Positions 1 to 64,000 of a DNA stretch of 64,000 nt are shown here, piece by piece. The position numbers and the translations under genes were made by a program. The first letter of the stretch is position 1. Each line of letters starts with the position of its first letter. The notes beneath the pieces were generated by a model. That model saw nothing but the letters and a program-made list of their open reading frames with translations. It had not been told where the DNA came from and made no database searches. Origin of the DNA: Desulfitobacterium dichloroeliminans LMG P-21439 (GTDB lineage: Bacteria > Bacillota > Desulfitobacteriia > Desulfitobacteriales > Desulfitobacteriaceae); assembly GCF_000243135.2 (NCBI RefSeq), contig NC_019903.1, positions 720,001 to 784,000 on the forward strand. Direction: 5' to 3'.

Positions 1-1
1 T

Positions 2-2338
2 GACAAATACTTCACCTATACCCCTTCCCGCTTAGAAGGAATCGGCCTCGAAGAGATTGCTCAGGAAAACCAGATGCGCCATGAAAGCGCCTACGATGAG
101 AACTCCCTCAATGCAGATAGTCTAGAAGTGGGTGGTTACTTCCAATGCAAAGAAGATGGAGAAAAGCATCTGTATAACCCAGAAACCATTTACCTGATTC
201 AGAGGGCCTGCCGAGAAGGAAATTATGCTCTCTTTAAAGAGTTTACCAAGAAGATCAATGAAGAAGAGGTTTATACATTAAGACACCTTTTAGACTTCAA
301 GTACAATGCAGGCGATACGATCCCCATCGAAGAAGTGGAGTCCGTGGATTCTATCGTCAAACGCTTTAAGACCGGCGCCATGTCCTATGGCTCTATCAGC
401 AAGGAAGCGCACGAGGCCTTAGCCATTGCCATGAACCGATTAGGCGGCAAGAGCAATACTGGCGAGGGTGGGGAAGACCCGGATCGTTTTAAAGTTTTGC
501 CTCATGATGCTGGGGACAACCATAATGCCTTTCTGCAGGGGGATAGCAAAAACAGTGCTATTAAACAGGTGGCTTCAGGACGCTTCGGAGTGACCAGCAA
601 TTATCTAGTCAATGCCCAGGAGATCCAAATCAAAATGGCTCAAGGAGCAAAACCCGGTGAAGGTGGACAACTGCCAGGACGTAAGGTCTACCCGTGGGTT
701 GCCAAGACACGTCACTCCACACCGGGGGTTGACCTGATTTCTCCCCCACCTCATCATGATATCTACTCCATCGAGGATTTAGCCGAGTTGATCCACGATT
801 TGAAGAATGCCAACCGGGATGCTCGCATCAATGTCAAGCTTGTGTCTGAAGTAGGGGTAGGAACCATTGCCGCTGGGGTAGCCAAAGGCAAGGCCGATGT
901 AATTCTCATCAGTGGTTATGATGGAGGAACAGGAGCATCTCCCCGAACCAGTATCCGCAATGCGGGACTGCCCTGGGAGCTCGGCCTAGCGGAAACACAT
1001 CAGACCCTAGTCCTCAATAAATTAAGAGATCGGGTAGTGGTAGAAACGGATGGTAAGCTCCTATCAGGACGGGATGTGGTCATCGCTGCGATGTTGGGTG
1101 CTGAGGAATTCGGCTTTGCTACCACACCCTTGATTGCTCTGGGATGCGTCATGATGCGAGTATGTAATCTGAATACCTGCCCCGTGGGCATCGCTACTCA
1201 AGATGAAGCCTTAAGAAAGAACTTCACAGGTAAGCCTGAGCACGTAGAAAACTTCATGCGCTTTATTGCTCAGGAAATGCGGGAGATTATGGCTAAGCTG
1301 GGCTTTAGGACGATTAACGAAATGGTTGGTCGCACAGACCGCCTCAAAACCAAAGAGAATATTAAGAACTGGAAAGCCTCCCATCTGGATCTTTCGCAAA
1401 TTCTTTATCAACCCTATGCCGGTGACCCCATGAGTCGCTATAACACTCAAGCCCAAAACCACATGCTGGAGAAATCTTTAGACATGAAAAAACTCCTAAG
1501 GGTTTGCAAGCCTGCTTTAGAAAGCAAAAAGCAAATTCGCGCCAAACTAAAAATCAATAACGTGGATCGGGTTGTGGGAACTATCATCGGCAGCGAGATC
1601 TCGAAAAGGTACGGAGAGGCAGGTCTGCCGGAAGATACTATTAAGCTAAGCTTTGTAGGCTCAGCAGGACAAAGCTTTGGTGCCTTCGTACCCAAGGGCT
1701 TGACCCTAGAGCTAGAAGGAGACTCCAACGATTACCTGGGCAAAGGACTTTCTGGCGGTAAGATTGCTGTCTATCCACCGAAGACTTCTGATTTTATCCC
1801 TGAAGAGAATATCCTTATCGGTAATGTAGCTTTCTATGGGGCTACAGCTGGGGAAGCGTATATCAATGGAATTGCTGGCGAACGCTTCTGCGTTAGAAAC
1901 AGCGGTGCCCACGCCGTTGTCGAAGGGGTAGGTGATCACGGCTGTGAATATATGACGGGTGGAAAAGTCGTCATCCTCGGCAAGACGGGGCGCAATTTCG
2001 CGGCAGGAATGTCCGGCGGAATAGCCTATATCCTAGACTTCGAAGAGATTTACTGCAATAAGTCCTTGGTAATATTAGAGAAAATCGAGTCGGATGATGA
2101 ACTTAAGGAAGTTCAAGTCATGATTCAAAAGCATGTGGAGTATACCCATAGTCCCCAAGGACGTAAAATTCTTGCCGATTGGGAAGGCTATGCAACCCGA
2201 TTTACCAAAGTGATTCCGAAGGACTATAAACAGATGCTAGCCAATATCGATAAAGCTTCACAAGACGGATATTCAGGGGATGAAGCCCTCCTGGTAGCCT
2301 TTGAAGAAAATTTCAAGACCTTGGGAGCGGCGAAGTAA
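2..2338 (+). CDS. gltB: Glutamate synthase large subunit, C-terminal part (5' truncated by window)
   Basis: The reading frame is open from base 2, so the window starts inside the gene. 778 residues remain of a protein that is normally about 1500. The enzyme makes two glutamates from glutamine and 2-oxoglutarate. The visible part holds the FMN-binding synthase barrel with [11 protein letters not shown] near nt 928-960. It also holds the Cys-rich loop for the [3Fe-4S] cluster at nt 1143-1181 (C-x6-C-x4-C, NTCPVG). The C-terminal glycine-repeat beta-helix ([16 protein letters not shown]) follows at nt 1720-2060. gltD follows after 13 nt, the usual operon order. The amidotransferase domain lies outside the window. 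Confidence 0.97.
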
Positions 2339-2351
2339 AGGGGGGGAAGAC

Positions 2352-3926
2352 ATGGGAAAAGCAACCGGTTTTTTAGAATATCAACGTATAGACCCAAAGA
2401 AGCGTGCTCCTGAAGAACGCATTCAGGACTGGCAGGAAATCAAACTACCCAGGGATCCAGAGGTAATTAAGACCCAAGGCGCCCGCTGCATGAACTGTGG
2501 TGTTCCCTTCTGCAATGGCGGGGTCATGCTCAACGGAATGGTCTCCGGTTGCCCTTTGCATAATTTGATTCCTGATTGGAATGAACTGATTTACAAAGGA
2601 CAATGGGAAGAAGCGTATAAGCGCTTAAGTCGTACCAGTCCCTTTGCAGAGTTCACTTCCCGAGTTTGCCCGGCACCCTGTGAAGGAGCCTGCACCGAAG
2701 GCTATATTATGGAGCCCGTAACTATCAATTGTATCGAATATGAGATCATCGAGAAGGCTTTTGCTGAAGGATGGGTAAAACCTAAAAAGGGTAAAGCCAC
2801 CGGTAAAAGGGTGGCCGTAGTAGGCTCAGGTCCCGCAGGCCTATCTGCGGCTAATTATCTTAATGCCGTGGGACATGAGGTCACAGTGTATGAGCGCTCA
2901 GATCGCCCCGGCGGACTTCTCGTATATGGCATTCCCAATATGAAGTTGGAGAAAACCGTAGTGGAGCGGCGAATCAACCTCATGAAGGAATCCGGGATTC
3001 AATTTATACTCAATACCGAGGTGGGCAAAGATATCCCTGCCCAGGGTCTGGTGAACCAGTATGATGCGGTCGTCCTCTGCACCGGTGCCACCAAGGCCCG
3101 AGGGCTCAGTGTAGAAGGGAAGGATCTGAAAGGGGTTCACTTTGCAGTAGATTTTCTGAAGGCCAATACTCAATGCTTGTTGGATGGCAAGTTAAACGAG
3201 TTCAAGAGTGACAGTTTGACTAAAGGCTCCGAGGATGGAAATTTGATAAGGAACTTCGATTGCACTGACTTGACAGGCGTATGTCAGGGCGCTGAATTCA
3301 TCAGCGCTGAAGGCAAGAAAGTTATCATCATCGGCGGAGGCGATACAGGAACAGACTGTGTGGCCACAGCCATCCGTCATGGTTGCAAGAGTGTCCATCA
3401 GTTTGAAATCATGCCTGAACCTCCAGCCAAGCGTATCGAGGCCACCAATCCTTGGCCCGAATGGCCGAAGAAGCTCAAAGTTGACTACGGTCAGGAAGAA
3501 GCGATCAGTCTCTATGGAAAAGATCCTCGCCAGTATCTCATCAATACAAAAAAGATCGTGGGCAACGAGCAAGGTAAGGTGAAGGAGGTCCATACCGTAG
3601 AAATCAACTGGAAGAAAGATTCCTCCGGAAGAATGGTTCCCCAAGAAGTACCCAACAGCGAAAAAGTATGGGAAGCAGACTTGGTACTTTTGGCCATGGG
3701 TTTCCTCGGTCCAGAAGATACTATTCCCAAGGAGTTAAATCTAAAGCGGGACGCCCGTAGCAATCTCAAAGCAGAGTATGATGACTTTGAAACCAATGTT
3801 GAAAAAGTTTTCGCCGCCGGAGACGCCCGCCGCGGCCAAAGCCTTGTCGTCTGGGCGATTCAAGAAGGTAAGCTAGCAGCCCGCGAAGTGGATAAATATC
3901 TTATGGGTAAGAGTATTATTAAGTAA
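2352..3926 (+). CDS. gltD: Glutamate synthase small subunit (NADPH, FeS, FAD)
   Basis: 524 residues, normal for GltD. It passes electrons from NAD(P)H through FAD and [4Fe-4S] clusters to the large subunit. The N-terminal cluster cysteines are in CMNCGVPFC and in the CPAPCEGAC segment. The first Rossmann site is VVGSGPAGLSAA (about residue 157) and the second is IIIGGGDTGTDC (about residue 322). A C-terminal FAD motif, AAGDARRGQSL, is also visible. The ATG at 2352 (MGKATGF) is preferred over the upstream in-frame ATG at 2301, which lies inside gltB. AAGGGGGGG precedes 2352. Confidence 0.97.
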   Translation: MGKATGFLEYQRIDPKKRAPEERIQDWQEIKLPRDPEVIKTQGARCMNCGVPFCNGGVMLNGMVSGCPLHNLIPDWNELIYKGQWEEAYKRLSRTSPFAEFTSRVCPAPCEGACTEGYIMEPVTINCIEYEIIEKAFAEGWVKPKKGKATGKRVAVVGSGPAGLSAANYLNAVGHEVTVYERSDRPGGLLVYGIPNMKLEKTVVERRINLMKESGIQFILNTEVGKDIPAQGLVNQYDAVVLCTGATKARGLSVEGKDLKGVHFAVDFLKANTQCLLDGKLNEFKSDSLTKGSEDGNLIRNFDCTDLTGVCQGAEFISAEGKKVIIIGGGDTGTDCVATAIRHGCKSVHQFEIMPEPPAKRIEATNPWPEWPKKLKVDYGQEEAISLYGKDPRQYLINTKKIVGNEQGKVKEVHTVEINWKKDSSGRMVPQEVPNSEKVWEADLVLLAMGFLGPEDTIPKELNLKRDARSNLKAEYDDFETNVEKVFAAGDARRGQSLVVWAIQEGKLAAREVDKYLMGKSIIK

Positions 3927-3933
3927 GTGACTA

Positions 3934-4013
3934 GAGGTAAGCGGTAAAAGTAAGAGTAAGTGTAAGTAGTAAGAGTAAGTGTAAGTGGTAAGAGTAAGTG
4001 GTAAGGGGCTAAG
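3934..4013 (+). repeat. Short tandem repeat of GTAAG/GTAAGT units
   Basis: About 80 bases made of irregular 6-12 bp units of the type AGTAAG, TGTAAG and GGTAAG, directly after the gltD stop. It looks like slippage-prone low-complexity DNA. No gene or protein site is visible in it. Confidence 0.8.
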
Positions 4014-4060
4014 AGTCGGGAGGGAAATGTAAGCGATTCAAAATTCACTAGTTAAGAAGT

Positions 4061-4113
4061 GAGAAGGGACAATTCATTTGGTAGTTGTTATGCCAAATGA
4101 ATTGTCCCTTCTT
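4061..4113 (+). terminator. Long foldback (19-21 bp stem) after gltBD
   Basis: Positions 4063-4081 and 4093-4111 are perfect inverted copies (GAAGGGACAATTCATTTGG and its complement) with an 11-nt loop. Pairing can extend by one or two more bases. It may terminate gltBD transcription. There is no clean U-tract, and it sits exactly at the broken 5' end of an IS91-type remnant, so it may instead be a mobile-element end. Confidence 0.6.
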
Positions 4114-4121
4114 CATTTATT

Positions 4122-4622
4122 TTAAAACAGCTATACAAAAAGGAATGGGTTGTCTACTGCAAAGAGCCATTTAAAAATCCTATGAGAGTCATGGAGTATT
4201 TAGGGCGATATACCCATAGAGTTGCGATATCGAATGATAGAATTCTTAGTATTAAGGATAGGCGAGTGACGTTTAAATGGAAGGACTATGCCGATCAGAA
4301 TGAAAAGAAAGTTATGGAGCTTGATGGAGAAGAATTCATACGAAGATTTTTACTTCATGTATTACCCCTAAATTTTGTGAAGATCAGGCACTATGGGATT
4401 CTAAGTAACCGTAATAGAAAAACAAAAATCATACGGTGTAAGGACATTTTCAATATTGAAAAGGAAGAACGGTCAAAAGTTACGAAGTCTTGGGAAGAGC
4501 TGATTTTAGAGCTCAAAGGGATCGATGTAAGAGTGTGTTCAGTATGTAAAACGGGCAAAATGATTAGAAAAGAAAGCATAACGCCCAAGGCCTATTCCCC
4601 GCCCAATATCATAGTAGCTTAG
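4122..4622 (+). pseudogene. IS91-type (Y2) transposase, C-terminal remnant
   Basis: The frame is open before the first ATG (4182). It begins with LYKKEWVVYCK and continues through LGRYTHRVAISN, the conserved end of the Y2/IS91 transposase catalytic domain. A C-terminal zinc-finger-like CSVCKTG follows. About 165 residues remain of an expected 370-400, so the N-terminal half with the HUH motif is missing. The break coincides with the foldback at 4063-4111. It is more AT-rich than the other IS91 fragment at 6802-7434 and is probably from a different copy. Confidence 0.85.
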
Positions 4623-4810
4623 AAATTTGACGAACGCCCAGGGATAAGTGTGCTCTTTTTTAGAGAAGATTAAATCTTTAAGAGGAAATTCCTGTAATTA
4701 TACCGAAGTATATTACAAAATACTTCCAGAATGTCATGGAGTATATGTAAATGAAGCATTTCTGCTGGGGATTAAGCTATTGAATCCCCATAGATTGCTG
4801 GTGCGGCTTC

Positions 4811-4905
4811 GTTCAACGAGATTGTATCTGCATTTGAGGAAGAAGTGAGGTTAAGGAATCTTAGATATCTCGCTCAAATTCAGATACAATCCTAAGACGT
4901 TATCT
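4811..4905 (+). repeat. attC-like site A (first of the array)
   Basis: R'' box GTTCAAC (4811-4817, fits RYYYAAC) and R' box GTTATCT (4899-4905). Between them are complementary arms GATTGTATCTG and CAGATACAATC. The 3' side continues GAAATG..TTGCATG, a cassette-start sequence shared with several later sites. It lies 3' of the IS91 remnant and opens the cassette array. Confidence 0.7.
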
Positions 4906-4970
4906 GAAATGTTCCTTGCATGTTCGTCTAATTGGTCAATAAAAAACAGACCCCTATAAATGAGATCTGC

Positions 4971-5384
4971 TTACTTAGGAAATCGCTCTTTTAGCCAATG
5001 TGACAGTTCGTGGATATAGGTATCTAATGCCTCACCGGTTAATTGAGAACATGATATTTGAATAGCCTTATCATACGCTTCGTCATCATCAACATAATCA
5101 GAGTGTCCATTGATTTTAAGTAAGATGGAGGCAGCATAAAAGCCAACTCGCTTATTACCATCTACAAAGCAATGACTTTTTGTTAGGAAGTACCATAGCA
5201 TTGCTGCCTTTTTATAAATGGTAGGATATTTATCATGATCGAAATGAGGATATTGTTGGTCGAGGATGCTCCTGATTTTTGACACGGAATCACGGTACAA
5301 TTCAAAGCTCCCACCAAAAGCGTTTATGGCTTCTTCGTGAATAGCGAGGATATCTTCAATATAGAGTAGCTCGATATCATTCAT
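4971..5384 (-). CDS. doc: Doc-type Fic-domain toxin (death-on-curing)
   Basis: 137 residues, typical of Doc. The Fic core HCFVDGNKRVGF (about residues 68-79) is intact. Doc proteins phosphorylate EF-Tu using ATP and are held in check by a small antitoxin. The gene lies on the strand opposite to the array and is preceded, 2 nt away, by a small 56-residue ORF (5387-5557) that is the likely antitoxin. It lies between attC-like sites A and B, as expected for a toxin-antitoxin cassette. Which target it modifies is inferred from the family only. Confidence 0.88.
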   Translation of the reverse strand: MNDIELLYIEDILAIHEEAINAFGGSFELYRDSVSKIRSILDQQYPHFDHDKYPTIYKKAAMLWYFLTKSHCFVDGNKRVGFYAASILLKINGHSDYVDDDEAYDKAIQISCSQLTGEALDTYIHELSHWLKERFPK

Positions 5385-5386
5385 AA

Positions 5387-5557
5387 TTACTCGGCTAATT
5401 TCTTAAGTAGTTTGGAATGTTGTGAAGTAACTTCCTTAAGTGCCTTAGAAATTTTCCTTTTATGCTCATTTGAAGAATTTGGTTGTGCGCTGTCTTTAGG
5501 TTCTTTTGGAATAGCCATATCAGTATCCCCCTCAGGCTTAGCTCTATCTTTATCCAT
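5387..5557 (-). CDS. Small putative antitoxin partner of Doc
   Basis: A 56-residue ORF read on the minus strand, starting ATG at 5557 after GGGTGG and ending 2 nt before the doc start. It is very hydrophilic and Lys-rich, with an N-terminal Pro/Glu/Asp-rich stretch and a C-terminal basic amphipathic segment (SKALKEVTSQHSKLLKKLAE). This resembles the Fic-binding tail seen in antitoxins of this kind. No Phd/AbrB DNA-binding domain is recognisable, so the assignment rests on position, spacing and charge pattern. Confidence 0.6.
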   Translation of the reverse strand: MDKDRAKPEGDTDMAIPKEPKDSAQPNSSNEHKRKISKALKEVTSQHSKLLKKLAE

Positions 5558-5658
5558 ATTGTACCACCCTTCGTGATTTAGAACAATTGCTATTACTATT
5601 ATTATTCAAATTGAAGGGATATAGTCTTGAAGGCTTAAAAAGAACGAGGGAACACTTC

Positions 5659-5734
5659 AGCTAACACGTCCATTCCCGCAACTTAGCAAATATGAATGTA
5701 ATATGACGCTGCGGGAATGGCGAAAACGTTATCG
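5659..5734 (+). repeat. attC-like site B
   Basis: R'' AGCTAAC (5659-5665) and R' GTTATCG (5728-5734). The inner arms CATTCCCGCA (5671-5680) and TGCGGGAATG (5710-5719) are perfect complements. The centre ACTTAGCAAATATGAATG resembles the centres of sites C, G and J. Total 76 bp. Confidence 0.78.
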
Positions 5735-5804
5735 GAAATTGCTTGCATGTATCGCGTTTTGGGTTAGAACTGTATTAAAGAATGATAATCTTGGAGGAGG
5801 TATT

Positions 5805-6410
5805 ATGGGTAACTATTGGGCAAGATTTAGAAAAATTGATAATCATACTTTTAGATTTGATACGAGGATTTACTTAAAAGAAGTATCAAACCCTTCAGAT
5901 GATGATTTATGTATTGGCGCAATTGTAGGGAAAAATCCTGGTTCCGCGAAGCCTTCTAGTAATAGCGATAATGGTCTTCAGGAAATAGCTTTAGACAAAG
6001 ATAACCTTTTGCCTAATGTAAGAAAAATAATGCTAAAAGCTTATAGGCATTGTAATAAGCGAATTGAAAATAGATCTTACATTCAAGTATTAAATTTAAT
6101 GTACCTTTGTGATAAAGATCTTAAACAAGCGATTAGAAGGATTAATGCTTTTCCAGACCAACTAATATGCGAATGTGAGAATAAAGAGTTTCCTTTTATA
6201 TGGTATGTTTGGGGTAATGATGACAAAAGCTTAAATCCTTTTAAGGGTAGATTTTCTAAGATTTATGCTACAAAGCACTTTTACTTTGACAATTCTGCCA
6301 AAAATGTTATTGAAAAAGCACCGAGTTTTAGTGATTCAGCAAGACATACTCAAGGATTAAATCATGACTTCGTCGTACCTTATATCTCGAATTTGATAAT
6401 TATGGACTAA
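5805..6410 (+). CDS. Cassette protein, possibly DUF1643-like
   Basis: 201 residues from the ATG at 5805, which follows GGAGGAGG by 5 nt. Upstream in-frame codons run into attC site B and are rejected. The N-terminal part CIGAIVGKNPGSAKP followed by a NVRKIMLKA helix and QVLNLMYL is reminiscent of DUF1643 proteins (which carry a KNPS/T motif). The match is only by eye and no function is known. It is an AT-rich cassette gene between site B and the R'' half-site at 6422, whose sequence is the exact complement of the R' end of site B. Confidence 0.7.
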   Translation: MGNYWARFRKIDNHTFRFDTRIYLKEVSNPSDDDLCIGAIVGKNPGSAKPSSNSDNGLQEIALDKDNLLPNVRKIMLKAYRHCNKRIENRSYIQVLNLMYLCDKDLKQAIRRINAFPDQLICECENKEFPFIWYVWGNDDKSLNPFKGRFSKIYATKHFYFDNSAKNVIEKAPSFSDSARHTQGLNHDFVVPYISNLIIMD

Positions 6411-6801
6411 ATGGCAACTTCCGATAACTAATTAGAGATTCATGATGTTCCTAGACACAGAAAAAGCCATTGATCAAAAATCAGTGGCTTTAAAGGAATC
6501 TTTACTTAGGCAGCAATTAGAACATTATCAATCTCTTGTTGTACTGAACCGTCTGCCGAGCGATGTTGGTCTATGGGAATTTAATCTTTTTTCTCCAGGT
6601 CAGAAATTCCTCAATAAGGATGGTTAAAGAGTAATGGATCTGAAATCGATCTCAAAAATACAGTAAGATGCCCATTATGGATAGACCTTCCCCCTCCCCA
6701 ATGAAGAGGCAATTTTAAAGAAGTATTCTGTTGCGAAACATCATGGACTAGCGCCTGAAGGGTTAGGAAAAAGAAGCGTAACAAAATGAGAACCGCAACA
6801 G
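6411..6801 (+). other. Cassette end (R'' half-site) and debris before the IS91 unit
   Basis: CGATAAC at 6422-6428 is the reverse complement of the R' of site B. Ten nucleotides, TTCCGATAAC, match, as expected for the two ends of one cassette. No partner R' follows. A 61-codon ORF at 6442-6627 has an ATG but no clear ribosome site or recognisable family. The rest, 6640-6801, contains no convincing gene. Confidence 0.5.
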
Positions 6802-7434
6802 TCACGACAGGTTTTCGTGTATTGATGAGGGGCTGCAGGTCCTGACGGCTTGTTTTAAAAGATAAAGGAACTTCCCCCTGAACTTTCTCGAAATCACTTT
6901 AACCGGAATGAAGAACTTCTTGCTTGAACGGACAAAGCTCAGACCATCGTTGGAAAGCCCCCCTCCAGGAACAATACAATGCACATGAGGGTGGAAGGAT
7001 AAATTCCGCCCCCAAGTATGAAGCACTGAAGTCACCCCGGTGGTAGCCCCCAAGAATTTAGGATCCTTCGCTAATTCAACAAGGGTATGGCCTGCGGCTT
7101 GAAGAAGTAAAGAATAAAGCAGTTTCTGATTCTGGAAAATAGGGGTATTCAGTTCCTGAGGGAGTGTAAAAACGATGTGAAAATAGCCAACAGGCAGGTG
7201 CTTGGACATCTGAGCATCAACCCATTGAGCTTGAACCGAGTGTTGGCATTTAGGACAATGCCTGTTGCGGCAAGAATTGTAAGACACATCGACCGAACCG
7301 CACTCCGTACAAACCTCGGAGTGGCACCCCATAGATGAAGTTCTACAACGACGAATCATATGAAAGGCCTTGGCTTGAGCAGGGGACATGGACTTAAGCC
7401 GAACCTGATTAAAGATATCTTGAAGTTCAGGCAT
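6802..7434 (-). pseudogene. IS91-type (Y2) transposase, N-terminal part, truncated
   Basis: Starts ATG 7434 (MPELQDIFN). It has the zinc-finger CTECGSVDVSYNSCRNRHCPKCQ and the HUH-type motif HPHVHCIVPGGG of IS91-like transposases. It stops after the FRGKFLYLLKQ region with an unrelated tail, leaving about 210 of the usual 370-400 residues, so the Y2 tyrosines and C-terminus are lost. It overlaps the end of the upstream tyrosine recombinase gene, the standard arrangement in recombinase-bearing IS91 elements. Confidence 0.85.
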
Positions 7435-8287
7435 GGAAGTCCCCTCGATCAAGGGGACTTCGGACCGAAGCAATATGAGCAGTAGAAAGATGAATATATT
7501 TAGAAGTTGTAGAAATATCACTATGCCCCATGAGCATCTGAATAGTACGAAGGTCAGCATGATTCTCAAGTAAATGGGTTGCAAAGCTGTGGCGAAGCGT
7601 ATGAACAGACCCCGGTTTAGTGATTCCAGCATTCAGTTTAGCCATTTGAAAGACGTGTTGAATATTCCGGGTGGCAAGGGGTTTGCCCTCAATAGGGCCA
7701 GGAAAGAGTAAGTCAGTCGGTCGATAAAGCTTCCAATAGAGCCTTAGCAGTTTCAAGTTTTCCAGAGAAAGAACAGTTAAGCGATCTTTGCTCCCTTTAC
7801 CTTCATTCACACGAATAAACATGCTTTGAGAATCAATATCCGAGACCCGCAGATTAAGGGTCTCACTGATTCGCAAGCCAGAAGAGTAAGTGGTTAGAAG
7901 AATGGTTTTATGCTTAAGATTGCTCACTTGATCCAAAATGGTTAGAATCTCATCTTGAGAAAACGCATAAGGAAGCTTCTTCGGTCGTTTAGGGCGAACG
8001 ATAACATCGTCAGACCAATTGAAGTGGAGTACCTTATTGAAAAAAAGCTTAAAGGCGTTACAAGAAATGTTGATGTTACTGTAGCTAATCCCAGATTTAA
8101 TGCGATAATGTAGATAGAATTTAAGTTCATTGGGAGAGAGTTCCGGTGCAGATTTATTAAAGTGTTTTCCAAGCAATCTTAAATGGCTAAGGTAAAGCTT
8201 TTGAGTTTGAGGCGGAAGACCTCGGAGTTCCATTTCGAACTTCATTTTCTGTAGATGAGGCGAGTGAGTTTGTAAATCTTGAGGCAT
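7427..8287 (-). CDS. Tyrosine recombinase of an IS91-type unit (not IntI)
   Basis: 286 residues from ATG 8287 (AAAGGATG upstream). An N-terminal SAM-like core-binding domain (about 1-105) is followed by a catalytic domain with Arg in SSGLRISETL, HTLRHSFATHLL, GHSDISTT and the tyrosine in SKYIHLS. The stretch before HTLRH is short (AGITKPGSV). The roughly 20-residue IntI-specific insertion that binds folded attC is absent. The gene overlaps an IS91 transposase fragment and resembles recombinases that travel with such elements. It is therefore unlikely to be the integrase of the surrounding cassette array. Confidence 0.85.
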   Translation of the reverse strand: MPQDLQTHSPHLQKMKFEMELRGLPPQTQKLYLSHLRLLGKHFNKSAPELSPNELKFYLHYRIKSGISYSNINISCNAFKLFFNKVLHFNWSDDVIVRPKRPKKLPYAFSQDEILTILDQVSNLKHKTILLTTYSSGLRISETLNLRVSDIDSQSMFIRVNEGKGSKDRLTVLSLENLKLLRLYWKLYRPTDLLFPGPIEGKPLATRNIQHVFQMAKLNAGITKPGSVHTLRHSFATHLLENHADLRTIQMLMGHSDISTTSKYIHLSTAHIASVRSPLDRGDFHA

Positions 8288-8383
8288 GACAATCATCCTT
8301 TCCAATTTAATTGGGTTAGCAAAAGAATGATATCATGCCTCAATGTATATTTGTGTTTTAGAAAGCCACCGCGCAGCGGTTTA

Positions 8384-8458
8384 GTACAACACAGAGTTCC
8401 CGCAACTAGAGGATAATGCATGTGGTTGGGACGCTGCGGGAACTCCTGAACGTTATAT
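8384..8458 (+). repeat. attC-like site C
   Basis: R'' GTACAAC (8384-8390), R' GTTATAT (8452-8458). Inner arms GAGTTCCCGCA and TGCGGGAACTC are perfect 11-bp complements. The centre ACTAGAGGATAATGCATG-TGGTTGGGACGC is shared closely with sites G, J and K. Confidence 0.8.
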
Positions 8459-8475
8459 AAAATCGTGCGCAAGAA

Positions 8476-8493
8476 CCGCGCGTCCATGCGCGG
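8476..8493 (+). repeat. Cassette 5' hairpin (type 1)
   Basis: CCGCGCGTCCATGCGCGG forms a 6-bp GC stem with loop GTCCAT, 18 nt after an R' box. The same module follows sites H (12390-12407), J (14841-14858) and M (46297-46314) and, without R', stands at 17855-17868. Confidence 0.75.
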
Positions 8494-8693
8494 ATTACGG
8501 AGTGTGGTAGCTAGGGCCATTTGTAGCAAAACCTAAATTACCAAGGTGTTCCGGTATATAGAATTACATTTGCAAACCTATTTATTAAATAATACCAATT
8601 TTGGAATTATTGTTTTCCGGTAATCCTAAGATTTTAGATGAAATAGATCCTTTCAGTTGGACAAGAGTGGATCAATGTGGAGGTGATAATTGG

Positions 8694-9239
8694 ATGAGGC
8701 GGGTGCGATACCAGGTCGCATGTAGTATGGATGGCTACATCGCGGCACCGAACGATGATTTTGATTGGATTACGCCAGAGCCCTCGTTCGACTTTGAGGC
8801 GCTGTATGCGCAATTCGACACGTTGCTGATGGGGCGACGCACGTACGAGATCGTACGCGCAACGGGCGAGAGCTTTCGCGGAAAGCAAGTGATCGTGGTC
8901 TCACGGTCGCTTCGGCCAGTGGATCATCCTAATGTTGAGATCGTGAGCGAGGGCCTCGAAGCACGAGTTCGAGAGCTTCGTGCGCAACCCGGTCGAGATA
9001 TCTGGCTCTACGGTGGAGGGAATCTCTTCTCCCAACTACTCGCCTGGAATCTGGTTGATACGTTCGAACCGGCGATTATACCGATCCTTCTGGGAGGTGG
9101 GGTGCAGTTGCTCCCCCCGCACGGAATACGTCGGTGTTTGGAGCTCGTTCGACACCGTGCCTATCCCAGTGGGATGCTTCTCCTCGAATATGAGGTGCAA
9201 CAGGCCGTGGAAGGCACGAGTGAATTTCCCAGAGGATAG
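8694..9239 (+). CDS. RibD C-terminal/dihydrofolate-reductase-like protein
   Basis: 181 residues from ATG 8694, which follows GGAGGTG. The start YQVACSMDGYIAAPNDDFDWI, the central LLMGRRTYEIV and the IWLYGGGNLFSQLL nucleotide-binding loop mark the RibD_C/YwjB-type reductase family (NADPH-dependent; physiological substrate usually unknown). The DNA is visibly more GC-rich, with many CG dinucleotides, than the AT-rich neighbours, a sign of separate origin. It lies between attC-like sites C and D. Confidence 0.88.
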   Translation: MRRVRYQVACSMDGYIAAPNDDFDWITPEPSFDFEALYAQFDTLLMGRRTYEIVRATGESFRGKQVIVVSRSLRPVDHPNVEIVSEGLEARVRELRAQPGRDIWLYGGGNLFSQLLAWNLVDTFEPAIIPILLGGGVQLLPPHGIRRCLELVRHRAYPSGMLLLEYEVQQAVEGTSEFPRG

Positions 9240-9345
9240 TCATAGTGCCAAACATAGTCACGTTTTTCGAGGTTATTCCAATGGAACCGAGTAAGTTTAT
9301 ACTCCATGGACGATTTATATATCGTAAATATGCGGAGGTTCAAGG

Positions 9346-9365
9346 GGCCGCCGTCCATGGCGGCC
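9346..9365 (+). repeat. Cassette 3' hairpin (type 2)
   Basis: GGCCGCC (9346-9352) and GGCGGCC (9359-9365) form a 7-bp GC stem. It is followed by CTCTGAATCTGTGGGCGTACGGC and then the R'' box of site D. The same hairpin-plus-spacer module precedes R'' at 12251, 20873 and 24765. It could act as a terminator for the cassette gene, though no U-tract follows. Confidence 0.75.
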
Positions 9366-9390
9366 TCTGAATCTGTGGGCGTACGGCATC

Positions 9391-9514
9391 AGATAACAGC
9401 GAATTACTAACATTGCCTTTGGCAAGCCATTTGCAGTATGGAGAAGAATTCAGGGGCAAATGCCGTGCCAATCCCTACGGGCCGGCAACGTCGGTAATTC
9501 GCGGGACGTTACAC
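9391..9514 (+). repeat. attC-like site D
   Basis: R'' AGATAAC (9391-9397), R' GTTACAC (9508-9514), 124 bp. Outer arms GCGAATTAC and GTAATTCGC are perfect 9-bp complements. The long centre holds a second stem (GGCAAGCCATTTGC against GCAAATGCCGTGCC). Confidence 0.78.
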
Positions 9515-9622
9515 GAAATCGGTGCACGAGCGTGCATCCATGCACTTTATTAATTAATGATGTTCTAGGCTAAGAAAATGGTATAATGGAATTATCTAGA
9601 AAGTAAGAAGGCGGTGAATCTA

Positions 9623-9868
9623 ATGGAATGGAATGAGGTCAGAAGGTTATATCCTGAACGTTTTGTTAAGATTCAAATACTGGATTCACATATTGAGAAT
9701 AACGTCAGATTCATTGATGATATGGCAGTAATCCAGGCTTTCGATGACGAGAAGGAAGCGACACGGGAGTTGGTTCGTGCAAAGGATGATATCTTGGTAT
9801 ATCATACAGGAAAAGAAGAGATTGAAGTGCCGATAAAGCAGATATTTGGTTTCCGAGGTGCAATCTAA
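9623..9868 (+). CDS. Small cassette protein, upstream member of a retropepsin-like pair
   Basis: 81 residues from ATG 9623 (GAAGGCGG 7 nt upstream). TATAAT at 9586 is a candidate -10 element. Soluble and acidic; starts MEWNEVRRLYPERFVKI. I recall similar small proteins encoded just before a retropepsin-like protein in clostridia, and the overlapping ATG at 9868 starts such a gene here. The function is unknown. The pairing is from memory of the family and was not searched. Confidence 0.65.
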   Translation: MEWNEVRRLYPERFVKIQILDSHIENNVRFIDDMAVIQAFDDEKEATRELVRAKDDILVYHTGKEEIEVPIKQIFGFRGAI

Positions 9869-9942
9869 TGAAGATTGAGTTTCGAGAAGGTTTGCTTTTT
9901 ACTTCTTGTAACAGCGTGTTCCCAAAATCTGAGAGACTATGA
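9868..9942 (+). pseudogene. 5' end of a retropepsin-like gene, cut by attC site E
   Basis: ATG 9868 overlaps the preceding stop (TAATG arrangement). It reads MKIEFREGLLFTS and then enters the R'' box of site E within 13 codons, ending at TGA 9942 inside the site. A full protein of this kind is well over 100 residues. The gene looks captured or rejoined in truncated form, with its body replaced by the recombination site. Confidence 0.55.
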
Positions 9943-9981
9943 ATGTAGTAACCAGACTTCGGGAACTCTTGAACGTTATAT
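9906..9981 (+). repeat. attC-like site E
   Basis: R'' TTGTAAC (9906-9912), R' GTTATAT (9975-9981), inner arms GTTCCC (9918-9923) and GGGAAC (9961-9966). The centre GAATGTAGTAACCAGACTTC is shared with sites H and M, defining a second centre family. Confidence 0.75.
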
Positions 9982-10054
9982 GATATGTCCATATCGGAGT
10001 GGTTATTTCGAGAATTTGGTTTATTGCATGCGGAAATGCAAGGGGGTATTACGA

Positions 10055-10591
10055 ATGAAAATAATCCAACTTAAAAACGGAGATACAGTGCAATTAAGAG
10101 AGGCTGTAAAAGAGGACGCTACAGAGCTAGTTGCCTACTTACTAAAGATTGGTGGTGAATCGGATTTCCTAACTTTCGGATCTGGTGAGTTTTCAGTATC
10201 GGTAAGTGATGAGCAAGCCATGCTCGAAGAAAGCCGCACTGCCAAAAACAAGATTATGCTTCTTGCCCTAGTTGGTAACAAGGTGATTGGTTGTTTATAT
10301 TTCGAAGGTGGAGCAAGGCCCCGGATACAGCATACGGGTGAATTCGGTGTTTCAGTCCTTAAGGATTACTGGGATAAAGGAATTGGAACAGAAATGGTGA
10401 AGGAATTAATTCAGTGGGCTAAAGTTTCAAACATTATTCGCAAACTCAACCTTCGAGTTAGAAGTGATAATGATAGAGCTATGAGTGTATACGAAAGACT
10501 TGGCTTCATTCAAGAGGGGTTAATTACTCGAGAGTTCTTTATATCAGGAGAATTCAATAATTTTATCTATATGGGTCTTAGCATAGACTGA
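10055..10591 (+). CDS. GNAT N-acetyltransferase (RimJ/RimL-like)
   Basis: 178 residues from ATG 10055, preceded by AAGGGGG. In-frame codons upstream run back through attC site E and are not used. The acetyl-CoA-binding region is GVSVLKDYWDKGIGTEMVKEL (motif A, about residues 90-110), followed by NLRVRSDNDRAMSVYERLGF (motif B). The substrate is not predictable. It sits between sites E and F, whose cassette-end boxes are complementary over 10 nt. Confidence 0.88.
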   Translation: MKIIQLKNGDTVQLREAVKEDATELVAYLLKIGGESDFLTFGSGEFSVSVSDEQAMLEESRTAKNKIMLLALVGNKVIGCLYFEGGARPRIQHTGEFGVSVLKDYWDKGIGTEMVKELIQWAKVSNIIRKLNLRVRSDNDRAMSVYERLGFIQEGLITREFFISGEFNNFIYMGLSID

Positions 10592-10652
10592 GGATCACTC
10601 TAGAAGTAGGGCATAGAGAGCCTGGACGGTTCTCAGGGGTATTGGACACATC

Positions 10653-10819
10653 ATATAACACGAGGATTCCAGCGAGGGTGCGGATAAGAGAGTATATGGG
10701 GTAAACCGCACCACATGTCCCCTGTCAAAAGACTTGCAATTTAAAAGTAGTATGAAAGAAGCAAGTCTTGCGCCAGGCCTTACGGGGCGGACACGTTGGG
10801 AATGCCGGGGACGTTAGCT
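10653..10819 (+). repeat. attC-like site F (long centre)
   Basis: R'' ATATAAC (10653-10659), R' GTTAGCT (10813-10819), 167 bp. The centre carries a further stem, AAGACTTGC against GCAAGTCTT. It is closely similar to site K (17154-17314). R'' with its flank (ATCATATAAC) is the exact complement of the cassette start at site E. Confidence 0.72.
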
Positions 10820-10866
10820 GAAATGGCTTGCATGAGCGTTTAATAGGTCTCAAGAGGAGGACAAAA

Positions 10867-11292
10867 ATGATAATTAGGAAATTCAAGCATCCTGATACTG
10901 AAGAAATAATTGAGATCTGGTATAACGTAAGTGTAGTCGCACACTCCTTTATTCCAAAGGAAATGTGGGAATCACACAAGGATGAATTAAGGAATAAGTA
11001 TTTACCAATTGCGGAGACATGGGTTGCCGAGGAAAACGGTAATTTGATTGGCTTTATATCACTACTTGGTAATTATATTGGAGCGTTATTTATTACACCA
11101 AAAGAGCAAGGAAAAGGAGTCGGCACTAAATTAATTGAACAGGCAAGACGAGAAAAGGGGCATTTAAACGTTGGTGTTTACAGTAAGAATATTGATGCTG
11201 GAAGATTCTATAAGAAAAACGGATTTGCATATTTAAGCGAGGAAGTTCAGCCGGAAACGGGTGAAGTAATAATAAATATGACTTTAGAGTAA
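10867..11292 (+). CDS. GNAT N-acetyltransferase (YhbS/PanZ size class), copy 1
   Basis: 141 residues; ATG 10867 after GAGGAGGAC. Starts MIIRKFKHPDTEEIIEIW, with acetyl-CoA motif ITPKEQGKGVGTKLIEQ and C-terminal LNVGVYSKNIDAGRFYKKNGF. A close paralogue lies at 17361-17786, also behind a long-centre site (F versus K), so the cassette has been duplicated. Confidence 0.88.
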   Translation: MIIRKFKHPDTEEIIEIWYNVSVVAHSFIPKEMWESHKDELRNKYLPIAETWVAEENGNLIGFISLLGNYIGALFITPKEQGKGVGTKLIEQARREKGHLNVGVYSKNIDAGRFYKKNGFAYLSEEVQPETGEVIINMTLE

Positions 11293-11308
11293 GAAAAACG
11301 GCCACCTC

Positions 11309-11385
11309 AGCTAACGCAGAATTCTCGCAACTTAGAGGATGATGCATGAGGTTAGGACGCTGCGGGACTCCTTGGGACGTTATAC
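11309..11385 (+). repeat. attC-like site G
   Basis: R'' AGCTAAC (11309-11315), R' GTTATAC (11379-11385), arms GAATTCTCGCA and TGCGGGACTCC (imperfect). R'' with flank (TCAGCTAAC) complements the R' end of site F exactly. Confidence 0.75.
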
Positions 11386-11447
11386 GATAGCCCAAAGAGT
11401 TTATTGTTATGGAAAAATACGGTATAATATACTTAGGGGTGATAACT

Positions 11448-11738
11448 ATGCGTGCGATTAATGATATTATGGCAAAACGTGACCAAATTGTATCAATAGC
11501 TTCACACTACAAATTTTCTAATGTTAGACTATTTGGTTCAGTTCTTAGAGAAGAAGAAAAGGCAGAAAGTGATATAGACTTTTTGGTTGAGTGTAGCGAT
11601 GATTGTTCATTATTTGATTTAATCTCGCTTAAAAATGATCTTGAGGAGATCTTAGGAAGAAAGATAGATGTCGTCACTCCAGATTCTGTTCATTGGACAA
11701 TAAAAGACAAGATCCTTCAGGAGGCTAGGCCTATATGA
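11448..11738 (+). CDS. mntA: MNT-domain nucleotidyltransferase antitoxin
   Basis: 96 residues from ATG 11448 (AGGGGTG upstream). TATAAT at 11423-11428 is a candidate -10. The motif GSVLREEEKAESDID is the GSxxR..SDID signature of minimal nucleotidyltransferases, and a third carboxylate is in RKIDVVTP. MntA proteins AMPylate or oligoadenylylate the partner HEPN toxin. The stop overlaps the start of the HEPN gene (ATGA), so the two are translationally coupled. Confidence 0.88.
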   Translation: MRAINDIMAKRDQIVSIASHYKFSNVRLFGSVLREEEKAESDIDFLVECSDDCSLFDLISLKNDLEEILGRKIDVVTPDSVHWTIKDKILQEARPI

Positions 11739-12061
11739 AAGATGACAAGGTCTTTCTGTACAATATTCTGGAGAGCATCATAAAGATTGAAACATATACT
11801 AACTCTGACAAAGATGAATTCATGACATCAGGAATTATACAGGATGCGGTTATTCGTAATCTTGAAATTATTGGGGAAGCGACAAAGAGAGTTTCGCGAA
11901 GACTGAAAGAGCAAACCCCTGAAATACCATGGACACAAATGGCTGGCCTTCGTGATGTGTTAATACATGACTATATGGGGATCAGTCTAAAGATTGTATG
12001 GAATGTGGTACAAAATGAGTTGCCACGACTCAAAATTAGGATTATGGAATTGCTAGATTAA
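11735..12061 (+). CDS. hepT: HepT-like HEPN-domain toxin
   Basis: 108 residues. The RNase motif R-x4-6-H appears as GLRDVLIHDYMG near residue 80, the HEPN signature of HepT. It overlaps mntA by 4 nt. Toxin-antitoxin pairs are typical stabilising cargo of cassette arrays. The pair lies between site G and the half-site at 12112, whose ends are complementary over 10 nt (ATCGTATAAC). Confidence 0.88.
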   Translation: MKDDKVFLYNILESIIKIETYTNSDKDEFMTSGIIQDAVIRNLEIIGEATKRVSRRLKEQTPEIPWTQMAGLRDVLIHDYMGISLKIVWNVVQNELPRLKIRIMELLD

Positions 12062-12111
12062 GCACTGGACAACTTTGTTCAGTGCATGTTTGCATTTGGG
12101 GCTGGGCCATC

Positions 12112-12150
12112 GTATAACACGAGGATTCCCGCAAATAGAGGATGATGCCT
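12112..12150 (+). repeat. attC 5' half-site without partner
   Basis: R'' GTATAAC (12112-12118) followed by GAGGATTCCCGCA and the AATAGAGGATGATGC centre, then unrelated sequence. The L' and R' halves are missing. The following 100 bases (to 12250) show no gene that I can support. Confidence 0.65.
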
Positions 12151-12250
12151 CCAAGTTTATATTTCAAAATAATTTGTCTTACCTGTTTTACTTGATACGG
12201 CTTTGCTTTTGACCCATTGGGTTGAATGAGTTTGCTCTTTAGATTAAAGG

Positions 12251-12270
12251 GGCCGCCATCCGTGGTGGCC
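12251..12270 (+). repeat. Cassette 3' hairpin (type 2)
   Basis: GGCCGCCA and TGGTGGCC form the stem; CTCTGAATCTACGGGCATACGGC follows directly and leads into R'' of site H, as at 9346. Confidence 0.72.
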
Positions 12271-12295
12271 TCTGAATCTACGGGCATACGGCTTC

Positions 12296-12372
12296 GTATA
12301 ACAGCAAATTTCTAAAATCTGGGGGAATATGAATGTAGTAACCAGACTTCGGCAATTTGCAGGACGTTAGCT
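12296..12372 (+). repeat. attC-like site H
   Basis: R'' GTATAAC (12296-12302), R' GTTAGCT (12366-12372), arms GCAAATT and AATTTGC. Its centre GAATGTAGTAACCAGACTTCGG is nearly identical to sites E and M. A type-1 hairpin follows at 12390-12407. Confidence 0.78.
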
Positions 12373-12389
12373 GAAACCGTACGCAAAGG

Positions 12390-12407
12390 CCGCGCGTCCA
12401 TGCACGG
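12390..12407 (+). repeat. Cassette 5' hairpin (type 1)
   Basis: CCGCGCGTCCATGCACGG, one mismatch in the stem, 17 nt after R' of site H. From here to 12582 no gene is seen; the stretch is the AT-rich leader of the nitroreductase gene. Confidence 0.65.
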
Positions 12408-12582
12408 ATAGGACTTTTATAATTATGACTAAACTAAATTTAAATCCAATCTGGCAATGGTAAGCTATATCGTACATAAACATACTGTTCTACATTGCAA
12501 GTGTCGATCTATTTTGCCTCATAATAATAGTATGGAGTAATACTATTTATATTTGTCCAATTAGTGAAAGGGGAATCAAGAT

Positions 12583-13320
12583 ATGAACGAAGTTTTGAAA
12601 AGCTTGCACGAGAGAAAATCTGTAAGGGTATTCAAAGATATTAAAATCTCAGAGTATGATAAGGAAACTATTCTACTGGCTGCAATGGAGGCACCAACGG
12701 CAGGGAACCAACAGCTATATACAATTTTAGATATTACCGAACAAAGTCTAAAAGATAAACTGGCAATATCCTGTGACAATCAACCCTTTATAGCAAAGGC
12801 TCCTATGGTATTGATTTTTTGTGGCGATTTACAAAAGTGGTATGATGCTTTTGTAGAAGGTGGGTGCAGCCCAAGATTGCCAGGTGTTGGAGACTTGATG
12901 CTGGCAGTTGAAGACAGCGTTATTGCTGCACAAAATGCTGTAATTGCAGCGCAAAGTTTAGGAATTGGTTCTTGTTACATCGGTGATATTATACAGCTTT
13001 GTGAGGAGCACAGGGAGATGCTTGAATTGCCCGAATATGTCTTCCCAGCAGCAATGCTGGTGCTTGGATACCCAACAGAACAACAACGAAATCGTCCAAA
13101 GCCGGAACGGTGCGATTTGAAGCACATAGTTCATACAAATCACTATAACCGGATGACTGGTGATGAACTGCGTATTATGTTCCAAAAAAAATTGGGCGAA
13201 CAAAGTTACGAGGACTGGGTTACTGCCTTTTGCTATCGAAAGTATAATTCCAGCTTTTCCCGAGAAATGACCAGATCAGTAGGAGAATACCTGAAGTCAT
13301 TTGGTTACAAAGAAAAGTAA
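12583..13320 (+). CDS. Nitroreductase family protein (FMN)
   Basis: 245 residues; ATG 12583 after GAAAGGGG. It opens with SLHERKSVRVFKD, the FMN-phosphate-binding start of nitroreductases, and continues with EAPTAGNQQLYTILD. The pair AAQNAVIAAQSLGIGSCYIGDI is the conserved flavin/NADPH region, and LVLGYPTEQQRNRPKPER closes the fold. The family uses FMN and NAD(P)H to reduce nitro compounds or quinones; the substrate is unknown. It follows attC-like site H, and the next gene comes after 100 nt with no site between. Confidence 0.9.
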   Translation: MNEVLKSLHERKSVRVFKDIKISEYDKETILLAAMEAPTAGNQQLYTILDITEQSLKDKLAISCDNQPFIAKAPMVLIFCGDLQKWYDAFVEGGCSPRLPGVGDLMLAVEDSVIAAQNAVIAAQSLGIGSCYIGDIIQLCEEHREMLELPEYVFPAAMLVLGYPTEQQRNRPKPERCDLKHIVHTNHYNRMTGDELRIMFQKKLGEQSYEDWVTAFCYRKYNSSFSREMTRSVGEYLKSFGYKEK

Positions 13321-13421
13321 CGTCCAGAAATTTATTAAGGCCTTGTAAGTTGTTAGAATGACTAGGTTTTGTATTAGATAAAAAGATTGTTTATATCGCG
13401 GTAAAAGAAGGAGGGCTATTA

Positions 13422-13868
13422 ATGAAGATTAATATTACTAAGAAGGAATATATAAAGTTACTTGATGTTTTCTATATAGCGGATTGGATAATGCATGCAT
13501 TTTATTCGGAGGATAAATTAGAAACAAAAGTGTATCGAGATTTAGAACAGAAGTTTCTTTCTCTGGCAAAGGAGTATGGGGTAGATGATTTAGTCGAAAA
13601 AGAAAACGATGAAGAATTATATTCACCAACAAGAAAGTTTGAAGATGAATCTTTAGCAATGGATTTCATTGAGGAGTTTGAGAAAGAGTCGTTTTGGGAC
13701 GAGCTAATTGATCAGCTTTCAACAAGAGATCTTATAGAGAAGCATGGATCTGATGCTATGAGGCTAGTCTTTGAAGATGAAAAAATCAATAACGAATTCG
13801 AGGATTTAAGAGAGAAATACTCGAGTGAATTTGAAGAAAATGGGGTTAAAAAGTTACGGTTGATTTAG
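13422..13868 (+). CDS. Hypothetical acidic cassette protein
   Basis: 148 residues, ATG 13422 after AAGGAGGGC. No family recognised. It is rich in Asp/Glu and aromatic residues, soluble and probably helical. The middle (FEDESLAMDFIEEFEKESFWDELIDQL) is strongly acidic. It may share a cassette with the nitroreductase gene, since no attC separates them. Confidence 0.7.
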   Translation: MKINITKKEYIKLLDVFYIADWIMHAFYSEDKLETKVYRDLEQKFLSLAKEYGVDDLVEKENDEELYSPTRKFEDESLAMDFIEEFEKESFWDELIDQLSTRDLIEKHGSDAMRLVFEDEKINNEFEDLREKYSSEFEENGVKKLRLI

Positions 13869-13888
13869 AGGGTCTTAACCGCGACATC

Positions 13889-14007
13889 GAATAACGTCTC
13901 CGGGATTCCCGACGTGTCCGTCGCCTCATGGCTGGCGCAAGACTTGCCGTGGTGAAGTTAAAGTCTCATATCTTTAGCCAATCTGATCTTGTTTCTGACG
14001 CGGCATC
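13889..14007 (+). repeat. Degenerate attC half-site and hairpin segment
   Basis: GAATAAC (13889-13895) then TCTCCGGGATTCCCGAC looks like an R''-L'' half. A GC-rich segment (GCCTCATGGCTGGCGCAAGACTTGCC) like the centres of sites F and K follows, without an R' box. No coding sequence is visible here. Confidence 0.5.
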
Positions 14008-14082
14008 AGATAACCCTGAATTCCCAAAACTTTGCAAAGATGCATGTAGAAAGACGCTTCGAGAATTCAGGGAACGTTAGGT
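14008..14082 (+). repeat. attC-like site I
   Basis: R'' AGATAAC (14008-14014), R' GTTAGGT (14076-14082), arms CCTGAATTC and GAATTCAGG perfectly complementary over 9 bp. 75 bp in total. Confidence 0.78.
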
Positions 14083-14100
14083 GACATCTGTCTTTCGGAG

Positions 14101-14412
14101 TTAGACTAAGAAGTCGTATTTTCTTTTTCCGTGTAAAACTCTTCGGATTTCAACAACATTTTCCTCATCAAGAACAACGTAAAATACTAAATAGTTTGCC
14201 ACTATCAGCATTCTATAATTAAGAAGGATAAGTCTTTGGTCCTTAGGAATACTCCCTATATACGGAAAATGGGACAATTTAGATATAGCCTCATCAATTT
14301 CATTCAATAAATTTAGTGCGGCGGTCGGGTTGTCAATTTGGATATACTCAAGGATTTCTGTTAGATCTTTTTCAGCAATTGGTAGATACTCAATTCGAAA
14401 CTTATTATTCAT
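14101..14412 (-). CDS. RelE/ParE-family toxin
   Basis: 103 residues. The start FRIEYLPIAEKDLTEILEYI, the middle LSHFPYIGSIPKD and the end VVEIRRVLHGKRKYDFL are typical of the RelE/ParE fold. Such toxins are either ribosome-dependent mRNA endonucleases or gyrase poisons, which cannot be told apart here. It lies on the minus strand, overlapping the antitoxin gene by 8 nt, between sites I and J. Confidence 0.88.
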   Translation of the reverse strand: MNNKFRIEYLPIAEKDLTEILEYIQIDNPTAALNLLNEIDEAISKLSHFPYIGSIPKDQRLILLNYRMLIVANYLVFYVVLDEENVVEIRRVLHGKRKYDFLV

Positions 14413-14671
14413 TAACCCGATTCCTCAACTTGGTCATAAGTTCTATATGAGAGACCCGTGGCATACCTGCAGTACTTTGTGCTTCTGCTTCGCCTAGTTT
14501 TTGATAGAGATTCAGTAAAGCCTGTTGTTTTTCATAAAGAGCCATACTCATTACTACTAGGTCGCCTTGACCATTCTTGGTAATGAAAACAGGTTCGCTT
14601 TCCTTATGACAGATTTCGGATATCTCGTTAAAGTTATTTCTTAAATCAGATATTGGTTTGATTATGGGCAT
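14405..14671 (-). CDS. Phd/YefM-family antitoxin
   Basis: 88 residues from the ATG at 14671 (MPIIKPISDLRNNFNEI). GGATGGTG precedes it, so the upstream in-frame start at 14683 is less likely. The N-terminal Phd/YefM fold includes PVFITKNGQGDLVVMSMALYE. The C-terminal tail is charged and probably binds the RelE-like toxin, whose gene it overlaps. Expression of the pair is probably autoregulated from the AT-rich region to the right (14690-14730). Confidence 0.88.
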   Translation of the reverse strand: MPIIKPISDLRNNFNEISEICHKESEPVFITKNGQGDLVVMSMALYEKQQALLNLYQKLGEAEAQSTAGMPRVSHIELMTKLRNRVNE

Positions 14672-14748
14672 AGATAACACCATCCTATCATTATAGATAA
14701 TAATATTATATCATAATTATGATAGATAGATGCAAGCGACAGACCGTC

Positions 14749-14824
14749 CGATAACAGAGGAGTCCCGCAACTAGGGGAAGATGAATGTGGTTGGGACGCT
14801 GCGGGACTCCACAGAACGTTATAC
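14749..14824 (+). repeat. attC-like site J
   Basis: R'' CGATAAC (14749-14755), R' GTTATAC (14818-14824), arms GGAGTCCCGCA and TGCGGGACTCC perfect over 11 bp. Centre AGATGAATGTGGTTGGGACGC. This is one of the cleanest sites of the array. Confidence 0.82.
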
Positions 14825-14840
14825 GACATATCGTGCAGTG

Positions 14841-14858
14841 CCGCGCGTCCATGCGCGG
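14841..14858 (+). repeat. Cassette 5' hairpin (type 1)
   Basis: CCGCGCGTCCATGCGCGG, identical to 8476-8493, 17 nt after R' of site J. The following leader (14859-14999) has no gene. Confidence 0.75.
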
Positions 14859-14999
14859 ATTTTATAGGGGAAGGGTTAATAGTAGTTTCACGAAAGTAGA
14901 ATATAATGTGAATTGAGTATGAAGAATTGGTTGTACAATACTAAAAGACTAGGACTTTATTCATTTTAAATCCCTGGAGCAAATAAGGGGGAATGTTTT

Positions 15000-15215
15000 A
15001 TGGGGAGTTTATTAGTTAAAGTTAAGGAGTACTTATTGTTCTTCTTGGTATTTTTAGGACTTATCTACCTATTTGATGAATTGTGGAATTGGTTCTATGG
15101 AGATTCATTAATACGAAATGCATTTGCAGTAACGATTACTATAATATTAATTGATGTCGGTAAAATAGTATGTCAAGGGTTTAGGAAGAAAGAAGACAGT
15201 GCTGATCATCACTAA
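15000..15215 (+). CDS. Small membrane protein
   Basis: 71 residues, ATG 15000 after AAGGGGG. Two hydrophobic segments (about residues 10-30 and 40-58) with a charged C-terminal tail (FRKKEDSADHH). No family recognised. Cassette gene downstream of site J. Confidence 0.65.
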   Translation: MGSLLVKVKEYLLFFLVFLGLIYLFDELWNWFYGDSLIRNAFAVTITIILIDVGKIVCQGFRKKEDSADHH

Positions 15216-15361
15216 TTAATGAGTTGGTCCAAAAGGTAGTCTATGAGTAGTTTGCAAGTAGGTGGTCGTTATACTATTTTTAGATTTTCCTAGGATTTAA
15301 CATTCTTCAGTATTGGGAAATACCTGAGTGATAATATGTATTCAAGGTCATTTTTTAAGGT

Positions 15362-15380
15362 AGCGCCATCCTTGGCGTGG
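15362..15380 (+). repeat. Degenerate hybrid cassette hairpin
   Basis: AGCGCCATCCTTGGCGTGG keeps the GCGCCA/TGGCGT stem. It resembles a fusion of the type-2 and type-1 hairpins with no attC between. The stretch 15216-15448 holds nothing else that I can support. Confidence 0.5.
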
Positions 15381-15448
15381 TAAAAGTTCCTGGGATATTG
15401 CTTTTCATATGTAGAAAAAGACGAATTAAATATATGAGGTGATGGGCA

Positions 15449-15919
15449 ATTAATAGTTTAAAATTAAATAAGACAAATAAACTTTTTAGTCGTAAGCCAT
15501 ATAAAAACTTAAACAGATTTATAATTGTAGTATATATTTTGTTCATACTGGTATTTTTCTCTAGAGAGAAATTGTATAAATTAGATAGTCAGTATATTAC
15601 TCTATTTGCTGGTACTGCACCAAATCTTATACCCAGTTTCCTTTTTACCTTAATAGGTATATTCTATATAGTGCCTTTTTACAAAGGTATCGAAGCAATC
15701 AATAAATCGATATTTATATATTTAATTAATGTACTTAATATTGTCTTTTTTATATTAATTGAATATTTACATGTCGTTTTCAAATTAGGGAAATGGGATG
15801 ATTATGACATAGTTGCTTCTTTAATCGGTATAGGATTTTCTGCAGCTTTTTTATTTCAAGTCACGAAAGGATTTTATCGAAAAAATGATATGTGGTTGGG
15901 ACGCCGCGGAAATTCCTAA
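15449..15919 (+). pseudogene. Membrane protein gene with non-ATG start and 3' end inside an attC remnant
   Basis: The open frame runs from TGA 15440-15442 to TAA 15919. A ribosome site GAGGTG (15435-15441) points to ATT at 15449 as a possible start; the first conventional start is TTG 15539. The protein has three or four hydrophobic segments and no recognised family. Its last 8-10 codons (after KNDMWLG) are read from attC sequence (GTGGTTGGGACGCCGCGG), so the native C-terminus is lost. It may be inactive. Confidence 0.5.
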
Positions 15920-15928
15920 ACGTTAGGT
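15890..15928 (+). repeat. attC 3' half-site
   Basis: The centre TGTGGTTGGGACGC, L'-like GCGGAAATTCC and R' GTTAGGT (15922-15928) are present, but R'' and L'' are missing. They were replaced by the end of the preceding gene. Confidence 0.6.
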
Positions 15929-16008
15929 GAGATGCAGAACATCATATGAAATGCCACAGAATGCCACGTGTCCATGCCGGATCAAGGAAAGTAAAGTTTA
16001 GCAGTGAA

Positions 16009-16046
16009 ATCGAGGGGACGCAGCGTGAACCTGCGAAACGTTATAT
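16009..16046 (+). repeat. attC 3' half-site
   Basis: AATCGAGGGGACGCAGCGTGAACC and R' GTTATAT (16040-16046). The 5' half is absent. Together with the half-site at 15890 it brackets about 90 bases without a gene (15930-16008) that contain a decayed type-1 hairpin (CACGTGTCCATGCCGG). Confidence 0.5.
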
Positions 16047-16115
16047 GACAGTGCGGAGAATGTTTCGTGAGTATAATTAGATAGTTTTAACGAAACGACA
16101 GAAAGAGGTATGATT

Positions 16116-16583
16116 ATGGGGAGTCTTTCAAATAAGAGACCCTTAAGTTGCAAGTTTCTTATTCTTTTGCACTTAATATTAGGCATGGGTGCAGTTTTCG
16201 GAGGATTTGTACTAATCCTTGATCCCAGTGGGGGTATCATCAAAATGCCAATTAGTATACTTGAGCATTCGCCTTTTGATAATTTCCTGATCCCAGGCAT
16301 GATACTATTTATCATTTTAGGAGTTTTCCCTTTGATTATATCGTTTGCCCTTGTGAAAAGGTGGGATTGGAATTTAGCAAATAGATTAAACATCTTTACC
16401 AAAATGCATTGGTCGTGGGCTTATTCCCTTTATATAGGATTTGCATTGATCGTCTGGATAACAGTAGAACTCTTCTTTATAAAAGGAATAGCCTTAGTTC
16501 ACGTGGGGTATATTTTTCTAGGATTAATGATTCAAGGTGTAACAATGCTGCCATCTGTACAAAAACATTATTCTATTAAGTAA
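16116..16583 (+). CDS. Four-helix membrane protein, unknown function
   Basis: 155 residues from ATG 16116 (MGSLSNK), 7 nt after GAAAGAGG; the ATG at 16110 is too close to that site. Four hydrophobic segments near residues 12-32, 58-80, 98-118 and 128-146. It has a conserved-looking WSWAYSLYIGF and a basic tail. No family named with confidence. Confidence 0.7.
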   Translation: MGSLSNKRPLSCKFLILLHLILGMGAVFGGFVLILDPSGGIIKMPISILEHSPFDNFLIPGMILFIILGVFPLIISFALVKRWDWNLANRLNIFTKMHWSWAYSLYIGFALIVWITVELFFIKGIALVHVGYIFLGLMIQGVTMLPSVQKHYSIK

Positions 16584-16666
16584 GTCCTCGTACTATAAAT
16601 GGTCTTAATCGAATAACCAAAGATGAGTGAGGTTGTATTTGGAGTGCATTTGTAAGGAGGTCTATC

Positions 16667-17128
16667 ATGAGGAAGAGAAAAATAACCTTAGTCCTTATGA
16701 CTTTAATTATTGGTTTGAGTACAGTGATAATTGGTTGTTCAAATATTAATAGTAACCAACTTCCAGAAGAAATGGATAAGATAAAATTAGAGGTTGTCTC
16801 CAAAAGTGAACTGCCAGAGGGAATCAACTATGCGATTAAACTGAAAAATGGCAGCTCGTTTACAATTAAACAAAATACCGTGTATATTAGTTACCCGGTG
16901 AATAATGGAAGCAGTGGGTATATGGCTAATCAAGCCAAAGTTCAAGCGGAAGGGAATAAGTTAGATATTCGTCCTGGTGAAGAAATTGCTTTGAGTGTAT
17001 TTATTCCTAATGTTTTCGATAGTGAAAAAGTGGACCAAAATCGACTTCAATATGAAATAGAGGGTTATATCAACGAAGTGAAAGATTCAAATCATTTTGG
17101 ACAGTCAGGCGGTGACTTGTTTAATTAG
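16667..17128 (+). CDS. Lipoprotein, unknown function
   Basis: 153 residues, ATG 16667 after AAGGAGG. An N-terminal basic, hydrophobic signal peptide ends in the lipobox VIIGC (Cys about residue 24), so it is expected to be anchored outside the membrane. The mature part looks like a small beta-sandwich (LEVVSKSELPEGINYAIKL). No attC separates it from the membrane protein gene 84 nt upstream, so the two may share a cassette. Confidence 0.75.
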   Translation: MRKRKITLVLMTLIIGLSTVIIGCSNINSNQLPEEMDKIKLEVVSKSELPEGINYAIKLKNGSSFTIKQNTVYISYPVNNGSSGYMANQAKVQAEGNKLDIRPGEEIALSVFIPNVFDSEKVDQNRLQYEIEGYINEVKDSNHFGQSGGDLFN

Positions 17129-17153
17129 AAGCATTTAAGGGAGTTGCCACTAC

Positions 17154-17314
17154 ACATAACACGAGGATTCCCGCGAGGGTGCGGATAAAAGGGTATATGG
17201 GGTAAGCCGCACTATATATCCTCTGTCACAAGACTTGCAATTTAGGTGGCATGAAAGAAGCAAGTCTTGCGCCAGCCCTGTTGGGACGCTGCGGGACTCC
17301 TCGAGACGTTATAT
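17154..17314 (+). repeat. attC-like site K (long centre)
   Basis: R'' ACATAAC (17154-17160), R' GTTATAT (17308-17314). Arms GAGGATTCCCGC and GCGGGACTCCTC match 11 of 12. The centre has the AAGACTTGC/GCAAGTCTT stem also seen in site F. Confidence 0.75.
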
Positions 17315-17360
17315 GAAATGGCTTGCATCTGTTTCTAATATGTCTATTGGGAGGACAGGG

Positions 17361-17786
17361 ATGATAATTAGGAAATTCGAGTATCTTGATACTGAAGAAA
17401 TAATTGAGATCTGGTACAACGTAAGTGTACTAGCCCACTCGTTTATTTCCAAGGAAGTGTGGGATTCATACAAGAGTGAGTTAAGAAATAAGTATCTACC
17501 AGCAGCTGAGACATGGGTTGCCGAGGAAAGTGGTAATTTGATTGGCTTTATATCATTACTTGAAAATTTTATTGGAGCATTATTCGTTATACCAACAAAG
17601 CAAGGAAAAGGAGTCGGTACAAAACTAACCGAACTGGCAAAACAAGAAAAGGAACATTTAAACGTTGGTGTATACAATAAGAATATTGATGCGAAAAGAT
17701 TTTATATCAAAAGCGGATTCACATATCTAGGGGAGGAAGTTCAGCAGGAAACAGGGGAATTAGTTATAAATATGATATTTGAGTAA
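17361..17786 (+). CDS. GNAT N-acetyltransferase, copy 2
   Basis: 141 residues from ATG 17361 (GGGAGGAC upstream). About 80 percent identical by eye to the protein at 10867-11292 with the same ends (MIIRKFEYLDTEEIIEIW; VINMIFE). Acetyl-CoA motif IPTKQGKGVGTKLTE. Both copies stand between a long-centre site and an AGCTAAC half, which supports duplication of a whole cassette rather than of the gene alone. Confidence 0.88.
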   Translation: MIIRKFEYLDTEEIIEIWYNVSVLAHSFISKEVWDSYKSELRNKYLPAAETWVAEESGNLIGFISLLENFIGALFVIPTKQGKGVGTKLTELAKQEKEHLNVGVYNKNIDAKRFYIKSGFTYLGEEVQQETGELVINMIFE

Positions 17787-17803
17787 GGCGAACCGGCCAC
17801 TTC

Positions 17804-17868
17804 AGCTAACGGAGGAGTCCCGCAATTAGAGAATGATGCATGTGTTGGGACGCAGCGCGTCTATGCGC
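17804..17868 (+). repeat. attC 5' half fused to a type-1 hairpin
   Basis: R'' AGCTAAC (17804-17810), L'' GGAGTCCCGCA and the centre up to TTGGGACGC are present. L' and R' are replaced by GCGCGTCTATGCGC (17855-17868), which elsewhere lies after R'. This looks like a deletion between GACGC and the hairpin. Confidence 0.65.
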
Positions 17869-17927
17869 GTATTACGGAGTGTGGTTGCTGGTGCGCACTA
17901 TGTAATAAGGTTTGTAGAGGTGATAAA

Positions 17928-18386
17928 TTGAATAAGATAGAAAAACGGTTATTAAACCTAGCAATAGGTGAATTTGCAGCCCTATGTGCATTTATTTTTG
18001 TATTTAGAACACTAAATCTAGGAATGGCTAGTTTAATAGGATTTTCATATCTCATAATTATATTGTTACAAGGAAGTTTGTATTGGTCTTATAGATATAT
18101 ATTGTTGATTAGAAAAGAGAGTACTAGTCTTTATGCTATAAAAATTCTTAGGGTTTTAAGGCATTTAAACATGATTTTGATAGTAGTGATAACTATCTTA
18201 ATGTCTATTATTAGTAGCAAAGATAATGATTTATTAATTGGTATTGGATTATTTCTATTCGGAATAGTTGAGTATATAAACTATTATTGGTATAGGTTAA
18301 GCTATGGGAAATCAGGATTTAATATCAGAATATTACTAGGCAAAAAACTACAAAAATCTAGCATAAACAAGTTGATTAGCAAATAG
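17928..18386 (+). CDS. Four-helix membrane protein, unknown function
   Basis: 152 residues from TTG 17928 (AGAGGTGATAAA upstream). Hydrophobic segments near residues 10-28, 34-58, 78-95 and 100-120, followed by a basic tail (GKKLQKSSINKLISK). No recognised family. Cassette gene. Confidence 0.68.
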   Translation: MNKIEKRLLNLAIGEFAALCAFIFVFRTLNLGMASLIGFSYLIIILLQGSLYWSYRYILLIRKESTSLYAIKILRVLRHLNMILIVVITILMSIISSKDNDLLIGIGLFLFGIVEYINYYWYRLSYGKSGFNIRILLGKKLQKSSINKLISK

Positions 18387-18438
18387 TGTTAAGACACATG
18401 ATTCTTATATTGAGTACTAAAAATATGCGGAGGCTCAA

Positions 18439-18460
18439 GGGCCGCCGTCCTTGGCGCGGA
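18439..18460 (+). repeat. Hybrid cassette hairpin (type 2 left, type 1 right)
   Basis: The left side (ATGCGGAGGCTCAAGGGCCGCC) matches the type-2 module found before R'' boxes. The right side (GGCGCGGATTA) matches the type-1 module found after R' boxes. No attC lies between, suggesting loss by recombination within the shared GTCC..GGCG core. Confidence 0.65.
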
Positions 18461-18488
18461 TTATTCATGTTTGTGAGGGGGTGAGTTT

Positions 18489-18875
18489 ATGGATGATTTT
18501 ACAAAGAAAGATATGGAGGAAGCACTTCGAGCCATAACTTTAATGATAAGCAAGACTAAGAATACAAAAGAAAAATTTGTACAAGGCACTTCTCAGCATA
18601 CTTTACAGAAGAACAGGCTAAAAGCGCTAAATATAGCTTCGTCATTGATATCAAAAGAATTAGCAGAGAGTGATGTTATGGATTATTATACAAAAGAGGA
18701 TTTAGAAAACGCGCTTGCACCAATAGCTTCTCTGATTAGCAAATCTGAAAAGGCAAACGAAAAATTAGCGCAAGGTACTTGGCAGCATACGATGCTAAGC
18801 AATAATATTAAAGCACTCTATATAGCTTCGCCATTGTTAATGAAGGCATTGAGCGAGTCCCACAACTTAGAATAG
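18489..18875 (+). CDS. Cassette protein made of two copies of a 60-residue unit
   Basis: 128 residues, ATG 18489 after GAGGGGGTGAG. Residues 2-62 and 66-126 are diverged copies. Each has DxxTKxDxExAL, a xxMISK/SLISK segment, a QGT-QHT motif (QGTSQHTL; QGTWQHTM) and a KAL-IAS helix end. Helical and soluble; family not recognised. The stop codon lies inside an attC L''-like sequence. Confidence 0.7.
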   Translation: MDDFTKKDMEEALRAITLMISKTKNTKEKFVQGTSQHTLQKNRLKALNIASSLISKELAESDVMDYYTKEDLENALAPIASLISKSEKANEKLAQGTWQHTMLSNNIKALYIASPLLMKALSESHNLE

Positions 18876-18897
18876 ATGCAATGTAATAAGACGCTGC
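18853..18897 (+). repeat. attC remnant at a gene end
   Basis: GAGTCCCACAACTTAGAATAG followed by AGACGCTGCG has the L'' and centre features of the array sites but lacks R'' and R'. 18898-19060 is leader sequence without a gene. Confidence 0.5.
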
Positions 18898-19060
18898 GTA
18901 AGCAAAAGACCTCGCATTCTTGCGCGGGTTTTCTTCGGGAATATCTTTATGTCTATTTCGTATTAGTAGGATTAAAGAGCTACAGATGATTTGTGTTGGG
19001 GGAGCAAAAATGAGTTATAAAATTGTTGCGTATTAGAATCCATATATAAAGGAGTTTAAA

Positions 19061-19879
19061 TTGAAAAGATTATATCTTATACCCCTTCCGGCAATTATTA
19101 TTGGGTCGTTAGCAATGTATATGAATGGAGTTTCAACGATTATTTGGAGTCAAAATATCTTTGCTTCATTGATAGCGGTGATACTTTCGGATCTTATATC
19201 ACGAAAAACTAAAATCATAGGCAGTATTTTTAGTATCCCATTCGTTATACTGCTCTTATTGTTTGCTTTTTTCGACTTAGGTTTAGAAGGTGTCCACAGA
19301 TGGGTATCTATTGGCCCCATAAGATTCTACATAGCAAGCATAGTATTACCTATCTTGATTATTGGGTTATGGAAAATTACAAAAAGGTTCAACTGGTGGA
19401 TTCCGACTATAATTACAATGGGAGTGTCCCTACTACTAGCTTTACAACCTGACGCTTCTCAATCTACTGCTTTTATAATTCCGATGGCCATTATTTTATT
19501 TAATAAGGCAAGTAAAAGTCGTTATCGCTTAAGTGTTTCGTTTTTATTTTCTCTAATTATAATCCTTTCGTGGCTGTACTTAGATAATCTGCCCCCAGTA
19601 CCTTATGTTGAAGAAATAGTTAAAATGGTAGCCAATATGGGTGTTGTATGGTTTGTTTTTGGAATCACGTCTCTTGTAATACTGCCATTGCCATTTTTCT
19701 TATTTCCACCGAAAAATGCTAAGTTGCCCGCAAAATGTCTTGGATTATACTTCGCAATTATTTTGATTTCCACACTATTTGGTAATTTTCCAGTTCCAAT
19801 AATGGGATATGGAACTTCTCCGATAATCGGTTATTTTGTTGCTATTGCTTGGCTTATCAATGCTGAACCTAATTCGTAA
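19061..19879 (+). CDS. Polytopic membrane protein, possibly SEDS (FtsW/RodA)-like
   Basis: 272 residues from TTG 19061 (AAAGGAG upstream), about 8 hydrophobic segments. Three places recall SEDS glycosyltransferases: GVHRWVSIGPIRF, LQPDASQSTAFIIPM and the late GYGTSPIIGYF. It is much shorter than FtsW/RodA (about 370-400), so it could be a reduced relative or an unrelated membrane protein. Cassette gene. Confidence 0.6.
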   Translation: MKRLYLIPLPAIIIGSLAMYMNGVSTIIWSQNIFASLIAVILSDLISRKTKIIGSIFSIPFVILLLLFAFFDLGLEGVHRWVSIGPIRFYIASIVLPILIIGLWKITKRFNWWIPTIITMGVSLLLALQPDASQSTAFIIPMAIILFNKASKSRYRLSVSFLFSLIIILSWLYLDNLPPVPYVEEIVKMVANMGVVWFVFGITSLVILPLPFFLFPPKNAKLPAKCLGLYFAIILISTLFGNFPVPIMGYGTSPIIGYFVAIAWLINAEPNS

Positions 19880-19917
19880 TTTCTTGAATTGCGTAACTAA
19901 AAGATACGGAGGCTCAA

Positions 19918-19938
19918 GGGGCCGCCGCCCATGGCGGG
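19918..19938 (+). repeat. Hybrid cassette hairpin
   Basis: GGGGCCGCCGCCCATGGCGGG after ATACGGAGGCTCAA, followed by GATTTAG. The left matches the type-2 module and the right the type-1 module, with no attC in between, as at 18439. Confidence 0.62.
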
Positions 19939-20052
19939 ATTTAGACGAGAGAAACTTGAACAACGTATTTTCGCACATGCAGAATTAAGTGAAGCAAACA
20001 CAGAAATAAAGGTGAAACGATGTCCGTTATAGTTATAGAAGGAGGTAATAAA

Positions 20053-20223
20053 ATGCTTATTTTCCCAGCAGTTATTTCTCCCACGGTTGCAACTATTAGT
20101 GTTTTAATACCCTTTATTTTAGTACCTGCTGCTTTGATCACATTTGTGGTATGGATGATTAGAAAGATCAACAGAATTGACGAAAAACTTATGGATATTC
20201 AGGAAAAATTGAAGGACAGATAG
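20053..20223 (+). CDS. Small single-span membrane protein
   Basis: 56 residues from ATG 20053, 6 nt after GAAGGAGGT. The in-frame ATG at 20020 has a weaker site. A hydrophobic N-terminal segment of about 30 residues is followed by a charged helix (INRIDEKLMDIQEKLKDR), a membrane-anchored coiled-coil layout. Function unknown. Confidence 0.65.
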   Translation: MLIFPAVISPTVATISVLIPFILVPAALITFVVWMIRKINRIDEKLMDIQEKLKDR

Positions 20224-20314
20224 GGTTCTGTTACGCAGTAGCTACTTTAACCGGCTTACCTTCGTTTATTTTGCGAAAAGTTTGGAGTCAATCGATAGGG
20301 AAAGGATACGTTGA

Positions 20315-20845
20315 ATGAAGATTACCATAAGGCAAGAAACAAAAAGAGATTATCAAACAACAGAGGATATCGTTAAGAAAGCATTCAAAGATGCTGAATA
20401 CAGTGACCAAAAGGAGCAGTTCTTGGTAAGTAGATTGAGAAATAGTAAAGTTTTCGTTCCAGAGCTATCTCTTATAGGTGAGGTTGACGGGGAGTTTATC
20501 GGGCATATCATGCTTACTAAGCTAATCATCGAGAATGATGAAAGGGAGTATGAAACATTAGCACTAGCTCCTGTCTCTGTTTTGCCAGAGTATCAGAATA
20601 AAGGTATTGGAAGTAAGATGATCAATGAAGGGCTGAGAATTGCTAAGGAATTGGGTTTCAAGTCAGTCATTGTTCTTGGACATGAAAAGTATTATCCTCG
20701 ATTTGGATTTAGGCCAGCGAGCAGATGGAATATTAAGGCCCCTTTTGATGTGCCTGATGAATCGTTTATGGCATTGGAACTCGAAACCGGTAGTCTTGCT
20801 GAGGTTATAGGAACGGTCGTATATCCCCAAGAATTCTTTGAATGA
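20315..20845 (+). CDS. GNAT N-acetyltransferase (YhbS-like)
   Basis: 176 residues, ATG 20315 with AAAGGA 6 nt upstream. Typical COG3153/YhbS layout: IRQETKRDYQTTEDIVKKAF at the start, LAPVSVLPEYQNKGIGSKMI as the acetyl-CoA site, VIVLGHEKYYPRFGFRPAS after it and a PEEFFE-like end (YPQEFFE). The substrate is unknown. Followed by the type-2 hairpin and site L. Confidence 0.9.
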   Translation: MKITIRQETKRDYQTTEDIVKKAFKDAEYSDQKEQFLVSRLRNSKVFVPELSLIGEVDGEFIGHIMLTKLIIENDEREYETLALAPVSVLPEYQNKGIGSKMINEGLRIAKELGFKSVIVLGHEKYYPRFGFRPASRWNIKAPFDVPDESFMALELETGSLAEVIGTVVYPQEFFE

Positions 20846-20872
20846 TTCGTAAGACTATAGGCAAATACAAGG

Positions 20873-20891
20873 GGCCGACGTCCTGTCGCCC
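20873..20891 (+). repeat. Cassette 3' hairpin (type 2, diverged)
   Basis: GGCCGACGTCCTGTCGCCC followed by CTCTGAGTCTGGGGCGCGCGGC and then R'' of site L, the same order as at 9346 and 12251. Confidence 0.65.
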
Positions 20892-20915
20892 TCTGAGTCT
20901 GGGGCGCGCGGCTTT

Positions 20916-20992
20916 ATATAACAGCCAGTTCCCGTCACTTGAAGGATGATGAATATGGTTAGGGTGCGGCGGGAACCCGCAGGACGTTATCT
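20916..20992 (+). repeat. attC-like site L
   Basis: R'' ATATAAC (20916-20922), R' GTTATCT (20986-20992), arms GTTCCCG and CGGGAAC, 77 bp. Confidence 0.76.
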
Positions 20993-21073
20993 GTCATTCG
21001 TATTTCGGAGATGAATTTGAGGTCTGATTTTGAGTTGAGGTTTTGGATTTGGTGTCTTGGAGGGATTAAGGAT

Positions 21074-21871
21074 ATGAAGGTAAAAATGATTACGGTTATT
21101 GTTTTAATACTAGCCCTATCTGGTTTAGTAGGATGTGCTGAGAAGAAATATCCAGAAGATGCTGTTGCATTAGTTAATGGAGTAATCATAAATGAACAAG
21201 AAATCGAAAAAGAAATAGCTGAAAGAAAGATGGTCATAGCGATTGGGGAAAAGATTAGATCGCTTGAAGCAAATAGTTTAACACCAAAAGAAGCCTTGAT
21301 TCAATCGTTAAATATCACGGAAGATGAATTCAATTCGGAACAAATAAGATATATAGAGTCAACGGAAAGAGCAACATCAAAATTGCTTAGTAGTAATGAA
21401 GCGTTTAATATTCTGCTAAGGGAAGAGATTTATTACCAAGAGGCAGTGAAACAAGGGTACGAGGTTTCCGTTGATGAGGCCAAACAGATATTAGTAGAAA
21501 GTAATAAGGTGTCCAATGAAGTATTAAACGATGATGAAGAAGTATTAAGGAAACAAAATGAAATAACTAAATCTATTACTGATATTTATAAGCAATATGG
21601 ATTTGAATCAGAAGAAGATTATCTAAATCAACGAATAGATAAATCTGCTCAGGCAATGACAATTAGTAGAATGAAAGGTCAATTTTCTAAAGTAATAACC
21701 GATAAGCTACCTGATTCAGATGGTGTTCAATTAAGTATGGATATCAGTAATTCATGGGATGATTATGGAGAGTTTCTCCTAGATAAGTCCAAGGTTAAGG
21801 TTCTTAACACAAAGTACAGTACGGAATTGTATGGTAAACCCTGGGGTTATGGCCTTTTAGACTTAAAGTAG
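21074..21871 (+). CDS. SurA/PpiC-type lipoprotein (foldase-like)
   Basis: 265 residues from ATG 21074 (GGAGGGATT upstream). The signal peptide ends in the lipobox LVGC (Cys about residue 20). DAVALVNGVIINEQEIEKEI is the start of the SurA N-terminal domain found in PrsA/SurA chaperones, followed by a long helical region. No parvulin isomerase domain is visible, so only the chaperone-like part is present. Expected to sit on the outer face of the membrane. Cassette gene after site L. Confidence 0.8.
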   Translation: MKVKMITVIVLILALSGLVGCAEKKYPEDAVALVNGVIINEQEIEKEIAERKMVIAIGEKIRSLEANSLTPKEALIQSLNITEDEFNSEQIRYIESTERATSKLLSSNEAFNILLREEIYYQEAVKQGYEVSVDEAKQILVESNKVSNEVLNDDEEVLRKQNEITKSITDIYKQYGFESEEDYLNQRIDKSAQAMTISRMKGQFSKVITDKLPDSDGVQLSMDISNSWDDYGEFLLDKSKVKVLNTKYSTELYGKPWGYGLLDLK

Positions 21872-21895
21872 ATATTCAAGGGAACGGCGAACGAC

Positions 21896-22173
21896 GGATA
21901 ACAGGCATTTCCCAAAACCGAGAATAGATGAATGTAGTATGACGTGTCGGGGACTATGGTAACTTTATGCTGCACAAACAACAAGGAAGCGAGTTTTTCA
22001 AAGGGTACCAGAAGGTAATAACTAAACGGCAGTATATTTCTATTTCTATTGCCCTAGTGACATATATCATTATGGTTTTCATACCGAAGCTCTTATAAGG
22101 TTGAGAATCTAGCTAATAAGGTTATTGCGTAGTTTATTATGATATGACGTTATACAAAATAGGCGTGTCAGAG
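21896..22173 (+). other. Broken cassettes left of IS66: R'' half, small ORF, R' half
   Basis: R'' GGATAAC (21896-21902) and AGGCATTTCCC start an attC whose 3' half is lost. R' GTTATAC (22149-22155) stands alone, followed by AAAATAGGCG. Between them, ATG 21967 to TAA 22098 could encode a 43-residue one-span peptide (MLHKQQGSEFF...), but it has no good ribosome site. Confidence 0.45.
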
Positions 22174-22237
22174 GTAAGCGTCAAACAAGTCGGTGTATAG
22201 AAAAAGGGTAAAAACCAGTATAAACTAAGTTTTTACC

Positions 22238-23773
22238 CTATTTGCAGACAGCCTGTACATCTGGACTCCACGGCAGATAATCTTCAAGAAATTCTGGGTA
22301 TTGACCGAACTGCACCCCGGGCAACTCTTTAAAGATGAAACAAAGATATTTATAGGGATTCAGGCCATTGGCCTTAGCCGCTTCAATCATGCTGTAAACG
22401 GCAGCGCTAGCAGTTGCTCCTTTCGGGCTTCCACTAAACAGCCAGTTCTTTCGTCCGATCGTAAAGGGGCGGATGCTGTTTTCAGCTAAGTTGTTCGAGA
22501 TGGAGCAGTTTCCATCCAACAGATAATTGATCAATTCCTGTTTATGGTTTATGGCGTAATTAAGAGCTTGCCCCAGTTTAGATTTAGGGAGAACCTTTTT
22601 CTTATTGTAATCTACCCATGCCCAAAAGGCCTCCAAAACAGGTTGCTCCTGTTTCAGACGCTCGGATTGTCGCTCTTCCCTTGAACACCCTTCAAGAGTC
22701 TTCTCTATCTCAAAGAGCTCATTACAGAATCGAACTCCATCGCTTACCAAAGTGGCTTCCGGGCTATGGATATCCTTCGGCAGGGCATCAACGAAATTCC
22801 TTCGAACATGAGCCCAGCACAGGCATCGCGTGATTCCCTCCACCTTTTGGTAGCCTGAGTAGGCATCCGAGTGGAGGTATCCCTTAAATCCTTTCAGGAA
22901 TTTCTGAGGATATTTACCACTTCTGCCTGGTTGGTACTCGAAGATCCGGATGGGATGCTTACAGTGTTTGCTCGTACTGTAAACCCACATGTAAGAATCC
23001 GTGGTATTCTTTCGGCCCTCTTCGTTGAGGACTTGAACCGGAGTTTCGTCAGCATGCAGGAAGTTTTCCTCCAAGAGCTTCTGATGCATCCGTTGCAAAA
23101 GCGGGGTCAGCCAATCTCGGGCTGCGACCATGATCCAATTGGCCATGGTGGCACGGCTTAATTCAACGCCCAGCGTCTTCCACTCCTTTTCCTGACGGTA
23201 CAGAGGAAGCGCGTTGACAAACTTCTGATGCATCACCCAAGCTACTGTGGAGGGAGATGCCATGGAGTGTTGAATGACTGGCGAAGGTACAGGTGCTTTC
23301 TCCATATAGGGCAAGTTATTCTTACGGCAGCTACGGCACTCGAAGGTTTCGCGGTAAATATCGATTACTCTTACTTTTGCAGGGATGAATTCAATTTCGG
23401 TTCTCACGAACTCTTCTCCCACAGAGACCAGTGTCGTCTGACACTCTTCGCAGGACCGGTCATCTTCTAAGAGAGTACAGAACCGCTTTTCATGGGGAAG
23501 GTCTTTCAAAAGTTCCTTACGCTGACCGTCGAATTTCTTTCTCTGGTACCCCTCGACTTGCTTAAGGTCCGGTTCCACAGCCTTAGGATTAGATTCCGTT
23601 TCTGCTTCATCAAAAAGAGACATCTGTCCCACAGAAAGGACGGATGTCTTCTCAGAGCTTCGACCAAAGAGTTTACGGGTCAGATGATGAACGGTTTCAT
23701 GAAGAAGTTTGTTTTCCTTCTCTAGTTCGGTGATGCGGTTTTCAAGAGTTTTTACCGATTTTACTTCACTCAT
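22238..23773 (-). CDS. tnpC: IS66 transposase TnpC
   Basis: 511 residues from ATG 23773 (an in-frame GTG at 23800 is also possible). It has the N-terminal leucine-rich coiled coil (LENRITELEKENKLLHETV), a zinc-finger-like CEECQ/CRSCRK region, the DDE domain with LHADETPVQVLN and SDAYSGYQKV, and the ENSIRPFTIGRKNWLFSGS catalytic Glu region. It ends with the IS66 C-terminal element. Full length, apparently functional. Confidence 0.95.
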   Translation of the reverse strand: MSEVKSVKTLENRITELEKENKLLHETVHHLTRKLFGRSSEKTSVLSVGQMSLFDEAETESNPKAVEPDLKQVEGYQRKKFDGQRKELLKDLPHEKRFCTLLEDDRSCEECQTTLVSVGEEFVRTEIEFIPAKVRVIDIYRETFECRSCRKNNLPYMEKAPVPSPVIQHSMASPSTVAWVMHQKFVNALPLYRQEKEWKTLGVELSRATMANWIMVAARDWLTPLLQRMHQKLLEENFLHADETPVQVLNEEGRKNTTDSYMWVYSTSKHCKHPIRIFEYQPGRSGKYPQKFLKGFKGYLHSDAYSGYQKVEGITRCLCWAHVRRNFVDALPKDIHSPEATLVSDGVRFCNELFEIEKTLEGCSREERQSERLKQEQPVLEAFWAWVDYNKKKVLPKSKLGQALNYAINHKQELINYLLDGNCSISNNLAENSIRPFTIGRKNWLFSGSPKGATASAAVYSMIEAAKANGLNPYKYLCFIFKELPGVQFGQYPEFLEDYLPWSPDVQAVCK

Positions 23774-23863
23774 CAGCCCTAAATCCTTTGCGTTTCTCAC
23801 TGCATTTAGTATAGCATGAAAACGCCATAAAGTCCAGTAACCATGCAGGTTTGGGCCATTTCT

Positions 23864-24226
23864 TTATACCGAAAAGCAGCCTGTGGAATCCCACTTTTTC
23901 ACGGCCTTAGGCTGATCAATAGACAGCCCTTCCATAAGCCAGCGGAATTCCTGGCGGGTAATCCCGCGAACTGCTTCAGCATTCTTGGGCCATTGGAATT
24001 TGCTCTTTTCAAGTCGCTTATACAGAAGAACAAAGCCATCCCCTTCCCAATAGAGTGCCTTCAGTCGATCATGCCGACGGCCACAAAAGAGAAACAAACT
24101 ATTTTGAAAGGGGTTGAGCTGAAAGTTTTGCTGAACTAGGGCTGCCAGTCCGTCTATGGACTTACGCATGTCGGTATACCCGCAGGCGAGGTAGATTTTC
24201 TCGGCCTTAGAGATGTCACCGAACAT
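23864..24226 (-). CDS. tnpB: IS66 accessory protein TnpB (Orf2)
   Basis: 120 residues with the family signature YLACGYTDMRKSIDGLAALV and LFLFCGRRHDRLKALYWEGDGF. It overlaps the end of tnpA, the usual coupling in IS66. Required for transposition in the family; its biochemical role is unclear. Confidence 0.95.
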   Translation of the reverse strand: MFGDISKAEKIYLACGYTDMRKSIDGLAALVQQNFQLNPFQNSLFLFCGRRHDRLKALYWEGDGFVLLYKRLEKSKFQWPKNAEAVRGITRQEFRWLMEGLSIDQPKAVKKWDSTGCFSV

Positions 24227-24581
24227 GTTGAAGTGCTCTAAGAGTATTCTCGATTAAGTTCAACGAGGCAGTGTTATGAATTTCTAGACTTGCGGAATCT
24301 AAGCGAACCACGATCGCTGGTGACAAGGAATCTGTCGCCGGAGAACTGACCTGGGGAAGTGAAAAGGATACGGGTACGATAGAATTGTTTTCGTTTTGAA
24401 GTGCCGGAAGAGCCTCACAGGCGGCAGTGCGGACTCGTCTCAACCAATAGAAGTAACTACTTGGATGAATATTATGTTCAGCACACCATGCGGAGACTGT
24501 TTGCCCACTGCTGCGACATTCACTAATAAGTCGAGTCCATTTCTTCAATCGATAGTTTTGTGTGACTTTCTGAGTATCCAC
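24216..24581 (-). CDS. tnpA: IS66 accessory protein TnpA
   Basis: 121 residues. N-terminal helix-turn-helix (WTRLISECRSSGQTVSAWCAEHNI) of the IS66 TnpA/Orf1 type, with SSYFYWLRRVR. First gene of the three, reading leftward from just inside the right end. Confidence 0.93.
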   Translation of the reverse strand: MDTQKVTQNYRLKKWTRLISECRSSGQTVSAWCAEHNIHPSSYFYWLRRVRTAACEALPALQNENNSIVPVSFSLPQVSSPATDSLSPAIVVRLDSASLEIHNTASLNLIENTLRALQHVR

Positions 24582-24764
24582 TTTAATCCTCCTTTGAAGT
24601 TTTTCAAGTCTACTTGAAAAACTCTAAAAACTTCAATTTACGAGGATTGTCTCATAGTTTCCGAGATGGGGCTATACACTACCTTATTAGGCGCTTACTG
24701 TCAGAGTCGTATAAAAGCTATTTGAAATTGGAGAATAAAGCTTGTAAGGTTTTGGAGTTATGGG

Positions 24765-24860
24765 AGCCGCCTTCCGTGGCGGCTTCTGAGACTTGGGGCG
24801 TATGGCGCCGGATAGTAGAGGATTCTCGCAACTTAGAGAATGAATGTGAACAATTGTGAC
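24765..24860 (+). repeat. Type-2 hairpin and last R'' half-site of the left array block
   Basis: AGCCGCC/GGCGGCT stem (24765-24784), then TTCTGAGACTTGGGGCGTATGGC, a degraded R'' (GGATAGT) and GAGGATTCTCGCAACTTAGAG. No L' or R' follows; the array stops here. 24861-25115 holds only the inverted repeat below and the leader of the sigma-54 regulator. Confidence 0.6.
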
Positions 24861-24929
24861 CCCGACGAGTTTTAAGGAAGTTAAAGCGTGTACGAGAGTT
24901 TTTCTTGCTCCAAGAATAAACAAACAAAA

Positions 24930-24973
24930 GGGAAATGTACGGTAACGTAGAAATAGATAAGCATACATTTCCC
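24930..24973 (+). promoter_or_regulatory. 10-bp perfect inverted repeat upstream of the regulator
   Basis: GGGAAATGTA (24930-24939) and TACATTTCCC (24964-24973) with a 24-nt loop, about 140 bp before the start of the sigma-54 activator gene. It may be an operator or a weak terminator; no U-tract follows. Confidence 0.4.
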
Positions 24974-25115
24974 AATTAGATAGCAATAGCTTATGAGGAA
25001 TTTGCAGAATTTTAAGAAATCAGAGTAAATTAGACTTCGAACAACTTGATTAAAGTGCCATTTGAATAATGCGTTGCTGATAAATATAACATTATTCGGA
25101 GGAGAAGATGCTTTA

Positions 25116-27080
25116 ATGAAACAGAAAAACGACCTGGACAGGTGGATGCAAATGCATACCGATGCAACTATGCTGAAGGAATTGGAAACACTTGTTCGAG
25201 AGAGCTGGGAGAGGAGCCTAAACTATAAAGTTGATTATATTAATGCACTTCCAGAAGAAATTCCCCCGAAGGAATTTGCCAGAATCAAACAGGCAAATAA
25301 ACGGATTTGCATCTATACCAGCAGTATCATCTCTTTCCCACTAACAAAGATTCAAGTCCCTGAAAGTGGCGTATTGTTATTCGACAATACAGGCTGCCTA
25401 CTACAGATCTACGGTCAAGAAGTGTTCCGGGCCTGGGCAGAGGTAAATCAGATTAAAATTGGAACCCGTTGGACGGAACAGGCCATTGGGGCCAATGTTG
25501 TCTCATTGGGTATGCGCCTTGAAGGCACTGTAACATTGATTGGCTCAGAAAATTACTCTCGTTTTTTGACCAATGGAATCTTTGCTTATTCGCCTATTAA
25601 ACTCGAAAACGGTGAACTATTGGGAAGTGTAGTCTTGGCCGCACCCCTACGTACTCAAGTCACCTATCTTCGCCCCCTCTCCTTTATGGTCGCACGAGAA
25701 GTTGAGCTGCAAATGTTTTGGTTTAATATGATTGGCCTATACAGCAATGTAACAGAAAACATTGGTATAATATGCCTTGACCAGTCCACTGGCCAAAATC
25801 GTGTTTTAATTACTAATGATGAAACAATTAAACTTCTTGGCCTTGTCCAAAAGGATTATTTTTATGATAAGCTCGAGACAATTATTGATATGACTGAGGA
25901 AAATGAACAATTTTGGTCCATAGTCAATAATAAGACAAAAGTCCGAGATATGAGGATTTCCTTAATGGTTAAGGGCAGGAAGACCGAAGTTAGTCTCAGC
26001 ACATCGGCCTATAAGGAAACCATATTCCATATGAACGGCATATTTCTGTATATGCATTCCATCAAACACATCAAAAAGCTAGTTGCCCAATATGGCGGTA
26101 ACATAGCCCGATATGGATTCGAGGATATTATCGGCGAAAGTAAACCTATGCTGGATGTAGTCCACCAAGCCAAAAACGCTTCGCTCACAGACAGCAATAT
26201 CCTGCTTTTAGGCGAAAGCGGGGTCGGTAAAGATGTTTTGGCTCAAGCAATCCACAACAGTAGCAGGCGTAAAGGCAAACCTTTTGTTGCGATTAACTGT
26301 GCTGCATTTTCAAAAGAACTGATTTCCAGCGAATTGTTTGGTTATGAAGCTGGTGCTTTCACAGGGTCAAGAAAAGAAGGGCAAATGGGGAAATTTGAAC
26401 TCGCCAACCAAGGTACGCTGTTCCTTGATGAAATTGGGGACATGCCAATGGATCTGCAAGCTGTTTTGCTCCGGGTACTTGAGGAAGGTTGTTTCCGCAA
26501 GGTGGGTGGCAACACGATTGTCAATGTGAATGTGCGAATTATTGCAGCGTCCAATAAGAATCTTAAGGAAAAAGTCGCCAATGGTCAATTTCGGGGAGAT
26601 TTGTTTTATCGTCTCGGTGTCGTACGCATACTAATTCCCCCCTTGCGGCATCGCGGTAGTGATATGCGATTGTTTATAAATTTTTTTATTAAACAAATAT
26701 GTGCGCGGCTGAATAAACCAACGGTCACTCTCTCTAAAAACGCATTGGAGTTTTTGAACCAATACCCGTGGCCAGGTAATGTGCGCGAGCTTAGAAATCT
26801 CTTAGAAGGAATCATCAATACAACGGCCACGTCGGTAATCGATGACTCCGAAATCCGCCGCTATCTTGGTGATTTTGAGCAGCAAGCCCGAAATAGAGAA
26901 GATTATACTATAGCAAAGGAACGCATGCAGAGCGAAGACGAGTATATCTATGATGAGCGCAGAGAGTTTTCCTATGCCCTGAAACTATGCAATAACAATA
27001 AAACAAAGGCAGCCTCTTATTTGAACATGCCACTTAGTACTTTTTACCGGAGATTAAAAAAATATGGAATGTTTTGCTAG
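25116..27080 (+). CDS. Sigma-54-dependent transcriptional activator (AcoR/DhaR-like)
   Basis: 654 residues from ATG 25116 (GGAGGAG 11 nt upstream). The N-terminal third (about 1-330) is a GAF/PAS-type sensor as in AcoR. The AAA+ domain has Walker A GESGVGKD, the sigma-54 contact loop GAFTGSRKEG, Walker B LFLDEIGDMP and the YPWPGNVREL region. The C-terminal Fis-type helix-turn-helix is NNNKTKAASYLNMPLSTFYRRL. It stands directly upstream of a -24/-12 promoter and the CoA-ester operon and almost certainly controls it. The ligand is unknown, perhaps the acid substrate or its CoA ester. Confidence 0.93.
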   Translation: MKQKNDLDRWMQMHTDATMLKELETLVRESWERSLNYKVDYINALPEEIPPKEFARIKQANKRICIYTSSIISFPLTKIQVPESGVLLFDNTGCLLQIYGQEVFRAWAEVNQIKIGTRWTEQAIGANVVSLGMRLEGTVTLIGSENYSRFLTNGIFAYSPIKLENGELLGSVVLAAPLRTQVTYLRPLSFMVAREVELQMFWFNMIGLYSNVTENIGIICLDQSTGQNRVLITNDETIKLLGLVQKDYFYDKLETIIDMTEENEQFWSIVNNKTKVRDMRISLMVKGRKTEVSLSTSAYKETIFHMNGIFLYMHSIKHIKKLVAQYGGNIARYGFEDIIGESKPMLDVVHQAKNASLTDSNILLLGESGVGKDVLAQAIHNSSRRKGKPFVAINCAAFSKELISSELFGYEAGAFTGSRKEGQMGKFELANQGTLFLDEIGDMPMDLQAVLLRVLEEGCFRKVGGNTIVNVNVRIIAASNKNLKEKVANGQFRGDLFYRLGVVRILIPPLRHRGSDMRLFINFFIKQICARLNKPTVTLSKNALEFLNQYPWPGNVRELRNLLEGIINTTATSVIDDSEIRRYLGDFEQQARNREDYTIAKERMQSEDEYIYDERREFSYALKLCNNNKTKAASYLNMPLSTFYRRLKKYGMFC

Positions 27081-27104
27081 GGAAATATTCTCAATGGTTT
27101 GCTT

Positions 27105-27174
27105 TGACATGATATGACATGATATGAAGTGGTATGGCGTGACATGGCGCGGTATGACGCAATATGATAGGAAT
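27105..27174 (+). promoter_or_regulatory. Seven 10-bp tandem repeats, candidate enhancer of the activator
   Basis: Units TGACATGATA, TGACATGATA, TGAAGTGGTA, TGGCGTGACA, TGGCGCGGTA, TGACGCAATA, TGATAGGAAT follow each other without gaps. The period is close to one DNA helical turn, and the repeat lies about 190-250 bp upstream of the sigma-54 promoter, where an activator would bind. It could also be chance low-complexity DNA. Confidence 0.5.
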
Positions 27175-27238
27175 AGATTGATTTTGCTTTAGGGCATTAG
27201 CATATATGAAATAAATAAAAAGATTAATAATAAGACCC

Positions 27239-27298
27239 AAAAGGCCATTCTTCCCAGTATGAGTAACGACTCAGAACACTGTGAAGAGTGGCTTTTTT
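27239..27298 (+). terminator. Rho-independent terminator after the regulator
   Basis: AAAAGGCCATTCTT pairs with AAGAGTGGCTTTTTT. Nested inside are CAGT/ACTG and TGAGT-AACG-ACTCA. It ends in six T residues. It separates the activator gene from the sigma-54 operon. Confidence 0.8.
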
Positions 27299-27358
27299 GA
27301 TTGCTATTACCATGGGGATATTCCAATGAGGTTTTGTTGTCTTGAGCCAACAAGGACT

Positions 27359-27374
27359 TGGCATGAAAATTGCT
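27359..27374 (+). promoter_or_regulatory. Sigma-54 (-24/-12) promoter
   Basis: TGGCATGAAAATTGCT matches TGGCAcg-N4-TTGCw at every invariant position: GG at -24 and GC at -12 with 10 nt between. Transcription would start near 27384, about 50 nt before the first operon gene. TTGTTG/CAACAA (27334-27353) is a small inverted repeat just upstream. Confidence 0.9.
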
Positions 27375-27432
27375 TTATATATGTTGTAGACTTGCTTATT
27401 GCTTGGAAATAAGAGCAACAGGAGGTGGACAT

Positions 27433-28215
27433 ATGATTACCGTTGGTTTAGACAGTGGAAACCAAAATACTAGGGCAGTTGTCTTAAAAGATGGAAAAAT
27501 TATTGGGAGAGCATCAGGTATGACAGAATTTGATGCCAAATTGGCAGCTGAGAAAATATTTGGTATTGCGCTTGCCAGTGCAGGTGTACAAAGGGAGGAG
27601 ATAAGTGCAGTATGGGCAACCGGAGCGGGGAGAAACATGGTGGTTTTCGCCGATGGAAGGATCAATGAGGTGGGGTCAGCAGCCAGAGGTGCACGCTTCT
27701 TAAATCCTGATGCGAATCTAGTCATCGATTTAGGAGCGGAAGGTTGCCGAGCTATTCGGCTGACCCCGGACGGAAAGGTCAAAAATTATGAGGTTAATGA
27801 TAAATGCGCCTCAGGAGCTGGCACCTTTATCGAGGCTATGGCCCGTACCCTACAAATTAACATCGAAGAGATGGGGGCCTACTCCCTGCGTCATAGTAAA
27901 GAAGTACCTATGAACGCCCAGTGCGTGGTCTTTGCTGAGTCGGAGGTCATATCGCTTATTCATCAACAGGAGACTATAGAAGATATCGCTTATGGCATTC
28001 ACGTCGGTATCGCCAGTCGTGTGGTTTCCTTGATTCGTCGTGTGGGAGTCGTCGAGGGCATCCAATTGATTGGTGGCCCGGGGCACAATGAAGGCTTGGT
28101 ATATTGCATGCAGAGGGAGTTGGGTAAGGAGGTTTTTGTCTCCGAAGAAACAGACTATATAAGTAGCATTGGTGCTGCATCCTACGCGACTGAGTATGAA
28201 CAAAAGGAGGTGTAG
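27433..28215 (+). CDS. ASKHA ATPase, radical dehydratase/reductase activator subunit (BcrD/BzdP-like)
   Basis: 260 residues from ATG 27433 behind GGAGGTGG. Actin-like fold: phosphate-1 GLDSGNQNTRAVVL, DLGAEGCRAI, and adenosine region IGGPGHNEG. Two cysteines expected to hold the bridging [4Fe-4S] cluster are in NDKCASGAGTF and NAQCVVFAESE. Such proteins hydrolyse ATP to push a low-potential electron into 2-hydroxyacyl-CoA dehydratases or class I benzoyl-CoA reductases. A second, different ATPase gene follows after 2 nt, which favours a heteromeric, Bcr/Bzd-type activator. Confidence 0.9.
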   Translation: MITVGLDSGNQNTRAVVLKDGKIIGRASGMTEFDAKLAAEKIFGIALASAGVQREEISAVWATGAGRNMVVFADGRINEVGSAARGARFLNPDANLVIDLGAEGCRAIRLTPDGKVKNYEVNDKCASGAGTFIEAMARTLQINIEEMGAYSLRHSKEVPMNAQCVVFAESEVISLIHQQETIEDIAYGIHVGIASRVVSLIRRVGVVEGIQLIGGPGHNEGLVYCMQRELGKEVFVSEETDYISSIGAASYATEYEQKEV

Positions 28216-28217
28216 TA

Positions 28218-29126
28218 ATGAACAAGGTAAAAAACAGCGATTATTGGAGGTGGCAAGAATCTAGCTGGAAAAACCCTGAAATTCCCGACTGGCATGGTTG
28301 TTTGATTACCGCCGGGGTGGATATCGGCTCCACCAGTACTCAGGCGGTCATCATGGCCGACGGTCAGATGTATGCATACTCAAATATCCGTACCGGGTCA
28401 AATAGTCCGGACTCTGCGATTCAGGCCATTGATTGGGCTATGGAGGGAACAGGATTGACCTTGGAGGACCTGCATTATACCGTAGGTACCGGGTATGGGC
28501 GAGTAAACGTTCCCTTTGCCACCAAAACCGTCACGGAGATAACCTGTCATGCCCGGGGGGCTAATTATATATACGGCCCCACTCTCCGCACTCTGTTGGA
28601 TATGGGTGGACAGGACTGCAAGGCTATTCATTGTGACGAAAAGGGTATGGTCACTTCCTTTATGATGAACGACAAATGCGCGGCTGGAACGGGGCGGGGC
28701 ATGGAGGTCATTGCTAATTTACTCTCTGTACACGTGGAGGATATCGGCGAGATGTCCTTCATGATTGATGAAGAACCGGCGCCAGTTTCCAGTGTATGTG
28801 TGATTTTTGCCAAGACAGAGGCCACAAATCTTATGCGTGCAGGCTGGACGAGAGAAAAGGTTCTGGCTGCCTACTGCCATGCTATGGCCTTGCGGGTAGT
28901 GCGGCTGCTGGAACACAATGGAGTTGAAAAAGAGTTTGCTATTACCGGCGGCATTGCCAAAAATATCGGAGTCACTCGCAGGATCGAAAGACTGTTGGGA
29001 TTGGAGGCCCTTAGGCCCTCATTCGATACTCAGATTGCCGGTGCACTGGGTGGAGCGCTCATCGCAAAAGAACTCCAGGAGAAAAAGAAGTTAAATGAGA
29101 TGATTCGTTTGGAGAGGACGTCATGA
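28218..29126 (+). CDS. ASKHA ATPase, second activator subunit (BcrA/BzdQ-like)
   Basis: 302 residues, ATG 28218 after AAAGGAGGTG. About 30 extra N-terminal residues precede the phosphate loop GVDIGSTSTQAVIM. The cluster cysteines are in NDKCAAGTGRGMEV and SSVCVIFAKTEA, and ITGGIAKNIGV lies in the nucleotide site. Size and order match BzdQ after BzdP. Probably forms a dimer with the preceding protein around one [4Fe-4S] cluster. Overlaps the next gene by 4 nt (ATGA). Confidence 0.9.
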   Translation: MNKVKNSDYWRWQESSWKNPEIPDWHGCLITAGVDIGSTSTQAVIMADGQMYAYSNIRTGSNSPDSAIQAIDWAMEGTGLTLEDLHYTVGTGYGRVNVPFATKTVTEITCHARGANYIYGPTLRTLLDMGGQDCKAIHCDEKGMVTSFMMNDKCAAGTGRGMEVIANLLSVHVEDIGEMSFMIDEEPAPVSSVCVIFAKTEATNLMRAGWTREKVLAAYCHAMALRVVRLLEHNGVEKEFAITGGIAKNIGVTRRIERLLGLEALRPSFDTQIAGALGGALIAKELQEKKKLNEMIRLERTS

Positions 29127-29407
29127 TAGCCAATTATGGTTTTAATGACGGTTCCGGAGAATATTACCTTACGATTGATACGGCCAAATGCAAAACTTGC
29201 CAAGTAAGAGGATGCATTGATGGGTGCCATGCTAAAGTATTCGAAATGGAGATCGATGATTGGGACGATGAAGTTGCGGTAGTTAAGAGGGATACATGCA
29301 ATCGGCTTAAATCCATCTGTACCGAGTGCAAGCCCTTACGTAACTATTCGGATTTGCTTCCCTGTGAAAAGGTCTGTGATTTAAGGGCCATTAGACATTT
29401 CTGGTAA
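29123..29407 (+). CDS. Small Cys-rich ferredoxin-like protein
   Basis: 94 residues with CKTCQVRGCIDGC early and CNRLKSICTECK...LPCEKVC late. This is eight or more cysteines arranged as two altered [4Fe-4S] binding sets. It probably carries electrons from a reductase to the ATP-dependent activator encoded just upstream. It is not a standard 2[4Fe-4S] ferredoxin (spacing differs), and no named family is assigned. Confidence 0.75.
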   Translation: MIANYGFNDGSGEYYLTIDTAKCKTCQVRGCIDGCHAKVFEMEIDDWDDEVAVVKRDTCNRLKSICTECKPLRNYSDLLPCEKVCDLRAIRHFW

Positions 29408-29438
29408 TAGATTATTTGTCGAAAGGTAGGGGCTTATT

Positions 29439-30227
29439 ATGTGTATGGAAATGGAATACAAATGCATTCAATGTGAGGTCGATAATCGTGTCGCCAAAAT
29501 CACAATGAATGTTCCGGAAAAAATGAATGCGCTGGATGCTCGGATGTCCGAGGAATTGGTAGCCATTATGGACGTAATAGAACATGACGATAATGTCAAG
29601 GCAGTTATTTTGACCGGTGTCGGCAAAGCATTTTGCGCAGGTGGCGATGTTACCATCTTCCCGAAGCTGACCTTGGAGCAAAGCATCCATGCTGTCCGGG
29701 AAGAAGGACGTTCTTTAGTTGCAGCTTTTACAAAATTGCCAAAACCAATTATCGCTGCCGTGAATGGCTATGCGGTTGGTGCTGGGTTGTCCTTGGCTTT
29801 GCTAAGTGATATCGTCATATCTTCTGAGAAAGCTTACTTTGGTGCAGCTTTTGTTAATATTGGGCTTATTCCTGATGTTGGCCAACTCTATTTTCTCCCG
29901 CGGCTGATTGGAATGCAAAAAGCCAAAGAGCTTGTCTTTACCGGCCGAAACATTGACGCTCAAGAGGCTTACGAGATGGGTTTGGTCAACAAAGTTGTCG
30001 AGCAGGACAAATTTGAAGAAGCTGTGAATAAGATGGGTCAACTTTTGGCGAGTAAGCCTGCACTTTCCATGGCCTCAAGTAAAGCGTTGCTGCATCAAAG
30101 CCTTGATATGGGCGTGGATGAACTCATTGAAATCGAAGGTATGACACAGGGAGTATGTATGCAATCAGAGGACTGTAAAGAAGGTATAAGTGCTTTTATG
30201 AACAAACGTAAACCTAATTTTAAATAA
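29439..30227 (+). CDS. Enoyl-CoA hydratase/isomerase family protein
   Basis: 262 residues. Crotonase fold: oxyanion-hole segments VGKAFCAGGDVTIF and AVNGYAVGAGLSLALLSD. The active-site stretch FVNIGLIPDVGQLYFLPRL resembles PaaG-like isomerases (IGLxPD) more than classical hydratases, and the usual first catalytic Glu is not seen. It may therefore move a double bond rather than add water. It lies between the activator genes and the first dehydratase pair. Confidence 0.88.
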   Translation: MCMEMEYKCIQCEVDNRVAKITMNVPEKMNALDARMSEELVAIMDVIEHDDNVKAVILTGVGKAFCAGGDVTIFPKLTLEQSIHAVREEGRSLVAAFTKLPKPIIAAVNGYAVGAGLSLALLSDIVISSEKAYFGAAFVNIGLIPDVGQLYFLPRLIGMQKAKELVFTGRNIDAQEAYEMGLVNKVVEQDKFEEAVNKMGQLLASKPALSMASSKALLHQSLDMGVDELIEIEGMTQGVCMQSEDCKEGISAFMNKRKPNFK

Positions 30228-30244
30228 TAACAAAGGAGAAGAAG

Positions 30245-31390
30245 ATGAGCAAAGAAAATACATTAGTCGATGGAATTGGCATAAATAATCCATACATTGA
30301 GGCCTGGAAGCAGGAAGGGAAAAAAGTCATAGGCACAATCTGCTGTTATGTGCCGGAGGAGATCCTCCACGCTGCTGGCCTGCTTCCGATTCGTGTCCGG
30401 GCCACAGGCTGTACCGATAACAGTAACGCAGAAGCCTGGATGTCTCCTTTCAGTTGCAGCTATGCCCGCTCCTGTTTAGAGTTTCTGATGAATGGCACCT
30501 ATGATTATCTCGACGGTTTAGTAGCTACCGACGGGTGTCTGATGGCCGGACGGATTTATGACAACTGGAAATACGCTGGCAAGGAAAAGATGAGTGGGAA
30601 GGATTATTTTCTAAGAATGATCGGCGCCCCACGGTTGATTAAAGATATTACCCTGCCTTTTTATATTGAGGAACTCACTGAACTTAAAAAAGGAATTGAA
30701 GAATTTACAGGCACGGTTATTACCGACGAAAAACTGCAGGAATCCATTGCCTTGTACAATGAAACTCGCCGGCTGATTAGAGAACTATATGACCTGCGCA
30801 AGAGTGATAACCCGGTCATCAGCGGCAGAGAAGCGCTAAACATAACCCTAGCCGCCATGTCCATGCCCAAAGAAGATTACAATCCAATGTTGAAAGATTT
30901 TCTTGCGGAGGCAGGGAAGAGGGAACCTCTTAAAGAGTCCCGTGCCCGCCTAATGATCATAGGCAGTGCTCTGGATGATCCGGAATACCTGAAGGTCATT
31001 GAAGACAAGGGTGGGCTGATCGTGGCTGATACCACATGCTACGGGAGCAGATATCTTTGGGAGCCCGTCGAGATGGATGGCGATGCCCTGACATCCCTAG
31101 CCAAAGCATATCTGAGCCGGCCGACCTGCCCGCGGATGTGCAATTTGCATAATGAGATTCATGATTTCATGTTGCAAATGGCAAAAGACTTCCGCATTGA
31201 CGGGATTGTGTATACGAGAATGAAGTATTGCGAGATTTGGGGTGGGGAAAATGTCTTCTTTGAAGAGAAGATTAAAGAAGCAAATATTCCATTGCTCACC
31301 GTAGAACGTGAGGAAATCTTGACTAACGCAGGACAGTTGGCTGTTAGAGCGGAGGCATTTATTGAGATGATTGAGGGAGGGAAAATGTAA
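30245..31390 (+). CDS. BcrC/HgdA-family subunit alpha 1 (2-hydroxyacyl-CoA dehydratase / benzoyl-CoA reductase type)
   Basis: 381 residues, ATG 30245 after AAAGGAGAAG. Family marks: TICCYVPEEILHAAGLLPIR, SPFSCSYARSCLEFL, YLDGLVATDGC and RIYDNWKY, with cysteines for a [4Fe-4S] or double-cubane cluster. The length fits BcrC/BzdN or HgdA. Stop and the next start overlap (TAATG). A second, nearly identical copy is at 33703-34854. Whether the substrate is an aromatic acyl-CoA or a 2-hydroxyacyl-CoA cannot be told from sequence alone. Confidence 0.88.
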   Translation: MSKENTLVDGIGINNPYIEAWKQEGKKVIGTICCYVPEEILHAAGLLPIRVRATGCTDNSNAEAWMSPFSCSYARSCLEFLMNGTYDYLDGLVATDGCLMAGRIYDNWKYAGKEKMSGKDYFLRMIGAPRLIKDITLPFYIEELTELKKGIEEFTGTVITDEKLQESIALYNETRRLIRELYDLRKSDNPVISGREALNITLAAMSMPKEDYNPMLKDFLAEAGKREPLKESRARLMIIGSALDDPEYLKVIEDKGGLIVADTTCYGSRYLWEPVEMDGDALTSLAKAYLSRPTCPRMCNLHNEIHDFMLQMAKDFRIDGIVYTRMKYCEIWGGENVFFEEKIKEANIPLLTVEREEILTNAGQLAVRAEAFIEMIEGGKM

Positions 31391-32676
31391 TGAGCGAAAA
31401 TAAGGAAAATTTCAATCTTATACAAAATATTGCAGATACTGTGGATTCAATTTCTAATTATATGCAACAAAAGGCTCCTAATATGATGTGGACAGTTGAT
31501 ATTCAGCAAGCTTACTGGAAAAGTGTGGCTGAAGCTAAAGCGAATGGCAAAAAAGTTATTTATGGCGGAGCCTGTGCGCCTGTAGAATTGTTCTATGCCT
31601 TCGACACTGTACCCTTTCTCTTGGATATGATTCCCACACGTATTGCTTCCCAGCCCGAACTGGCTGGAAAATACATCGATATTGCTGAGAAGCATGTATG
31701 TTCCAGTATGTGTGCCATTGATAAAGTTGATCTCGGCGCGATTCTATCCGGTGATATGCCCGAGAAGCCAGATGCTTTTGTCTATACTTCTGTACCCTGT
31801 GACTCATCAAGGGTGGCCTATCCTTACATCGCTGAACATCTTGGGGTTCCCAGCTATTGCATGGATGTTCCATATCGCAAAGATGAGAGAAGCTATCGGT
31901 ATATGGCCGAGCAATACAAAGAAATCGTGGTCTTTTTAGAGCGCATAACTGGGAAAAAGCTGGATTGGGATAAGTTTGCTGAAGTCATGGAGATCTCCAA
32001 CAAAACCAATATCTTAATGAAGAAAATCGCCGATTTACGCAAAAATACCCCCTGTCCTCTCCCAGGTAAACTGCTTGTCTTAAACGAAATGATTCCGACA
32101 ATGGTTGGATCCCCTGACATGCTTAAGTACTTAGAGGCTCAATATGCCCTGGGCAAATACATGGTTGCTAAAGGACTGGGCGCGGTTAAAGAAGAGAAGT
32201 TCAGGGTTACCTGGCTGCAAAACATGCTCTGGTCTAATACTGGTATTTTGGACTGGATGGAGAAGAAATATGGCGCTGTTCTAGTCATGGACGGTTTCGG
32301 CTATCAAGAGACGGCATTGTTCAAGGATTACTATGATCAAGAAGATGTGTTCATAACCCTAGCTAAGAAAGGCTTGGCTTTGCCGATGATCCATGGCGCC
32401 GCTGGACCCGTCGAAGACTATGTTAACATGGTCGACAACATTATAGAGGAGTATAACATAAATGTGTCAATGTTTGTCGGGCATGTTGGCTGTAAGCATA
32501 CTTGGGCGGCAGGGAAGATCATCGCTGATATGGTTCAGGAGAAATATGGAATGCCGACCTTGAACTTGGATGTGGATGCCATAGATGGCCGCTATAAGAA
32601 GACCGAAGAGATCAAAGCTATCATTGAAGAATACATGGATACTCTTATTGAAAACCAAGGAAAAAAAGGCAACTAA
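31390..32676 (+). CDS. BcrB/HgdB-family subunit beta 1
   Basis: 428 residues. GGACAPVELFYAFDTVPFLLD opens the fold. Likely cluster cysteines are in HVCSSMCAIDK, SVPCDSSRVA and HVGCKHTWAAGK. It pairs with alpha 1, whose stop it overlaps. It is clearly related to, but well diverged from, beta 2 (34855-36123), so the two pairs may act on different substrates. Confidence 0.88.
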   Translation: MSENKENFNLIQNIADTVDSISNYMQQKAPNMMWTVDIQQAYWKSVAEAKANGKKVIYGGACAPVELFYAFDTVPFLLDMIPTRIASQPELAGKYIDIAEKHVCSSMCAIDKVDLGAILSGDMPEKPDAFVYTSVPCDSSRVAYPYIAEHLGVPSYCMDVPYRKDERSYRYMAEQYKEIVVFLERITGKKLDWDKFAEVMEISNKTNILMKKIADLRKNTPCPLPGKLLVLNEMIPTMVGSPDMLKYLEAQYALGKYMVAKGLGAVKEEKFRVTWLQNMLWSNTGILDWMEKKYGAVLVMDGFGYQETALFKDYYDQEDVFITLAKKGLALPMIHGAAGPVEDYVNMVDNIIEEYNINVSMFVGHVGCKHTWAAGKIIADMVQEKYGMPTLNLDVDAIDGRYKKTEEIKAIIEEYMDTLIENQGKKGN

Positions 32677-32737
32677 CACGAACGAGGATGCCCCGATACT
32701 ATAATCTAACGACTGGCTTGAGCCAATGGAAAGTGAG

Positions 32738-33511
32738 ATGATCCTAATGCAAGCGATAAAAACTATTGCCATTACCGGCAAAGGAGGTACAGGGAAAACG
32801 GCGATCGCCACCCTTTTAATAAAGCAACTAGCAGAACGGTTTGATAAAGTTCTCGCTATTGATGCGGATTCCGCCATGAGCCTTCCTTATACCTTAGGAA
32901 TCAAAGTCGAAAAAACAGTTAGTGATATCCGCAAGGAACTCATTGGCTCTCAACAAGCAAAAAAAATGCTCTTGGAAAGCGGCCCTACGAAAACAGTTAT
33001 GCGCAAAATTCTGTCCCATGGAGAAGGGTTTGATTTGCTGGCAATGGGACGGCCCGAAGAACCTGGGTGCTTTTGCGCGGTCAATGACCTGTTGCGTTAC
33101 GGAATAGATACACTAATTTCTGATTATGATATCGCGGTTATAGATGGCGAGGCCGGACCGGAACAATTGAACCGTAGAGTGCTCAAAAGTATCGATGTCT
33201 TGCTGGTTGTTGCCGATATGTCCCTGAGAAGTCTTGAAACCGCCGCAAGTATCATCAAGGTAGCCGAGGGCTACGACAGTGAAGTTCGTGTCAAAAAAGC
33301 GGGTCTTGTTCTCAATCGGGTTCGGGAAGACAAACCGGCACAGGAAATGCTTGATAAGATCGGGTTAGAAGTTTTTGGCTGGCTTCCTGAAGATAAATCC
33401 ATTAACGAATTTGACCGCGCGGGAAGGTCTTTGCTGGAACTCGCTCCAGATTCCCCCTGTCCCAGAGCTGTTCGCACGATCCTTGAGAAGATTCTTTCAG
33501 AAAGCATGTAA
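32738..33511 (+). CDS. CooC-like MinD/ParA-type metal-insertion ATPase
   Basis: About 257 residues; start uncertain (ATG at 32726, 32738 or 32747). Deviant Walker A GKGGTGKTAIAT, switch DADSAMSLPYTLG, the CooC-type CxC in EEPGCFCAVNDLLR, Walker B VIDGEAGPEQL and LNRVREDKP. CooC family ATPases deliver nickel to CO dehydrogenase. No nickel enzyme is in the window, and here the gene is inserted between two dehydratase/reductase pairs. Confidence 0.88.
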   Translation: MILMQAIKTIAITGKGGTGKTAIATLLIKQLAERFDKVLAIDADSAMSLPYTLGIKVEKTVSDIRKELIGSQQAKKMLLESGPTKTVMRKILSHGEGFDLLAMGRPEEPGCFCAVNDLLRYGIDTLISDYDIAVIDGEAGPEQLNRRVLKSIDVLLVVADMSLRSLETAASIIKVAEGYDSEVRVKKAGLVLNRVREDKPAQEMLDKIGLEVFGWLPEDKSINEFDRAGRSLLELAPDSPCPRAVRTILEKILSESM

Positions 33512-33578
33512 AGAATTAGACAAAAGTCTCACAATCATCTGCATCATTTGAGACCACAATTGCTAATGCGGGAATGTC

Positions 33579-33683
33579 ATGTCGAGAGATGAAGTCTCTA
33601 TGGCTATAGTCTATACAAATGAAAGTGATAACGACCCCATGGATGACGAAGTAAGAAGGGCAAGTGACCAAGTGTTTAAATAA
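33579..33683 (+). other. Short ORF between cooC-like gene and alpha 2
   Basis: ATG 33579 to TAA 33683 would encode 34 residues (acidic, ends RRASDQVFK). No convincing ribosome site or family. It may be the remnant of a gene removed when the second pair arose. The rest of 33512-33702 has nothing recognisable. Confidence 0.25.
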
Positions 33684-33702
33684 TGAGTCAAAGGAGAAGA
33701 TG

Positions 33703-34854
33703 ATGAGCATGAGTAAAGGAAATTCATTAATCGATGGAATTGGCATAAATAATCCTTACATTGAAGCCTGGAAGCAGGAAGGGAAAAAAGTCATAGGCAC
33801 AATCTGCTGTTATGTGCCGGAGGAGATCCTCCACGCTGCTGGCCTACTTCCGATTCGTGTCCGGGCCACAGGCTGTACCGATAACAGTAACGCAGAAGCC
33901 TGGATGTCTCCTTTCAGTTGCAGCTATGCCCGCTCCTGTTTAGAGTTTCTGATGAATGGCACCTATGATTATCTCGACGGTTTAGTAGCTACCGACGGGT
34001 GTCTGATGGCCGGACGGATTTATGACAACTGGAAATACGCAGGCAAGGAAAAGATGAGTGGGAAGGATTATTTTCTAAGAATGATCGGCGCCCCACGATT
34101 GATTAAAGATATTACCCTGCCTTTTTATATTGAAGAACTCACTGAACTCAAAAAAGGAATTGAAGAATTTGCAGGCACGGTTATTACCGACGAAAAACTG
34201 CTGGAATCCATTGCCTTGTACAATGAAACTCGCCGGCTGATTAGAGAACTATATGACCTGCGCAAGAGTGATAACCCGGTCATCAGCGGCAGAGAAGCTC
34301 TAAACATAACCCTAGCCGCCATGTCCATGCCCAAAGAAGATTACAATCGAATGTTGAAAGATTTTCTTGCGGAGGCAGGAAAGAGGGAACCTCTTAAAGA
34401 GTCCCGTGCCCGCCTAATGATCATAGGCAGTGCTCTGGATGATCCGGAATACCTGAAGGTCATTGAAGACAAGGGTGGGCTGATCGTGGCTGATACCACA
34501 TGCTACGGGAGCAGATATCTTTGGGAGCCCGTCGAGATGGATGGCGATGCCCTGACATCCCTAGCCAAAGCATATCTGAGCCGGCCGACCTGCCCGCGGA
34601 TGTGCAATTTGCATAATGAGATTCATGATTTCATGTTCCAAATGGCAAAAGATTTCCGCATTGATGGGATTGTGTATACGAGAATGAAGTATTGCGAGAT
34701 CTGGGGTGGGGAAAATGTCTTCTTTGAAGAGAAGATTAAAGAAGCAAATATTCCATTGCTCACCGTAGAACGTGAGGAAATCTTGACTAACGCAGGACAG
34801 TTGGCTGTTAGAGCGGAGGCATTTATTGAGATGATTGAGGGAGGGAAAATGTAA
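33703..34854 (+). CDS. BcrC/HgdA-family subunit alpha 2
   Basis: 383 residues from ATG 33703 (AAGGAG upstream; ATGs at 33700 and 33709 are alternatives). After the first dozen residues only about four differ from alpha 1 (A/T, L/Q, R/P, F/L). The DNA is almost identical over roughly 1.1 kb, although the paired beta genes have diverged. Same Cys motifs as alpha 1. Its stop is followed directly by the beta 2 ATG. Confidence 0.88.
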   Translation: MSMSKGNSLIDGIGINNPYIEAWKQEGKKVIGTICCYVPEEILHAAGLLPIRVRATGCTDNSNAEAWMSPFSCSYARSCLEFLMNGTYDYLDGLVATDGCLMAGRIYDNWKYAGKEKMSGKDYFLRMIGAPRLIKDITLPFYIEELTELKKGIEEFAGTVITDEKLLESIALYNETRRLIRELYDLRKSDNPVISGREALNITLAAMSMPKEDYNRMLKDFLAEAGKREPLKESRARLMIIGSALDDPEYLKVIEDKGGLIVADTTCYGSRYLWEPVEMDGDALTSLAKAYLSRPTCPRMCNLHNEIHDFMFQMAKDFRIDGIVYTRMKYCEIWGGENVFFEEKIKEANIPLLTVEREEILTNAGQLAVRAEAFIEMIEGGKM

Positions 34855-36123
34855 ATGGCTGAAAAAGTTGACCTCATAAAGAATATTTCTGACTCTGCGG
34901 ATACGGCAGTTAAGCATGTTGGAGAGAAATACCCACAAAACCTGTGGATGTTTGATGTGCAAAAGGCCTATTGGAATGCAGTCAATACGGCCCATGACGA
35001 AGGAAAGAAACTGATTTATATGGGTGCTTGCGCTCCCATGGAATTGATTTATGCCTTTGACGGAGTACCTTTAATTCTCGATATCATTTCAACTCGCTGT
35101 GCCACTGAATCGGACCTTGCCGCCAAATATGTTGACATAGCCGAAAAGCATGTAACTTCCAGCATGTGCGGGATTGACAAAGTTGCCCTTGGTGCAGTCA
35201 TTAGCGGCGATATAGCGGATAAGCCGGATGCCTTTATATATTCAACGGTACCCTGCGATTCATCTAGGGTTTCTTATCCGTATATTGATCAATATATCGG
35301 TGTTCCCAGTTATTGTATGGATATCCCTTACCGCAAGGACGAACAGGGTTATCGGTATATAGCCGAACAAAACAAGGAAATCGTTAGTTTTTTAGAACAT
35401 GTGACTGGGAATAAACTAGATTGGGATAAGCTCGAAGAAGTCATGGAGATCTCTAATAAGACCAATATTTTAATGAAGAAAATTGCCGACTTGCGTAAAA
35501 ATAAACCTTGTCCGCTCCCAGGGTCCCTCTTATTCTTAAATCAACTCATTCCGGCCATGGCAGGGAGCCCAGATATGCTGAAGTGCTTGGAAGCCCAATA
35601 TAAGGTTGGGAAATACATTGTGGATAAGGGTCTAGGCTCCACTAAGGAAGAGAAATTCCGAGTTCTGTGGATGCAGAACATGCTGTGGTCCAATATCAAA
35701 GTCCTAGCTTGGCTGGAGAAAAAATACGGAGCGGCTATTGTAATGGAAGCCTTCGGATATCAAGAGACTCCCTTGTTTAAGGATTTTAAGGATCCTGACC
35801 ATGTGTTTATGACTTTGGCAAAAAAGGCACTTGCTTTGCCCATGATCCACGGGTCATCCGGGCCTGTTGAAGACTATATGAATCTTGTGGATCAGTGCAT
35901 GGCAGACTATGACATCAATGTGGCTATGTATGTAGGACATGTGGGCTGTAAGCATACCTGGGCTGCTGGAAAAATTATCAAAGATATGGTTATGGATAAA
36001 TACGGAATACCTACTCTGACTTTAGATGTGGATGCCATCGATAGCCGCTATAAGAGTACCGAAGAAATTGAATCGGTAATCGGAGAATACATGGATACCC
36101 TGATTGAAAACCAAAGTGCCTAA
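34855..36123 (+). CDS. BcrB/HgdB-family subunit beta 2
   Basis: 422 residues, ATG immediately after the alpha 2 stop. YMGACAPMELIYAFDGVPLILD, HVTSSMCGIDK, TVPCDSSRVSYPY and HVGCKHTWAAGK. Compared with beta 1 the first Cys of CSSMC is Thr (TSSMC), which may alter cluster ligation. About two thirds identical to beta 1 by eye. Confidence 0.88.
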   Translation: MAEKVDLIKNISDSADTAVKHVGEKYPQNLWMFDVQKAYWNAVNTAHDEGKKLIYMGACAPMELIYAFDGVPLILDIISTRCATESDLAAKYVDIAEKHVTSSMCGIDKVALGAVISGDIADKPDAFIYSTVPCDSSRVSYPYIDQYIGVPSYCMDIPYRKDEQGYRYIAEQNKEIVSFLEHVTGNKLDWDKLEEVMEISNKTNILMKKIADLRKNKPCPLPGSLLFLNQLIPAMAGSPDMLKCLEAQYKVGKYIVDKGLGSTKEEKFRVLWMQNMLWSNIKVLAWLEKKYGAAIVMEAFGYQETPLFKDFKDPDHVFMTLAKKALALPMIHGSSGPVEDYMNLVDQCMADYDINVAMYVGHVGCKHTWAAGKIIKDMVMDKYGIPTLTLDVDAIDSRYKSTEEIESVIGEYMDTLIENQSA

Positions 36124-36158
36124 CATCCTACTTTATTAAAGGGGTTAAGTCCGTGGTG

Positions 36159-36191
36159 TTAATCAGATGGTATTAATCCAATCTGAATTAA
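36159..36191 (+). promoter_or_regulatory. Inverted repeat before the CoA transferase gene
   Basis: TTAATCAGAT (36159-36168) against ATCTGAATTAA (36181-36191), one bulged base. It lies in the 95-nt gap after the second dehydratase pair; possible operator or internal processing site. Confidence 0.35.
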
Positions 36192-36218
36192 TATTTAATT
36201 TTGAAAGGGGATATAAAA

Positions 36219-37514
36219 GTGGACGTTAAAAGTGTATACCAATCTAAACTCACCACCGCTGCTGAAGCAGCAAAATTGATTAAATCCGGTGATCGTGTCT
36301 ACGTTGCGCCTTTCACAGGAATCCCTATTGATATCCTCAACGCTATAGTCGATCGATACGAGGAATTGGATAATGTTCGCCTAACCGGAATCTTCATGAC
36401 CAAGCCTATGCCCTTTCTCACAGACCCTAAATATCTCGGCCACCTGGAATATTGTACTTACTTTGTAATGCCGCCGGTAGAAAGGGCTGTAGCACCTTAT
36501 GGACTCATGGAACATTCATCTGTGGATTTCTCTAAAACCCTTCATTTTCTCAAAAAAGTTCGCAAAGTTAAGAAACTAATTGCCGGAGTATCTACAATGG
36601 ACGAGGAAGGGTATATGTACTTTGGCCCCCATGCCTCCAGCGTCAATGGCGCCGTAGCAGATGGTGCCGAGCAAATCATTGTTCAGGTCAACAGAAATAT
36701 GCCTAAGATCAAAGGGGAAGACGTAAAAATACATGTAAGTCAAGTGGATTGCATCATTGAAGCCGATTATCCCATTTTCTCAGTCCCGGAGTCAGAAATA
36801 ACCGAGCTTGATCAAAAAATCGCTGACTACATCATCCCTCTGGTAAGGGACGGCTCAACAATCCAAGTGGGTATTGGCGGTTTGGCCAATGCTGTAAGTT
36901 ATGGCTTACAGAAAAGGAAAAACCTTAGAATCTATACGGAAATGATCTCAGAATCCATGAGGCGCCTCATAGAGGTAGGTGCTGTTGACCCGAACAGTAA
37001 AGCCATAGCCGGATTTGTTTACGGAAGTAATGAACTATATGATTGGTGCGCTAATAATGAACAGATTTATCTCCGTCAAACCAATAAGACCGCTCAAGTT
37101 AACGAGATTGCAAAAAATGATGACTTTGTGTCGATCAATACCTGCTTAATGGTTGATTTGACCGGTCAGGTCGCATCTGAAGCCGTAGGGACAAGAGTTG
37201 TTGCCGGAATGGGCGGTTCGTCAGTTTATGTCAGAGGTGCAACTCAAGCAAAAGGCGGTCAAAGCTTTATCTGTCTGCCATCTACAAGCGAAGTGGATGG
37301 TAAGCTTACATCCAATATCGTCTTCTCCTTTCCGCCTGCTACACCGGTTACGGTTCAAAGGTCGGACGTAATGAATATCGTTACGGAATACGGTATAGCT
37401 GATCTCTATACCCAGAGTGTCAGAGAACGTGCAAAACGCCTTATAGCAATTGCTCACCCGGATTTCAGGGAAGAACTGACTGCGCAGGCTAAAGCAGCAA
37501 AATATATCCTGTAA
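36219..37514 (+). CDS. Acetyl-CoA hydrolase/CoA transferase family (Cat1/4-hydroxybutyrate CoA transferase-like)
   Basis: 431 residues from GTG 36219, 8 nt after AAAGGGG. Family I/II CoA-transferase motifs: VGIGGLANAVSYGL, the active-site Glu region YTEMISESMRRL, the GMGGSSVYVRGATQAKGG loop, and VTEYGIADL. It likely moves CoA between the organic acid substrate or product and acetate, saving ATP. Confidence 0.9.
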   Translation: MDVKSVYQSKLTTAAEAAKLIKSGDRVYVAPFTGIPIDILNAIVDRYEELDNVRLTGIFMTKPMPFLTDPKYLGHLEYCTYFVMPPVERAVAPYGLMEHSSVDFSKTLHFLKKVRKVKKLIAGVSTMDEEGYMYFGPHASSVNGAVADGAEQIIVQVNRNMPKIKGEDVKIHVSQVDCIIEADYPIFSVPESEITELDQKIADYIIPLVRDGSTIQVGIGGLANAVSYGLQKRKNLRIYTEMISESMRRLIEVGAVDPNSKAIAGFVYGSNELYDWCANNEQIYLRQTNKTAQVNEIAKNDDFVSINTCLMVDLTGQVASEAVGTRVVAGMGGSSVYVRGATQAKGGQSFICLPSTSEVDGKLTSNIVFSFPPATPVTVQRSDVMNIVTEYGIADLYTQSVRERAKRLIAIAHPDFREELTAQAKAAKYIL

Positions 37515-37543
37515 AAAAACAGAAGGCGAAAGGATGGAAATAT

Positions 37544-39877
37544 ATGTCATACTATGTGCAAAAGGCTGCAGTTTTGGGCGCAGGCGTCATGGGCAGCGGC
37601 ATCGCCGGCTTGCTGGCCAGTGTCGGCATAAGGGTTGTGCTGCTTGACGTGGTTCCTAATGAGCTAACTGAAGAAGAAAAAGGGAAAGGTCTCACAAAGG
37701 AAAGCCCCCAATTCCGCAACAAATTCGCAATTGCTGCCTTGGAACGAATTTTGAACCCGAAGACCATGATGCTTTACAAAAAGGAAAGCGCGGCTCTAAT
37801 TAATACTGGAAACATGACCGACAATATGGACATGATTTCCGATTGCGACTGGATCATCGAAGTGGTTGTAGAGCGTCTGGATATTAAGAAACAGGTTATG
37901 AAAGAGGTCGAAAAACACCGCAGACCTGGAAGTATCGTCTCAACTAACACTTCAGGCGTCTCTATCAGAGAAATCACCAAGGATATGCCTAAGGAATTCC
38001 GCCAGCATTTCCTCGGTACCCACTTCTTTAATCCCCCCCGTTTTATGCGGCTGTTTGAGATGATTGTCCTTGAGGATACCCTGCCTGAAGTTAAGGAATG
38101 CATTGTGAACCTAGCCAGAAATACCCTGGGTAAAGGTGTAGTCTTTGCCAAAGACACCCCGAACTTTATTGGTAACCGTATTGCCAGTATGTCCAGTGCA
38201 GAAGTTCTGCGCCTGATGATACGCTATGATTTTACAATTCCCTTGGTTGATCAGCTGACCGGAGAGGTTATGGGAAAAGCTAAAAGCGCTACTTTCGGAA
38301 CAGCTGACCTAGTCGGCATTGATGTTTTCACAAATGTAGCAGGAAATGTCATTAATAGCATGGACGACCCCAAAGAAAAGGAGCTCTTTACCCATCCGGG
38401 GTTTGTGCATGAGCTGGTCAAGGCCGGAGCACTTGGAAATAAGACAAAACATGGCTTTTATAAACGAATTTCTAAAAAGGAATCCATGTATTGGGACTAT
38501 AAGGAAAAGGAATATAAGCCCTATCTTCCTACCGTTCCCGAGGCCGTTAAGAAAGCACTGGCCAGTGATAACAAATTCGCGGCCATAGTTTATGGAGAGG
38601 CACCCGAAAACAAATTCATATGGGATCATACTAAAGCCCTCCTTCTGTACAGCTCTGCAAAGGTGCCTGAAATCACAGAAGACTTTAAGATGATTGATAA
38701 GGCAATGAAGTGGGGATATAACTGGGAAAAAGGTCCCTTCCAGATTTGGGATGCCATTGACCCGCAACGTTCTATTGCGCGTATGAAGGATGAGGGGGAG
38801 AGTGTCCCTGCTTGGGTGGAGCAGCATCTAAAGGACAATGGCGGGTGTTTTTATAACAAGGATACCGGCATAGATTTCGCTTACATTAATCTTAGTAATC
38901 AAGGCGCTCCCCCTGTAGCCGCCAACGAAGATGCAACCTTACGCGATATTGGCGATGGCGTGCTTTGCCTGGAATTCCACTCCAAGGGCAATTCGATTTC
39001 GGATAAGACAATGGAGATGCTGCGCACTGCCACCGAAGAATTGAAGAAAGACTGGATTGGACTGGTTATTGGCAACAGGAGTAAGAATTTTTCCGCAGGC
39101 GCCAATCTAGTTGGGATTGCCACACTGGCTAAAGAGAGAAAATGGGATTCGATTTCCGAACATGTTAAGGTGTTGCAGTCCGTTAATATGGCTTTGAAAT
39201 ACGCACCAAAACCAGTGGTCGCAGCCCCCTACGGAATGACTGTTGGCGGCGGAGCGGAATGCGTGCTTCATTCTTCATATGCTGTTCCCCATGCCGAGCT
39301 TTACATGGGCCTTGTCGAAGTCGGGGTAGGTTTGGTACCGAGCGGAGGGGGTTGTAAGGAATGTCTTTTACGCTCTGCTGAACGAGCCGGAGGAGCAACT
39401 AGCAAATCCCTACTCCCGGTACTTAGGAGTGCATGGCGCGGTATTGTGACCGGCTCTGTATCCGCTAACGCTTTTGACGCAGTGGATAAGGGATTTTTGC
39501 GCCAAGAAACCAGAATTATTTTGAACCCTGATGCGTTGATTGACGAAGCAAAGAAAAGCGTAATTGAGCTCGCAAGTAAAGGTTATCTGCCACCTAAGCC
39601 ATCCAAGGTGCTGCTGCTTGGGGACTATGGAAGAGCTGTTTTCTTTAGTGAAATTGAGGGTATGCGTGGGGGCGGTTATATGTCGGAGTACGACATGCAT
39701 ATCGCCAAAAAGATAGCATTCATTCTCACTGGCGGAAACGCGGTAAATGGAACTTTAGCTGATGAGCAATACATCTTGGATTTAGAGAGAGAAGCCTTTG
39801 TCAGCCTCTGCGGGGAAGAGAAAACCCAGGAAAGAATTGAGTACATGCTTAACAATGGCAAGCCGCTTAGAAATTAA
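37544..39877 (+). CDS. 3-hydroxyacyl-CoA dehydrogenase/enoyl-CoA hydratase fusion (FadN-like)
   Basis: 777 residues. N-terminal Rossmann domain (AAVLGAGVMGSGIAGLLASVG), catalytic His region GTHFFNPPRFMRLFEM and the dimerisation domain with PNFIGNR. The C-terminal third is a crotonase domain (SKNFSAGANLVGI, MTVGGGAECVL, LVEVGVGLVPSGGG with its Glu). This dehydrogenase-first order matches Bacillus FadN. It performs the hydration and NAD-dependent oxidation steps of beta-oxidation, feeding the thiolase encoded next. Confidence 0.92.
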   Translation: MSYYVQKAAVLGAGVMGSGIAGLLASVGIRVVLLDVVPNELTEEEKGKGLTKESPQFRNKFAIAALERILNPKTMMLYKKESAALINTGNMTDNMDMISDCDWIIEVVVERLDIKKQVMKEVEKHRRPGSIVSTNTSGVSIREITKDMPKEFRQHFLGTHFFNPPRFMRLFEMIVLEDTLPEVKECIVNLARNTLGKGVVFAKDTPNFIGNRIASMSSAEVLRLMIRYDFTIPLVDQLTGEVMGKAKSATFGTADLVGIDVFTNVAGNVINSMDDPKEKELFTHPGFVHELVKAGALGNKTKHGFYKRISKKESMYWDYKEKEYKPYLPTVPEAVKKALASDNKFAAIVYGEAPENKFIWDHTKALLLYSSAKVPEITEDFKMIDKAMKWGYNWEKGPFQIWDAIDPQRSIARMKDEGESVPAWVEQHLKDNGGCFYNKDTGIDFAYINLSNQGAPPVAANEDATLRDIGDGVLCLEFHSKGNSISDKTMEMLRTATEELKKDWIGLVIGNRSKNFSAGANLVGIATLAKERKWDSISEHVKVLQSVNMALKYAPKPVVAAPYGMTVGGGAECVLHSSYAVPHAELYMGLVEVGVGLVPSGGGCKECLLRSAERAGGATSKSLLPVLRSAWRGIVTGSVSANAFDAVDKGFLRQETRIILNPDALIDEAKKSVIELASKGYLPPKPSKVLLLGDYGRAVFFSEIEGMRGGGYMSEYDMHIAKKIAFILTGGNAVNGTLADEQYILDLEREAFVSLCGEEKTQERIEYMLNNGKPLRN

Positions 39878-39890
39878 AGGAGGCAAGAAA

Positions 39891-41069
39891 ATGAGAGAGG
39901 CAGTAATTGTAGCCTGCGGTAGATCACCGATCGGAAAAGCTCCCCGTGGGGCCCTGAAGTATACTAGACCTGATGATCTGGCCGCTCAGGTGTTGCAAGG
40001 GACGCTGGCAAAGGTGCCTGAGCTCGATCCGGCTTTAATAGAAGATTTTATTTTAGGTTGCGCATTCCCTGAGGCTGAACAGGGAGTCAATGTGGCGAGA
40101 AGTGTGGTTTTCCGTGCCGGTCTGCCGGAGAATGTACCAGGTCAGACGGTCAACCGTTTTTGCGCTTCAGGGTTACAGTCAGTGGCAAGTGCTAACGCCA
40201 CGATTATGAGCGGTATGGCTGAGATCGTTGTCGCTGGTGGCATGGAATCCATGAGCATGGTACCCATGAGCGGCAATAACCCAGCGCCTAATCCCTATTT
40301 AATGGATTATTTACCTGCAGCCTACATTTCAATGGGGCTGACAGCAGAAAATGTCGCTGAGAAATATGGAATCTCACGTCAAGAGCAAGATGAGTTTTCC
40401 CTGGAAAGCCATAAAAAGGCTGCCAAGGCACAGGCAACCGGGAAATTCGATGAGCAAATTATCTCGATTGAAAGTGTGTGCCCGACACGAGATGAAAAAG
40501 GGCGCCCGTCAAGCAAAATGGTCATTTTTGACAATGATGAGGGGATACGCAAAGATACCTCGCTGGAGGGCCTTGCCAAGTTGAAACCGGTATTTAAGAT
40601 GGGCGGAACTGTCACAGCGGGCAACTCATCCCAGACTAGTGATGGCGCGGCCATGGTGATCTTGATGTCCAAAGAAAAAGCGCAGTCATTAGGCATTAAG
40701 CCCATCGCCAAACTTCTCAGCTTTGCGGCCGAGGGCGTGGACCCGGCTTACATGGGAATTGGCCCTATCAAGGCTATCCCAAAGGCTTTGAAGATTGCAG
40801 ACAAAACCCTGGCGGACATCGAACTTATCGAACTCAACGAAGCCTTCGCTTCCCAGTCTCTAGCTTGTATTCGTGAGCTTTCCCTAAACCCTGAGATTAT
40901 CAATGTTAACGGTGGGGCGATTGCTCTCGGACACCCCCTTGGCTGTACAGGATCCTTCTTGCTGACTAAGCTGATTAGCGAGATGGCTGTGCGTGAGAAT
41001 AAGTATGGTCTTGTAAGCATGTGTATCGGAGGAGGTATGGGCGCTGCGGCAGTAATAGAACTGCTGTAA
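39891..41069 (+). CDS. Thiolase (acetyl-CoA acyltransferase)
   Basis: 392 residues from ATG 39891 (AAAGGAGGC). Catalytic Cys in VNRFCASGLQSV, His in GGAIALGHPLGCTG and the second Cys in MCIGGGMGAA are all intact. Cleaves 3-ketoacyl-CoA with CoA to acetyl-CoA. Starts 14 nt after the FadN-like gene. Confidence 0.95.
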   Translation: MREAVIVACGRSPIGKAPRGALKYTRPDDLAAQVLQGTLAKVPELDPALIEDFILGCAFPEAEQGVNVARSVVFRAGLPENVPGQTVNRFCASGLQSVASANATIMSGMAEIVVAGGMESMSMVPMSGNNPAPNPYLMDYLPAAYISMGLTAENVAEKYGISRQEQDEFSLESHKKAAKAQATGKFDEQIISIESVCPTRDEKGRPSSKMVIFDNDEGIRKDTSLEGLAKLKPVFKMGGTVTAGNSSQTSDGAAMVILMSKEKAQSLGIKPIAKLLSFAAEGVDPAYMGIGPIKAIPKALKIADKTLADIELIELNEAFASQSLACIRELSLNPEIINVNGGAIALGHPLGCTGSFLLTKLISEMAVRENKYGLVSMCIGGGMGAAAVIELL

Positions 41070-41102
41070 ACTTAAGTACGTGCAGTGGAAGGAAGTGGTG
41101 AA

Positions 41103-42668
41103 GTGATATCAAATAAAACGGTACCAGACCTTGCATATTACAGAGCACGTATCACCGGACGTAAGGAAGCAGTAGTTGATTATGATAGCAAACGTCGCTA
41201 TACCTATGCCCAGATTGAACAGCGAGCCAGCAAACTCGCGGCCTTTCTCCTGGAGAAACTGGATTTAAAAAAAGGTGACCGTGTAGCATTTTGTTCAGAA
41301 AACTCCATTGCTTATATCGATACATTTTTCATGAGCTATAAAACAGGCATTATTATGACCTCGTATAACTATAAAATGGGCAAAAACGAGATCAGTGTCT
41401 TGCTTGAACAAGAAACCCCTCGTGTAATTTTCTATTCAGAAAAGCAAAAAAAACTCATAGAGCATTTTCGCCAGGATGGTAGCAATCGCGAATACATCTG
41501 CATCATTGGCGAACCTGACAAAAGGGACAAATATTCCTATGAAGACATCATGGCCTATGAAGCCAAGGGTACCGCTGTTTACGAACCTCCATGTTTTGAT
41601 GATGTTAATATGCTTATTCATACCGGAGGCACAACAGGCGGTCCCAAAGCCGCGATGATGAGCTATTGGGCTATATTTTTCAATGCTATTAGTCAAATCC
41701 TTACTGCAAGCCTCAATCGTCAAGATTGTGCCAATGTGCTTTTACCCTTCTTTCACACTGCAGGGTGGAATGTTTTGATGTTGCCAGTACTGATTGCCGG
41801 CGGCAGCGTGATTCTCACAGCAGAATTTTGCCCTGAAACGGTATTACAAATCATCGAAAGTGAGCGTCCAACGGTCTGTATTGGCATCGAACCTATGTAT
41901 AAGGCAATTGCCAGACATCCCAATTTTGCCAAAACGGATTTCTCTTGTTATCGTTGGATGCTTAATGGTGCGGCACCTATTTCCCGGGGAACGATGGAAA
42001 TCTATTTGAGCAAGGGTGTTCGGGTGGTTAATGCCTATGGGATGACAGAAGCCGGTCCGAATAACCTATGCCCCGGCGTCAACGACATGACCACTGAGGA
42101 AATCAGCAGTAAATGGAGCTCTGTGGGAAGGCCTATGTTTTTTAACAATATCCGCCTTGTCAATGAAGATGGAGTTGATGTGCCAGACGGAGAAAATGGG
42201 GAGTTGCTATTTAACGGAAATCTCACCTTTTCAGGATACTGGAGGGATGAAGAGAAAACTCAGAGTACGGTCCGAGATAAGTGGCTGTATACCGGCGATA
42301 TTGCTTATAAAGATGAGGACGGCTATTTCTTTATCTGTGGACGTAAAAAATCTATGTATGTCTCCGGTGGTGAGAATATCTACCCCATTGAGATTGAGCA
42401 TGTGCTCGTGGGACATCCAGCGGTAGAATGCGCTTGTGTGTTCGGCGTTCCGGATGAAAAGTGGGGCGAAGTCGGTAAAGCACTGATCGTGTTAAAACCG
42501 GGATGTTCTGTAACGAAAGAAGAATTGCAGGCTTATGTAGGAGAAAATAGTGCGAGTATAAAAATACCTAAATATCTAGGATTTCTCAAAGAGCTGCCCA
42601 GAAACCCTGTAGGAAAGGTTGATATCAAAGCAGTAGTGAAAATGTATGGCAATTGTGCAGATGAATGA
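41103..42668 (+). CDS. Acyl-CoA synthetase (AMP-forming)
   Basis: About 521 residues from GTG 41103 (GGAAGGAAG upstream); GTG 41085 is also in frame. ANL-superfamily motifs: A3 MLIHTGGTTGGPKAAMMS, A5 NAYGMTEAGPNN, A7 WLYTGDIAYKDEDGYF, A8 CGRKKSMYVSGGENIYP and the Lys of PRNPVGKVD. Activates a carboxylic acid to its CoA ester with ATP. Acid specificity not predictable; the operon suggests it feeds the dehydratase/reductase pairs. Confidence 0.92.
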   Translation: MISNKTVPDLAYYRARITGRKEAVVDYDSKRRYTYAQIEQRASKLAAFLLEKLDLKKGDRVAFCSENSIAYIDTFFMSYKTGIIMTSYNYKMGKNEISVLLEQETPRVIFYSEKQKKLIEHFRQDGSNREYICIIGEPDKRDKYSYEDIMAYEAKGTAVYEPPCFDDVNMLIHTGGTTGGPKAAMMSYWAIFFNAISQILTASLNRQDCANVLLPFFHTAGWNVLMLPVLIAGGSVILTAEFCPETVLQIIESERPTVCIGIEPMYKAIARHPNFAKTDFSCYRWMLNGAAPISRGTMEIYLSKGVRVVNAYGMTEAGPNNLCPGVNDMTTEEISSKWSSVGRPMFFNNIRLVNEDGVDVPDGENGELLFNGNLTFSGYWRDEEKTQSTVRDKWLYTGDIAYKDEDGYFFICGRKKSMYVSGGENIYPIEIEHVLVGHPAVECACVFGVPDEKWGEVGKALIVLKPGCSVTKEELQAYVGENSASIKIPKYLGFLKELPRNPVGKVDIKAVVKMYGNCADE

Positions 42669-42721
42669 AAAGGATTTGACCTTTCCGAGTCACCCATTTA
42701 ACAGTAAAGGAGATCTGTGCA

Positions 42722-43690
42722 ATGTCAGACCAAAGAAACAAAGTACTTAAACAGTTCTCACAAGAATATAAACGAACAGATGATGGTTTTCATAAGAAGG
42801 TACACGGTTATTTTTACTTAAGGTATAACAAGCTATATGTTTATCTTATGAAAATGGGCTTGAATAAGATGCTGCCGAAGCCTCACAAACTGGTGATGCC
42901 TCCAGGAGAGCATAACAAGGAAGCCATGGAAGCTGTCAGTATGTTTGCAAGCCATACTGGCAGAAAATCCATGAGCATTGAAACCAGTGATTATCACGCC
43001 AAGGTTTTACGGGTGGAAGACGCCGCCAAGTTTTTCAAGCTGGAACAAGACCTGAACTTGCCAGACCTCCCCAAGACGATTATTCCCTTTGAGGTTGCGC
43101 GTAAAACAATTATCAAAAATCCGGAAAGCCTTTGCGTAATCGATTGTCCTTGTCGGGAAGCTCGTGGTGAAGAAGGATGTTATCCTCGCGATGTTTGTCT
43201 AGTTTTAGGTGAGCCGTGGGTCAGTTTTGCCTTGGAATACGGTGAAGAGAGCAATGCGCGCAGAATCACTCAAGAGGAAGCCCTACGCATTGTGCATCTA
43301 CAGCATGAGGCTGGTAATGTGCACTCCATCTTCTGGAAGAGCTCGCAAAATGATCGGACATATGCCATGTGCAATTGCTGTGCCTGTTGTTGTACAGCCT
43401 TGCAAGGCCATAACTATGTTCATTCTCCAATGATGGCCAGCTCCGGATACAAGTGCGAGGTGGATATAAAACAATGTATATCCTGCGGAGCCTGTACCGA
43501 ACATTGCAACTTCTTTGCTTTGGAAATCAAGGACGGCACACTTTCCTATCAACCTGAAAAATGCTACGGATGCGGTGTTTGTGAGTCGATATGTCCTAAT
43601 GGTGCGATTACAATGCGCAGAGACGACCCCTTGATCTCTGAACCCCTTGATCTAGATGTACTCATTCCGAAGTATACACCCAAGGAGTAG
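42722..43690 (+). CDS. 4Fe-4S ferredoxin-domain protein
   Basis: 322 residues. An N-terminal region without motif, then CPCREARGEEGCYPRDVC and a dense CNCCACCC cluster. Two ferredoxin-type [4Fe-4S] sites follow near the C-terminus (CISCGACTEHCN and CYGCGVCESICP). Similar proteins are common in anaerobes beside redox operons; probably an electron carrier for the ATP-dependent reductases. Confidence 0.85.
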   Translation: MSDQRNKVLKQFSQEYKRTDDGFHKKVHGYFYLRYNKLYVYLMKMGLNKMLPKPHKLVMPPGEHNKEAMEAVSMFASHTGRKSMSIETSDYHAKVLRVEDAAKFFKLEQDLNLPDLPKTIIPFEVARKTIIKNPESLCVIDCPCREARGEEGCYPRDVCLVLGEPWVSFALEYGEESNARRITQEEALRIVHLQHEAGNVHSIFWKSSQNDRTYAMCNCCACCCTALQGHNYVHSPMMASSGYKCEVDIKQCISCGACTEHCNFFALEIKDGTLSYQPEKCYGCGVCESICPNGAITMRRDDPLISEPLDLDVLIPKYTPKE

Positions 43691-43720
43691 ATCAGAAGTA
43701 ATGTTTAGAGGAGAACACCT

Positions 43721-44068
43721 ATGCATGAACTGCCGATTATGGAAGATGTCCTCAATATCGTAGTTGATTTTGGCCTGCGTAACAACGCAAATAAAATCGT
43801 AAAAATCAACCTTCGAGCCAGTGCACTGTCAGGTATCATTCCTAAATGGGCGACTATATTTTTCAAGATGATCTCTCGGGACACCATAGCCCAGGACGCC
43901 ATTCTTGAATTTGCAATCTCCCCAATCAGAGTGAATTGCCGAGACTGCTTTCAGGAAAGCGATATTCAAACGAATCCACCGGTTTTTGTCTGCAGTGCTT
44001 GCGGTTCAGACGAGGTGAGTATTCTTTCCGGCAGAGATCTACGCATTGAAAGTATTGGAATTTTATAA
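43721..44068 (+). CDS. hypA: HypA nickel/zinc metallochaperone
   Basis: 115 residues starting MHE, so the nickel-binding N-terminus and His2 are intact. Zinc site CRDC (about residue 74) and CSAC (about residue 91). Normally hands nickel to NiFe hydrogenase with HypB. It stands at the end of this CoA-ester operon with no hydrogenase nearby. Confidence 0.92.
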   Translation: MHELPIMEDVLNIVVDFGLRNNANKIVKINLRASALSGIIPKWATIFFKMISRDTIAQDAILEFAISPIRVNCRDCFQESDIQTNPPVFVCSACGSDEVSILSGRDLRIESIGIL

Positions 44069-44092
44069 TGCTTGAAAGCTGAGGGGTTAGAT

Positions 44093-44764
44093 ATGAACGA
44101 AATAAGAGTCATAGAAATTAAAAAGAGCATCCATGAGAGCAACAACTTGCAAGCTGATGAACTGCGTAGTATTTTGCACAAGAAACACACATTTTTGCTC
44201 AATTTAATGTCGTCACCTGGCTCCGGCAAAACAAGCCTGGTAATGAGGACTATTGAGAAGCTTGATAAAGATCTTAAGATAGGGGTTATTGAAGCAGATA
44301 TTGACTCCACTGTGGATGCGGAAAAAATAATAGAGGCAGGCGTACCAGCAGTACAGCTGCACACAGGCGGTATGTGCCATATTGATGCCACTATGACAGA
44401 AACCGGATTAGAAGCTTTAGATGTAGACAATCTCGACTTGATTATTCTCGAAAACGTTGGTAATCTTGTCTGTCCGGCAGAATTTGATACAGGGGCCTCG
44501 AAAAGTGCCATGATCCTCAGTGTGCCGGAGGGCCATGATAAGCCTCTCAAATACCCTCTGATGTTCTCCATGGTAGATGTGCTCATCATCAGTAAAATAG
44601 ATTGCCTTCCTTATTTTGACTTTGATGTCAGAGCAGTGAAGGAGAGCGTTAAGAAGCTTAATCCAAATATCGAGATATTTGAAACTTCGGCCAAAACAGG
44701 AGAGGGCTTTGATCAGTGGGCGGATTGGCTGCGAAAAGAAGCCTTGGCCTGGCAGCAGGACTAA
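44093..44764 (+). CDS. hypB: HypB GTPase
   Basis: 223 residues from ATG 44093 (GAGGGG upstream). P-loop MSSPGSGKTSLV, metal-site Cys-His in GGMCHIDATM, Cys in GNLVCPAEFDTG and the base-specificity SKIDCLPY. The N-terminal Cys-rich high-affinity nickel site of E. coli HypB is absent, as in many Firmicutes. Last gene of the operon, followed by a terminator. Confidence 0.93.
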   Translation: MNEIRVIEIKKSIHESNNLQADELRSILHKKHTFLLNLMSSPGSGKTSLVMRTIEKLDKDLKIGVIEADIDSTVDAEKIIEAGVPAVQLHTGGMCHIDATMTETGLEALDVDNLDLIILENVGNLVCPAEFDTGASKSAMILSVPEGHDKPLKYPLMFSMVDVLIISKIDCLPYFDFDVRAVKESVKKLNPNIEIFETSAKTGEGFDQWADWLRKEALAWQQD

Positions 44765-44793
44765 GGAAAAGTTAAGAGAGGGTACATTGAATC

Positions 44794-44826
44794 AACAGCA
44801 AGTCGAAATGGCCTGCTGTTTTTTTA
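44794..44826 (+). terminator. Rho-independent terminator of the CoA-ester operon
   Basis: AACAGCA (44794-44800) pairs with TGCTGTT (44814-44820) and is followed by a T run. It closes the operon 30 nt after hypB. Confidence 0.85.
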
Positions 44827-44881
44827 TCTTGCACTGAATTTGAATGTATCCATAAGGACACTTACGAGAGGAACTCTTACC

Positions 44882-44914
44882 CTTTGTTTAATTATCTCAA
44901 ATAATTGAACAAAG
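44882..44914 (+). repeat. 14-bp inverted repeat
   Basis: CTTTGTTTAATTAT and ATAATTGAACAAAG match in 13 of 14 with a 5-nt loop. Between the operon terminator and the MFS gene; could be an operator of the MFS gene or a second terminator. Confidence 0.45.
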
Positions 44915-45018
44915 TTTGGGGTATTGCTTCGCAGTTGTAGGAGAGTGTAGTTAGAAGTTAGTTGATTTATAGTAATATCATTCATAAACAATCTAATAAG
45001 CAGATACATTGTTTATGG

Positions 45019-46167
45019 GTGATTAATATTCGTATAAACTTTAAAGACACCGTATATCTTCTTACAGGGTGGTTGACCTTATTTGTTATTGGTACGGATT
45101 TGTTTGTTATGTCTCCTTTGTTACCGTTTATTGCTGAAGAATATGAAATAACTCCTGCAGTTGCAGGGTGGCTAGTTACTGCATTTTCGCTAATGTATGC
45201 CATTAGTGCACCACTTTTTGGATGGCTTTCAGACCGCAAAGGTCGCCGTCTTTTCATTGTTTTGGGTTTATTTTCGTTTTCTTTATCCAATTTTTTGACA
45301 GCCGTTTCTCCTTCATTTGCAATGTTAATAACCAGTCGTATTTTGGCTGGTTTATCAGTTGCGTCAATAACCCCTATAGTCTATGCAATTATTGGTGATA
45401 CAGCATTACCTGAACGTAGGGGGGTATGGCTTTCCACTGTAGTATCAGGACATCTCATGGCTTTATGGGCAGGAGCACCTGTGGGAACTTTGTTAGAGCA
45501 ATTTCTTGGATGGCGATCTGTTTTTATTAGTTTAGCTATAATTGCTGCGATACTATCAATCATAAACTTTAGGGTTTGGGCATCCATAAATAAAGTACAT
45601 CCAGGAGAAGCACAGAGAAAAGGAAATACAATCAAAATTATTTCTGCAGTGAGTGTAACTACTTTTTGGGCAATTGCCATGTACGCTCTCTATGTATTTC
45701 TTGGAACGGGATTGGTTTTATATAACGATTTTTCTTCAAGTGAACTTGCAGCCTCTATTACTGCCTATGGTATAGGAGCTGTAATAGGTAGTTTATCCAG
45801 TGGGAGAGTTACTGATAAAATTGGTGCAAGAATCGTGTCAATATTTAGTACAGCCATGCTTATTGGCATACTTGTCTTATTAGGTTTTTTCTTTTCATCG
45901 GGAACTTTGGTTTATTTTTTGTTGTTTTTATGGGCACTTATTGGATATACCTCCTTTACTTCATATCAAGCCCGTTTAGCAGAAGAATTTCCAGAAACTC
46001 GTGGTATGGCACTTGCCTTAAATAACACAGCTTTATATATAGGGATCACGCTTGGCTCCATGCTAGGAGGTTATATTATTGCAAATTGGGGGTTCTTTGC
46101 TTTGCCATTTATCTGTAGTGGGGTAGCCTTAATAAGCAGCTTAATAAGCACCAAAAGGAGAGGATAA
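45019..46167 (+). CDS. MFS transporter (AraJ/drug-efflux type)
   Basis: About 382 residues; start uncertain (GTG 45019 or TTG 44962, both with poor ribosome sites). Twelve hydrophobic segments. GWLSDRKGRRLFI between helices 2 and 3 is the MFS A motif, and SRILAGLSVASITPI follows. Resembles DHA1-type exporters. Very AT-rich and followed within 36 nt by attC-like site M, so it may be cassette cargo rather than part of the CoA-ester island. Confidence 0.88.
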   Translation: MINIRINFKDTVYLLTGWLTLFVIGTDLFVMSPLLPFIAEEYEITPAVAGWLVTAFSLMYAISAPLFGWLSDRKGRRLFIVLGLFSFSLSNFLTAVSPSFAMLITSRILAGLSVASITPIVYAIIGDTALPERRGVWLSTVVSGHLMALWAGAPVGTLLEQFLGWRSVFISLAIIAAILSIINFRVWASINKVHPGEAQRKGNTIKIISAVSVTTFWAIAMYALYVFLGTGLVLYNDFSSSELAASITAYGIGAVIGSLSSGRVTDKIGARIVSIFSTAMLIGILVLLGFFFSSGTLVYFLLFLWALIGYTSFTSYQARLAEEFPETRGMALALNNTALYIGITLGSMLGGYIIANWGFFALPFICSGVALISSLISTKRRG

Positions 46168-46202
46168 TGAATGCGATTAGGGCACAGCGAGTGTATGCTT
46201 TT

Positions 46203-46279
46203 GTATAACAGAGAGTCCCCAAAGTCTGTTATAATATGAATATAGTAACCAGACTTCGGCAATCCGCAGGACGTTATCC
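46203..46279 (+). repeat. attC-like site M
   Basis: R'' GTATAAC (46203-46209), R' GTTATCC (46273-46279). Centre AATATGAATATAGTAACCAGACTTCGGC is nearly the same as site H. The arms are weak. A type-1 hairpin (46297-46314) follows. This shows that the array continues on the far side of the 20-kb catabolic island. Confidence 0.75.
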
Positions 46280-46296
46280 GAAACCGTATGCAAAGG

Positions 46297-46314
46297 CCGC
46301 GCGTGCATGCGCGG
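46297..46314 (+). repeat. Cassette 5' hairpin (type 1)
   Basis: CCGCGCGTGCATGCGCGG, preceded by GAAACCGTATGCAAAGG exactly as after site H (GAAACCGTACGCAAAGG). Confidence 0.75.
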
Positions 46315-46435
46315 ATTAGAATTACAGGTAGTTGTAAAAAACTACGAACTATGTTTGGTTATCAAGGCTTATCAGCAAATAGGAATATGACTAACTGTTT
46401 ACCGTAAGATGTTATTATGGTAGGGAGACGATAGC

Positions 46436-46792
46436 TTGAGACAAACAATCAGAATATTTATCTTGGCGATTCTGTTGTTTTGCCTATTACCAATTATGGT
46501 CTTAGAGTTGATTGGCGGACAACAATTTAATCATCTAGACATGGGCATTATCGTAATTGCCTTGCTCGTTTTAAATCCTATTTTTTTTGCAACAGTAGGT
46601 TGGAAAATAGCATTTGAGAATAAAATAAAATGGTTGATACCAATTATCTGTGTTGCAATCTTTTTCATAAGTGCTTATTTTATTTATGGGATGAATGAGT
46701 GGTTTTATGTTGGAGAATATTTGGTTATAGCGTATTTGAGTATTTTAATTCGTACTCTGATAAAGTATTTTAACAAAATGGGGGAGGTATGA
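46436..46792 (+). CDS. Small four-helix membrane protein
   Basis: 118 residues from TTG 46436 (GGGAG upstream). Four hydrophobic stretches and few charges. No family recognised. Its stop region contains the ribosome site of the following selenoprotein-like gene, so translation of the two is probably linked. Confidence 0.65.
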   Translation: MRQTIRIFILAILLFCLLPIMVLELIGGQQFNHLDMGIIVIALLVLNPIFFATVGWKIAFENKIKWLIPIICVAIFFISAYFIYGMNEWFYVGEYLVIAYLSILIRTLIKYFNKMGEV

Positions 46793-46794
46793 GG

Positions 46795-47580
46795 GTGATA
46801 GACTTAAATCAGAATCATATTAATCTCACCACCACGTCTAGTTGTTGAGTGCCAGCTTCTAGTGCTGGTCAGCACAATACTGAGAACTGTCAAATCTGTG
46901 GAGGGCAACTACAATACTTCAATTCAGGACGAGAATTAACTTGTGTTCAATGTGGAAAAAGCGAGATTGGCAACATCTCTTGCCCAAACGGACACTACGT
47001 ATGTGATGAATGTCATGGGAAAGGTCTTTTCGACACGGTTAAAGAATACATGTTAGCCAGTCAATCAACGAATCCCTTCGAAATTGCCGAGGATCTAATG
47101 AATCAAGATAACATCCCTATGCTCGGTTGTGAAAATGCCTGGATAGCATCTGGAGCTTTGATGGCAGCACTTAAAAATGAAGGAACGATTAATGTTAGCG
47201 ATGAACAGATTGTTGAAGTTCTTAATAGGACCAAGAGACAAGCTATCGGAGGATATTGTGGACTAACAGGGGTATGTGGAATCGCCCCCGCGATGGGTGC
47301 TTGCTTTAGTGTTATTCTTGGTGCGTCTTGTCCTAAAGATCAAGAAACAGCGACGACAATGAAGATCGTAGGAAAGATAGTTTACGCTATCGCTGAACAA
47401 ACTGGTCCATGTTGCTGTAAGAACTTTGTGAGAACTGCATTGAGCAAGGCGATTACATCAGTTAAAGAGCGCCTTGATGTATGCTTGCTTTCGTCTAGCG
47501 AAGCAATCGTGTGTACTCACAGTTCGCGTCATCCTCATGGATGTAGGGAGTCTAAGTGTTCCTATTTTAAATCAAGCTAG
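46795..47580 (+). CDS. DUF5714-type Cys-rich protein with in-frame UGA, probable selenoprotein
   Basis: GTG 46795, 7 nt after GGGGAGG, opens a frame that reads TTTSSC, then TGA (46846-46848), then VPASSAGQHNTENC to the stop at 47580: 261 residues with Sec at position 18, next to Cys17 (a C-U pair). Without readthrough only the GTG 46849 directly after the TGA is left, with no ribosome site. A SECIS-like hairpin follows the UGA at the E. coli fdhF distance. The rest has zinc-ribbon pairs (CQICG, CVQCG, CPNGHYVCDEC) and the GGYCGLTGVCGIAPA core of DUF5714. Function unknown; seen beside methyltransferases in anaerobes. Confidence 0.75.
46846..46875 (+). promoter_or_regulatory. Bacterial SECIS-like element
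   Basis: After the UGA, 18 nt lead to the loop GGUC (46867-46870) closed by the perfect stem GUGCU/AGCAC (46862-46866, 46871-46875). In E. coli fdhF the loop GGUCU also begins 18 nt after the UGA, and the loop G and U are what SelB recognises. Confidence 0.7.
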
Positions 47581-48065
47581 AGGTCAAGTAAAGATAATGT
47601 AAACTTTATGACCTGTGATATATTTCGTATTCGTGTGATAGTGCGTAAATAATAACGTGTATAATGTGAGCTGAGGGAAAAGATTTTGATTAGAGATTTT
47701 TTTAAAACGGATGAATCCTATAAGATACAAGTCGCAGAGTACAAAAGAAAAGATGCCTTTACGGCGATAGTTGTCTGGGCAGTAGTAATGGGTATATATT
47801 ATTTAATGGGACAACTATATGCCAATAATGGTGTATATCTAGGGATACCGGTTAACTTAGTGCTGGCAAGCTTATGTATAGCTTTAGTGTTGCTAAGAAA
47901 AGAAAAAATGACGACCATTGGTTTTACTAGAAAAAATGCTTTTAAATCTATCGTTCTGGGCTGTAGTTTAGGATTAGTATTAGTTATTGCAAATAGCGTT
48001 ATGAATATCATTTGGGGCAGTCAATTAGCTCAGATTCAGGGTATTTTAACAAATTTTATTTACTA

Positions 48066-49721
48066 CCTAAATTCCACGTGTGTTTTTTATTAGCTTCAAA
48101 AATCACTATTTCACGAAGAATTTAGACTGCTTCTCACACATTGTAACATTATTTACAACCACCTTTCAATCATTTTTGATAAATCATTGATTTCATCTTT
48201 GCTGCAATGATACTTAATAAACTCTGCAAGTTATCCACAGAGCAACACTCAATTTTATTGATGATATTCTTATTATACCAGACATTTTTCATACACTCCC
48301 TTGTACGGATAGTTTTCCGACAACTTCATGATTACATATCTTGCGGTTTTGATTATTTTTGCTGCAAGAAATACATACTTCAAACGAAAGGTCTTTATTT
48401 GCTGTCTGTATTCTGAAGAGTCCAAGGAATCAAACTTGAACAACAAAAATAGGTTATATGAAAGCATCATCATTTGAAACACGGCTTCATTCGCCCAAAA
48501 TGACTTTAGCAAGAGATGACCCACCGCCATGTCGTATTTGGCTTCTTTGATATAGTTTTCAGCATTACCACGCTTTTCATAGTATATAACTACTTTTTCA
48601 GAAAGCAAGGTAGTATTTGTTACAAAGAAAAAGTAGTCGTATTCGGAACCTTCTAAAAGTGATAATTGTGCTCTTTCTTTTTCTGGTTTCAGTACGCGAG
48701 ATACGACAAATCTTCTGTCTTTTTCCCATTTAACTAATTTTGTATACAGTTCTGTAGTTTCTCTACCTTCTTCTCCTTTAACGAATACAATTGATGAATT
48801 CGTTGCTTGTGAGGTGAGTGTAGAATAACTTTTGGCTTTAATTAAATATTTGCATCCAAGAGATTCTATCGTTTCGATAATTTTTTCATCAAAGTAGCCA
48901 CTATCCATTCGAAATAAAATTTCTAAATCGTCTGATTTGATGTTAGCAACAATTTCTTTGATCATTTCCGCAGCACCGTTTGCAGTGTAAGTATTGCCAC
49001 TTCTTACAAATCCGGTAACATATGCTTTTAATTCGTCGCAAAATGCAAATTGGATATTGTAGCATCGGTTTCCCAGTTTCTTAGGATTATATCCTTTTGA
49101 CGCACCTTCTTGATGACCTTCTACGTTAATTACACTACTATCAATATCAATCGTAATGGATGTCAATTTACTTTTAGTGAGCAGTTTTTTAAAGACTTTA
49201 AAATTAATGTCTCTAAACATTTGGGTTGTCTTGAAGTTGAAGTTTCCTAGAAACCGTGACACTGTTTCAGGTTCTTTTACGGAAATATCAAACTCGTTGA
49301 CGAGGGGATCATTTTGAAGTAGCTTTAGACGTTCTAACTTATCAATGCCAATGAAGTGACCGCAGAGCATGGTCTTTATATGATTCATCTTGATTTTATT
49401 TGTTGAGTCATTATCAAATACGAGGTCATTTTCAATAAAATCAAAAATCCCATTGCTTTTTGCATTCTCAAGGAGCAGAAAAAGACCTGCATTTGATGTT
49501 AGATTCTTAGCTTTGAAATCAATTTTATTAATCATAATTAGAACCCCTTTTTACTACTTTTCTTACTATTATTTTACCATATATCGAGTCATAAAAGCTG
49601 ATAATTTAACATATTTTTGAGCACTTTTCTTTCACCCAATGGGTGAAAGCTGAATTTCGAAGGAACGCATATTTATCAAGGCTTTGATTATGCTTTTTGA
49701 AGTACTGACGTAGAATCTAGG
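48066..49721 (-). mobile_element. IS1380-family insertion sequence (1656 bp)
   Basis: Left end CCTAAATTCCACGT (48066) and right end, read inward, CCTAGATTCTACGT match 12 of 14. TACTA stands on both sides (48061-48065 and 49722-49726) as target duplication. One full-length transposase gene lies inside on the minus strand. Confidence 0.92.
48273..49535 (-). CDS. IS1380-family transposase
   Basis: 420 residues. DDE elements: the IDIDSSVINVEGHQEGASKG segment, FRMDSGYFDEKIIE and YYEKRGNAENYIKEAKYDM. Full length with no internal stop. The gene is AT-rich like its surroundings. A poly-purine ribosome site lies before ATG 49535. Confidence 0.93.
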   Translation of the reverse strand: MINKIDFKAKNLTSNAGLFLLLENAKSNGIFDFIENDLVFDNDSTNKIKMNHIKTMLCGHFIGIDKLERLKLLQNDPLVNEFDISVKEPETVSRFLGNFNFKTTQMFRDINFKVFKKLLTKSKLTSITIDIDSSVINVEGHQEGASKGYNPKKLGNRCYNIQFAFCDELKAYVTGFVRSGNTYTANGAAEMIKEIVANIKSDDLEILFRMDSGYFDEKIIETIESLGCKYLIKAKSYSTLTSQATNSSIVFVKGEEGRETTELYTKLVKWEKDRRFVVSRVLKPEKERAQLSLLEGSEYDYFFFVTNTTLLSEKVVIYYEKRGNAENYIKEAKYDMAVGHLLLKSFWANEAVFQMMMLSYNLFLLFKFDSLDSSEYRQQIKTFRLKYVFLAAKIIKTARYVIMKLSENYPYKGVYEKCLV

Positions 49722-50084
49722 TACTATATGTTGGTAATCTCTCTAGTGGAGGAGATCATTTTTAGAGGATACATTCAAACAAGACTATACGGGCTTATAA
49801 AAAGACCACTCTTTGCAATTATATTAGGTGGTATCTTGTTCATGTTAATGCATATTCCGTTTCAAATAGGTTATGCAAAAATGGGGTTATTTGCCTATAT
49901 TCAAGTGAATTATATAACTTTGATGTTTACTTTTATATGGCATGTTGTCTTTGATTTCTTGTACCGTAAATACAATACAATTTATGCATCTACAATTTTT
50001 CATGGGTTAATGGATTGGGCGAATTACTTGTTCATAGTATGATGAGATAATGAACAATTACTAATTAGAAAAGAGGTGAAGGAT

Positions 50085-50396
50085 TTGGCGTTGATTAATG
50101 TATTAGCAGTCTTGCTTATTGGGTGGTTCGGTATTATTACTGCTATCGTTTTAGTCAGTATCGGAATATACACAAAGAAGACTTGGTTAATAATTTTAGG
50201 AGCGGTTTTTGCGATTCCAATTTCATGGTACTTAGGTGGAACTCCGAAATTTAGATACATTATGTATGGCCTTCCTATATTCTTTATCGGCTCTGCTTTA
50301 GCTGTTAAGTTTCATAAAGATAGATTAGCATGGCTTCTAACATTACCATATGTCGGAATAATGGGATGGTTAGGATTTACGGTACTAACACAGTGA
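50085..50396 (+). CDS. Small membrane protein
   Basis: 103 residues from TTG 50085 (AAAGAGGTGAAGG upstream; GTG 50076 also possible). Three to four hydrophobic segments, WLIILGAVFAIPISWYLGG in the middle. No recognised family. Confidence 0.6.
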   Translation: MALINVLAVLLIGWFGIITAIVLVSIGIYTKKTWLIILGAVFAIPISWYLGGTPKFRYIMYGLPIFFIGSALAVKFHKDRLAWLLTLPYVGIMGWLGFTVLTQ

Positions 50397-50521
50397 TAGA
50401 GCGGCAGTTTTTAGATATTTGAATTGTGAAATCCGCTGAAGTCTGGATCATGATTGATTTCGGTTATGTGCAATAACTAGGTCTTGTAATGGTAAAAGAG
50501 ATTTAGGGGAGGGTATATCTT

Positions 50522-51226
50522 ATGAATGTTAATAGAAGCCTGTTCGATGAAGCCAATCCAGAGAAATGGGGATGCCTTTACAAAATTGCAGGTTATGCAA
50601 CAATAATTATGCTTATCATTATTCCGATACAGATTGCAATTTTTACAATTTTTCCATTCCCGGATTCCATTGAAAGTTGGTTCGAGTTATTCAATAAGAA
50701 TTGGCTTTTAGGTTTAATTCATCTTGATTTACTCTACATAATTAACAATGTTATTGTAGCAATCATGTACCTTGCTTTCTACTTTTCACTTAAGAAAAAG
50801 AATGAAAGTCTAATGATAATTGCGCTTGTACTAGGACTTCTGGGAATATCAGCTTATCTATCATCTAATAAAGCGTTTGAGATGTTATCCATAAGTAATC
50901 TTTATTACGCTGCCGATTCGGAAACGGCGAAAACTATATTGCTTGCTTCAGGTCAAACCATGCTTTCATCTTGGAGAGGGACAGCGTTTGATATTTATTA
51001 CGTTCTTAACGGCATTACCTTAATTATTATTTCTTGCGTAATGTTTAAGAATTCTATTTATAGTAATAAGATTGCTGTAATCGGATTGCTTTCGGGAGTT
51101 CTTATGATGATTCCTTCGACAGCAGGAACTATTGGTCTTGTTTTCTCACTTGCTTCACTTATTCCATGGGCAGTTTTTGCAATATTAGTATCGATAAAAT
51201 TTCTACAGTTAAGTAATTTGAAATAG
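50522..51226 (+). CDS. Membrane protein, DUF4386-like
   Basis: 234 residues, ATG 50522. Six hydrophobic segments; MNVNRSLFDEANPEKWGCLYKIAGYA at the start and the IISCVMFKNSIYSNKIAVIGLLSG late segment recall DUF4386 proteins, judged by eye. RBS GGGGAGGG upstream. Confidence 0.65.
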   Translation: MNVNRSLFDEANPEKWGCLYKIAGYATIIMLIIIPIQIAIFTIFPFPDSIESWFELFNKNWLLGLIHLDLLYIINNVIVAIMYLAFYFSLKKKNESLMIIALVLGLLGISAYLSSNKAFEMLSISNLYYAADSETAKTILLASGQTMLSSWRGTAFDIYYVLNGITLIIISCVMFKNSIYSNKIAVIGLLSGVLMMIPSTAGTIGLVFSLASLIPWAVFAILVSIKFLQLSNLK

Positions 51227-51272
51227 TAAATAGATAATCATCATATGAGAATAAATTCATCTGCCGTTACTG

Positions 51273-51310
51273 CACATAACAGCAAGTTCCGATTGTAACA
51301 AGGGGGCGCA
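51273..51310 (+). repeat. attC 5' half-site, right end of the array
   Basis: R'' ACATAAC (51273-51279), GCAAGTTCCGATTGTAAC and GGGGGCGCAGGAC. L' and R' are lost. No further site was seen to the right. Confidence 0.5.
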
Positions 51311-51391
51311 GGACAATTTGGCAATGTTGAATTTAGAAAGGAATTTAGGATCATACTATGTTATAGTTGCAAACTAGAGATTACAGGACAA

Positions 51392-51916
51392 GTGATTCAC
51401 TTAGTTGATCCAGAAGTGGGGGGAACATACTGTGCCGATTGTCATAATCGTATTGTGTCGGAATACCTTGGCTATGATTTTGAGAAAATAGAGTTCAAAC
51501 CACTGAAAATAAAGGATGCCTACGGAAAGAAGCATACCTTCCATTTTGAAACTGTGTTGGTTCCATCAGGAATGGCCATTGAGGCCGATGAACGATTAAA
51601 AGTGGATAATGAAGGATACGAATTTAGTATCCTAGGCGATTTTGACTGTGATCAGGGATTGCTTCAATTAATGCTGATACAAAGAATTCGAAGGGCTCTA
51701 AAACAAAAGCATCTTGAGAAAAACGAAATAAATAAGTCATATAATCTAGCGCATATCGTTAGGGGTCGAATCGGCCACGATCACGCTAGTGATGGTCAGT
51801 CGATAGTGATAGACGGGAAAAGTTTTTCGTTGGATGAGTTAGGACGGATGTTAATGACTTATGAAGGGTTTCAGTTTCGGTTAGAGTTCATTGATTCATC
51901 AGACGAAGTCAAATAG
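51392..51916 (+). CDS. Zinc-ribbon protein (DUF7713-like)
   Basis: At least 174 residues from GTG 51392. The open frame continues upstream without a stop and reads CYSCKLEITGQ just before it. With CADC at residue 14 this makes a CxxC...CxxC zinc ribbon, so the real start is probably about 10 codons upstream at a non-ATG codon or was lost. The body has EADERLKVDNEGYEFSILGDF and GRIGHDHAS. Function unknown. Confidence 0.65.
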   Translation: MIHLVDPEVGGTYCADCHNRIVSEYLGYDFEKIEFKPLKIKDAYGKKHTFHFETVLVPSGMAIEADERLKVDNEGYEFSILGDFDCDQGLLQLMLIQRIRRALKQKHLEKNEINKSYNLAHIVRGRIGHDHASDGQSIVIDGKSFSLDELGRMLMTYEGFQFRLEFIDSSDEVK

Positions 51917-51954
51917 CTCCTCATCTACTATGTTTTTTAGGGGGTAATGCAATC

Positions 51955-52329
51955 TTGGATGCCGATGTGTTAAGGTTCTTTGATAAAATGCCAAAAGCAC
52001 TTCCGTTGTATGAAGCGTTTGTGAATAAACTTTGTTCCGAATTTGATGATGTTACTATTAAGGTGCAAAAAACTCAGATATCCTTCTCCAACACTCATGA
52101 TTTTGCATTTGTTTGGCTTCCTATAAGGAAGGTTAAAGGCCGTCCCGATATCTATATTGTGGTTTCTTTTGGCTTAGACTATCAAGTAAAAGATTCAAGA
52201 ATCGAAGAAGTAACTGAACCTTATCCAAAACGCTGGACACATCATGTCATTATTCAGAGCGATAGTGAAATTGATCAACAGCTAATGGAATGGATAAAAC
52301 AAGCGTATTCCTTTTCATTAACCAAGTAA
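51955..52329 (+). CDS. DUF5655-like protein
   Basis: 124 residues from TTG 51955 (AGGGGG about 13 nt upstream). VQKTQISFSNTHDFAFVWLP and RWTHHVIIQSDSEIDQQLMEWIKQAY are typical of the DUF5655 fold often found as stand-alone small proteins. No known activity. Confidence 0.7.
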   Translation: MDADVLRFFDKMPKALPLYEAFVNKLCSEFDDVTIKVQKTQISFSNTHDFAFVWLPIRKVKGRPDIYIVVSFGLDYQVKDSRIEEVTEPYPKRWTHHVIIQSDSEIDQQLMEWIKQAYSFSLTK

Positions 52330-52352
52330 TTGGGTAACGATGGACGTAAAAG

Positions 52353-52457
52353 GTGACTTTTGGTGGATGGTCAACGGGAAGCGTTATAACTCTGGTTATT
52401 TGCATTACGATAGCCATTGGTTGGGGTGCAGTAACCTTTAAAAAGAAAAAGAAATAA
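52353..52457 (+). other. Possible 34-residue single-span membrane peptide
   Basis: GTG 52353 to TAA 52457: a hydrophobic stretch (VITLVICITIAIGWGAV) followed by a poly-Lys tail. Typical of small membrane peptides but without a good ribosome site; it could be a fragment. Confidence 0.3.
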
Positions 52458-52475
52458 ATCAAGGAGAAAGATTTT

Positions 52476-53273
52476 ATGCAAATTCCGAATGAGAAATGGT
52501 ATACTGCTGTTTTTCAGCGCCGATCTAGGCGAAAATTTAACGCTAAACCCTTAGCTCCGGAGGTATTAACCCAGCTCATGGATTTTACACATGTCCTTAA
52601 TAAGGAGTACAGTGGTGCTAGGGTACAAATAGTTAACCAAAGTCCAGACGAAGTGTTCAAAGGTGCCATAGGTTCTTACGGAAAAATTAAAGGTTCTCCA
52701 GCATACGTCGCTTTTATTGGTAATGTTGAAGATTCACATGTCCAAGAAAAAGTGGGTTATATTGGGGAATGCTTCATTTTAGAGGCTACCTCGATGGGTT
52801 TAGCAACCTGCTGGGTTGGCGGCTTTTTCAAGCAGGAAGTAGTGAAACAACAAATTGAAATATCTCAGAATGAACGAGTAATCGCTGTTTCTCCACTAGG
52901 TTATGCTTCTGAACAATACAGTTTGGAGGAGAAAATTATGTCCGGTTTTGCATCTGGACATAAGCGCAAAGACATAGAAGATCTATGTATTCAGGGATTC
53001 AAAGCAGATTGGCCTGCTTGGGTAAAATCAGCCTTAGAATTAAGTCGATTAGCACCCTCGGCGGTGAATAGACAACCATGGCGATTTTCAGTTGATACCA
53101 ATTCTATTAAGATTACCGTTGATGATCTTAAGGATTCATATCACATTTCCAAGCGTCTGGATTGTGGAATAGCGATGATACACATTGAGATAGGTGCTAG
53201 TCATGAAGGGGTGAGGGGGCAATGGGAATATCTTGATCAATCGGAGATTGCGGTCTTCAAAGCCAATAGATAA
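52476..53273 (+). CDS. Nitroreductase family protein
   Basis: 265 residues, ATG 52476 after AAGGAGAAAG. Starts AVFQRRSRRKFNAKPL, the FMN-phosphate site, with GECFILEATSMGLATCWVGGF in the middle and RLAPSAVNRQPWRF as a second flavin-contact segment. This is the long, double-domain subgroup (putative TM-nitroreductase type). Not closely similar to the one at 12583. Confidence 0.88.
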   Translation: MQIPNEKWYTAVFQRRSRRKFNAKPLAPEVLTQLMDFTHVLNKEYSGARVQIVNQSPDEVFKGAIGSYGKIKGSPAYVAFIGNVEDSHVQEKVGYIGECFILEATSMGLATCWVGGFFKQEVVKQQIEISQNERVIAVSPLGYASEQYSLEEKIMSGFASGHKRKDIEDLCIQGFKADWPAWVKSALELSRLAPSAVNRQPWRFSVDTNSIKITVDDLKDSYHISKRLDCGIAMIHIEIGASHEGVRGQWEYLDQSEIAVFKANR

Positions 53274-53307
53274 TCAAGCAAGTCTCAGGGGAATACGGAA
53301 CTCATGT

Positions 53308-53592
53308 TCAAGCTTCTATGTAACCATTTCTTTTGATTGTATAGGTTGCTATAATGCCGAATACCATGAAGGCAATTAAGCTTGATAGAACTGTCGGAAA
53401 ACCTTGAGTCCAAGGTGCCCTAACTTTTCCAAGTGCAGAATTAACTGATAATAGAACTAACCAGGCTACAATTCCAGTAATGCTCCCAATTACCCAAATA
53501 TTTGCTGTGCTAACAACTTCAAGTTTTCTCATAATGAATAAGAGCATATAGCCTACAACCTGACCTGCTATGAAATAGTTGATTAGGATTGC
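53308..53592 (-). pseudogene. Small membrane protein, probably 5'-truncated
   Basis: On the minus strand the frame stays open from about 53592 (no start codon; TGA just before) through ATG 53547 to the stop at 53308. Three hydrophobic segments (IAILINYFIAGQVVGYMLLF, ANIWVIGSITGIVAWLVLL, LSSLIAFMVFGIIATY). The regular hydrophobic pattern suggests a real gene whose start was lost. No family recognised. Confidence 0.45.
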
Positions 53593-53679
53593 AATTCAGA
53601 GGTGTCGGAGGATTTGTCCCCAACCCACCAATAATTAACCAGTGTAAATACAATAGCAGCAACAAAGAGGGGTATCAGC

Positions 53680-54096
53680 ATGGATGATAAAAAAGATGTT
53701 TTAGATAATGGTCCTTTTTTTCATGGTACGAAAGCAGAACTAAAAATTGGAGATCTGCTCGAGCCACAACACTTGTCAAATTACCAAGATAAAAAATCCA
53801 ACTATATTTATTTTACTGCAACATTAAATGCTGCTAAATGGGGTGCTGAGTTAGCGACATCTCAATCAAAAGAAAGAATTTATATTGTAGAACCATTAGG
53901 TGAATTTGAAAATGACCCGAACTTAACTGACAAAAGATTTCCTGGAAATCCAACTCGTTCTTACAGGTCGAAATCTCCTTTGAAAATTATCGCTGAATTA
54001 GGTTCATGGGAAAGACATTCCCATGAAGAGATAAACCATATGCTTTCATCTTTAAAAAAGTTAAGTGATGAAGGAAAAAATGTAATATACGATTAA
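53680..54096 (+). CDS. arr: Rifamycin NAD-dependent ADP-ribosyltransferase Arr
   Basis: 138 residues, the full length of Arr. PFFHGTKAELKIGDLL, NYIYFTATLNAAKWGAELA, RIYIVEPLGEFENDPNLTDK and RFPGNPTRSYRS are the conserved blocks. The His, Tyr and Asp residues used for NAD binding and catalysis in the family are present. The enzyme ADP-ribosylates rifamycins and so confers resistance. It is followed by a terminator. Confidence 0.95.
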   Translation: MDDKKDVLDNGPFFHGTKAELKIGDLLEPQHLSNYQDKKSNYIYFTATLNAAKWGAELATSQSKERIYIVEPLGEFENDPNLTDKRFPGNPTRSYRSKSPLKIIAELGSWERHSHEEINHMLSSLKKLSDEGKNVIYD

Positions 54097-54098
54097 AC

Positions 54099-54146
54099 AA
54101 AAAAGCGCCAGACTAGTGGGTCAAATTGACTGCTAGTGTGGCGTTT
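54099..54146 (+). terminator. Rho-independent terminator after arr
   Basis: AAAAAAGCGCCA-ACTAG pairs with CTAGT-TGGCGTTT around an 18-nt loop; A-rich on the left and T-rich on the right. Confidence 0.7.
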
Positions 54147-54223
54147 GGTATTTCAATAGTATGCCTGAATGGTTGTGCCCCCTTTGGGGTAAGCCTAAAG
54201 TTATAAAGTCTAAAGTCTTAATG

Positions 54224-54640
54224 TTATAAAGTTTTAAAGTTTAAAAGTTTAACCCCGTTAATAAAGAAGAACACTTCAAACTGGGTGCTTTCCTTTAAAA
54301 TATTGTAGACAGTGCAATACTTCTCTCCGAGCTGTGCCGCTTTGACCAGTTTTTGTTCCAGTCCTTCTTCGGCTTCGATATGATAATTCAGAGTAATTTT
54401 GCTAAAGAGCTTGGGAGGTTCTGTGTCTCGTTCTGCCTGGACATCGATTTCAAGCCCTTTGACCTCGAGCCTCATTTTCTCGAGGATCTCCTGAAAAACC
54501 CCCATGCAGCAGCGGACTAAGCCCGCTAACACTAAATCTGTCGCTTTCGGCCCGTTCTCATCAAAAACGATTTTTAAATCCGGATCAAGGGTAACTTCGA
54601 CCTTTTTTCCGCCTTGCCAAATCCCCGAAACCTTTTGCAC
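54224..54640 (-). CDS. OsmC family protein
   Basis: 138 residues from GTG 54640 (GAGGTGA upstream). The two redox cysteines of OsmC are in LVRCCMGVFQEIL and GEKYCTVYNIL. Family members reduce organic hydroperoxides or have unknown roles. The AT-rich repeat TAAAGTTT/TTATAAAGT at 54198-54250 lies over its 3' end. Confidence 0.85.
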   Translation of the reverse strand: MQKVSGIWQGGKKVEVTLDPDLKIVFDENGPKATDLVLAGLVRCCMGVFQEILEKMRLEVKGLEIDVQAERDTEPPKLFSKITLNYHIEAEEGLEQKLVKAAQLGEKYCTVYNILKESTQFEVFFFINGVKLLNFKTL

Positions 54641-54858
54641 GATTCATCACCTCGTTTTAACTATGTTCGTTTTTACCTTCGCAAAGTAGCGGTTCTACCC
54701 TAATAGTATAGCACACTGAGGGAGTGCCGGTAAACGAGGCTCTGGCTCTAGCCGCGTCTGATACGCCTCTGATGTAGGGAGAGCTGAGCCCTGCCCCTAC
54801 ATCAATCGCTTAAACGCAGTTAAGCATTACGTCGCAAAATCGCGAAACGCTTTTAATT

Positions 54859-55722
54859 TTATTTTTTGCGAACAGGGGTCCAGACTTCACTATAGGCGTA
54901 ACCAATTTTTTGTGCATCCATTTTAGTAAAAGAGAAAGTAGGAGCATTGATTACTTCGTAATTGGAAGAAGGAAGCCATTCTGAATATATCTTTGCCATT
55001 GTTTCTTGTAACGTAGAAGGAAACGGTCCTTCATTAGGGAATATAGCCCAAGTATGAGCTTCGACCGGCACTTTTTCTAATTGATCACTTACTTGATTTT
55101 CAGTTGTTAAAACACCGATTAAGTGTGTTAAATCTCCTTCTTCTTTTAAGAAATTAGCCTCAGCCTCATAAGAAGCATTGACAATTTCATAAGGTTCGAT
55201 ATTTTGAAGAGAATGCATCTCTTCTCTTTGTTCCTTCGTTATGCTTTGGGCAAGCTTTACAATCTCGTTATTAACACCTTCAAATTGCATAGGGACACGC
55301 TTACTTACACCAACTAAATTAAACGCTGGTTTTTCTTCAATTCTAAATTCCATAGTAATTCCTCCTTTGACGGTTATGACAAATGCAAGTTTGGGAAACG
55401 ATTTACTTATGCCTTTTTTTGTTACATCGGATGGTAATAACCCACTCCATTTTTTAAATGCTCGAGTGAAACCGTCCATTGACTGATAGCCATATTTAAA
55501 GGCAACATCTGTGACTTTTTCGCCTTGTAATAAATCCATGCTTGCTTCTGACAATCTTCTGTTTTTTATATATTCACTCAGCGTCAACCCAGCAAGATAA
55601 AAGAATATCTTTCTGAAGTGATAGTCGGAAACTCCCGCATATTCAGAGATAACTTCTAGAGAGAGATCATCTGTTAAATGATCCTCAATATAGTCAAGGA
55701 CATGATTTAACTCGTTTAACAT
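54859..55722 (-). CDS. AraC-family regulator with GyrI-like effector domain
   Basis: 287 residues. N-terminal AraC DNA-binding domain with two helix-turn-helix units (LEVISEYAGVSDYHFRKIF and VTDVAFKYGYQSMDGFTRAFKKW). The C-terminal GyrI/BacT-type ligand domain (about 120-285) starts MEFRIEEKPAFNLVGVSKRV and ends EVWTPVRKK. Such proteins sense small hydrophobic ligands. Target genes unknown. Confidence 0.92.
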   Translation of the reverse strand: MLNELNHVLDYIEDHLTDDLSLEVISEYAGVSDYHFRKIFFYLAGLTLSEYIKNRRLSEASMDLLQGEKVTDVAFKYGYQSMDGFTRAFKKWSGLLPSDVTKKGISKSFPKLAFVITVKGGITMEFRIEEKPAFNLVGVSKRVPMQFEGVNNEIVKLAQSITKEQREEMHSLQNIEPYEIVNASYEAEANFLKEEGDLTHLIGVLTTENQVSDQLEKVPVEAHTWAIFPNEGPFPSTLQETMAKIYSEWLPSSNYEVINAPTFSFTKMDAQKIGYAYSEVWTPVRKK

Positions 55723-55912
55723 TGTTTTCCCCTCCTTTCATAGCTACATAATACCAAAGCTACTTGTCTGATACTCGACTTTATTAGCACAATAAGTATC
55801 GTATCGTCTTGCTTTTTTATTCTTAATACTCCAAACTTAGAGATAAATATTCAATAGGGTAGGCTTGATTAAGCATCTATTTAATTCACAAGATGAGAGT
55901 AGGGGTCAGTAG

Positions 55913-56605
55913 GTGAACTCCATGGGTAGTAAGAAAACAAAATGTTTAATAATTCATGGGTTTGGTGGTGGGGTACACGAAGTCAAGCCTTTGGCCGAAT
56001 ATCTGATTGGTCTCAATTATGAGGTGTTTTGCCCTACATTACAAGGTCATTCAGGGACCAGAAAAGATATGAATAAAGCAACGTATTCGGACTGGATAGA
56101 TTCTGCAGAACGTGAATTTTTAAGATTGAAGGAAACAGGGGATGAGATTTTGCTAATAGGGTTCTCCATGGGAGGCCTGATTGCATTTAGTCTCGCTTAT
56201 AAATATAACATCAAGGCCATCGTAACCATCAATACGCCCATCTTCTATTGGAATTTATTGCGAGTGTTTCTTAATCTCGTGGATGACATAAAATGCAAGA
56301 AGTGCAACCATATCCGCAGATATTTACAAGCCAAAAGTAACTCGCCTTTTCTTGCAATGATACAGTTCCTGCTACTATTACGCCAAACAAAGTCAAAATT
56401 AGAAAAGATAAGCTGTCCTATCCTAATCATACAGGCAGAAGATGATGACACCGTAAGAAGAAAGAGCGTGGATTATATCTATGAACACGTGTCTTCAGAA
56501 AAGAAAAGGATTAAATATTTTCATGAGGGCGGTCATTTAATCCTTCTCAGTCCGGTGGCTGATCAGGTATATTTTTGTGTTGAGGATTTCATACAAGATC
56601 AATAA
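55913..56605 (+). CDS. Alpha/beta hydrolase (Est30/carboxylesterase type)
   Basis: 230 residues from GTG 55913 (AGGGG upstream) or ATG 55922. IIHGFGGGVHEVKPLAEYL gives the oxyanion hole, LIGFSMGGLIAF the nucleophile Ser, QAEDDDTVRRKSVDYIY the Asp, and FHEGGHLILLS the His. Complete catalytic triad. Likely cytosolic carboxylesterase or monoacylglycerol lipase-like. Confidence 0.9.
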   Translation: MNSMGSKKTKCLIIHGFGGGVHEVKPLAEYLIGLNYEVFCPTLQGHSGTRKDMNKATYSDWIDSAEREFLRLKETGDEILLIGFSMGGLIAFSLAYKYNIKAIVTINTPIFYWNLLRVFLNLVDDIKCKKCNHIRRYLQAKSNSPFLAMIQFLLLLRQTKSKLEKISCPILIIQAEDDDTVRRKSVDYIYEHVSSEKKRIKYFHEGGHLILLSPVADQVYFCVEDFIQDQ

Positions 56606-56719
56606 TAAGGCCTTTATTATTCCCTTTCCGGAAGAATTGATCAATGTTATTGTCAGTGATAAAGATAATGAAGTACTATTTGATTATAAAGAATTACAGA
56701 AAACAGAGATGGAGAAATA
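56606..56719 (+). pseudogene. Short C-terminal gene fragment
   Basis: Frame KAFIIPFPEELINVIVSDKDNEVLFDYKELQ... ends at TAG 56719. No start codon or ribosome site; it looks like the tail of a lost gene. Family unknown. Confidence 0.3.
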
Positions 56720-56785
56720 GGGATAGGAAAGTTATTAAGAATGAGGAGAAATAATCGTAATAACTGAGGGTGAGGAAGGTAAGAT

Positions 56786-57247
56786 ATGAGAAGAAAAGAC
56801 AAAGAGATATTGGACAGTGAAGTACTCCATAGCGTAATAAATCAAGCAACCGTTTGCAGAATTGGCTTAGTTAAAGAGGATCGCCCTTATGTCATTCCCC
56901 TAAGTTTTGGTTTCGACGGCAGCAATATCTATTTCCATTCAGCTAGAAGTGGTGAAAAAGTGGAAATACTGAAGGTGAATAATCATGTCTGCCTTGAATT
57001 TGAGCAAGATATCAGCATCATCGAAGGTGAGAAGCCGTGTGATTGGAGTGCGCGCTACTTGACGGTCGTCGTTCATGGAAGGGCGGAATTAGTGGAAGAG
57101 TTCGTTGACAAGAAATATGGCTTAGGGCAAATAGCTGAACATTATCAAGTCAGTGGAGAGCAGTATCCATTCACGGCTGAAGAGATTCGACCTGTCTTGG
57201 TGTATAAGGTAACCATCGAGGAGATTGTCGGCAAGATTTCAGGGTGA
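56786..57247 (+). CDS. Pyridoxamine 5'-phosphate oxidase-like flavoprotein (NimA-like)
   Basis: 153 residues, ATG 56786 after GAGGAAGG. Split-barrel signature VCRIGLVKEDRPYVIPLSFGF, YFHSARSGEKVEIL and LTVVVHGRAELV. NimA-like relatives bind FMN and may reduce nitroimidazoles. The role here is unknown. Confidence 0.88.
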   Translation: MRRKDKEILDSEVLHSVINQATVCRIGLVKEDRPYVIPLSFGFDGSNIYFHSARSGEKVEILKVNNHVCLEFEQDISIIEGEKPCDWSARYLTVVVHGRAELVEEFVDKKYGLGQIAEHYQVSGEQYPFTAEEIRPVLVYKVTIEEIVGKISG

Positions 57248-57271
57248 CAGGTATAAACTTTCCCCGTAAAA

Positions 57272-57312
57272 GTAACGAGCTAAGGGATCAGAACCCTTAG
57301 CTCGTTACTTTT
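57272..57312 (+). terminator. Bidirectional terminator between convergent genes
   Basis: GTAACGAGCTAAGGG (57272-57286) and CCCTTAGCTCGTTAC (57294-57308) are perfect 15-bp complements with a 7-nt loop, A-run on the left and T-run on the right. Confidence 0.92.
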
Positions 57313-58621
57313 CGCCCCCACCAATAATAGTGGGAATTTTAATGGTTTTGCCGGATTCAGATATAAAAGTTATCGGGGCTTTCTTATGGATCTCAACCCA
57401 AACGTTTTTGAGACCGGCATCTGTTAAATACTTCGTGAATTGTTCTTTTGTAAAACCATACCACAAGTCGCTTCTGACTTCGACAAGCTCGGCGCAATTA
57501 TGTTTCGCAAAATCCGAGATAATCAGCCCGCCACCGTCTTTCAGCATGCGTACCATTTTCTTAACAGCATTATGGGGGTAAGTGAGGTGGTGGAGTACAG
57601 TCATACAATAGGCATAATCATATTTATCGGCAGAGGCATTTCTTTTTAAGAAATCAACGTTTTTGCAGACCACATTATCCACTTGATTGTCGCGGAAAGT
57701 CTTTTCCGCGAGATCGCACATTTCTTTAGAAAAATCATAACCATCAACCCTAGCCACATAGCGGGAAAGCTTGCTCGCAAAGATGCCTGTACCCATACCA
57801 AAGTCAGCGACTACATGCTTTTTATTTAATGGATATTTCCGAATGATAAAGTCATCGATAAGGCTATGATAATGATGAAAATTAAGCTCGTTGTAACTAT
57901 CTGCAGAAGTGTTAAAATGCTCCAGCATTCCTTGCTTGATCGGCCCCGTCACTCCATAAAATAGTTGAATGGGTCCAAGCCATTGACTCAGAGTGTCATA
58001 CTCCTTTTTGGTAAGGGTATCCTTGCTAACACGAAATAGATTATAAATCATCACTTCTTTTGTCTTCAGGCGAGCCCTATTTAATAAGGAGGTATAGGCA
58101 GAGAGGCTTATATCCATAACTTTGGCAGCTTGACCGTAGGAGTAATTTTGCTCATGGAGGAAAATAGCCTGAAGATATTTGGGGGGAAGAGCTTGGTAGA
58201 TTTCATTAAGATCAAGATTTATTTCGCTATCGAGCAAATCATGTAGGGGGGAGTTATTATCCGTAGGCATGGCTGCCGAATCAAGTTCTAAAGGAACATC
58301 ACGGCTGAAGTTTTTTTGATGCTTGCGCCAATAATCGATATAAGTATTATTAGCGATGGCATAAATCCAACTTTTTATCCCGCAAAAGTCATTGACCTTA
58401 GCCACATTTTGATAAACCTTAGTGAAAGTTTCTTGAGTTAGATCTTCAGCGGCAGAGTAATCATTATTAAGTTTTTTATAAAAAAAGGCATAGATGGGCT
58501 GCTTATAAAGCTTATATAAAACTTGGAAAATGCTATCATCATCAGGGGCATTACCGTTACTACTTGTTTTCCCACAAAATAAAACCAACTCACAATCGTC
58601 TTTCGTACAAATATCAGTCAT
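57305..58621 (-). CDS. ECF sigma factor fused to a SAM-dependent methyltransferase
   Basis: 438 residues. Sigma region 2 (about 35-100: DYSAAEDLTQETFTKVYQ, SWIYAIANNTYIDYWRK) and region 4 (about 140-195: ALPPKYLQAIFLHEQNYSYG, LLNRARLKTKEV) form a complete ECF factor. After a linker, a class I methyltransferase follows (about 265-390) with motif I VVADFGMGTGIFASKL, DGYDFSKEMCDLAEK and the UbiE-like YDYAYCMTVLHHL. ATG 58621 follows GGAGGTG. Divergent from the ABC/propeller/molybdoenzyme operon, which it may control. Confidence 0.88.
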   Translation of the reverse strand: MTDICTKDDCELVLFCGKTSSNGNAPDDDSIFQVLYKLYKQPIYAFFYKKLNNDYSAAEDLTQETFTKVYQNVAKVNDFCGIKSWIYAIANNTYIDYWRKHQKNFSRDVPLELDSAAMPTDNNSPLHDLLDSEINLDLNEIYQALPPKYLQAIFLHEQNYSYGQAAKVMDISLSAYTSLLNRARLKTKEVMIYNLFRVSKDTLTKKEYDTLSQWLGPIQLFYGVTGPIKQGMLEHFNTSADSYNELNFHHYHSLIDDFIIRKYPLNKKHVVADFGMGTGIFASKLSRYVARVDGYDFSKEMCDLAEKTFRDNQVDNVVCKNVDFLKRNASADKYDYAYCMTVLHHLTYPHNAVKKMVRMLKDGGGLIISDFAKHNCAELVEVRSDLWYGFTKEQFTKYLTDAGLKNVWVEIHKKAPITFISESGKTIKIPTIIGGGEK

Positions 58622-59086
58622 TTATGTAACACCTCCATTAGCAAATTCTCCCGCAATGAGTTGCTTGGCATATAGGATATTATATGCCAAATTGTTTATC
58701 TAAGTACAGATTATTATAAGTGAATAACAATATTTATGTTGAAAATAGTAGAAATAATAATTTATTTGTATTTTTGAAGAAAACGGCGAATGGAATTTTG
58801 AAAACCTACGTTTAAGTTAGTGAAGGTACAAAACAAAGGATTCTCACAACGATAAGGAAAAGATTTACTTTCACGAAGCGAAATTGCCTTTAACAAAACT
58901 GATTCTGCTTTCGAACTAAACTGTATCTTTTTAGGAACTCTAATATTTGCACTAAATTATTTCACTCAATTATATAGTGCTCTTAAATAAAACATTCCAA
59001 GGGTTTGGGGTGTTTGCACTAAAAATGCGTATATTTCCACAAGGGGGATTGCTATTTAGATCACAAGATGTAAGGGAGGTTGTGCT
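58622..59086 (+). other. 465-bp divergent intergenic region
   Basis: AT-rich; must hold promoters for the leftward sigma-methyltransferase gene and the rightward ABC operon. I found no clear -35/-10 pair, ECF-type AAC...CGT pair or strong hairpin that I would defend. Confidence 0.6.
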
Positions 59087-60286
59087 ATGTGGTTCATGGC
59101 CTTGGAAAATGTAATAAGGCGCAAAGGGCAATCGCTACTTACAGTGTTGATAACTGCATTAACAGTTTTCACATTTGTGTTGGCTTTTTCCGTACTGACG
59201 ACGTTGCAGGAAGGGCTGGAATTGAGCGATGCTCGCTTGGGTGCGGATATTATTGTTCTCCCCAATAAGAGTAATGCCGATGCCTTTCAGACAATCTTTA
59301 CAGCTGAACCGGTCAATATCTATATGTCAGAACAGCTCACAGATCAGATCAGTCAGGTCGAAGGGGTGGGCAGATTGACCCCTCAATTTTTTACCCAATC
59401 CTTAGATGAGAGCTGCTGCTCCATCGGGGGCGCCTCTCGTTTGGTGGGCTATGATCAGGACACGGATTTTATTCTGCAACCTTGGCTGGATGAGCAAAAC
59501 ATCGAACAGCTGCGAAACGATCAGATCATCATCGGCGGCGAAGTCCCGGCATTTCTGGGCAACCAAGCCTCGGTGTTGGGAGAAGTCTTTACCGTGGTCG
59601 GTAGTCTATACCCTACCGGCAGTGGTATGGATGAGACCATCTTTATGAATCTGGATGTGGCGAGAAGGCTGGCCAAGGATAGCCCCTATTTGCAAAGCCT
59701 TTGGAGCAAGGAAAGCCCGGATCATTTGATTTCAGCAATCCTGATTAAGGTGGACGAAGGGTACCTCTCCACGGAAGTCGCTGCCCAGATCAACGATCTA
59801 GATTTTACGGTGGAAGCGGTTGCGACCAGCGAGCTTGTCTCTTCTATGCGTACCCAAATGAATATCATTGGCCAATTGGTTCTGGGTTTATGGTTAGCAG
59901 TATTTCTCGTCGCCAGCCTCGCGCTAATCGGACGCTTTAGTGCCTTGGCCCGCGAACGCAAGAAGGAAATCGGCCTCATGCGCGCCATCGGGGTACAGAG
60001 GGCCGATGTATTTAAGCTGATTGTTCTAGAAGCTTGGATCATGGCGGGGGCAGGAGGAGTTCTTGGCAGTGTATTAGGGGTGATGGGTGTTCAGTCCGTC
60101 TTGACTTCCTTGCGAAGCTCACTTGATTTGGCCATGGGACAATGGGCAGTGGGGCAGGCTGTGCTCAGCGGTGGCTTGGGAATTGCAGTCGCCTTAGTCC
60201 TGGGTTTCATAGCCTCTGTATACCCAGCTTGGCAGAGTTCGCGGCTGGATCCCCAAGTGGCAATGACTAGAGGGGAGTTGGATTGA
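59087..60286 (+). CDS. ABC transporter permease (FtsX/MacB type)
   Basis: 399 residues, ATG 59087 after GGGAGG. One N-terminal membrane helix, a periplasmic-type domain of about 220 residues with a DESCCSIGGASRLVGYD di-cysteine segment, then three C-terminal helices with LARERKKEIGLMRAIGV, the FtsX signature. The ATPase gene follows after 1 nt. Confidence 0.9.
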   Translation: MWFMALENVIRRKGQSLLTVLITALTVFTFVLAFSVLTTLQEGLELSDARLGADIIVLPNKSNADAFQTIFTAEPVNIYMSEQLTDQISQVEGVGRLTPQFFTQSLDESCCSIGGASRLVGYDQDTDFILQPWLDEQNIEQLRNDQIIIGGEVPAFLGNQASVLGEVFTVVGSLYPTGSGMDETIFMNLDVARRLAKDSPYLQSLWSKESPDHLISAILIKVDEGYLSTEVAAQINDLDFTVEAVATSELVSSMRTQMNIIGQLVLGLWLAVFLVASLALIGRFSALARERKKEIGLMRAIGVQRADVFKLIVLEAWIMAGAGGVLGSVLGVMGVQSVLTSLRSSLDLAMGQWAVGQAVLSGGLGIAVALVLGFIASVYPAWQSSRLDPQVAMTRGELD

Positions 60287-60287
60287 T

Positions 60288-60953
60288 ATGGAGCTTTGCC
60301 GTTTAGAAAAAGTAAGCAAAACCTATGAAGTAGGTGACGCGGTTTGCCCCGTCCATGAGCTTTCCCTGACGGTCAATGCAGGAGAATTTATGGCCATTGA
60401 GGGGCCATCGGGGACAGGAAAAAGCACCTTGCTTTATCTGATGAGCGGTCTCTTGCGTCCTACCCAAGGGGATGTCTTCATTCAAAACCAGAACTTGAGC
60501 ACACTGCCCGACCCGGTTGCCACAGAGCTGCGCAGGCAAATGGTCGGATTCATCTTTCAAGAGACAAATCTTTTTCAAGCCCTGACCGTAGAAGGTAATC
60601 TGCGCTTTGTGCAAAGCCTAGGGAAAAATAAGCCTAATCTAAAAAAGATCGCTCACTACCTCGAAGAATTGGGCTTAAGCGAAAGGCGGCTACACTTGCC
60701 TCATCAATTAAGCGTAGGACAACGACGGAGGTTAGTGGTAGCGAGGGCTTTGATCAACGATGCTCCTTTAATTTTAGCCGATGAACCTACTAATGATTTA
60801 GATGATCTATGGGCCGGTAAAGTGATGGAATTGCTCGCGGGAGTTGTCGAAGGAGGTGGGGCAGTCGTTATGGTTACTCATAATTCCCATTGGGCCCGAC
60901 AAGCCCATCATCGCTATGGTCTGCAAGAAGGAAGGCTGACGCTATGCGTGTAA
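60288..60953 (+). CDS. ABC transporter ATPase (LolD/MacB type)
   Basis: 221 residues. Walker A GPSGTGKST, Q-loop FIFQETNLFQ, signature LSVGQRRRL (VGQRR replaces the usual GGQ/GEQQ) and Walker B LILADEPTNDLDD, His in VTHNSHWAR. Partner of the FtsX-like permease. Confidence 0.92.
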   Translation: MELCRLEKVSKTYEVGDAVCPVHELSLTVNAGEFMAIEGPSGTGKSTLLYLMSGLLRPTQGDVFIQNQNLSTLPDPVATELRRQMVGFIFQETNLFQALTVEGNLRFVQSLGKNKPNLKKIAHYLEELGLSERRLHLPHQLSVGQRRRLVVARALINDAPLILADEPTNDLDDLWAGKVMELLAGVVEGGGAVVMVTHNSHWARQAHHRYGLQEGRLTLCV

Positions 60954-62095
60954 GAAGTTTGGTGCTCGTCACGATCATCGTGATGTTAGGGATTTTTTTA
61001 ACAGGTTGTGGTCAAGCTGCTAACTCAGCCAAAGATCAGACCATAATACAAGCTCCTCCAGAACAGAGCATAGTGCAAAAAACACCATTGCAGCAGAGCG
61101 GGCTGCCTCCGGAGGCCTTGTTCGTTGCCCAGTTTACGACGAATCAAGTCGCGGTAATCGATTTGGCAACCGGCGATATCGTTGAGAAAATCCCGGTAGG
61201 TGCCAAGCCGTTAGCCATCATCAAATCCCCCGACCAAGCAAAGGTTTTTGTGGCCAATAGTGGTTCAGGTGACGTGTATCAAATCAACTCCTCCACCGGG
61301 GGGATCGAAGCAAAGATCTCCATGGGCAATCAGCCGGTTGCCATGACAATCAATGCAGCAGGGGATACCTTGTATGTGCTGGACTACTACTTAAATCGGG
61401 TCAGCATTATTGACATCAAGTTACGCTCCATGGTCGGCTTCATACCGCTAAATACCTTCGGCTTTGAAGAGAGGATCGAGCCCCCCGATTGCTGCACTGA
61501 TATTTTTGGCGATCCCCTCGGTGCAGGTCGCAAGCCTTCAGCCCTTGTCTTAGATGAGGCTAATGGCAAGATCTATGTGGGGAATATGGGCACTTGGGAT
61601 GTGGCTGTCATCGACCTCAAGGCAGAAAAAGAAGTTCAAGCCTTTGATGCAACCTTTGGCATCAATGACCTAATTCTCGATAGCTCGGCAGGTAGCTTAT
61701 ATATTTCGGCAGCAGGTAACGAAGAAGAAATCAATGATTTTATTCTCAAGCTGACTTTGAAAGGGGGTGAGAAAATAGGCAAGTTGCAGATCGGTAAGAA
61801 GCCGGTGGGCATGGCACTATCCCCAGATGGGCAAATCATCCATGTGATAACCCAAGCCAGCGACGGGGCAAAGCTCATAAGCTTACGCACTGCTGATGGA
61901 GAGATCATTGGACAGTGTTCTTTAGCAGGAGAGCCGGGGGATATCGCACTTTCCGAAGATGGCCAGCGAGCTTATATTACGAATCTTTTGGATGGCAATG
62001 TTCTTATTATAGATTTAACAAATTACACCGTCATTAAAAGCATCGAGACCGGCGTAACCCCAAAATCACTTGTCTATATTTTGAATGATGAATAA
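60944..62095 (+). CDS. YncE-like beta-propeller lipoprotein
   Basis: 383 residues from ATG 60944, overlapping the ATPase stop. Signal peptide with lipobox LTGC (Cys about residue 21). Repeated YVTN-type blades (VAQFTTNQVAVIDLATGDIV, VFVANSGSGDVYQI, YVGNMGTWDVAVIDL, YITNLLDGNVLIIDL). A DCCT segment in the third blade recalls the CC pair in the permease. Exposed on the outer face; may bind a ligand for the transporter. Confidence 0.88.
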   Translation: MRVRSLVLVTIIVMLGIFLTGCGQAANSAKDQTIIQAPPEQSIVQKTPLQQSGLPPEALFVAQFTTNQVAVIDLATGDIVEKIPVGAKPLAIIKSPDQAKVFVANSGSGDVYQINSSTGGIEAKISMGNQPVAMTINAAGDTLYVLDYYLNRVSIIDIKLRSMVGFIPLNTFGFEERIEPPDCCTDIFGDPLGAGRKPSALVLDEANGKIYVGNMGTWDVAVIDLKAEKEVQAFDATFGINDLILDSSAGSLYISAAGNEEEINDFILKLTLKGGEKIGKLQIGKKPVGMALSPDGQIIHVITQASDGAKLISLRTADGEIIGQCSLAGEPGDIALSEDGQRAYITNLLDGNVLIIDLTNYTVIKSIETGVTPKSLVYILNDE

Positions 62096-62125
62096 TACAG
62101 TGTTTCAAGGAAGAGGTGGAAAAGG

Positions 62126-62548
62126 ATGAAAGACCATATCCAAAGCATCCTGATGTGGGGTTTGATGGCAGTAGCGTTGCTTGTCTTAGGTGCATTATAC
62201 ATCTGGGTACCTGTTTGCGATGGGTTACTGGAGCTGGCTAATGGCAACCTAGTACACATGAAATGCTTCTATACCAGTCAGGCAACATCTGTGTTGGCTG
62301 TACTGGTATTGGTCGCAGCCATATCTGCCCTTATAACCAAGCAGACGCATGCCCCTATAATCATTGCCATCGGTATCCTGCTCATCGTTATTACCTATCA
62401 GTCGTTTTTGGGTATTGGTATCTGCATGAAAGAAACCATGGCTTGCCACCAAACTGCTTTCTGGATACGCGGTGGAGGTGTGCTGACCATTTTACTTGGT
62501 ATTCTAGCATGCTTCAAAAAACAAAAGAACAGTTCTAAGGAATCCTAA
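62126..62548 (+). CDS. DUF4418-like membrane protein
   Basis: 140 residues, ATG 62126 (AAGAGGTGG upstream). Four hydrophobic segments, with cysteines facing outside in VPVCDG, HMKCFYTSQAT and GICMKETMACHQTAFW, the DUF4418 pattern. This family is often found beside FtsX-type ABC genes, as here. Function unknown. Confidence 0.78.
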   Translation: MKDHIQSILMWGLMAVALLVLGALYIWVPVCDGLLELANGNLVHMKCFYTSQATSVLAVLVLVAAISALITKQTHAPIIIAIGILLIVITYQSFLGIGICMKETMACHQTAFWIRGGGVLTILLGILACFKKQKNSSKES

Positions 62549-62566
62549 GTAGGAAGGGGAAAAATC

Positions 62567-64000
62567 ATGACAAATGAGAATATGACAAAGAAAAAGCCAT
62601 CAGGTGTGTCAAGACGTACCTTTATCAAAGGTACCGGTGCCGTAGCGGCGGCTGCTGCTGTTGGCGGAATCGGGATTACCGCAGGGATGCCGGATGTTGT
62701 TGAAGGTGCCCCAGTGGATCTCTCCAATGCCAAGACCTTCACCTCCAGCTGTGCGATGGAATGTCTGCACCATAATTTAAAAGGCTACGTGGTGGATGGC
62801 AAATTAGTTAAAGTGGAAACCGGTGATGATACGACCAAAGCTTGCTTACGGGGGATCAGCCGTACCCAGTGGGTCAATAATCCCGATCGCCCTAAAATGC
62901 CCATGCTGAGAACCGGGGAAAAAGGTGAAGGCAAGTGGAAAGAAATCAGCTGGGATGAAGCAACCGATTTAATCGTTACTAAAATCAAAGAAACCCAAAG
63001 TGAGCTGGGCAATCAAGGGATCACGTATAAAGGTGGTTCCGGTAACTTCGGCGCCTTAACTGGTGGCGTGGCTGGTGCATTTTTTAATTATCTAGGTGGC
63101 TATACCCCCATTGTCGGTTCCTTATGTTGTCAAGCTGTGACATCGACGATGACGCCTATGCTGGGAACACGTTACGAGGATACTCGAGATACGATCCAAG
63201 ATAGCAACTATATTATCGTTTGGGGAACCAACCCAGCTGTCACCATGCAATCCTACTTCTCCAAATATCAAGAAGCCATGAGTAAAGGTGCCAGATTGAT
63301 CACCATAGATCCGCGCTTAAGTGAGACGGCCGCCAAGTCCGATGAATGGATAACCATTTTGCCTGGTACAGATACAGCCCTTGGCCTAGGCATGCTCAAA
63401 ATCATTATTGAAGAAAAATTGTATGATCAAGGGTTCTTACTCAAGCATACCGGAGTGCCCTTCTTAGTGGATAAGGCTACCGGCGACCAAGTGAAAGCTG
63501 AGGACAACGACACTAGCTACATGGTCTATGACCAGATTAGCAAAAGCATCGTCCCCCATGATCAAGAGGGTATTTCTCCCGCTTTAAGGTTGGACGGAAC
63601 CCCTATTGCCGAGCAATACAACACAGTTTTTGAGCTCATTTATAATGAAGCCAAGATTTGGACACCAGAAAAAGTCCAAGAGGAAACGGATGTACCCGCA
63701 GGGAAAGTGGTTCTCTTGGCCCATGAGTACGCGACAGCCAAACCAGCCATGATTGTTCAGAATATGGGTAGTTTCCAAAGGACTGAATATGGTTCCTATG
63801 CCGTGGGTGTTCAGTTCTATCTGGCTGCTTTCACTGGTAACTTTGGTAAAGCCGGCGGTGGAGTATGTGATGCGGGTGGAGTCGGAACCACGATTAAAGT
63901 GAAGACGGCGATTCCTTCACCCAAACCTCAAGGTGAATTTGGGCAAATTCCTTCACCAAAATTAGGTGAGTATATTTTGGCCGATAAACCAAACAAGATA
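62567..64000 (+). CDS. Molybdopterin oxidoreductase, Tat-exported (DMSO-reductase family), 3' truncated by window
   Basis: At least 478 residues from ATG 62567 (AAGGGG upstream), open to the window end. A twin-arginine signal, VSRRTFIKGTG, and an Ala-rich h-region show export. An N-terminal FeS site CAMECLHHN...TTKACLRG is followed by the pterin domain (WKEISWDEATDLI, GSGNFGALTGG, IVWGTNPAVT, ITIDPRLSETA). The third FeS ligand position of the usual CxxxCxxC is His here (CLHH). Near the expected metal ligand is GSLCCQAVT. Substrate not predictable; last visible gene of the operon. Confidence 0.9.
   Translation, partial: MTNENMTKKKPSGVSRRTFIKGTGAVAAAAAVGGIGITAGMPDVVEGAPVDLSNAKTFTSSCAMECLHHNLKGYVVDGKLVKVETGDDTTKACLRGISRTQWVNNPDRPKMPMLRTGEKGEGKWKEISWDEATDLIVTKIKETQSELGNQGITYKGGSGNFGALTGGVAGAFFNYLGGYTPIVGSLCCQAVTSTMTPMLGTRYEDTRDTIQDSNYIIVWGTNPAVTMQSYFSKYQEAMSKGARLITIDPRLSETAAKSDEWITILPGTDTALGLGMLKIIIEEKLYDQGFLLKHTGVPFLVDKATGDQVKAEDNDTSYMVYDQISKSIVPHDQEGISPALRLDGTPIAEQYNTVFELIYNEAKIWTPEKVQEETDVPAGKVVLLAHEYATAKPAMIVQNMGSFQRTEYGSYAVGVQFYLAAFTGNFGKAGGGVCDAGGVGTTIKVKTAIPSPKPQGEFGQIPSPKLGEYILADKPNKI

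Follow-up and report, generated by a model that had tools for sequence, protein, structure and literature searches.

A stand-alone DUF5714 gene of Desulfitobacterium dichloroeliminans as a probable single-Sec relative of MbdU

The stretch of DNA analysed here, referred to as the window, comprises 64,000 nucleotides of the Desulfitobacterium dichloroeliminans LMG P-21439 genome (contig NC_019903.1, positions 720,001 to 784,000). It raises the question of whether a UGA codon at position 46846 ends a reading frame or is read as selenocysteine (Sec) and, in the latter case, to which family the protein belongs and what it might do. The original prediction had been a probable new selenoprotein of the DUF5714 type with a Cys-Sec pair. 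Our analysis indicates that the gene at 46795-47580 on the plus strand, which carries all of the gene’s features given below, very probably encodes a selenoprotein in which UGA 46846 is read as Sec. We place the probability at about 0.95, a figure that refers to the selenoprotein itself and not to its proposed function. This reading draws on a Cys-UGA pair shared by 59 genes, a covarying hairpin, Cys-Cys (CC) and Cys-Ser (CS) forms where SelB was not detected, and the Sec machinery of the host itself.

Reading frame and domain organisation

The frame is open from a GTG start at 46795 to a TAG stop at 47578-47580 and encodes 261 residues, the 18th being Sec, confirming that coding continues past the TGA as predicted. 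Directly 5′ of the Cys codon stand the codons ACC ACG TCT AGT, part of a TTTSSC stretch that ends in the Cys, and the Cys17-Sec18 codons (TGT-TGA) occupy 46843-46848. A Shine-Dalgarno sequence, GGGGGAGG, can be read at 46780-46787 and ends 7 nt upstream of GTG 46795. There is also an ATG in frame at 46789, but it lies too near GGGGGAGG, which makes GTG 46795 the better start. Downstream of the UGA, the sole start codon ahead of the first CxxC motif is GTG 46849, upstream of which no Shine-Dalgarno sequence was found, in agreement with the claim that a good ribosome site serves the upstream start only.

The Cys-Sec pair is followed by a region with the motifs CxxC, CxxC and C...H..CxxCH (residues 32-74, 46888-47016), which is invariant across homologues and is probably a structural zinc site. 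The mainly helical DUF5714 domain (PF18978; residues 82-258, 47038-47568; E = 4.1e-54) covers the whole model with 183.2 bits, compared with a gathering cut-off of 26.2. The predicted structure has an overall pLDDT of 85.5, and its Cys-Sec arm is disordered, with values below 50 at residues 13-28. A fold search with this model against the PDB and viral models returned nothing significant and hence no solved structure alike, and a PDB sequence search returned only weak zinc-motif matches.

Some features of the surroundings deserve mention in their own right. A transposase-like gene on the minus strand (48273-49535) seems to split a CPBP-type-looking membrane-protein gene into two pieces (47686-48093 and 49728-50042), and this split region (47686-50042) sits just downstream of the selenoprotein gene. 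On the upstream side, a HypA-like and HypB/CobW-like pair (43721-44764) comes after a ferredoxin-type gene (42722-43690); no hydrogenase gene was recognised among the listed open reading frames around this pair.

The SECIS-type hairpin and the Cys-UGA homologues

A hairpin of the form GUGCU-GGUC-AGCAC, with its loop 18 nt past the UGA, had been proposed as the SECIS-type element. It is found at 46862-46875 (arms 46862-46866 and 46871-46875, loop 46867-46870) and receives comparative support. The E. coli fdhF message has a GGUC-loop hairpin whose loop likewise lies 18 nt after the UGA. When this one sequence was folded alone, the minimum-energy structure favoured other pairing, with an energy no better than that of shuffled sequences (z about 0), and the hairpin must therefore be judged by comparison. 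A search of this region against Rfam gave no match.

At least five of the six stem pairs form in 57 of the 58 measurable homologous sites, compared with an average of 14 and never more than 23 well-paired sites in 1000 trials of synonymous-codon replacement; the sites come from related sequences, and these counts are thus not independent events. All six stem pairs show two-sided changes across homologues, and the covariation score of the stem is 0.560, versus 0.265 in shuffles (0 of 500) and at most 0.176 with one arm slid, a control that agrees with the codon replacement. The loop reads GGTC in 45 of the 58 sites, and its distance from the UGA is 18 nt in 44 sites, 21 nt in 13 and 24 nt in one.

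For the comparison of homologues, the N-terminus was read through at loci of 80 named genome contigs and of about 30 relatives from the phylum, with some genomes present in both collections. In 59 genes Cys-UGA occupies the corresponding position, 15-28 residues ahead of the first invariant CxxC, a count that includes the window and, like the architecture counts below, a few duplicates from genomes occurring in both collections. Among the hosts are Desulfosporosinus, Clostridium carboxidivorans, C. drakei, Moorella, relatives of Desulfotomaculum, Gudongella, Acetoanaerobium, Anaerosolibacter and one deltaproteobacterial MAG. The expectation of Cys or Sec at this position in homologues was thereby borne out. 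True CC forms were found six times (L079, L080, L082, L083, L084 and L100) and a CS form once (L089). SelB was sought in the genomes of these seven and matched in none, although they are MAGs in which absence is not certain, and the CC and CS forms of genomes without detected SelB have lost the hairpin-encoding AGQH stretch. The same search was positive in 11 of 11 Cys-UGA genomes, and SelB scored above the cut-off in all 17 Cys-UGA genomes of the phylum sample, making 28 of 28 for both searches combined. Within that sample, 14 of the 22 genomes encoding other types of DUF5714 protein (not each of them read individually) also had it. Several of the compared genomes are MAGs, where a single SelB absence weighs little. 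Most of the distant DUF5714 proteins start near the first CxxC and have no CU arm.

Two deviating cases were seen in SelB-positive genomes. At L063:5968-6741 the UGA is replaced by UCA (Ser) with the GGUC hairpin kept, so that either Sec was lost recently or the sequence contains an error, and at L036:318-380 (L036/L009) a deletion took the Cys-Sec arm together with the hairpin from a protein 82% identical to that of the window. These cases indicate that Sec is not essential everywhere.

The predicted selenium machinery is complete in the host: selA, selB, the tRNA-Sec (selC) and selD were all found in the 3.62 Mb, single-contig genome. One region holds a formate dehydrogenase gene, an fdhE-like gene, the tRNA-Sec, selA and selB, with selD located elsewhere, and the formate dehydrogenase has an in-frame UGA of its own, at ARIUHAP.

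Could the UGA nevertheless be a true stop, with the protein beginning after it at GTG 46849, as automatic annotation would have it? This codon directly follows the UGA and opens a frame of 243 residues with the entire DUF5714 domain, and distant DUF5714 proteins mostly begin close to the first CxxC. However, no Shine-Dalgarno sequence precedes GTG 46849. Of the 59 CU genes, only 11 possess a start codon of any kind at this place, and just three of those 11 have a ribosome site. A start after the UGA would also fail to account for the conservation of Cys-UGA, for the CC forms of SelB-negative genomes and for the covarying hairpin. On the evidence of the ribosome site and the homologues we rejected this start, and consider the reading as a true stop very improbable. 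A chance UGA or a sequencing error is ruled out, as the UGA is common to 59 genes.

For the selenoprotein, then, translation would begin at GTG 46795, and the hairpin at 46862-46875 would be read by SelB, with Sec inserted at UGA 46846. The product would consist of a flexible N-terminal Cys17-Sec18 arm, the Cys-rich, probably zinc-binding region and the helical DUF5714 core.

Relation to MbdU and to fused selenoproteins

Assignment to the DUF5714 family with a Cys-Sec pair was supported in all tests run, but the suppositions that the protein is new and that DUF5714 proteins had not been described as selenoproteins were not supported in that form. A 2026 review (PMC13188914) lists MbdU with the motif CU and two Sec residues, crediting Haft and Tolstoy (2025, mSystems 10:e0141724), and the first half of its NCBIfam model, NF045648, is a DUF5714 module with an N-terminal CU. 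Domain comparison describes MbdU as DUF5714 plus DUF2284. The full window protein matches NF045648 with E = 4.6e-122 over residues 13-260 and profile positions 22-268 of 468, the CU included. The scores of 408.3 and 412.7 bits lie under the 600-bit cut-off, and the alignment breaks off at position 268-278 of the 468 in the profile. The window protein lacks the DUF2284 half that carries the second Sec, and its stop at 47578 falls where DUF2284 would begin. The gene is a stand-alone, single-Sec version of the first module of MbdU and by definition not MbdU itself; it is an addition to a known family more than the start of another. What stands of the claimed novelty is that NCBIfam release 20.0, in which only the DUF2284 fusion is modelled, holds no model for the stand-alone form.

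This form is the commonest. Forty-eight of the 59 CU genes are stand-alone, two are MbdU fusions (apparently one genome twice), six are fused to an AhpD-like CEPU domain plus a CKTU tail, and three have the CKTU tail only. As long as the stand-alone form is unmodelled, automatic annotation will tend to cut the protein at the UGA and to drop the residue that is probably central to its function, and a separate NCBIfam model would mend such truncated annotation.

The six AhpD-like fusions (L054, L070, L047, L060, L008 and L011) combine DUF5714 (CU), AhpD-like (CEPU) and a C-terminal CKTU, with three in-frame UGAs per gene, and their matches to NCBIfam models are only partial. In the three genes with the CKTU tail alone (L013, L014 and L052), an inverted repeat, CCTGTTT...AAACAGG, after the tail UGA lies past the stop codon. 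The DUF2284 half of MbdU matches NF041536 (ArsM_DUF2284_UU; 1.2e-75), and the AhpD half of L054 matches NF041537 (ArsM_AhpD_UU; 5.8e-34). A search of the host genome for MduS hit only the methyltransferase part of that profile, weakly and in no case with an internal stop.

Possible chemistry and known systems

The alignment of homologues identifies C155, C161, C207, C208, C240, C250 and C255 as invariant core cysteines. Two further residues, C112 (47128-47130) and C179 (47329-47331), occur without exception in the CU and true CC proteins, while nearly all other DUF5714 proteins have Pro instead; C206 and H246/H248 occur with nearly all CU proteins and are often replaced in CC forms. Since C112 and C179 track the CU/CC type, the Cys-Sec arm probably works jointly with the core site, which offers a concrete site for tests. 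The arm would cooperate with the extra core thiols C112, C179 and usually C206, and with H246/H248, to bind a soft metal or metalloid, or to form and resolve a Se-S bond. The chemistry would be metal(loid)-related, as for MbdU and the ArsM-fused selenoproteins. We favour soft-metal or metalloid thiolate/selenolate chemistry, at roughly even odds, because the DUF2284 and AhpD partners are common to arsenite-methyltransferase-like selenoproteins, and because ArsR-type and SBF-family genes lie at three loci. Neighbourhood clustering across the homologues revealed no conserved gene neighbour, so that function rests on fusions and Cys patterns.

The main rival, possible but somewhat less probable, is that the CU arm serves as a selenosulfide/thiol redox switch without any metal substrate, in a thiol oxidoreductase or a peroxide sensor. 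A Cys next to a Sec is typical of redox sites, some relatives carry the AhpD-like CEPU domain and CKTU tail, and residues 150-230 show a weak likeness to PF09719 (C_GCAxxG_C_C, ‘putative redox-active protein’) that, at 22.1 bits, lies below the cut-off of 27. Against this, metal(loid)s are indicated by DUF2284 (‘predicted metal-binding’) as a fusion partner and by the partner domains in common with ArsM-type selenoproteins.

A role specific to arsenic or metalloid handling, in which the protein would serve a methylation or efflux pathway as carrier or partner, seems unlikely. It would accord with the NF041536 and NF041537 matches, and with ArsR-type regulators and an SBF-family (ACR3-like) transporter within 6 kb in L045, L047 and L075, accompanied in L045 by an ArsA-type ATPase. 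However, these are only three of about 44 neighbourhoods and were spotted after the fact, the SBF transporters are typed to family level, and ‘ArsM’ in NF041536 and NF041537 is an annotation and not a tested activity. No ArsR-, SBF- or ArsA-type gene was recognised adjoining the window gene, and as its protein has no fused partners, the arsenic link is one step removed. A tentative extension is that the stand-alone DUF5714-CU proteins and the three-Sec DUF5714-AhpD-CKTU proteins may form one unmodelled group, mostly of anaerobic Firmicutes, in arsenic or metalloid handling, with a metalloid site made up of the Cys-Sec arm plus the extra core thiols.

The gene can be set beside several known systems. 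In E. coli fdhF and in the Sec formate dehydrogenase of the host, a UGA is likewise read as Sec in a SelB-dependent manner with the SECIS right after it, although the proteins are unrelated. The likeness to PF09719 is weak. The PF18978 domain is shared, but most of its distant members, apart from their missing CU arm, have Pro at 112 and 179. Relatives of the window gene bear the same C-terminal Sec domains as NF041536 and NF041537 (ArsM fused to DUF2284 or AhpD) and NF045649 (MduS), with DUF5714 in the place of the methyltransferase part, whereas the window gene itself has no such fusion. With MbdU (NF045648) it shares the N-terminal CU and the DUF5714 module, to which MbdU adds the DUF2284 half and a second Sec.
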